From positions 1-22,925 of the IMG/VR virus record IMGVR_UViG_3300032326_000398: a stretch of 22,925 nt of DNA, one strand, 5' to 3'. The position numbers and the translations under genes were made by a program. This DNA comes from a virus. How positions within the stretch are numbered: the stretch's first letter is position 1; each line of letters starts with the position of its first letter. The notes beneath the pieces are model-generated. The model was given only the letters and a program-made list of their open reading frames with translations. It searched no databases and was not told the origin of the DNA. Of this stretch, positions 1 to 22,925 are shown in pieces.

Positions 1-107
1 GTTTGACCAGCAAGGTTTAACCCTGCCATAGTAATACTAAATACCGCAGCTGAAACTACAATTGTTCCAATTGAATAAACTAATGCTTTTGTGAAAAATG
101 TTTTCAT
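1..107 (-). CDS. Partial small membrane or exported protein (N-terminus only)
   Basis: Only the first 35 codons are in the window; the rest lies beyond the left edge. The start is supported by a GGAGG Shine-Dalgarno box at 112-116, four bases before the ATG, which is rare in this window. The translation opens with a short basic stretch (MKTFFTK) and then about 25 mostly hydrophobic residues (ALVYSIGTIVVSAAVFSITM), so a signal peptide or a transmembrane anchor is likely. It is the only leftward gene seen. Its control region (TATATTTA -7 box, GGAGG, TTATATG) closely matches that of the ribbon-helix-helix gene at 6334. No function can be assigned from this fragment. Confidence 0.7.
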   Translation of the reverse strand, partial: MKTFFTKALVYSIGTIVVSAAVFSITMAGLNLAGQ

Positions 108-126
108 ATAACCTCCAATGTATATA

Positions 127-156
127 TAAATATATTAAAAATAAATTTTGAGAAAC
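127..156 (-). promoter_or_regulatory. Leftward promoter of the divergent region
   Basis: On the minus strand TATATTTA (127-134) fits the Bacteroidota -7 box TAnnTTTG except for the last base. The expected -33 position falls on GTTTC/TTTCTC at about 150-156, so the -33 box is weak and overlaps the inverted repeat at 149-170. The -7 box is followed by TATATACA and then GGAGG, nearly the same arrangement as upstream of 6334. Confidence 0.5.
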
Positions 157-170
157 GCTTGACTTTCTCA
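149..170. promoter_or_regulatory. Inverted-repeat candidate operator, copy 1
   Basis: TGAGAAA (149-155) and TTTCTCA (164-170) form a perfect 7-bp inverted repeat with an 8-base spacer that holds CTTGAC, the -33 region of the rightward promoter. The left arm also covers the expected -33 region of the leftward promoter. A dimeric regulator bound here could control both directions; that is inference. The same repeat recurs at 469-491. Confidence 0.5.
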
Positions 171-189
171 TTTATTATGCTTACCTTTA
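158..189 (+). promoter_or_regulatory. Rightward promoter for the 226 gene
   Basis: CTTG at 158-161 is followed by 20 bases and TACCTTTA at 182-189, a fit to the Bacteroidota TTTG-N19/20-TAnnTTTG promoter with one mismatch in each box. The expected transcript start, about 196, leaves a leader of about 30 bases. Confidence 0.6.
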
Positions 190-225
190 CTATGTAATAA
201 AAGTTAAACATAAAACAATAAAGAT

Positions 226-456
226 ATGAGAAACGGATTGAGTATTTCAACATTAAAAGAAATTGAATTGGAGTTTGGTGATTTTGAAATCAAACAAGTT
301 TTTGGTGGTAGTTATGATGTGTTTTTCCGATTTGGTTATTGGAGAAGCGTTGATGTGGCTAAATTACAGGCCATTATCGGTGGTATGAATGAGGTGGTAG
401 AAGATGCAGATTACGATGAGGATTGTGGATATTTATTTATGTATCGGTTAAAATAA
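226..456 (+). CDS. Small unknown protein (76 aa)
   Basis: I do not recognise this 76-residue acidic protein. It holds alternating charged and aromatic segments (IKQVFGGSYDVFFRFGYW) that read like beta strands, and an acidic cluster DADYDEDCGY near the C-terminus. No signal peptide or membrane segment is visible. The start follows an A/T-rich leader (ACAATAAAGATATG) without a Shine-Dalgarno site. It has its own promoter and is followed by a second copy of that promoter, so it may be made separately from the genes after it. As first gene of a small-gene operon in a presumed phage, an early host-takeover role is possible, but that is context only. Confidence 0.7.
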   Translation: MRNGLSISTLKEIELEFGDFEIKQVFGGSYDVFFRFGYWRSVDVAKLQAIIGGMNEVVEDADYDEDCGYLFMYRLK

Positions 457-466
457 TTAAAAAATA

Positions 467-550
467 TTTGAGAAAAGACTTGACTTTCTCATTTATTTTA
501 CTTACCTTTATAGAGTAATAAAAGTTAAACATAAAACAATAAAGATATGA
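467..550 (+). repeat. Promoter/leader direct repeat, copy 2
   Basis: Second copy of the element at 147-229, placed between the 226 and 547 genes and again ending at a start codon. It preserves the inverted repeat, the -33 and -7 boxes, their 20-base spacing and the full leader, which points to conserved regulatory function rather than chance. Confidence 0.85.
469..510 (+). promoter_or_regulatory. Promoter with candidate operator for the 547 gene
   Basis: TGAGAAA (469-475) and TTTCTCA (485-491) form the same 7-bp inverted repeat as at 149-170. The -33 element CTTG lies in its loop (479-482), followed by a 20-base spacer and TACCTTTA (503-510). Transcripts would serve the 547 gene and probably the tightly packed genes up to 2581. 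Confidence 0.6.
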
Positions 551-852
551 TGAATGAAGCCCCAATTCCGATGATGAAAGCAGTGAGTTTTCTATCAGAC
601 CTTAAAGAATTTATTGAGTATTGTAATGATTTCTACAATGAAGAGTATGGTGAGTATCGCATCGCATCCACAGAGGATATTGAGGCAGCAATCGGTGAGT
701 ATCTGACCGAACCACATGAACATGAAATTCAATTCGATTCATTTGATAGAGAGAAAGTGCGTGAGATTTTAGAACCATCTTACAATTGGATGGGTGTTAG
801 TGGTGGTATTGTATTAGGACCAGCAATTGAGTTTACTGTTTGTGAAGAATAA
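547..852 (+). CDS. Small acidic unknown protein (101 aa)
   Basis: A 101-residue, strongly acidic protein with no family I recognise. The middle is helix-prone (FLSDLKEFIEYCNDFYNEEY, then STEDIEAAIGEYLTE) and the end is more beta-like, with glycine-rich VSGGIVLGPAIEF. Two ATG codons lie in tandem at 547 and 550. The first is used here because it sits in the same place relative to the duplicated leader as the 226 start. Small acidic early phage proteins often bind host proteins or mimic DNA, but nothing in the sequence shows that here. Confidence 0.72.
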   Translation: MMNEAPIPMMKAVSFLSDLKEFIEYCNDFYNEEYGEYRIASTEDIEAAIGEYLTEPHEHEIQFDSFDREKVREILEPSYNWMGVSGGIVLGPAIEFTVCEE

Positions 853-871
853 AATATAAAACATATAAGAT

Positions 872-1111
872 ATGAGTTACATAAAATTTGATAGACACTC
901 CAATATGACTTCAACAACACGAGGTGAAATTATGGATATTTTAAAAGAGGTTGATTTCAATACTGGTTTTGACCTTATGAATATGTTATACGGATTATTT
1001 GATGGCTACCTTTACGATGATTTACTTGAAGTAGCTAGAGGTGCAAAAGTAGATAAGGTACTTTACAATAGAATAGAAAATGTAGTTTCAGTTATTAAAA
1101 ATTATTTATAA
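872..1111 (+). CDS. Small unknown protein (79 aa)
   Basis: A 79-residue, mostly helical protein of unknown function, with segments such as RGEIMDILKEVDFNTGFDLM and YDDLLEVARGAKVDKVLYNR. No membrane segment or metal-binding cluster is visible. It lies 19 bases after the 547 gene, and the leader ACATATAAGATATG resembles those of the two genes before it, so it is read as part of the same operon. Confidence 0.72.
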   Translation: MSYIKFDRHSNMTSTTRGEIMDILKEVDFNTGFDLMNMLYGLFDGYLYDDLLEVARGAKVDKVLYNRIENVVSVIKNYL

Positions 1112-1129
1112 ACTTTAAAAGATAAAACA

Positions 1130-1582
1130 ATGGGATTAGACATGTATTTAGAGAAGCGTACCTATGTTAGACAATGGTCGCATCAAACACCAGAAGAGCA
1201 GTACAACGTAGAAGTAACTAAAGGTGGTCAACCTGTAAAGATTGACCCGAAACGTGTTACTTATGTTATTGAAGAGGTTGGTTATTGGCGAAAGCAAAAC
1301 CAAATCCACCAATGGTTCGTTGAGAATGTACAGAATGGTGAAGACAATTGTGCAGAATATTGTGTTAGTAAAGGTCAGTTAGAAGATTTGTTGGAAATAT
1401 GTAAGAAAATCCTAAACGATAATTCATTAGCAGAGGAATTATTACCAACTGCAAGTGGTTTCTTCTTTGGTGGAACTGAATATGATGAATGGTACTTTGA
1501 TGGTATTCAAAACACTATTGAGATTTTAGAGGGAGTATTATCTGATACTACTGCTGATTACTATTACTCTTCATCTTGGTAA
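1130..1582 (+). CDS. MGLDMYL-type phage protein of unknown function (150 aa)
   Basis: The N-terminus MGLDMYLEKRTYV, followed by a VGYWRKQNQIHQWFVENVQN segment, matches from memory a family of conserved unknown proteins found in phages and prophages that start with MGLDMYL. The protein has about 150 residues, is rich in W and Y, and ends in an acidic YDEWYFDGIQNTIEILEGVL helix and an aromatic tail (ADYYYSSSW). It follows the 872 gene by 18 bases in the same operon. The function of the family is unknown to me. Confidence 0.75.
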   Translation: MGLDMYLEKRTYVRQWSHQTPEEQYNVEVTKGGQPVKIDPKRVTYVIEEVGYWRKQNQIHQWFVENVQNGEDNCAEYCVSKGQLEDLLEICKKILNDNSLAEELLPTASGFFFGGTEYDEWYFDGIQNTIEILEGVLSDTTADYYYSSSW

Positions 1583-1583
1583 T

Positions 1584-1850
1584 ATGAAAAAGATTATATC
1601 ATTATATGTGATTGTGATTACACTAGGTGCAATCATTTTCGGAGCTTGTATGAATGAACCAATGTCAAAAGAACGATTGGGTAAGGATGACGGATTTGAG
1701 GTAGAATATCTTTTTGAGAAAGATGGTATAAAGGTTTATCGTTTCTATGATAATGGACGTACTCACTACTTCACAACAAAAGGTGAAACGATTTCCCATC
1801 AAACACAAACTAAAAATCAAACTTACAACGAAAACATAAAATCTTATTAA
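1584..1850 (+). CDS. Small putative lipoprotein (88 aa)
   Basis: The N-terminus is a lipoprotein-type signal: MKK, about 17 hydrophobic residues (IISLYVIVITLGAIIFGA), then Cys22 within FGAC. Phe at -3 is a less common but tolerated lipobox residue. The mature part (about 67 residues) is polar and contains a short repeat-like stretch, GIKVYRFYDNGRTHYFTTKG. If processed it would sit in the host inner or outer membrane, where phage lipoproteins can act in exclusion of other phages or in lysis; neither role is shown. It starts one base after the stop of the 1130 gene, so translation is probably coupled. Confidence 0.72.
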   Translation: MKKIISLYVIVITLGAIIFGACMNEPMSKERLGKDDGFEVEYLFEKDGIKVYRFYDNGRTHYFTTKGETISHQTQTKNQTYNENIKSY

Positions 1851-1851
1851 T

Positions 1852-2016
1852 ATGGAACTTTCATTGGGAGATTTGCAGCAAATAGAGTTGATTTGTATTG
1901 AGGCATCTGCTTGGGGATTGCGTGATGAAGTGGTAGATGCAGCGGAAACGCTTATTAAAGAAGGATATGAGCCGGTGGTGGCTTATGAGATTGCATTTGA
2001 AGAATGGGTTAAATAA
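1852..2016 (+). CDS. Very small unknown protein (54 aa)
   Basis: An open frame of 55 codons including the TAA stop starts one base after the stop of the lipoprotein gene and ends ten bases before the next gene, filling the gap neatly. The product is acidic and largely helical (DLQQIELICIEASAWGLRDE, VVDAAETLIKEGYEPVVAYE). Nothing identifies it, and no membrane segment is present. The close spacing on both sides and its amino-acid make-up are the evidence that it is real. Confidence 0.65.
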   Translation: MELSLGDLQQIELICIEASAWGLRDEVVDAAETLIKEGYEPVVAYEIAFEEWVK

Positions 2017-2026
2017 AACATAAACT

Positions 2027-2581
2027 ATGAGCAACTTACAAACTTACATTAAGTATTACGAAGACAACGTCCGATTAGCAGCATCCTTTGCGAACAAAGG
2101 TGAAATGGGTATGGTACGTTCTACTATGAAAGAAGTGGTAGAAGGATTGTTAGATTTGATTTGGAAAACTGAAATCGGTGGTGAATCAAAGAAAAACGAT
2201 TTTATTGAATCGGTGAGTAAAAGTGGTTATACCTTAAAGTTTCAGGTAGATAGACACTTATACCATACGGATGGGACTATGGTAAAGATTGGTGAGTGTA
2301 AAGCATATTTAGATAGATGTTTTATGGAAAGGGCTAGTTCAGATTTTGGTAGAATCCTAAATGGTGTTCAATCAAAACCTACTACGTTTATCCTTGCATT
2401 AGAGAATAGTGTGAGCGATAAGGCATACGAATACTATATGGATGAAGGAAACATTCACAAAGTGTTTTATCTATGTGATGGGAAACGTTCATCTACAAAA
2501 CCAATATGGCGTAATCCACACTATAAACCAATCAACGAAACAAAGTTAAAAGATTTTGTTGATTTTATTAAAAATAATTAA
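2027..2581 (+). CDS. Candidate PD-(D/E)XK-fold nuclease (184 aa)
   Basis: The layout fits a small restriction-endonuclease-like fold. There is an N-terminal helical region with Glu38, then a strand with Asp75 (KFQVDRHLYHTDG), then a strand with Glu90-Cys-Lys92 (MVKIGECKAYLD), which is the (D/E)xK motif followed by a polar helix. A later hydrophobic strand (TTFILALEN) would complete the core. The metal-binding acid would be Asp75 or Asp82. At 184 residues the length suits a single-domain nuclease, perhaps acting on host DNA. It ends the operon of small genes. No methyltransferase partner lies nearby, which argues against a classical restriction system. The fold is inferred from the motif pattern only. 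Confidence 0.55.
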   Translation: MSNLQTYIKYYEDNVRLAASFANKGEMGMVRSTMKEVVEGLLDLIWKTEIGGESKKNDFIESVSKSGYTLKFQVDRHLYHTDGTMVKIGECKAYLDRCFMERASSDFGRILNGVQSKPTTFILALENSVSDKAYEYYMDEGNIHKVFYLCDGKRSSTKPIWRNPHYKPINETKLKDFVDFIKNN

Positions 2582-2589
2582 GAAAAGTG

Positions 2590-2620
2590 TAGGATATATC
2601 AAATATTTTAACTATATTTG
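2590..2620 (+). promoter_or_regulatory. Second-class promoter, copy 1
   Basis: TAGGATATATCAAATA (2590-2605), a 7-base spacer and TATATTTG (2613-2620, a perfect -7 box). There is no TTTG at the -33 position. The same 16-mer with one change and the same spacing occurs at 17782-17812. It drives the 2662 gene through a leader of about 35 bases. Confidence 0.6.
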
Positions 2621-2661
2621 TTTTATAAGTTGTTATAATAATAAAATCTAAAAACAAAAAT

Positions 2662-3042
2662 ATGAGCAAATCTTTAATGAGTACATTAACACGCCAAATG
2701 ACACTTGGATTTGGTAGACAGTTTGGTTATCGTGGAGCTAAACAATTGGAAAAAGAAATAGCTAAAAAAGTTATTGACCCAAATTCCAAATTCAGAAAAA
2801 CAATTCAAAAATTCGCATTGCCAGGTAATCCAAAATCTGCCATTCAAAAAATGTGGACATTAATTGATGGATTTATGGAAGAGTATGAAGAAAACAATTC
2901 ATTATTTCAATCAAACTATAAACAAGGTGATATTGATTTTATAGAAAAAAAATTAGATAGAATAAATCAAATGAATTTATCAGAAGATGAATCCGATAAT
3001 TTTCAACATTTACAAAAAATTTGGTTAAACCTAAAAAAATAG
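2662..3042 (+). CDS. Unknown helical basic protein (126 aa)
   Basis: I do not recognise this 126-residue protein. The N-terminal half is basic (TRQMTLGFGRQFGYRGAKQL, KKVIDPNSKFRKTIQKF) and the C-terminal half is acidic and helical (FMEEYEENNSLFQ, DFIEKKLDRINQM), with little beta prediction by eye. The basic half could bind nucleic acid or membrane. It is the first gene after a second-class promoter and is followed after two bases by the 3045 gene, so the two are probably co-transcribed. Confidence 0.7.
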   Translation: MSKSLMSTLTRQMTLGFGRQFGYRGAKQLEKEIAKKVIDPNSKFRKTIQKFALPGNPKSAIQKMWTLIDGFMEEYEENNSLFQSNYKQGDIDFIEKKLDRINQMNLSEDESDNFQHLQKIWLNLKK

Positions 3043-3044
3043 TT

Positions 3045-3566
3045 ATGAACAGATTAGATTTCTTAAAAAAACTTACTTTTGGTGGATTAGTAGGGTCAGC
3101 GGGTGTTGTTTGTGTAAATAAAATTAAAAATACAAACGATACTCCCATATCTTTACAAAATTCAATAGATGCTCCAGAAGAATTAAAATTCCACATCTTA
3201 AACGATAATGAGGTATTTCATCCAATTCATACGGATTACAAAGTAAATCGTAATGGCGAAGTTACTTATATAAATTATAGAAATAAAGTTAGAAAAGCTA
3301 CTTTGGGAATACATTCAATAACAGGACAATATCAGTATAGATTGAAAAACACAGTAGTAAATCCTTTTAGATTTGTATTTGAAGCATTTACCAAAACTAA
3401 ACTAAATCAAAGCTATATAGTAATACCAAAAGATGGAAATTACGAAAATTTGTGTATAGATAATATTAAATGCGTAAGAAAAAAAGATTATGATAAGTAT
3501 TCTAAATTTACTTTAACAAAAACTGCAATTAGAGATAAAGCCGGTCGTGTTTTGCGATGGGTATAA
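3045..3566 (+). CDS. HNH/NUMOD-like protein lacking the catalytic His, with an export-like N-terminus (173 aa)
   Basis: The start at 3045 is preferred over an ATG at 3021 because it follows the previous stop by two bases with the AGTTATG context common here. The N-terminus (MNRLDFLKKLTFGGLVGSAG) resembles a Bacteroidota Tat signal (NRRDFLKK) with the second Arg changed to Leu, or a membrane anchor. The remainder resembles phage HNH homing-type proteins: a NUMOD4-like start (YKVNRNGEVTYI, 65-76), an RFVFEAF helix, then IPKDGNYENLCIDNIKCV (127-144). That last part corresponds to the usual HHKDGNKLNNHIDNLEVV pattern, but the His pair is replaced by Ile-Pro, so nuclease activity is doubtful. A structural or DNA-binding remnant is possible. 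Confidence 0.6.
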   Translation: MNRLDFLKKLTFGGLVGSAGVVCVNKIKNTNDTPISLQNSIDAPEELKFHILNDNEVFHPIHTDYKVNRNGEVTYINYRNKVRKATLGIHSITGQYQYRLKNTVVNPFRFVFEAFTKTKLNQSYIVIPKDGNYENLCIDNIKCVRKKDYDKYSKFTLTKTAIRDKAGRVLRWV

Positions 3567-3575
3567 ATATAAGTT

Positions 3576-3815
3576 ATGAAAACAAAAGAAGAATTACAAA
3601 AGTACATTAGAGATGAAATTTCAAATCCTATGATTGGGCAACTAATTATGAATATGAAAGATGATGGGTGTCCGTATGAAACTATTATGGAAATGATGCA
3701 GCCCATAATTGATAATACCCCAAACGTTGAAAGAAAGATGGTAGAAGATGAAATGCGAAACGCCAGAATTAAAGAAGGTGAACGGATACTATCTACTATA
3801 AAAAACTTAAAATAA
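3576..3815 (+). CDS. Small unknown helical protein (79 aa)
   Basis: A 79-residue, highly charged, Met-rich helical protein (KTKEELQKYIRDEISNPMIG, then MEMMQPIIDNTPNVERKMVE) with no membrane segment and no family I can name. It follows the 3045 gene by nine bases with the AGTTATG start context. It is the last gene before the strong promoter at 3817-3847, which begins within its stop-codon region, so it probably ends this transcription unit. Confidence 0.68.
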   Translation: MKTKEELQKYIRDEISNPMIGQLIMNMKDDGCPYETIMEMMQPIIDNTPNVERKMVEDEMRNARIKEGERILSTIKNLK

Positions 3816-3816
3816 T

Positions 3817-3847
3817 TTTGATAATTAAAACTTTATTTGTATCTTTG
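3817..3847 (+). promoter_or_regulatory. Consensus Bacteroidota promoter
   Basis: TTTG (3817-3820), a 19-base spacer and TATCTTTG (3840-3847) form a perfect TTTG-N19-TAnnTTTG promoter, the best in the window. The expected start at about 3853-3855 gives a leader of about 120 bases before the 3974 gene, with the riboswitch-like element at its very 5' end. Confidence 0.85.
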
Positions 3848-3861
3848 TACAAGTTAAAACC

Positions 3862-3894
3862 GGTGGAGCAGAACCCACTTTAAAAAACGAAACG
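3862..3894 (+). promoter_or_regulatory. Candidate preQ1-I-type riboswitch aptamer
   Basis: GGTGG (3862-3866) can pair with CCACT (3875-3879, with one G-U) around the loop AGCAGAAC, and is followed by an A-rich tail TTAAAAAACGAAACG. The order is that of class I preQ1 aptamers: short GC-rich stem, loop with a GCAG...AAC pattern running into a C-rich 3' strand, then an A-rich tail with a C that can pair back to the loop (G3871 with C3888, possibly C3869 with G3889). It begins only a few bases after the expected transcript start. No covariation data are available, and the downstream gene is not a known queuosine gene, so this is a candidate only. Confidence 0.4.
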
Positions 3895-3917
3895 TTTATA
3901 ACAAAGCTATTATTTAA

Positions 3918-3946
3918 CAACTTCATAAACATATAAATCGAAGTTG
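3918..3946 (+). other. Leader hairpin before the ParB-domain gene
   Basis: CAACTTC (3918-3924) and GAAGTTG (3940-3946) form a perfect 7-bp stem with a 15-base A/T loop in the 5' leader. No T-run follows, so it is not an intrinsic terminator. It ends 27 bases before the start codon and could affect translation or RNA stability. An ATG-TAG minimal reading frame lies just after it (3950-3955). Confidence 0.5.
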
Positions 3947-3973
3947 AAAATGTAGCATAAAACACAAACAATT

Positions 3974-5317
3974 ATGAGTAATTTTATTGATGGCTTGGTA
4001 GCCGCAGAAATCGAACACGCGAAACAGACTCGCGATTTACAAATCAATGCACAGGCAAATGAACGAAGACGTGAGCATGGTGCAACATTTGAAAAGTATG
4101 TAGACACTTTATTAGTTAAAAGTGGTTTAGGATGTCAAAGAACACGTGTTAAGACATCAGATGGTGAGAAGATTAGTGACCATACTTTTGATAACAATTG
4201 GATGGAATCTACTACATTTTTTGATAAAAAACGTGTAAACGAATTTATTCTTAAAAAGAGAGTAATTGAAGAAGCAACTACAAATTTTTCAAAATTCTTT
4301 TTGTTTTATGAAAGAGAAATTACAAAACAAACACAGGTTCTTGTAGATAAGTTAGTAAATGCGGGTTGGATTGTATTATGTGGTAAAACCCAAATTGAAG
4401 CATTTATTAGTGCATTTGGAAAACACAATTCATTTTCTAAAAATGATATTATTCAAGTTGCCAAACCACAACTAATTGATATAAATTTACTAATTGAAAA
4501 CCCATTTAATAGAGAGCAAAATAAAAAGGGCGTAGAATCTATTGCAAAATCAATTGTAAACGAAGGATTTTTAACTTGTTTATACGTTGTTCCAAAAAGA
4601 AATAAAAAAGGTGTTATAATCGGATATATGTTATTTGAAGGTCATCACAGATTAAGTGCGGCTAAAATAGTAAAGTCTTGGGGTTTTTCATTAAATCAAT
4701 TACCCTGTGTAGTAGTTGATTGGTTATCTACCGATGATATGGAAGAGTTATCTAGATTATTAATTAAAATAAATGTAGAATACAGAAGTTGGAAATTGGG
4801 TGATTATATAAAACATCATTTTGATGTTGCTGAACTTTTAATTAAAGATAACAAAACCAATTCATCTCTTATTAATAAACAATACTCATATCAAACATTA
4901 TTAAATTGGATGAAAATTGGTAAACAATATGGATTTGGTGACAATGGATTGATTTATATATTAGGACCATTAACTGGTAGTGATAGGTGGTTAGACCAGG
5001 ATGTAATTAGAGGAGGTGAATATGTTGTAGAACAATCGGAAGTTGAAAATTACGCAACTCCATTTTTTAATGTAATGAAAGAATACATTAAAAAAGCAAA
5101 AGAAAACGTTGAATATAGAAAAGATGTTTATCAATTGTTTTGTTGTGAATTATACGAAAAGTTTAAAGCTGATAAAATATCATTAGATACCATAAGCAAT
5201 TATTTTTTAGCGTATAATATGTTACCGGCAGCTGATGTTCCTAATAAAAAATCCGATGTTAAGAACATATATCAAACATTGGATGGTATTATTAATCAAT
5301 TCAAAGGATTTAAATAG
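3974..5317 (+). CDS. ParB/sulfiredoxin-fold domain protein with nuclease-like N-terminal region (447 aa)
   Basis: Residues about 165-255 form a ParB-N domain: NPFNR (176-180), KGVESIAKSIVNEGFL, and the nucleotide-binding signature EGHHRLSAA (222-230). Residues 1-160 form a separate region with FEKYVDTLLVKSG, DHTFDNNWMEST (69-80) and a basic helix, resembling a restriction-type fold although the catalytic Lys of (D/E)xK is not obvious. Residues 255-447 are helical and unrecognised. The protein is much longer than typical ParB-like phage nucleases, and no ParA partner is nearby, so partitioning is unlikely. A DNA-binding, CTP-binding or nuclease role is more plausible. It has its own consensus promoter, a structured leader and a terminator, so it is a single-gene unit. 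Confidence 0.72.
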   Translation: MSNFIDGLVAAEIEHAKQTRDLQINAQANERRREHGATFEKYVDTLLVKSGLGCQRTRVKTSDGEKISDHTFDNNWMESTTFFDKKRVNEFILKKRVIEEATTNFSKFFLFYEREITKQTQVLVDKLVNAGWIVLCGKTQIEAFISAFGKHNSFSKNDIIQVAKPQLIDINLLIENPFNREQNKKGVESIAKSIVNEGFLTCLYVVPKRNKKGVIIGYMLFEGHHRLSAAKIVKSWGFSLNQLPCVVVDWLSTDDMEELSRLLIKINVEYRSWKLGDYIKHHFDVAELLIKDNKTNSSLINKQYSYQTLLNWMKIGKQYGFGDNGLIYILGPLTGSDRWLDQDVIRGGEYVVEQSEVENYATPFFNVMKEYIKKAKENVEYRKDVYQLFCCELYEKFKADKISLDTISNYFLAYNMLPAADVPNKKSDVKNIYQTLDGIINQFKGFK

Positions 5318-5340
5318 TAGAGTAAATTAAAATAATCATT

Positions 5341-5369
5341 AAAAGGCTTGGAAATTCCAAGCCTTTTTT
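5341..5369 (+). terminator. Intrinsic terminator after the ParB-domain gene
   Basis: AAAAGGCTTGGAA (5341-5353) is fully self-complementary to TTCCAAGCCTTTT (5355-5367) around one central A, and the T-run 5364-5369 follows. This is a strong stem-loop with a U-tract, 24 bases after the stop codon. Confidence 0.9.
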
Positions 5370-5378
5370 GTATATTTG
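5347..5378 (+). promoter_or_regulatory. Promoter overlapping the terminator stem
   Basis: TATATTTG (5371-5378) is a perfect -7 box starting one base after the terminator T-run. At 20-base spacing the -33 box is CTTG (5347-5350), inside the left arm of the terminator stem. It drives the 5396 nuclease gene. Confidence 0.65.
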
Positions 5379-5395
5379 TACTTAAAGAAAATATT

Positions 5396-6268
5396 ATGGC
5401 ATCACGCGTTTCATACTCACGATATTCTATGTGGTCAACTTGTCCACAACAATACAAGCTGAACTATATAGATAAGTTAGGCGTTTACTCTGGTAGTATT
5501 CACACAATCTTTGGTACTGCATTCCACGAAACCTTACAACACTATCTGGATATATTCTATAATAAAACCAAGAAGGAGGCAAACGAAATCAACTTACCAC
5601 AACTACTCAAAGAACGGCTTGTAGATACTTTTAAGAAGGAGCATGAAGGATTTGAGGAAGGTAAATTTGTATGTACCAAAGAAGAACTTATGGAGTTCTA
5701 TTCCGATGGAGTTATTTGTTTGGAATATTTCAAAAAGCATGGTGATGATTTCTTCACAAAGAAAGGGTGGGAGCTAGTAGGTATTGAATTACCACTAAAC
5801 GTTCAGTTAAAACCTAATGTAAGTATGTTGGGGTATTTGGATATAGTAATCCGCCACAAAGAGTTCAACCTATTAAAGATTATTGACTTCAAAACATCAA
5901 CACGCGGATGGTCAAAGGAACAAAAGGCGGACAAAACTAAACTAAACCAATTACTATTATACAAACATTATTATTCAGAGCAGTATGGGCATCCAATAGA
6001 TAGGATACAAGTTGAGTTCCAAATCATTAAACGTAAGATTAGTGAGAATACGGAATACACCATTCCACGTATTTCCAAATTAGTTCCCGCTAATGGTGGT
6101 CCATCGGTGGCTCGTGCAGTTAAAGATTTTATGAGGTTCGTAGATGAAGTATTTAACGAAGATGGTACTGATAACTTAAACGCAGATTATTCACCAAACC
6201 CTGGTGATAAAAATAAAAACTGCCGGTTTTGTGAGTTTAAGGATAGGTGTCCAGCATTTCAAAAATAA
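5396..6268 (+). CDS. Cas4/AddB-like PD-(D/E)XK exonuclease with Fe-S cluster motif (290 aa)
   Basis: The start at 5396 (TATTATG) is chosen because an upstream in-frame ATG at 5348 lies in the terminator and before the transcript start. Motifs in order are: SYSRYSMWSTCPQQY with Cys16; GTAFHE with His44; GYLD (146-149); the core IIDFKTS with Asp164 and Lys166; QLLLY (185-189) for the QxxxY motif; and C276-x2-C279-x5-C285 near the end. One N-terminal plus three C-terminal Cys, together with the RecB-type nuclease motifs, is the signature of the Cas4/AddB group, which binds a 4Fe-4S cluster and degrades or processes DNA ends. There is no helicase domain and no CRISPR locus. In phages such proteins act in replication or recombination or host DNA degradation; which applies here is open. 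Confidence 0.9.
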   Translation: MASRVSYSRYSMWSTCPQQYKLNYIDKLGVYSGSIHTIFGTAFHETLQHYLDIFYNKTKKEANEINLPQLLKERLVDTFKKEHEGFEEGKFVCTKEELMEFYSDGVICLEYFKKHGDDFFTKKGWELVGIELPLNVQLKPNVSMLGYLDIVIRHKEFNLLKIIDFKTSTRGWSKEQKADKTKLNQLLLYKHYYSEQYGHPIDRIQVEFQIIKRKISENTEYTIPRISKLVPANGGPSVARAVKDFMRFVDEVFNEDGTDNLNADYSPNPGDKNKNCRFCEFKDRCPAFQK

Positions 6269-6277
6269 TTTAATTTT

Positions 6278-6308
6278 TTTGTATGATTTTTTATTTTTTG
6301 TATATTTA
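6278..6308 (+). promoter_or_regulatory. Promoter for the ribbon-helix-helix gene
   Basis: TTTG (6278-6281), a 19-base spacer and TATATTTA (6301-6308). The expected transcript start at about 6314 means the gene must begin at 6322 or later, which rules out the in-frame ATG at 6283. Confidence 0.7.
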
Positions 6309-6333
6309 TATATACAAATATATGGAGAGTTAT

Positions 6334-6537
6334 ATGAAAAAAGCAGAAACTAAACTGACTTCGGTAAAGATAATCTCCGATTTATATCAAAAATTTAGAG
6401 TTTCGTCAATAAGTGAAAACGGAATAACGTTACAAAAATTAGTAAATCGGAGTATAAAACTTTATCTGAATGATGAAGATTACAAAAACAAACTAAACAA
6501 TTACAATCAATTACAAACAAGCGGTTCAGCATTTTAA
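6334..6537 (+). CDS. Small ribbon-helix-helix-like DNA-binding protein (67 aa)
   Basis: The start at 6334 is preferred because GGAGAG (6324-6329) lies four bases upstream, matching the GGAGG-TTATATG arrangement of the leftward gene at 107. An ATG at 6322 in the same frame would add four residues. The sequence KLTSVKIISDLYQKFRVSSI reads as a beta strand then a helix, followed by a turn (ENGI), and TLQKLVNRSIKLYLND as the second helix, the layout of Arc/CopG-type proteins. These bind DNA as dimers through the paired strands and often repress transcription. A regulator of the phage promoters, perhaps at the inverted repeats near the left end, is a reasonable guess but not shown. Confidence 0.6.
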   Translation: MKKAETKLTSVKIISDLYQKFRVSSISENGITLQKLVNRSIKLYLNDEDYKNKLNNYNQLQTSGSAF

Positions 6538-6543
6538 CAAGTT

Positions 6544-7938
6544 ATGGCAAAAAAGAAAATTCTACTACTTTCTGATGACCTACGGATGGCAAGCGGTATT
6601 GCAAATATGTCAAAGCAATTCGTATTAGGTACATTGAAAGATTTCGATTGGGTACAAATCGGTGCAGCAGTAAAACATCCAGAAGAGGGTAAGATTATGG
6701 ATTTGTGTGATGATGTTCGTAAGAGAACGGGTATCGAAGACGCATATGTAAAAATCTATCCATCATCGGGATATGGTACTGCGGATTCATTACGGCAAAT
6801 CATCAATATGGAAAACCCAGATGCAATCCTACACTTTACAGACCCGAGGTATTGGATTTGGTTATACCAAATTGAGCACGAAATTCGTCAAAACATTCCA
6901 ATCCTATTCTATCACATTTGGGATGATTTACCAGACCCACAATACAACAGAGATTATTTGGAGAGTTGTGATTGGGTTGGTACTATATCAAGACAAACCT
7001 ATGGTATTACTCGTAGAGTATGGGGTATGGATGCTAAATCACGTTGGAAGCAACCTGCGGATTGGCAAGTAAAGTATGTACCACATGGTATTAACTCTAC
7101 GGATTATAAACCAACACAAATTGATGAAACATTCTACAAAGAGGTATTGGGTGATAAGAAATATGATTTCGTAGCATATTGGAACAACCGAAACATTCGT
7201 AGAAAGCAAGCAATTGATGTGATTGTTTCATTCAGAGATTTCGTAAATAATCTACCAGAAGAAAAACGTGATAAATGTGCGTTATTAATGCACACACAAA
7301 AGGTAGATGAAAATGGAACTGATTTACCAAAGGTAGTAGCAGATTTATGTCCAGGTATTAATGTTATATTTGATGATAGAAAGTGGAATGAGGCACAATT
7401 AAATCAACTATACAACATTGCAGATGTTACATTAAACATTTCATCGGCAGAAGGATTTGGATTGGCTAGTGCAGAAAGTATCGTAGCAGGAACACCAATC
7501 ATTGTAAACGTTACAGGTGGATTGCAAGACCAATGTGGTTTCCGTTGGAAAGATAGTGGGGTAGCATTAAACGAAGAAGATTATGTAGAGATTGGTTCTT
7601 TGCATGATTGGAGAAAGTTCGAAGATAAATTAACTTGGGGAGATTGGGTAATTCCAGTATGGAGTCGTTCTCGTTCTTATACAGGTTCACCACCAACGCC
7701 ATACATTATGGAAGACCACGTTGATAACTTTGAAGTAGCATCAGCGTTGCGTGAGTTATACAATATGAGTAGAGAAGAAAGAAAAGCATTAGGATTGAAA
7801 GGTAGAGAGTGGGCTTTAGGTGAAGGTGGATTATCATTAGAGAATATGTGTAAAACTATGGCAGATGGCATCAATGATGCATTGGAAAACTTTACACCGA
7901 GAAAGAAACACGAGATTTTTACATTAGATATTAAATAA
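6544..7938 (+). CDS. GT-B fold glycosyltransferase, GT4-like (464 aa)
   Basis: A two-domain glycosyltransferase. The N-terminal domain starts with KILLLSDDLRMASGIAN, where the Gly-containing loop binds acceptor. The C-terminal domain has NRNIRRKQAIDVIVSF (215-230), like the phosphate-contacting R/K motif, and SSAEGFGLASAES with Glu303 and Glu311 in the EX7E motif that binds the nucleotide sugar, followed by GTPIIVNVTGGLQDQ. The length suits a full GT-B enzyme. No membrane segment is seen, so it acts in the cytoplasm. It opens a block of six sugar- and methyl-transfer genes with very small gaps. Donor and acceptor are unknown; decoration of virion proteins or host surface glycans is inferred from context. 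Confidence 0.88.
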   Translation: MAKKKILLLSDDLRMASGIANMSKQFVLGTLKDFDWVQIGAAVKHPEEGKIMDLCDDVRKRTGIEDAYVKIYPSSGYGTADSLRQIINMENPDAILHFTDPRYWIWLYQIEHEIRQNIPILFYHIWDDLPDPQYNRDYLESCDWVGTISRQTYGITRRVWGMDAKSRWKQPADWQVKYVPHGINSTDYKPTQIDETFYKEVLGDKKYDFVAYWNNRNIRRKQAIDVIVSFRDFVNNLPEEKRDKCALLMHTQKVDENGTDLPKVVADLCPGINVIFDDRKWNEAQLNQLYNIADVTLNISSAEGFGLASAESIVAGTPIIVNVTGGLQDQCGFRWKDSGVALNEEDYVEIGSLHDWRKFEDKLTWGDWVIPVWSRSRSYTGSPPTPYIMEDHVDNFEVASALRELYNMSREERKALGLKGREWALGEGGLSLENMCKTMADGINDALENFTPRKKHEIFTLDIK

Positions 7939-7941
7939 GTT

Positions 7942-9207
7942 ATGGCAGAAGTTAAAAAACCTTTACTATTATTTCAAGGACCCGTATCTACAAGGAGTGG
8001 ATATGGGGACCATGCACGAGATTTGGTTCGTTCCCTAATTCAATTGGATAAATACGATGTTCGTATCATTTCAACTCGTTGGGGAGCAACTCCAATGACA
8101 GCACTAACTGCCGAAGATGGTGAAATCTTACAAAGAATTGTTGTTGGTGTAGATAGAAAACCAGATGTATATATCCAAGTTACAGTACCAAATGAGTTCC
8201 AACCTATGGGTACTTACAACATTGGTATTACGGCTGGTATTGAAACTACGGCTTGTTCGGTTGATTTCATACAAGGATGCAATCGTATGGATTTGATTAT
8301 TGTACCATCGGAGTTTTCTAAAGATGTATTGGTTAAAACTATTTATAGTGAAACTGATAGAAATACCCAAAGGGTAATCAAAGAACACAAATTAGAAAAA
8401 CCAATTGAGGTTTTGTTTGAAGGATACAATGAAAAGTTCTTTGGTAAGAAAGCAGAAATCAAAATGCCAGAATTGGATAAAGTAAAAGAAGATTTTGCTT
8501 ATCTATTTGTAGGGCATTGGTTGAAAGGTGAATTAGGACACGATAGAAAGGATGTGGGTATGATGATTAAATCATTCTGTCACGCCTTTAGAGGACAAAA
8601 GAACCCACCTGCACTTATTCTTAAAACTAGTTCAGCAGGTTTCTCTGTAATGGATAGAGAAGCAACTATGGGTAAATTAGAAGAGGTTACGGAAGAGTTT
8701 GGTAAAAACATCCCATCAATCTATTTACTACATGGTGAGTTAAGTGATGAAGAAATGAATGCACTATACCAACACCCAAAGGTAAAAGCTATGGTTTCAT
8801 TTACACATGGTGAAGGATTTGGTAGACCATTATTAGAGTTCAGTTTAACTGGTAAGCCAGTAGTTGCATCTAATTGGAGTGGACATTTAGATTTCTTAAA
8901 AAGTGGTGCAGTATTATTAGATGGTGAGTTGAAAGATGTACATCCATCTGCGCAAGACCAATTCATTTTAGAAGGAACAAAGTGGTTCTATGTAAATTAT
9001 ACGGGAGCAATTAAAGCATTTACTGATATTTATAAGGGATACGATAAGTACAAAATTGCATCACAACAATTAGGAAAGCAAAACCAACAAAACTTTGGTT
9101 TGGAAAAAATGACTAAATTGTTTGATACTATTTTAACTAAATATGTTCCAACAATAAAGCAGTTTATTCCATTAAACATTCCAAAGTTGACTAAAGTAGA
9201 TGAATAA
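7942..9207 (+). CDS. GT-B fold glycosyltransferase, GT4-like (421 aa)
   Basis: A second GT-B enzyme, distinct in sequence from the one before it. The N-terminal loop RSGYGDHARDLVRSL (19-33) is a typical acceptor-side motif. Conserved C-terminal parts include FVGHWLKGELGHDRKDVGMM, VSFTHGEGFGRPLLEFSLTG with Glu291 and Glu299 of the EX7E motif, then KPVVASNWSGHLDFL. It follows the 6544 gene by three bases with AGTTATG and overlaps the next gene by eight. Two adjacent GT-B enzymes suggest consecutive steps on one glycan. No membrane anchor is visible. Confidence 0.88.
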   Translation: MAEVKKPLLLFQGPVSTRSGYGDHARDLVRSLIQLDKYDVRIISTRWGATPMTALTAEDGEILQRIVVGVDRKPDVYIQVTVPNEFQPMGTYNIGITAGIETTACSVDFIQGCNRMDLIIVPSEFSKDVLVKTIYSETDRNTQRVIKEHKLEKPIEVLFEGYNEKFFGKKAEIKMPELDKVKEDFAYLFVGHWLKGELGHDRKDVGMMIKSFCHAFRGQKNPPALILKTSSAGFSVMDREATMGKLEEVTEEFGKNIPSIYLLHGELSDEEMNALYQHPKVKAMVSFTHGEGFGRPLLEFSLTGKPVVASNWSGHLDFLKSGAVLLDGELKDVHPSAQDQFILEGTKWFYVNYTGAIKAFTDIYKGYDKYKIASQQLGKQNQQNFGLEKMTKLFDTILTKYVPTIKQFIPLNIPKLTKVDE

Positions 9208-9733
9208 CCTATACTATTATATTCCATACTTTTATTTAGAAAGAAATACTACCAAAAATCAAATAAAAAATGGTGGGTTTTATAGATTGTATGGGTATGA
9301 TTATGTAGATGGAACAAAAAAAGCATATGGAGCTTCACAAACTCCACTCTTATTGGTATTGGGTTTTAACAGAGGTGATAAATTATTACATTGCATAAAG
9401 TTAAACTCAATACCTTTAAGGGTATTTAGTCAATTGATGAAAAAGATACAAGACCAATTGTATGTAGTTGCTTTGTTGAAAGATATACAAGATACAAACA
9501 CAGAATTAAGTGAAAACTTACAATATAGTAAAGAAGGTAAAGCAATAAAGATAGATAGAACAGGTTCTCAATTTTATCAAAAGCAAGTTAAAAATAATAC
9601 ACTACTTAAAAACTACGATTGTTATAGAACCTATAAAATACCTGGATTAAAACGATTGGGTGAAATATATTTCAACGTAGAAAAGTTGGGTAAGAAAATA
9701 GGTTTAACAATACAACCTGTTGGTAGACAATAA
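9200..9733 (+). CDS. Unknown phage protein (177 aa)
   Basis: A 177-residue protein of mixed alpha/beta character. The part GGFYRLYGYDY, DGTKKAYGASQTPLLLVLGF and KLLHCIKLNSIPLRVFSQLM recalls a family of unassigned T4-like phage proteins in which YxFxYDPK is followed by a PLxxxxG strand and an xGxNxxYLP turn; this comparison is from memory and weak. The gene overlaps the preceding glycosyltransferase by eight bases and sits inside the glycan cassette, yet has no transferase motif. It may be a virion or accessory protein that is a target or helper of the glycosylation, which is speculation. Confidence 0.65.
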   Translation: MNNLYYYIPYFYLERNTTKNQIKNGGFYRLYGYDYVDGTKKAYGASQTPLLLVLGFNRGDKLLHCIKLNSIPLRVFSQLMKKIQDQLYVVALLKDIQDTNTELSENLQYSKEGKAIKIDRTGSQFYQKQVKNNTLLKNYDCYRTYKIPGLKRLGEIYFNVEKLGKKIGLTIQPVGRQ

Positions 9734-9741
9734 AATAGATT

Positions 9742-10368
9742 ATGAAAATAAGTTACGCAGTTACAGTATCCAATGAAATAATTGAGATACAAAATCTTAT
9801 AGGGAGATTATCCGCCCACAAACGTGAGGAAGATGAAATCATAGTTCAATTTGATTCCCCCACCGCAACGATTCCAGTTGTTGAATATCTAAACAAATCA
9901 GTAATAGATGGTTCAATTCAACGTTTAGTATCCTATCCATTAAATGGTGATTTCGGACAATTCAAACAGCACTTAAATCAAAATTGTAGTGGAGATTGGA
10001 TTTTCCAATTAGATGCAGATGAAGATTTAGAACCAACACTCATAGAAAACCTACATACTATTTTAGAGGGAAACACAGAGATAGATATGTTTTGGCTACC
10101 ACGCATTAACATCGTAAATGGTTTAACACCAGAAGATATTACAAAGTGGGGATGGAACATAAGTGAGCAGGGTTGGGTAAATTATCCAGATGTACAAGGT
10201 AGATTGTACCGAAACAAACAAGGTATTTATTGGGCAGGTAAAGTGCATGAGAAAGTGCAAGGATACGAAAGTTATTCTATTTTCCCACCAGAAGAAATAT
10301 ATTCAATCAAACACATAAAGGATATAGAACGTCAAAGAAAACAAAACGATTTCTATGAGCAATTATAA
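9742..10368 (+). CDS. GT-A glycosyltransferase, family 2-like (208 aa)
   Basis: A compact family 2-type enzyme. The N-terminal beta strand and loop (MKISYAVTVSNEIIEIQNLI) fit the nucleotide-binding start, and CSGDWIFQLDADEDLEPTL (residues 82-100) carries the DAD form of the DxD metal-binding motif. Later YPDVQGRLYRNKQGIYWAGK and the HEKVQGYE segment match the acceptor side of GT2 enzymes that end in a VHE motif. At 208 residues it is near the minimal size for this fold. It begins eight bases after the unknown gene and overlaps the next by 14 bases, so it belongs to the cassette. Confidence 0.85.
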   Translation: MKISYAVTVSNEIIEIQNLIGRLSAHKREEDEIIVQFDSPTATIPVVEYLNKSVIDGSIQRLVSYPLNGDFGQFKQHLNQNCSGDWIFQLDADEDLEPTLIENLHTILEGNTEIDMFWLPRINIVNGLTPEDITKWGWNISEQGWVNYPDVQGRLYRNKQGIYWAGKVHEKVQGYESYSIFPPEEIYSIKHIKDIERQRKQNDFYEQL

Positions 10369-11023
10369 AGAAGTTTCAGTAGTTCTTACCGCATGTAATA
10401 GACCTGATTTGTTAGAGAAAACTTTGGATAGTTTCCATAAGTTTAACACACATCCAATCAAAAAGTTTATAGTGATTGATGATAGTGGTGTAGTTGGTTG
10501 TAATAATGACTTGATTAAAAAGTATCCACTAATAAAGTTTATAGATAATCCACAAAACATTGGACAAGTTCGTAGTATAGATAAAGCATACTCTATGATT
10601 ACAACTCCTTATGTATTCCATATGGAAGAAGATTGGGAGTTCTACAAAGAAGGATTCATTGAGGCTTGCTTGGAGGTTATTGATTTGGATGAAAAAATTA
10701 TATGTGTATGGACTAGAGACCAAAATGATATATTACATCCATTATTATCAGATGTCTATTTGACCGAAAGTGGTAATAAAATACAAAGAGTTAGTTGGGG
10801 ATTCGATGGGCATTGGCATGGGTTTACATTCAATCCATCATTAAAGAAAATGAAAGATTACCCAACGAATGGATACACTCCAATTGGTAGGGAATTAGAA
10901 TTGAGTAAGTATTATTATTCATTGGGATACTTTGCTATGGCATTCAAAGAAGGATATTGTAAACACGCTGGTTGGGGTAGACATGTAACGGATGTTGGTG
11001 AGGATGGACAACATCAAAAATAA
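10355..11023 (+). CDS. GT-A glycosyltransferase, family 2-like, with EED in place of DxD (222 aa)
   Basis: Starts with KEVSVVLTACNRPDLLEKTL, the classic family 2 opening, then KKFIVIDDSG and PQNIGQVRSIDKAY (67-79), which match the nucleotide-sugar domain. The metal motif position reads FHMEEDWEF (88-96), so Glu-Glu-Asp replaces DxD, a known variation in some GT2 members. The C-terminal half is rich in W, G and H (WGFDGHWHGFTFNP, HAGWGRHVTDVGEDG), probably the acceptor-binding part. It overlaps the previous gene by 14 bases. The substrate is unknown. Confidence 0.82.
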   Translation: MSNYKEVSVVLTACNRPDLLEKTLDSFHKFNTHPIKKFIVIDDSGVVGCNNDLIKKYPLIKFIDNPQNIGQVRSIDKAYSMITTPYVFHMEEDWEFYKEGFIEACLEVIDLDEKIICVWTRDQNDILHPLLSDVYLTESGNKIQRVSWGFDGHWHGFTFNPSLKKMKDYPTNGYTPIGRELELSKYYYSLGYFAMAFKEGYCKHAGWGRHVTDVGEDGQHQK

Positions 11024-11031
11024 TAAATAAA

Positions 11032-11667
11032 ATGACTATTGAGGAATGGGAAGATAAATTAAAAGAATCCATCGTAAAAAATGTAAAAACTATTATAGAA
11101 CATTTAAACGATGGTGATACATTTGTTGATATTGGAGCAAATACAGGCTTACTTACACAACTTGTAATAGATGGTATGAAATCAGATGGTAAACAACTGA
11201 AAAATGTTGTTATGTTTGAACCAATAGAAATGTACTACAACGAATGTGTAAATAAATTTGGAGATAAATCAAACTTTATTATAGAAAACCTTGCATTAAG
11301 CGATGATGATACCGATAAAACAATTTATGCATCGCAAGAAAACTTTGGATACAATAAAATATACAAACAAGGAATGGAAGTGCAACCGCACGATGAGTAT
11401 ATTATCAAATGTAAAACATTCAGTAATTGGATGTTAGATGGTAAAATTCATAAAATCAACTTTATAAAAATAGATGCAGAAGGACACGATGTTGAAATTA
11501 TATATGGTATGTTGGATTGGCTTCGAAGTAGTAATTTGAGACCTTATATTTTATTTGAACGTGGTTGGTATGAGGATAGAGAAACCGAATTGGCTAACAT
11601 ATTAAAAGATGATTTCAACTATATAGTAGAAGATTTAGGAACAGATTGGTTATTAAAACAAAAATAG
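11032..11667 (+). CDS. FkbM-type SAM-dependent methyltransferase (211 aa)
   Basis: SAM-binding motif I is FVDIGANTGLLTQ (31-43), motif II MFEP (61-64), and the FkbM hallmark FIKIDAEGHDVEIIYGM is at 144-160. FkbM enzymes methylate hydroxyl groups on sugars or other small molecules, and in phages and bacteria they often stand next to glycosyltransferases. That is the case here, with GT2 genes on both sides and gaps of 8 and 3 bases. It most likely caps or alters the glycan made by its neighbours. The length is normal for the family and no truncation is seen. Confidence 0.9.
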   Translation: MTIEEWEDKLKESIVKNVKTIIEHLNDGDTFVDIGANTGLLTQLVIDGMKSDGKQLKNVVMFEPIEMYYNECVNKFGDKSNFIIENLALSDDDTDKTIYASQENFGYNKIYKQGMEVQPHDEYIIKCKTFSNWMLDGKIHKINFIKIDAEGHDVEIIYGMLDWLRSSNLRPYILFERGWYEDRETELANILKDDFNYIVEDLGTDWLLKQK

Positions 11668-11670
11668 ATT

Positions 11671-12825
11671 ATGCTAACAATAGTTATACCAGCTTACAAT
11701 AATGTTGATTATCTTAAACTTTGTTATGAAAGTATAAGAGAAAGTAGTAAAGATGTAGAGTTAATTATATTCAACGATGGTAGTTCAGATGGTACTACTG
11801 AATGGTTAAATGGATTAACAGATTCTCATTTACAATATGAAATATTTGATGAAAGAATAGGTCATACCATACTATATGATAAAGGATTCCAGATGGCTAA
11901 AACCGAATATGTAGGGATACTACACGCGGATATGGTTGTTTCTAAAAATACCATACCATCAATCATAGATAATTTAGATAAAAACAAAATATTATCCCTT
12001 ACTTGTATAGAACCACCAATACATCCTGCGGGAGTTGAAAAGATTCAAATGGATTTTGGTATGTATCCACAAGATTTTAATATGGAATCATTCAATGATT
12101 TTTGTATTAATTTAGAAACCCAATCAAACGGTAAAACGCATGATTCATTATTTGCACCCTGGTTTGTAAATAAAGAAGAATACTTAAATAGAATCGGTTC
12201 GCATGATACTCTTTTTGCACCATATGGTTGGGAAGATTCTGACATATTTGTTCGCATGGTTTTAGCCGGATTTGATATTATTAGAATGCAAGATACATTC
12301 GTTTATCATTTTACACAAAGAGGGCATAAATGGAAAAACGGAAAAGTTGGAGAGTTTAATAATGATTATCAGCAACAGATGTTTAATATGCAACGTGAGT
12401 TTATCCGTAAATGGGGAACTGATATGTGTAGGGATAATGAGCATAGACCAGTTAGTATAATTAAATACGATATTGGTTTGGTTATGGATAATGCAAGGGA
12501 GGATGTAATTGGGTATTTAGAACCATATTTCTCAAACATATATTGTGATACTGAAATAGCAGTTGATTATCTGTCCAACGAACTACGTCTTACCAAAGTA
12601 GATATAAACAAAAAGTTTAGAGAAATTAATTCAGAACCCAAAAATGATGTAGTAGTTAAATGTAATTGTGATGATTTACTTGCAGACCAAAACAGATTTA
12701 GATTCCTAACTATACTACCTATGGTTATTGCAGATACAAATCAGTTGGGTAATTTCAAATACGATGTGTTTGATATATCGGTAAATAAACTAACGGAGTA
12801 TCAAAATTCATTAGTTAAACTTTAA
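11671..12825 (+). CDS. GT2 glycosyltransferase with galactosyltransferase-type WEDSD motif and extra C-terminal domain (384 aa)
   Basis: The N-terminus MLTIVIPAYNNVDYLKLCYE and FNDGSSDGT (34-42) are textbook family 2 motifs. The metal site reads GILHADMVV (82-90), and FAPYGWEDSDIFVRMVLAGF carries the WEDSD motif (187-191) found in polypeptide GalNAc- and galactosyltransferase-like GT2 enzymes, followed by HFTQRGHKW. From about residue 255 an additional 130-residue domain follows (KYDIGLVMDNAREDVIGYLE, KCNCDDLLADQNRF) that I do not recognise. It may bind the acceptor or a partner. The gene ends the cassette, three bases after the FkbM gene. Confidence 0.88.
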   Translation: MLTIVIPAYNNVDYLKLCYESIRESSKDVELIIFNDGSSDGTTEWLNGLTDSHLQYEIFDERIGHTILYDKGFQMAKTEYVGILHADMVVSKNTIPSIIDNLDKNKILSLTCIEPPIHPAGVEKIQMDFGMYPQDFNMESFNDFCINLETQSNGKTHDSLFAPWFVNKEEYLNRIGSHDTLFAPYGWEDSDIFVRMVLAGFDIIRMQDTFVYHFTQRGHKWKNGKVGEFNNDYQQQMFNMQREFIRKWGTDMCRDNEHRPVSIIKYDIGLVMDNAREDVIGYLEPYFSNIYCDTEIAVDYLSNELRLTKVDINKKFREINSEPKNDVVVKCNCDDLLADQNRFRFLTILPMVIADTNQLGNFKYDVFDISVNKLTEYQNSLVKL

Positions 12826-12830
12826 TTTTA

Positions 12831-12838
12831 TATATTTA
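12831..12838 (+). promoter_or_regulatory. Possible weak promoter before the structural-like block
   Basis: TATATTTA lies 28 bases before the 12866 start and resembles the -7 boxes at 127-134 and 6301-6308, but no TTTG or alternative upstream box is seen at the right distance. The change from glycan genes to virion-like genes here makes a promoter plausible. Confidence 0.3.
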
Positions 12839-12865
12839 TATTGGTAAAACTATATATTAAAAAAT

Positions 12866-14116
12866 ATGCCTGCACAGTCAAAAGCACAACAGAGATTTAT
12901 GGGAATGGTTCATGCCGCCCAAAAAGGTGATTTAGAGAACCCATCAAAAGAAGTTGAGAAAGCAGCTGATTCAATGACTGATAAAGCAGCGAAGGATTTC
13001 GCATCTACAAAACACAAAGGTTTGCCTGGTCATGTTAAAAAAGAAAACAAAATAGATTTGGAAGATGAAGACTTACCATCTGCGGTATTGCCTGTTAGTG
13101 CTGAAAACACTATTAAAGGATACGATGCAAGTTGTGGTTGTTTTAGAACAGAATCAATAAACGAACTATCTGGAAACGAAAGGCAAATTAAAAACGGAAA
13201 TCCTAATAATATATTTTATATATTCTATAAAGGGCAATTTGCAGCAGAATATTGGTCAATGAATCCTCACGATTTGTATAAAATATATTGGCATAAATTC
13301 AAAGTAAGAAAAGCGGCTAGTTCTAAATTCGGATTAAATCCAGAATTTATCATTGTCCCTAAAAAAGAGTATGATAATAGTACATCAAATCGTTACGCAA
13401 AATTAAAACCATATGTAGATAAGTTTTGGGATAAATTACAAAACGAATCAGCAGATGTAAATCCAAATGCTACTATGGCATCTATCGAAGATTTACCAAA
13501 CAACAGAACTCAAAAGAATTTCCCACTACCAACTAACAGAGTTCTTTGGAACGCAACTGGTAAAGTATGTGAAGGAAGACCTGTTGTTGAACGCATCAAA
13601 ATGTATGAGAAGAAAGGTGGTGGATGGAGAGAAGGTGTAAAAGGTGATGAGCAAGTATTCAATTCACTTAAAGAATTATACTACGAAAGACAATCAGTTA
13701 AAGAAATCAAAGAAAGTGTTAGAGCTATTTTAAAAAAAAAAGTTCAAACCGAATCTAAACTAAACGAAGATATATCGGATATTGTAATGAATGGATTACA
13801 AATGATTGGTATAGCAGCAAGTGGTTTCTTTTTAAGATTTTTATTCCGCTATATGATTGGTGAGTTCTTAAAAGCATCAAAGGATACAACAATGAATGGT
13901 ATGAAGAGTATCATTCAGGGTGTTAAAAATGCTTGGAGTTCATTAAAGAATATGAGTAGAATACGCCAATTAGAAAAAGAATTAGAAAACGATGAAGATA
14001 TTCAGCATGCGGTATCACATCCAAGAACAGTAGATTTTGCAAAGGTTTTGAAGAAAAAGTTAGACCCAAAAGATTACGATTTAATTAGCAAGATAACTAG
14101 AAATAATTTTAGATAA
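12866..14116 (+). CDS. DUF3008-type N-terminus with long unknown C-terminal region (416 aa)
   Basis: Residues 1-60 (PAQSKAQQRFMGMVHAAQKG, then DFASTKHKGLPGHVKK) match the short DUF3008 proteins, which are normally about 60-70 residues and of unknown function; here they are fused to 350 further residues. Residues 304-336 include a hydrophobic stretch (IVMNGLQMIGIAASGFFLRF) that may cross or touch a membrane. A charged helix follows (RIRQLEKELENDED). The linkers TESINEL (95-101) and TESKLNED (296-303) look alike and may be processing sites. It overlaps the next gene by one base (TAATG). A virion-internal protein is a reasonable guess, not shown. Confidence 0.72.
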   Translation: MPAQSKAQQRFMGMVHAAQKGDLENPSKEVEKAADSMTDKAAKDFASTKHKGLPGHVKKENKIDLEDEDLPSAVLPVSAENTIKGYDASCGCFRTESINELSGNERQIKNGNPNNIFYIFYKGQFAAEYWSMNPHDLYKIYWHKFKVRKAASSKFGLNPEFIIVPKKEYDNSTSNRYAKLKPYVDKFWDKLQNESADVNPNATMASIEDLPNNRTQKNFPLPTNRVLWNATGKVCEGRPVVERIKMYEKKGGGWREGVKGDEQVFNSLKELYYERQSVKEIKESVRAILKKKVQTESKLNEDISDIVMNGLQMIGIAASGFFLRFLFRYMIGEFLKASKDTTMNGMKSIIQGVKNAWSSLKNMSRIRQLEKELENDEDIQHAVSHPRTVDFAKVLKKKLDPKDYDLISKITRNNFR

Positions 14117-14493
14117 TGGAAAATAAAGATTTACAACAATATATAGCAGATACACAACACTTTTCAAATGCATTGAAGTTTTTTCATTGGCAAACTAAAA
14201 TCTATGCAAAACACGTTGCATTGGGTGAAGCATTTGATGCTATAACGGAATTGGTTGATGACTTTACTGAAACGGCTATGGGTAAGTATGGTAGAGTTGA
14301 TGTAGCTGGTTTATCTTATGATTTTGTAAATATCAGCGATGCTAATGTAATAACTGCAATTGATGATATGATTGAAAAGGCAATCAACCTTACAGATGTG
14401 TTGGATGCAAGACGAGATACAGACCTATTAAACTTACGTGATGAGTTAATGGCTAAATGTAATAAAACAAAATACTTACTAACATTAAAATAA
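14116..14493 (+). CDS. DUF5856-like helical protein with Dps-type residues (125 aa)
   Basis: An all-helical small protein. FFHWQTKIYAKHVALGEAFD followed by ITELVDDFTETAMGKYGR matches from memory the phage family DUF5856. It also resembles the ferroxidase part of Dps/ferritin proteins: His24-Trp, His33, Asp48 and Glu52. The 15-residue step from His33 to Asp48 and the 4-residue step to Glu52 are as in Escherichia coli Dps (His63, Asp78, Glu82), but Gly37 replaces the Asp and the first His is three residues closer. Iron binding is therefore possible but unproven. It starts in the previous stop codon (TAATG) and is followed after three bases by the 14497 gene, so the products may be needed together. 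Confidence 0.65.
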   Translation: MENKDLQQYIADTQHFSNALKFFHWQTKIYAKHVALGEAFDAITELVDDFTETAMGKYGRVDVAGLSYDFVNISDANVITAIDDMIEKAINLTDVLDARRDTDLLNLRDELMAKCNKTKYLLTLK

Positions 14494-14496
14494 AGA

Positions 14497-16371
14497 ATGG
14501 CAAATATATCTTCACAATTTAAGAGAGCATCGGAGCTATACCAAAGAGCAGTTCAGCAATACCAAGTAAAGCAAAAAGAACAACGTGCTTTGATTGACCA
14601 GTTTAAAGTTGGTGACCAAAATACAAAGGTTAAATTAAAACCACAACTAATTGCTTTACATCAAGAAATGCAACATCATCAAGAATTGGTAGATAGAGCA
14701 GAAGCAGCATTTGAAAAAGCATTGACAGGTGAGCCGGTTAATTTGGGTGAAGATACAATAGTAAAGAATAAAAAGACGGGTAATGTATATTCAGTAAAGA
14801 AAGCAAACCCAGCAATACATACAAAACCAACATCAAAAGATATAGCACAAGCTAAAGCTGATAAGGGTGGAGATGCAAAAACAGAACCTAAAGCAGATGG
14901 TATGGCAACCGTAAATGGTATTGCATCCACAACAGGTTTAAGAGCGCAAGCAGTAGCAGGTTGGGCAGATGAGAATGGTGTAAACCTTTCAAAAGTAGCA
15001 GATGATTTAAAATCCAAAAAGTTAAAACCTATGGATTTTATGACTGCAGTTGTTGGTAATCCTGGTAACAAATATGCAAAGGATATAATCTCAAAATATT
15101 CTCAAAAAGCAGAACCAACTAAAGGACCTGAATTAGATGTAGATAAACAATCACACATCAAAGATATTCCAAAAAAGTTCCGTAGTATGGTTTCTATGAA
15201 AATAGACCAATTAGCAAAAGCAGCAGCAGAAGCTAAAGCAAAAGGTGAGAAAGCACCAAACTTTAATCTATGTGATATTACCATTCCTGGTACTAACTTA
15301 TATTGTAAGGGAAACAAAGGCATTCCCCGTGAGGATATGCCACAATTCAAAGGATACGCAAAGCCAGGTTCAATAGCAGATAAGTTACCAAAAAACAACG
15401 ATGGCGAGGTAGATACAGAATCACAATTCAAAGTTCTATTAAAGAGAAATGGTGTAGCAGTATCAGAACCACAAGAAGTACCAGCAGACCAATTGAAAGC
15501 AACTCAAACTGAATTGGTTGGGGCAAAGGTAGCAGGTATGACTAAAGCATTGGAAACAGAACCTAATCATCCAAAGATTACTGCACCAATCTATGTATCA
15601 AATGATGGGTATGTATTAGATGGACACCATAGATGGGCAGCAGTTACATCTTCAGCAGTAGCAAGTGGAAAACCTGCTATGATGAATGTGAGAGTAATTG
15701 ATATGCCAATCAAAGATTTGGTAAAAATATCAAATGAATTTGCAGACCAAATAGGTATTCAACAAAAGAAAGCAGATGCAAATGCAGAAGCACCGAAGAA
15801 AGAAGTAACGGAAGTAACTGCAAACGATTGGCACTACAAAGCAATCATGTCAATTTGGGATAAAGGTGGCTCATTCACTCGTAAGAAATTAGGAACTATT
15901 ATTTGTAGAGACCCAAAAGCATCTCGTAGTGATATTGAAAAGGAATTAAGAGATACGGATTATAGTGAAGTTACCGATTTTACAGATAGATTAAGAATTG
16001 AGGGTATTATCAAAGAAGAAAAAGTTTATATTGATTATCTAAATAAGCAAAAAGGATTTAAGCAAGATAGAATTAAATTCAATTCATACGAAGAAGCCGT
16101 AAAATGGGCAAAAAAGAATTTTGAAAAGTTTAATTCAGATATGATTAAATATGAATCGGTAAACGAAAACGAAGATACTGTGGCTGATGAGAGTAGAATG
16201 GCTAGAAGTGGTATTAAAACTGCAATAGAATCTGCAAATAACATACAACAAATATTCAACGCAAAGGGAGAAGAGTTTGATGTACCAGCTTGGGTTCAAT
16301 CATATTTAGCATTAGCTAGTGATTACCTACATTCTATAAACGAATACTATAATGGTATTGAAAACAAATAA
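14497..16371 (+). CDS. Large modular ParB-domain protein, probably virion-associated (624 aa)
   Basis: Modules in order: a coiled-coil region (1-75, FKRASELYQRAVQQYQVKQK); an Ala/Lys-rich linker; a small helical module (138-202); a domain at about 215-425 with APIYVSNDGYVLDGHHRWAA (363-382), the ParB-like DGHHR signature common in phage head-associated proteins; a winged-helix-like stretch (443-515); and a C-terminal helical module VPAWVQSYLALASDYLHSIN. The last resembles repeats in structural proteins of large marine phages. The linker YESVNENED (552-560) resembles linkers in the 12866 protein. No signal peptide is seen. The fusion suggests a virion or injected protein acting on DNA; catalytic activity is uncertain. 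Confidence 0.72.
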   Translation: MANISSQFKRASELYQRAVQQYQVKQKEQRALIDQFKVGDQNTKVKLKPQLIALHQEMQHHQELVDRAEAAFEKALTGEPVNLGEDTIVKNKKTGNVYSVKKANPAIHTKPTSKDIAQAKADKGGDAKTEPKADGMATVNGIASTTGLRAQAVAGWADENGVNLSKVADDLKSKKLKPMDFMTAVVGNPGNKYAKDIISKYSQKAEPTKGPELDVDKQSHIKDIPKKFRSMVSMKIDQLAKAAAEAKAKGEKAPNFNLCDITIPGTNLYCKGNKGIPREDMPQFKGYAKPGSIADKLPKNNDGEVDTESQFKVLLKRNGVAVSEPQEVPADQLKATQTELVGAKVAGMTKALETEPNHPKITAPIYVSNDGYVLDGHHRWAAVTSSAVASGKPAMMNVRVIDMPIKDLVKISNEFADQIGIQQKKADANAEAPKKEVTEVTANDWHYKAIMSIWDKGGSFTRKKLGTIICRDPKASRSDIEKELRDTDYSEVTDFTDRLRIEGIIKEEKVYIDYLNKQKGFKQDRIKFNSYEEAVKWAKKNFEKFNSDMIKYESVNENEDTVADESRMARSGIKTAIESANNIQQIFNAKGEEFDVPAWVQSYLALASDYLHSINEYYNGIENK

Positions 16372-16373
16372 TA

Positions 16374-17003
16374 ATGACTAATTTAGAATTATTTGCAAGT
16401 ATTGCTACCGCATTTATAGTATCCGCAATAGGTCCTACTGTTGTTGAATGGGCGAAGACAAAGTTTGCTAAACCAGCACCAATAACAGACCCGGTAAAGG
16501 AAGAACTTGCAAAGAGTTGTGTTATAAACAGAGAATTAGAAACTATATTAGATACATTGGGTGCAGACAGAGTTTGGATTTCTCAATTTCACAATGGTGG
16601 TAAGTTTTTGCATTCACCCAAATCAATACAAAAGTTTTCTGTATTTCACGAAGTAAATGCAAACGGAGTATCACCAATAGCACATACATTTAGAAATATC
16701 CCATCTTCATTATACTCTAGAGCATTTGATGAATTATTAAAAAATGGTAGTATATTTATAGCAGATTTTAATGACGAAACGATAGCAACATTTGGATTAA
16801 AGGGTGGTGCAGAAGCAGTTGGAAGTAGAGCATCCTATGTATTTGGTTTGTTTAATTTAGGAACAAATGAGTTTATGGGAACGTTGGGTATAGATTGGGT
16901 AAAGAAACCAAAGCAATTAAAGCAAGAGCAGTTGATATATCTATCAGCAGAAGCAAATAGATTATCAGGATATATTTCAAATTTCCTACAAGACGAAAAA
17001 TAA
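16374..17003 (+). CDS. Membrane-anchored GAF-like sensor or structural protein (209 aa)
   Basis: An N-terminal hydrophobic segment (ELFASIATAFIVSAIGPTVV, 5-24) is followed by a cytoplasmic-type domain resembling GAF: ETILDTLGADRVWISQFHNG (56-75), FSVFHEV (88-94), a helix with IPSSLYSRAFDELLKNG, IFIADFND, and YVFGLFNLGTNEFMGTLGID (155-174). GAF domains bind small ligands such as nucleotides and act as sensors, and membrane-tethered forms of this type appear in phages with unknown roles. No output domain is attached. It sits two bases from each neighbour, so it is co-expressed with the virion-like block. Confidence 0.72.
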   Translation: MTNLELFASIATAFIVSAIGPTVVEWAKTKFAKPAPITDPVKEELAKSCVINRELETILDTLGADRVWISQFHNGGKFLHSPKSIQKFSVFHEVNANGVSPIAHTFRNIPSSLYSRAFDELLKNGSIFIADFNDETIATFGLKGGAEAVGSRASYVFGLFNLGTNEFMGTLGIDWVKKPKQLKQEQLIYLSAEANRLSGYISNFLQDEK

Positions 17004-17005
17004 AT

Positions 17006-17773
17006 ATGGAAGTTAGAGGATATTATCACCCATATAAGAGTTTTGCTACAATAGCAGAATGGGAATCCGTAGCCAACGAGTTTTTATCTTTACAAAAGAA
17101 GGGGTTTGATACTCGCGGTGGTATGATTGATAATAGTCCGGAACTAATTGCATTGGTAAACAAATGGTTTGGATTTCAATTATATGTAGAAACTCAAAGA
17201 TTTCCACAACTTACTCAAAAGATGGTTTTAGATTTCATTGAGGATTTTATAAACCATAGAGTATGGGGTTTAGCTGATGAGTTTGCTGAATATATTGTTG
17301 ATATACAAAATGATAAGTTTTCATTCTTTTATAGTAGAGGTGCAATAGAACCATATATTCTTTTAGATAAACGATTTACAAACGATACATATGGTGAGAA
17401 GCCAGTTGAAGTTGTAACATTACATTGGACAAGTAAGGAAGGATTGGCTAACTTACAAGATAGTATAGATAATAAAGCTCAATTTTCTATTTCCACATTT
17501 ACTACACAAGCTAAATCATTTTTCAGACCAGAGAGTAATATATTAGTAAAGGTTAAAGGTAATTTAGTAGCAGCATTTCAATCAGACGTTAAATCTTTGG
17601 TGGTAGATAATGGTGATAGAGCAGCAAACTTATTCCGGTTTTCCTATCCAGATAATGAAAACAATTTATGTAGGAATTGGGATGAGTGTAAGGAAAACAA
17701 AACTGCACTTTGGAATGAAATAATAATGAAACCAATTGAGATATTAGACTATAAAAAAGTAGAAAAATATTAA
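17006..17773 (+). CDS. Unknown protein with candidate ADP-ribosyltransferase-like fold (255 aa)
   Basis: Residues 1-128 are helical and unrecognised (FIEDFINHRVWGLADEFAEY). The C-terminal half shows the order of motifs expected for a minimal ADP-ribosyltransferase: VVTLHWTSKEGLANLQ with His140; FSISTFTTQAKSFF (160-173) with the Ser-Thr core; and LWNEIIMKPIEIL (235-247), where Glu238 would be the catalytic acid, in a context like the ExE-IILP strand of known toxins. I also recall the HxTS...ISTFT pattern from unassigned phage proteins. Typical ADP-ribosyltransferase length and the strand order fit, but the first residue is His rather than Arg. It could instead be a purely structural fold. Confidence 0.5.
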   Translation: MEVRGYYHPYKSFATIAEWESVANEFLSLQKKGFDTRGGMIDNSPELIALVNKWFGFQLYVETQRFPQLTQKMVLDFIEDFINHRVWGLADEFAEYIVDIQNDKFSFFYSRGAIEPYILLDKRFTNDTYGEKPVEVVTLHWTSKEGLANLQDSIDNKAQFSISTFTTQAKSFFRPESNILVKVKGNLVAAFQSDVKSLVVDNGDRAANLFRFSYPDNENNLCRNWDECKENKTALWNEIIMKPIEILDYKKVEKY

Positions 17774-17781
17774 TAAAAGAC

Positions 17782-17812
17782 TAGGAAATATCAAATAATA
17801 TACTTATCTTTG
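17782..17812 (+). promoter_or_regulatory. Second-class promoter, copy 2
   Basis: TAGGAAATATCAAATA (17782-17797), a 7-base spacer and TATCTTTG (17805-17812). It differs from the copy at 2590-2620 at only one of the 16 upstream positions and has the same spacing. It drives the HAD phosphatase gene through a leader of about 14 bases. Confidence 0.65.
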
Positions 17813-17832
17813 TAAGTACAAAACAATATATT

Positions 17833-18363
17833 ATGATAAAGTTAAAGGATTTATTGGTAGAGAAAAGACTACGAGTTTTAGATTTTGATGATACACTTGT
17901 CAAAACAAAATCCTTTATATACATCACACACAAAGATGGTTCTAAATCTAAACTAACTCCAGGTGAGTACGCAGTATATGATGAAAAACCAGGTGATGTA
18001 TTTAATTTTACAGATTTTGAAAAGGTAAATAAACCAAAGCAAATTCGTCCATTCACAAAGTATCTTAAAAAGATTATCAACGATGAAGGTATAGCTAGAG
18101 TAACTATACTTACTGCAAGAGCAGCATACGAACCCGTAAAGAAATACCTAAAAGATATTGGTATGGGTGATGTTTACATTGTAACACTTGCATCGAATGA
18201 CCCACAAAAGAAAGCTGATTGGATTGAAACACAGATAAACAAGGGGTACGATGATATATTCTTTTTAGATGATTCCAGAAAGAATGTAGAAGCAGTAAAG
18301 AAACTACAAAAGAAATATCCAAAAATACGAATAAACGTACAACAAGCTAAAGAAACATTTTAA
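17833..18363 (+). CDS. HAD-superfamily phosphatase (176 aa)
   Basis: The four HAD motifs are present: I is VLDFDDTLV with Asp17 as nucleophile and Asp19 as acid/base; II is TILTAR (91-96); III is QKKAD with Lys127 or Lys128; IV is FFLDDSRKN (143-151). The order resembles the phosphatase half of phage polynucleotide kinases and small HAD proteins of T4-like phages. A kinase domain is absent, so it is not a full Pnkp. Possible substrates are 3'-phosphates on nucleic acid ends or nucleotides. The gene stands alone between a second-class promoter and a terminator that overlaps its stop codon. Confidence 0.85.
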   Translation: MIKLKDLLVEKRLRVLDFDDTLVKTKSFIYITHKDGSKSKLTPGEYAVYDEKPGDVFNFTDFEKVNKPKQIRPFTKYLKKIINDEGIARVTILTARAAYEPVKKYLKDIGMGDVYIVTLASNDPQKKADWIETQINKGYDDIFFLDDSRKNVEAVKKLQKKYPKIRINVQQAKETF

Positions 18364-18384
18364 GGGGAAGATTTCCCCTTTTTT
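18362..18384 (+). terminator. Intrinsic terminator overlapping the stop codon of the HAD gene
   Basis: AAGGGGAA (18362-18369) pairs perfectly with TTCCCCTT (18373-18380) around the loop GAT, followed by Ts to 18384. The last two bases of the TAA stop codon lie in the stem. Confidence 0.9.
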
Positions 18385-18385
18385 A

Positions 18386-18417
18386 TTTGGTAAACTCCAC
18401 AAAAAGTGGTATATTTG
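18386..18417 (+). promoter_or_regulatory. Consensus promoter with palindrome in the spacer
   Basis: TTTG (18386-18389), a 20-base spacer and TATATTTG (18410-18417). The box lies two bases after the terminator T-run. The spacer ends in CCAC-AAAAA-GTGG (18397-18409), a 4-bp inverted repeat touching the -7 box that could be a weak operator. It drives the operon from 18443, probably as far as the right end of the window. Confidence 0.8.
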
Positions 18418-18442
18418 TAAAACATTTAAAATCTAAAACGTT

Positions 18443-18832
18443 ATGAATAATTCAGTTAAATCAGTTACATTCTTTGTGTTGGGGTCAATCATTTGGTTAA
18501 TATTATATGTGAGTGTAATAAAGCCAAAAAATACACCAATTGTGCAAGAAGTAAATACTAATGAATTGTTAGTAGAAAACCAAAAGTTAAAAAGTGAAAA
18601 CGATTCTTTAAGTGCAGAATTAGAATCGCAGGCAAAACGATTCGATAATAAAGAAAACGAATACAATAAAGTGATATTCGAATATGAATTGGGAATTGAT
18701 AGAATCAAAAACTATCACCCAAACGCATATGAAGATTTCCATAGGATATTAGCATATAAAGAACAATATAGTAGAGAGGATGAAATGGAAAATAAAAAAA
18801 GATTAAAATCCATAAATAATGCAAATTACTAG
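18443..18832 (+). CDS. Membrane-anchored coiled-coil protein, spanin-like (129 aa)
   Basis: Residues 7-26 (SVTFFVLGSIIWLILYVSVI) form one transmembrane segment near the N-terminus, followed by a long polar region with heptad-like repeats (ELLVENQKLKSENDSLSAEL). One N-terminal anchor plus a periplasmic coiled coil is the plan of inner-membrane spanins (Rz-like), which help disrupt the outer membrane at lysis. No Rz1-like lipoprotein is nested in or next to it, and no holin or endolysin is adjacent, so this is only one option. It overlaps the next gene by 14 bases. Confidence 0.62.
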   Translation: MNNSVKSVTFFVLGSIIWLILYVSVIKPKNTPIVQEVNTNELLVENQKLKSENDSLSAELESQAKRFDNKENEYNKVIFEYELGIDRIKNYHPNAYEDFHRILAYKEQYSREDEMENKKRLKSINNANY

Positions 18833-19430
18833 TAATTCCAAACAATACTTAATTGTAGATGATTTCTTCAATGAGAGTGAACTAAAATATCTTTGGGAAG
18901 AATTGGATACATTACAGAGTAAAGATGTATTACAACCACCGAGCAATACTGCTGGTGCAAAGGGTGATGATGGTACAATTATTAAGAAAAACTCTGGTAT
19001 ATTTTTAGATGATTACTATGAAAATAGAGAAGAATCATCAATACTCAATATGTATGATAAGTACATTTGTACGGATATATACGAGAGATTTTCAACAATG
19101 AGTCCAGAGTTTAAGTACGCATTCTATGTAAACTTTGATAGGACATTGTTAAATTATTATGAGAATAATGACCACTATAAACCACATACCGATGCAGCAA
19201 TACTAACTTGCTTATATTGGTGTTATAAAGAACCAAAAGCATTTGAAGGTGGCGATTTAACCCTACATCAAATTGGTGAGGTTATTGGTATGAAAAATAA
19301 TAGATTGGTTATATTCCCATCACACAATGTACATTCAGTATCGCCCGTATCTATGGAAGAAGTTGGGCAAGGTAAAGGTAGATATTGTATTTCAAAGTTT
19401 TTATTTGTGTATCCATCCGTAGGAAAATAA
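18819..19430 (+). CDS. 2OG-Fe(II) oxygenase, prolyl-4-hydroxylase-like (203 aa)
   Basis: Iron ligands are seen as HYKPHTDAAI (His123, Asp125) and SHNVHSVSP (His172). Arg188 in GKGRYCIS is well placed to bind the carboxylate of 2-oxoglutarate. Flanking strands LIVDDFFNESELKYLW and FEGGDLTLH are typical of the phage P4H-like group common in T4-like cyanophages. Such enzymes hydroxylate proteins or nucleic acids; the target is unknown. The next gene is a close relative, so this is one half of a tandem pair. Full length, with no missing key residue. Confidence 0.9.
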   Translation: MQITSNSKQYLIVDDFFNESELKYLWEELDTLQSKDVLQPPSNTAGAKGDDGTIIKKNSGIFLDDYYENREESSILNMYDKYICTDIYERFSTMSPEFKYAFYVNFDRTLLNYYENNDHYKPHTDAAILTCLYWCYKEPKAFEGGDLTLHQIGEVIGMKNNRLVIFPSHNVHSVSPVSMEEVGQGKGRYCISKFLFVYPSVGK

Positions 19431-19431
19431 T

Positions 19432-20040
19432 ATGAAAGTAACAAGTGAGTCAAATGATTTTTTAGTTATAGATGATTTCTATACAGAAGATGAGCAAATA
19501 AATATTTGGAAAGAATTAGATTTTCTAACATATGATAGAAAATTAATGCCACCAGAAGAAACTGGTACTGCACATGACCAAACTACCGGTGAAGCATTAA
19601 AGAAAAACTCCGCTTTATTTTTAGATAGATTATATGCAAGGCGTGAATTATCAAATATACTAAATATAAATAGAAAACTATTTTCACAAGAAATTATAGA
19701 TGAATTTAATGGTATGGATAATTGTTTTAAGTACATACACCATACAAACTATGATGCAACCTTAATAAGCTATTACGAAGAAAAAGATTACTATAAAGCA
19801 CATACAGATTCATCAATCCTAACTTACTTATATTGGTGTCATAAAGAACCTAAAAAGTTTGAAGGTGGTGATTTAATATTGCCAGAATTAGATGAAGGTA
19901 TAACTTACAAAAACAATAGATTGGTTATATTTCCATCTTGGAGATTGCATGAAGTAACACCAATTAAAATGATTGAAGAGGTAGAACCATATAGTGGATA
20001 CGGTAGATATTGTATAACCAATTTTGTATATATTAAATAA
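19432..20040 (+). CDS. 2OG-Fe(II) oxygenase, tandem paralog (202 aa)
   Basis: It aligns along its whole length with the 18819 product. His124, Asp126 (YKAHTDSSIL), His173 (WRLHEVTP) and Arg192 (YGRYCIT) are all kept, as are FEGGDL and NNRLVIFPS. Substrate-side loops differ: the region after residue 38 and the stretch before the last Arg are changed, suggesting a different target. The gene begins one base after the 18819 stop, and its stop overlaps the thyA start (TAATG). The pair probably arose by tandem duplication followed by divergence. Confidence 0.9.
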   Translation: MKVTSESNDFLVIDDFYTEDEQINIWKELDFLTYDRKLMPPEETGTAHDQTTGEALKKNSALFLDRLYARRELSNILNINRKLFSQEIIDEFNGMDNCFKYIHHTNYDATLISYYEEKDYYKAHTDSSILTYLYWCHKEPKKFEGGDLILPELDEGITYKNNRLVIFPSWRLHEVTPIKMIEEVEPYSGYGRYCITNFVYIK

Positions 20041-21203
20041 TGAACACAATAGATAGTAAATACCAAGCATTATTAGAAGATATTTTAGACAACGGAGTTG
20101 AAAAGCAGGATAGAACGGGTACAGGTACTATATCTGTATTCGGTAGACAAATACGCCATAAGATGTCACAAGGATTTCCATTACTAACCACAAAGAAAAT
20201 GGCGTGGAATGTTATGGTTACAGAACTCCTATGGTTTTTAAGAGGAGATACTAACATAAAATTCCTATTGGATTATGATTGCCACATTTGGGATGGTGAT
20301 GCATATAAGAACTATGTAAGTAAAGTTGAAGAATATACATCTACATTAAATGTTCCTAATGATATATCCGAATTTCAAGAAGTAATGGATTCGGTAGGAA
20401 ACCAAATAAAGAGTAGTGTATTATCAAAAGAAGAATTTATTAAACAAATCAAAACCAATAATGAGTTTGCAAAGAAATGGGGTGATTTAGGACCAATCTA
20501 TGGTAAGCAATGGAGACAATGGCAAGGTTGGATGGACATGAATGGTAATGAGAAAGGTTCATTGTGGTATGACCAAATCCTACAATTAGTTCATTCACTT
20601 AAAACAAATCCGGATAGTAGAAGATTGATGGTAAACGCTTGGAATGTAGCAGAGTTAAATCAAATGACATTACCACCTTGCCACTATGGATTCCAATTAT
20701 ATACAAAAGAGTTGAGTATAGATGAACGATTACATTTGGCATCTCAAAAATATGAAATGTTTGACCCATTTGATTTCCATACAGGAGGCCACGAAGAAAT
20801 AGATGAATTATATCCTGTACCTAAAAGAGCATTATCTTTAATGTGGAATCAACGAAGTGTAGATACATTTTTAGGATTACCATTTAACATCGCCTCATAT
20901 GCATTACTATTGGAGATTATTGCAAAGGAAGTTAATATGATACCCGAAGATTTGATTGGTAATTTGGGAGATGTGCATTTATATAAAAATCACATCGAAC
21001 AAGCGAAGGAACAGATTAAAAGAGAACCATACGATTTACCAACAATCCAAATCACCGAAAGGAACTGGTATCAGCACGAAAAAGTAAAAGAACATTTAGG
21101 ACCAAAAACATTTAACGATAAAATATTATCATATAGACCTGATTGTTTTGAACTAATAGGATATGAATCGCATCCAAAAATTAAAGCACCTTTAAGTAAT
21201 TAA
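20040..21203 (+). CDS. thyA: Thymidylate synthase, enlarged by insertions (387 aa)
   Basis: Converts dUMP and 5,10-methylene-tetrahydrofolate to dTMP and dihydrofolate in the cytoplasm. Key residues are present: Arg25 (DRTGTGT), Glu62 (TELLWFLRGDTNI), Cys214 as nucleophile (LPPCHYGFQLY), Arg272-Ser273 and Asp275 (NQRSVD), Asn283 (GLPFNIASYAL), and His313/Tyr315 (GDVHLYKNH). Asn283 keeps the dUMP-type choice rather than the dCMP hydroxymethylase Asp. The protein is about 120 residues longer than the Escherichia coli enzyme. One insertion lies between IWD (85) and GDLGPIYG (148), at the place of the known Lactobacillus-type insert; a second of about 40 residues lies between QLY (221) and LSLMWNQRS. 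It supplies dTMP for AT-rich phage DNA; hydroxymethylation of dUMP cannot be excluded. Confidence 0.95.
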   Translation: MNTIDSKYQALLEDILDNGVEKQDRTGTGTISVFGRQIRHKMSQGFPLLTTKKMAWNVMVTELLWFLRGDTNIKFLLDYDCHIWDGDAYKNYVSKVEEYTSTLNVPNDISEFQEVMDSVGNQIKSSVLSKEEFIKQIKTNNEFAKKWGDLGPIYGKQWRQWQGWMDMNGNEKGSLWYDQILQLVHSLKTNPDSRRLMVNAWNVAELNQMTLPPCHYGFQLYTKELSIDERLHLASQKYEMFDPFDFHTGGHEEIDELYPVPKRALSLMWNQRSVDTFLGLPFNIASYALLLEIIAKEVNMIPEDLIGNLGDVHLYKNHIEQAKEQIKREPYDLPTIQITERNWYQHEKVKEHLGPKTFNDKILSYRPDCFELIGYESHPKIKAPLSN

Positions 21204-21206
21204 ACT

Positions 21207-21722
21207 ATGGTACATTATTTAGAAAATATAATTCCAATAGAAGATTGTGAAAAGATAACACAACGAACTATGGATTTAATGTGTAACAGACCTGATATGG
21301 TTGAGTATAGTGCATATTCCGCACCAAAATCAACTGGAGTATGGACAAGTGATATTCCGGAATGTTATATTTGGTTACACACATTAAAAGAAAAAATAGA
21401 AGAATTAGTTGGTTTTGAAGTAGAAACCGTAAATACATATTGTAGAGAGTATGTGAATGGTTCATCACTACCAAAACACATTGATAGAGAAGATATTGGT
21501 GTAACTCTTACAGTTTGTATAGAAAATCCCACCAATGTGGAGTGGCCAATTTGTTCAAAAGATTATGATGATTCCGTAACCTGCAAAGATATAAAAGTAG
21601 GAGATGGATTACTCATTTACAACTCACATGAATTGGAACATTGGAGAGATGAGCTCGTTTGTAAAGAAGATGAATACGTTTTTATGATGTTCTTACATTG
21701 GGATAAAAAAGAAACAAAATGA
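21207..21722 (+). CDS. 2OG-Fe(II) oxygenase, divergent third member (171 aa)
   Basis: YVNGSSLPKHIDREDIGVTL provides His91 and Asp93. The segment GDGLLIYNSHELEHWRDEL (132-150) provides His145, with Arg147 beside it as 2-oxoglutarate ligand. The pattern YxxGSxLxxHxDR...HWR is that of a separate small 2OG oxygenase group, unlike the two upstream genes. The N-terminal 60 residues are helical and likely cap the barrel. It follows thyA by three bases and overlaps the next gene by four (ATGA), which makes three such oxygenases within 3 kb around thyA. The substrate is unknown. Confidence 0.82.
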   Translation: MVHYLENIIPIEDCEKITQRTMDLMCNRPDMVEYSAYSAPKSTGVWTSDIPECYIWLHTLKEKIEELVGFEVETVNTYCREYVNGSSLPKHIDREDIGVTLTVCIENPTNVEWPICSKDYDDSVTCKDIKVGDGLLIYNSHELEHWRDELVCKEDEYVFMMFLHWDKKETK

Positions 21723-22054
21723 TAAACACACTTATTTTTATTACATTTATTGCAATTTGGTATGGTCTAATTGGCTACCAAAAGGTTTGGAACACACTTA
21801 AAATGTTTAGTAAGAAATCCTATTGGACAGATTACAACACCATAGAGTTTATGGCTTGGATGGCAAAGGCAACAATCATATTACCAGGATTATTATATGG
21901 TATAGAGATATGGCAATTACACTTTCTAACATTAGCAACATCATCTGCACTAATTTGGGCAAGTATGAGAAAATCATTACCAACACTAATAACATTTAAT
22001 ACAATTTGGATATTTATATCTTTAACAATTGTAGTACGAAACTTAATTAAATGA
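21719..22054 (+). CDS. Small multi-spanning membrane protein (111 aa)
   Basis: Three to four hydrophobic segments are visible: 1-19 (LIFITFIAIWYGLIGY), about 50-66 (KATIILPGLLYGIEIW), 67-83 (LHFLTLATSSALIWASM) and 89-108 (ITFNTIWIFISLTIVV), with a polar, aromatic loop at 22-45. It is placed four bases inside the preceding gene (ATGA). A holin or an exclusion-type membrane protein is possible given the size, but it has no recognisable holin family feature. Confidence 0.65.
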   Translation: MINTLIFITFIAIWYGLIGYQKVWNTLKMFSKKSYWTDYNTIEFMAWMAKATIILPGLLYGIEIWQLHFLTLATSSALIWASMRKSLPTLITFNTIWIFISLTIVVRNLIK

Positions 22055-22287
22055 TAATCCTTATTTCATCAAACGAATTAGAAGAGGAATTTAGAGATAG
22101 TTGGAAAATGGGTCATATTATACACCCACATTTAGATTTTGCAACAAATTGCATCCATGCCACGTTTGAAAACAAAGATGTAATACTATATAAGTTTGTA
22201 AAATACGGATATGTAGTATCAAACAAAAGTGGAACACATACATTATCAGCAGGAGATGCTGGTATTATGATTCACTTTCACCAATAA
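22051..22287 (+). CDS. Small unknown protein (78 aa)
   Basis: A 78-residue protein of unknown function, starting in the stop of the membrane-protein gene (ATGA overlap). It is His-rich near residues 22-36 (HIIHPHLDFATNCIHA) and ends in IHFHQ, so metal binding is conceivable but not shown. Alternating hydrophobic residues suggest a small beta fold (VILYKFVKYGYVVSNKSG). No signal or membrane segment is visible. Confidence 0.62.
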   Translation: MIILISSNELEEEFRDSWKMGHIIHPHLDFATNCIHATFENKDVILYKFVKYGYVVSNKSGTHTLSAGDAGIMIHFHQ

Positions 22288-22292
22288 CAAAT

Positions 22293-22700
22293 ATGTACCC
22301 ACAAATAGTACAAGAAGCAACAGATAAATACTTAAAAGTAACCGATAGGTTATTTGGTATGAAATTGGAAGGAGAAATCCGTACCGATGTAAATGAGTTT
22401 ATTAATGATTACTTTTTCCAAAAGTTTATCAAAGGTGATGAAGTTGCATTGGAAGATAGTAATGAGATAAAATACTTACAATCATATATAGTGTCTAAAA
22501 TGGTTGTATATGAATTAACAGAAAAAGGATTTATGGGGACGTATAAGGAAGATGATACAAAGCCAGGTGAAGAGATAATTTATTTAACAGATGCAGGAAA
22601 ACAATACTTAAACGAATATTTTAATGAAGATGATTATGAAGAACACACAAATATGGAAGAATTGGCTGAATACATTAGCGGTAGTACTTTTAGTAGCTAG
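22293..22700 (+). CDS. Unknown acidic protein with possible winged-helix region (135 aa)
   Basis: The central part VYELTEKGFMGTYKEDDTKP, followed by EEIIYLTDAGKQYLNEYF, has the helix-wing-helix feel of a winged-helix protein. The N-terminal helices (QEATDKYLKVTDRLFGM) and an acidic end (NEDDYEEHTNMEELAEY) complete it. Function unknown; a DNA-binding or regulatory role is only suggested. Its last 65 bases overlap the start of the secreted nuclease gene in another frame, which is an unusually long overlap for this window. Confidence 0.6.
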   Translation: MYPQIVQEATDKYLKVTDRLFGMKLEGEIRTDVNEFINDYFFQKFIKGDEVALEDSNEIKYLQSYIVSKMVVYELTEKGFMGTYKEDDTKPGEEIIYLTDAGKQYLNEYFNEDDYEEHTNMEELAEYISGSTFSS

Positions 22701-22925
22701 TGGATTAGTAGCACAAGATGTAGTGGTAATTAAACACACAAACTACACAACACATTTCAGTAAATCAAAAAGATACCCAGTATTAGTACAATGGGAAACA
22801 ACAAAAGAAATGGTGGGTTGTCCAACTCCCTTAAAAAGAAAGGATAACTTTAAGCCAGACCCACAATTGGTAGATGAAACTAATATTGCATTTTATTATG
22901 TAAAAAGTGGATATGATAGAGGACA
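22636..22925 (+). CDS. Secreted DNA/RNA non-specific endonuclease (NUC1 family), 5' part
   Basis: The ATG at 22636 opens a frame that stays open to the window end (96 codons), overlapping the 22293 gene by 65 bases in a different frame. It encodes a signal peptide: MKNTQIWKN, a hydrophobic core LAVVLLVASGLVA, and a likely cut before QD. The mature part then reads as the NUC1 nuclease family: HTNYTTHFSKSKRYPVLVQW, later DETNIAFYYVKSGYDRG and the codon start CA, which fits the DRGH catalytic motif with the His at the edge. The catalytic His, the metal-binding Asn and the whole C-terminus lie outside the window. Export to the periplasm would place it where it can cut host or competing DNA. The exact codon after DRG cannot be read. 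Confidence 0.75.
   Translation, partial: MKNTQIWKNWLNTLAVVLLVASGLVAQDVVVIKHTNYTTHFSKSKRYPVLVQWETTKEMVGCPTPLKRKDNFKPDPQLVDETNIAFYYVKSGYDRG

Follow-up and report, generated by a model that had tools for sequence, protein, structure and literature searches.

DUF805 (RF03081) and DUF805b (RF02914) are orphan RNA motifs, already present in Rfam, where they are typed as cis-regulatory and placed in a common clan (CL00115). A 2017 survey reportedly introduced both of them. In the literature that we searched, we found no paper on DUF805 or DUF805b as RNA motifs or on their function, and nothing that ties a DUF805 RNA to a change in expression. The second system with which the present leader invites comparison is the class I preQ1 riboswitch (RF00522), in which a strictly conserved cytosine lies just 5' of the P1 3' strand (PMC11625349). 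The leader precedes a ParB-like gene in a 22,925-nt stretch of viral DNA, analyzed here at its full length and referred to as the window.

Scanning bacterial genomes with the DUF805 core pattern recovered at least 118 loci, and nearly all of the matches listed belong to Bacteroidota; 35 of 198 Bacteroidota genomes carry a match, with up to six per genome. Among the bacterial matches listed, the family takes the form GUGGAG-nY-CAGAA-n-CCAC-UU-AAAAAACGGGGCG..CCGAAAAGCC..GAGUAGGA, and the median distance from motif start to start codon is 79 nt (interquartile range, 76 to 83). Across 74 aligned leaders, the window included, covariation links loop column 14 to tail column 38 (C goes with G and U with A; Fisher P = 1e-5) and, in the second module, column 78 to column 96 (P = 8e-4); both P values ignore relatedness among the leaders. 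The whole structure surpassed 500 of 500 shuffles and all slid controls, both in cells paired and in the covariation score. Therefore, the family looks like two successive H-type pseudoknots, module A followed by module B, the latter by itself corresponding to DUF805b. The comparison of homologous leaders proposed in a preliminary description of this DNA thus yields loop-tail covariation in the matching bacterial family. The 87 proteins encoded downstream of family leaders hit 48 Pfam families, none of which is matched by more than four members. Clustered DUF805 copies were also considered as cassette arrays, and the six regions examined showed no array architecture. A second conserved stretch, roughly AAAGCCAACGGGCTGACCACCCAAnGTGACAAAA, stands just upstream of the DUF805 RNA in L137, L169, L193, L204, L211, and L226.

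In Bacteroidota, the -33/-7 promoter consensus is TTTG/TAnnTTTG (PMC6847099), and the -7 box spans positions -12 to -5 (PMC9723704). The preliminary description had placed a strong promoter in front of a ParB-domain gene, with a leader of 120 bases that begins with a short stem and a loop, followed by an A-rich tail. Each of these elements is found (Table 1). Compared with the published consensus, the promoter is of the Bacteroidota kind, not sigma-70, and fits the -33/-7 elements; with the box at -12 to -5, transcription is predicted to start near position 3852, giving a leader of approximately 122 nt. The first structure of the leader reads GUGG-AGCAGAAC-CCAC-UUUAAAAAACG, that is, a (G)GUGG/CCAC(U) stem, an 8-base loop, and an A-rich tail with CG at its end. 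The 7-bp hairpin that was described as separate is present (3918-3924/3940-3946), but it caps a longer hairpin. Folding of the 122-nt leader is better than that of shuffled sequences (z = -3.5); the signal is stronger still for the stretch with the long hairpin. A weak predicted hairpin overlapping the tail could, if formed, compete for the module A pseudoknot.

Table 1. Features of the leader, its promoter, and the neighboring genes, in window coordinates
Feature	Positions	Strand	Description	Support
Bacteroidota-type promoter	3817-3847	+	TTTG 3817-3820, 19-nt spacing, -7 box TATCTTTG 3840-3847	
DUF805 module A	3863-3889	+	Stem GUGG 3863-3866/CCAC 3875-3878, loop 3867-3874, tail ending C3888 G3889	
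Weak hairpin	3885-3897	+	AAACG/CGUUU	Predicted, -1.5 kcal/mol, z = -1.2
Long hairpin	3906-3956	+	GCUAU..GUAGC, capped by the 7-bp CAACUUC/GAAGUUG stem	Fold of 3900-3973, z = -5.4
Cargo gene	3974-5317	+	447 aa, ParB-like domain at residues ~155-268	PHROG ParB-like families, best E 1.6e-9
PD-(D/E)XK exonuclease	5396-6268	+	Conserved flank of the variable locus	Pfam and PHROG; 91-94% identical in phage relatives

The best Rfam match of the leader is DUF805 RNA (RF03081) at positions 3858-3906, with 25 bits, below the gathering score of 51.1 (E = 0.0075 for 161 nt searched against all Rfam families; E = 2.5e-4 for this single family searched over the entire window). Since RF03081 matches of 20 to 24 bits also occur in the phage relatives L286-L288, in sequence without the motif, the bit score by itself proves nothing; for lack of a visible motif, those matches were taken to be false. 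The assignment to DUF805 does not rest on this score. The 27 nt of module A are identical (27/27) to those of the bacterial 5' UTR loci L155, L160, L182, L213, and L218, mostly from Flavobacterium; a search for the motif pattern gave one hit in the window and none in 100 shuffles. Like the bacterial RNAs, the window has the GUGGAG-CAGAA-CCAC-UU-AAAAAACG module, in leader position and in a Bacteroidota setting, and its short-loop form is the one found in Flavobacterium. Unlike them, it sits in a phage, scores below the cut-off, places the start codon 111 nt instead of about 79 nt from the motif start, and has no recognizable 3' module GGGGCG..CCGAAAAGCC..GAGUAGGA. In positions 3890-3973, neither the second hairpin nor the GAGUAGGA tail of module B could be recognized, and the long hairpin, unrelated in sequence, occupies their place. 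DUF805b gave no covariance-model match in the window; it consists of module B alone, whereas the window has module A alone. Leaders with only module A are found in bacteria too (e.g., L180, L182, L187, and L214). Against named phages, the 46-nt leader core gave only partial and insignificant matches (best E = 0.8). We consider it very probable that the window leader is a DUF805-clan member carried by a phage in shortened form. By promoter type and position, it is the 5' leader of a protein gene behind a Bacteroidota-type promoter, and we infer a Bacteroidota host for the phage.

By analogy with the family, the window copy would close its pseudoknot through the pairs C3869-G3889 and G3871-C3888. 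A simple energy model placed the pseudoknot no better than shuffles, both in the window and in the related leader of the viral contig L341.

This contig, found only through the leader pattern in a relaxed scan of viral contigs, links the leader to its gene. From position 3861, the two leaders share 28 of 29 nt (CGGTGGAGCAGAxCCCACTTTAAAAAACG), the remainder having diverged, and the L341 copy scores 33.2 bits for RF03081 (E = 9.1e-5). Approximately 0.6 kb downstream, on the same strand and after one extra gene of 162 aa, L341 encodes a homolog of the 447-aa cargo protein with 70% identity. The strict long pattern had no match in viral contigs, and the matches of a loose pattern, lying inside other sequence, were ruled out as chance. 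The exonuclease homolog of L341 lies approximately 9 kb from its ParB-like homolog; hence, the neighborhood differs from that in the window. The cargo protein itself has no Pfam match, and its structure model (pLDDT 41) is too poor for use. Searching with its single sequence returned no relatives, either in viral contigs or in phage genomes. When the two sequences were aligned and used as query, L341 was the only relative in viral contigs, and 395 Bacteroidota genomes gave one weak partial match.

The cargo gene belongs to a variable locus (2027-6268) between a gene of 184 aa and the exonuclease, in which the cargo differs in nearly every group of phage relatives (contigs of up to 194.9 kb). 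The 184-aa flank gene is 94 to 99% identical in 14 relatives, and most relatives have one cargo gene between or beside the flanks. A ParB-like cargo is found in the window and in L242 and L244, the latter two being so labeled from a weak match, of short length, with the window protein (E = 0.002). L240 and L247 carry a related pair of proteins of about 600 aa, L251 a 563-aa protein, and L249 a GHKL-ATPase-like protein placed one gene earlier; L246 has no cargo gene at the locus, and the window has three further small genes ahead of the promoter. None of the cargo proteins matched a PADLOC defense model. The promoter is common to the window, L240, and L251 groups, with 90 to 92% identity over window positions 3809-3859, and L247 shares a shorter part of it. 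DNA homology runs through this promoter to position 3859 and stops where the leader structure begins. Behind the homologous promoter, L251-L254 carry a DUF805b RNA (44.5 bits, above the cut-off of 35.6), and the leaders of L240 and L247 gave no convincing family match in Rfam. With a shared promoter, homology that ends at the leader, and leaders and cargoes that differ, leader and cargo look like one exchangeable unit, which appears to have been swapped between phages. In a shuffle test of the cargo leaders, the pseudoknot of L240 was strong (0 of 200 shuffles), that of L251 marginal, and that of L247 not above shuffles; since L341 and the window did not exceed shuffles either, we make no claim that all cargo leaders are pseudoknots.

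Two further observations concern the surroundings. At 5340-5380, a terminator-like hairpin runs straight into the exonuclease promoter (AGGCTTGGAAATTCCAAGCCTTTTTTTGTATATTTG), and relatives show similar arrangements. Elsewhere in the window (6544-12825, 14497-16371, and 19432-21203) is a possible DNA hypermodification set, made up of three glycosyltransferase-like genes and genes for a methyltransferase, a thymidylate synthase, a 2OG-Fe(II) oxygenase, and a second ParB-like protein.

The reading that best accounts for this locus, and which we regard as probable, is that of an interchangeable unit of DUF805-clan leader and cargo gene, probably tuning translation or stability of the mRNA. We base it on the identity with a bacterial family, the covariation within that family, the linkage of leader and gene in two phages, and the exchange at the locus. 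The leader would carry module A, as a 5'-terminal H-type pseudoknot, without module B, and would form with the cargo an exchangeable unit behind the promoter common to the related phages. Module A would most likely fold as soon as it is transcribed and, from its place at the 5' end of the cargo mRNA, may then set how well that mRNA is translated or how stable it is. Such a module would act in cis on the cargo mRNA, through translation, stability, or a bound partner. For a mechanism through translation or stability, we put the chances at about even.

A bound partner could be a small molecule, and a ligand other than preQ1 is possible for module A. Pseudoknots that are compact, strongly conserved, and set immediately ahead of start codons at a constant distance, with downstream genes as diverse as a broad signal might control, would fit if DUF805-clan RNAs sensed a metabolite or second messenger of the host and module A served the phage as the aptamer. 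However, there is no known ligand, the downstream genes share no pathway, most module A residues are too invariant to show a ligand site, and no alternative expression platform was found; we therefore hold such a riboswitch to be unlikely.

The partner could instead be a protein, of host or phage, with the leader serving autogenous control by the cargo or binding a global RNA-binding protein. In favor of this are the 5'-terminal pseudoknot in a phage leader linked to one gene in two phages, and the precedent of T4 gene 32, whose leader pseudoknot is bound by the gene's own protein. On the other hand, many unrelated bacterial genes have module A in front of them, which speaks against the ParB-like protein exerting autogenous control, and we judge a protein-binding site improbable.

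The preliminary description had proposed a class I preQ1 riboswitch, in which the stem-loop and A-rich tail would bind preQ1 and control the ParB-like gene. Of this proposal, the arrangement survives in part: the H-type topology is shared with preQ1-I and loop-tail covariation is found in the family, but the preQ1 recognition site is missing. The window comes closest in its A-rich tail with a C and in its loop, which ends in AC before the P1 3' strand, as in type II (PMC11625349), with C3874 at the position of the specificity cytosine. That cytosine is not conserved in the family: of 73 rows, 35 have C before the P1 3' strand, 34 have A, and U and G occur twice each. The L341 sister leader ends in CC. 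The first loop base is A in 72 of 73 rows. The RF00522 covariance model found nothing at the gathering threshold in the window, in a search that recovered the Bacillus subtilis preQ1-I control, and nothing when the leader was searched by itself up to E = 10; the nearest family is DUF805. Nor do the genes point to queuosine, since the window gene is ParB-like and no queuosine gene is among the best 25 of the 48 families downstream of the bacterial leaders. Bacteroidota mRNAs lack a Shine-Dalgarno sequence, and structure and A-rich context tune their initiation (PMC6847099), so that a switch that masks the Shine-Dalgarno sequence, the usual preQ1 sort, is not expected. Altogether, a preQ1 riboswitch is highly unlikely. 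That an AT-rich leader merely happens to look like module A is scarcely credible, since the sub-threshold score and the similar scores in unrelated sequence of phage relatives are outweighed by the full identity to bacterial leaders, the lack of the pattern in shuffles, and the recurrence of leader and gene together in L341.

Returning to the exchangeable unit of DUF805-clan leader and cargo, what is new is the occurrence of module A by itself in phages, the tie between this form and a cargo gene, and an apparent module swap at one locus, a phage site where leader RNA and gene appear to be exchanged jointly. Single phage modules split the DUF805 motif into separately testable parts and supply small natural constructs; this dissection builds on one cargo gene being found in two phages and on different modules standing at one locus. 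A wider proposal, which we offer tentatively and hold to be rather doubtful, is that DUF805-clan RNAs are modular, with two H-type pseudoknots working jointly or singly, and that Bacteroidota phages place single modules, as portable regulatory heads, behind a fixed promoter and exchange them along with accessory cargo genes. If so, the cargo would respond to the host signal of the bacterial DUF805 regulon.

Other viral contigs carry related or comparable leaders. A DUF805-like RNA is present in L344, L347, L350, L354, L357, L360, and L361, with AUGG/CCAU in place of GUGG/CCAC as the first stem, a compensatory change. A different short leader, around GTGGRCKTACCACTTRAAAAAACG, stands close before the start codon in five viral contigs (L313:7565, L314:3218(-), L318:3228, L320:4947(-), and L331:3975(-)).
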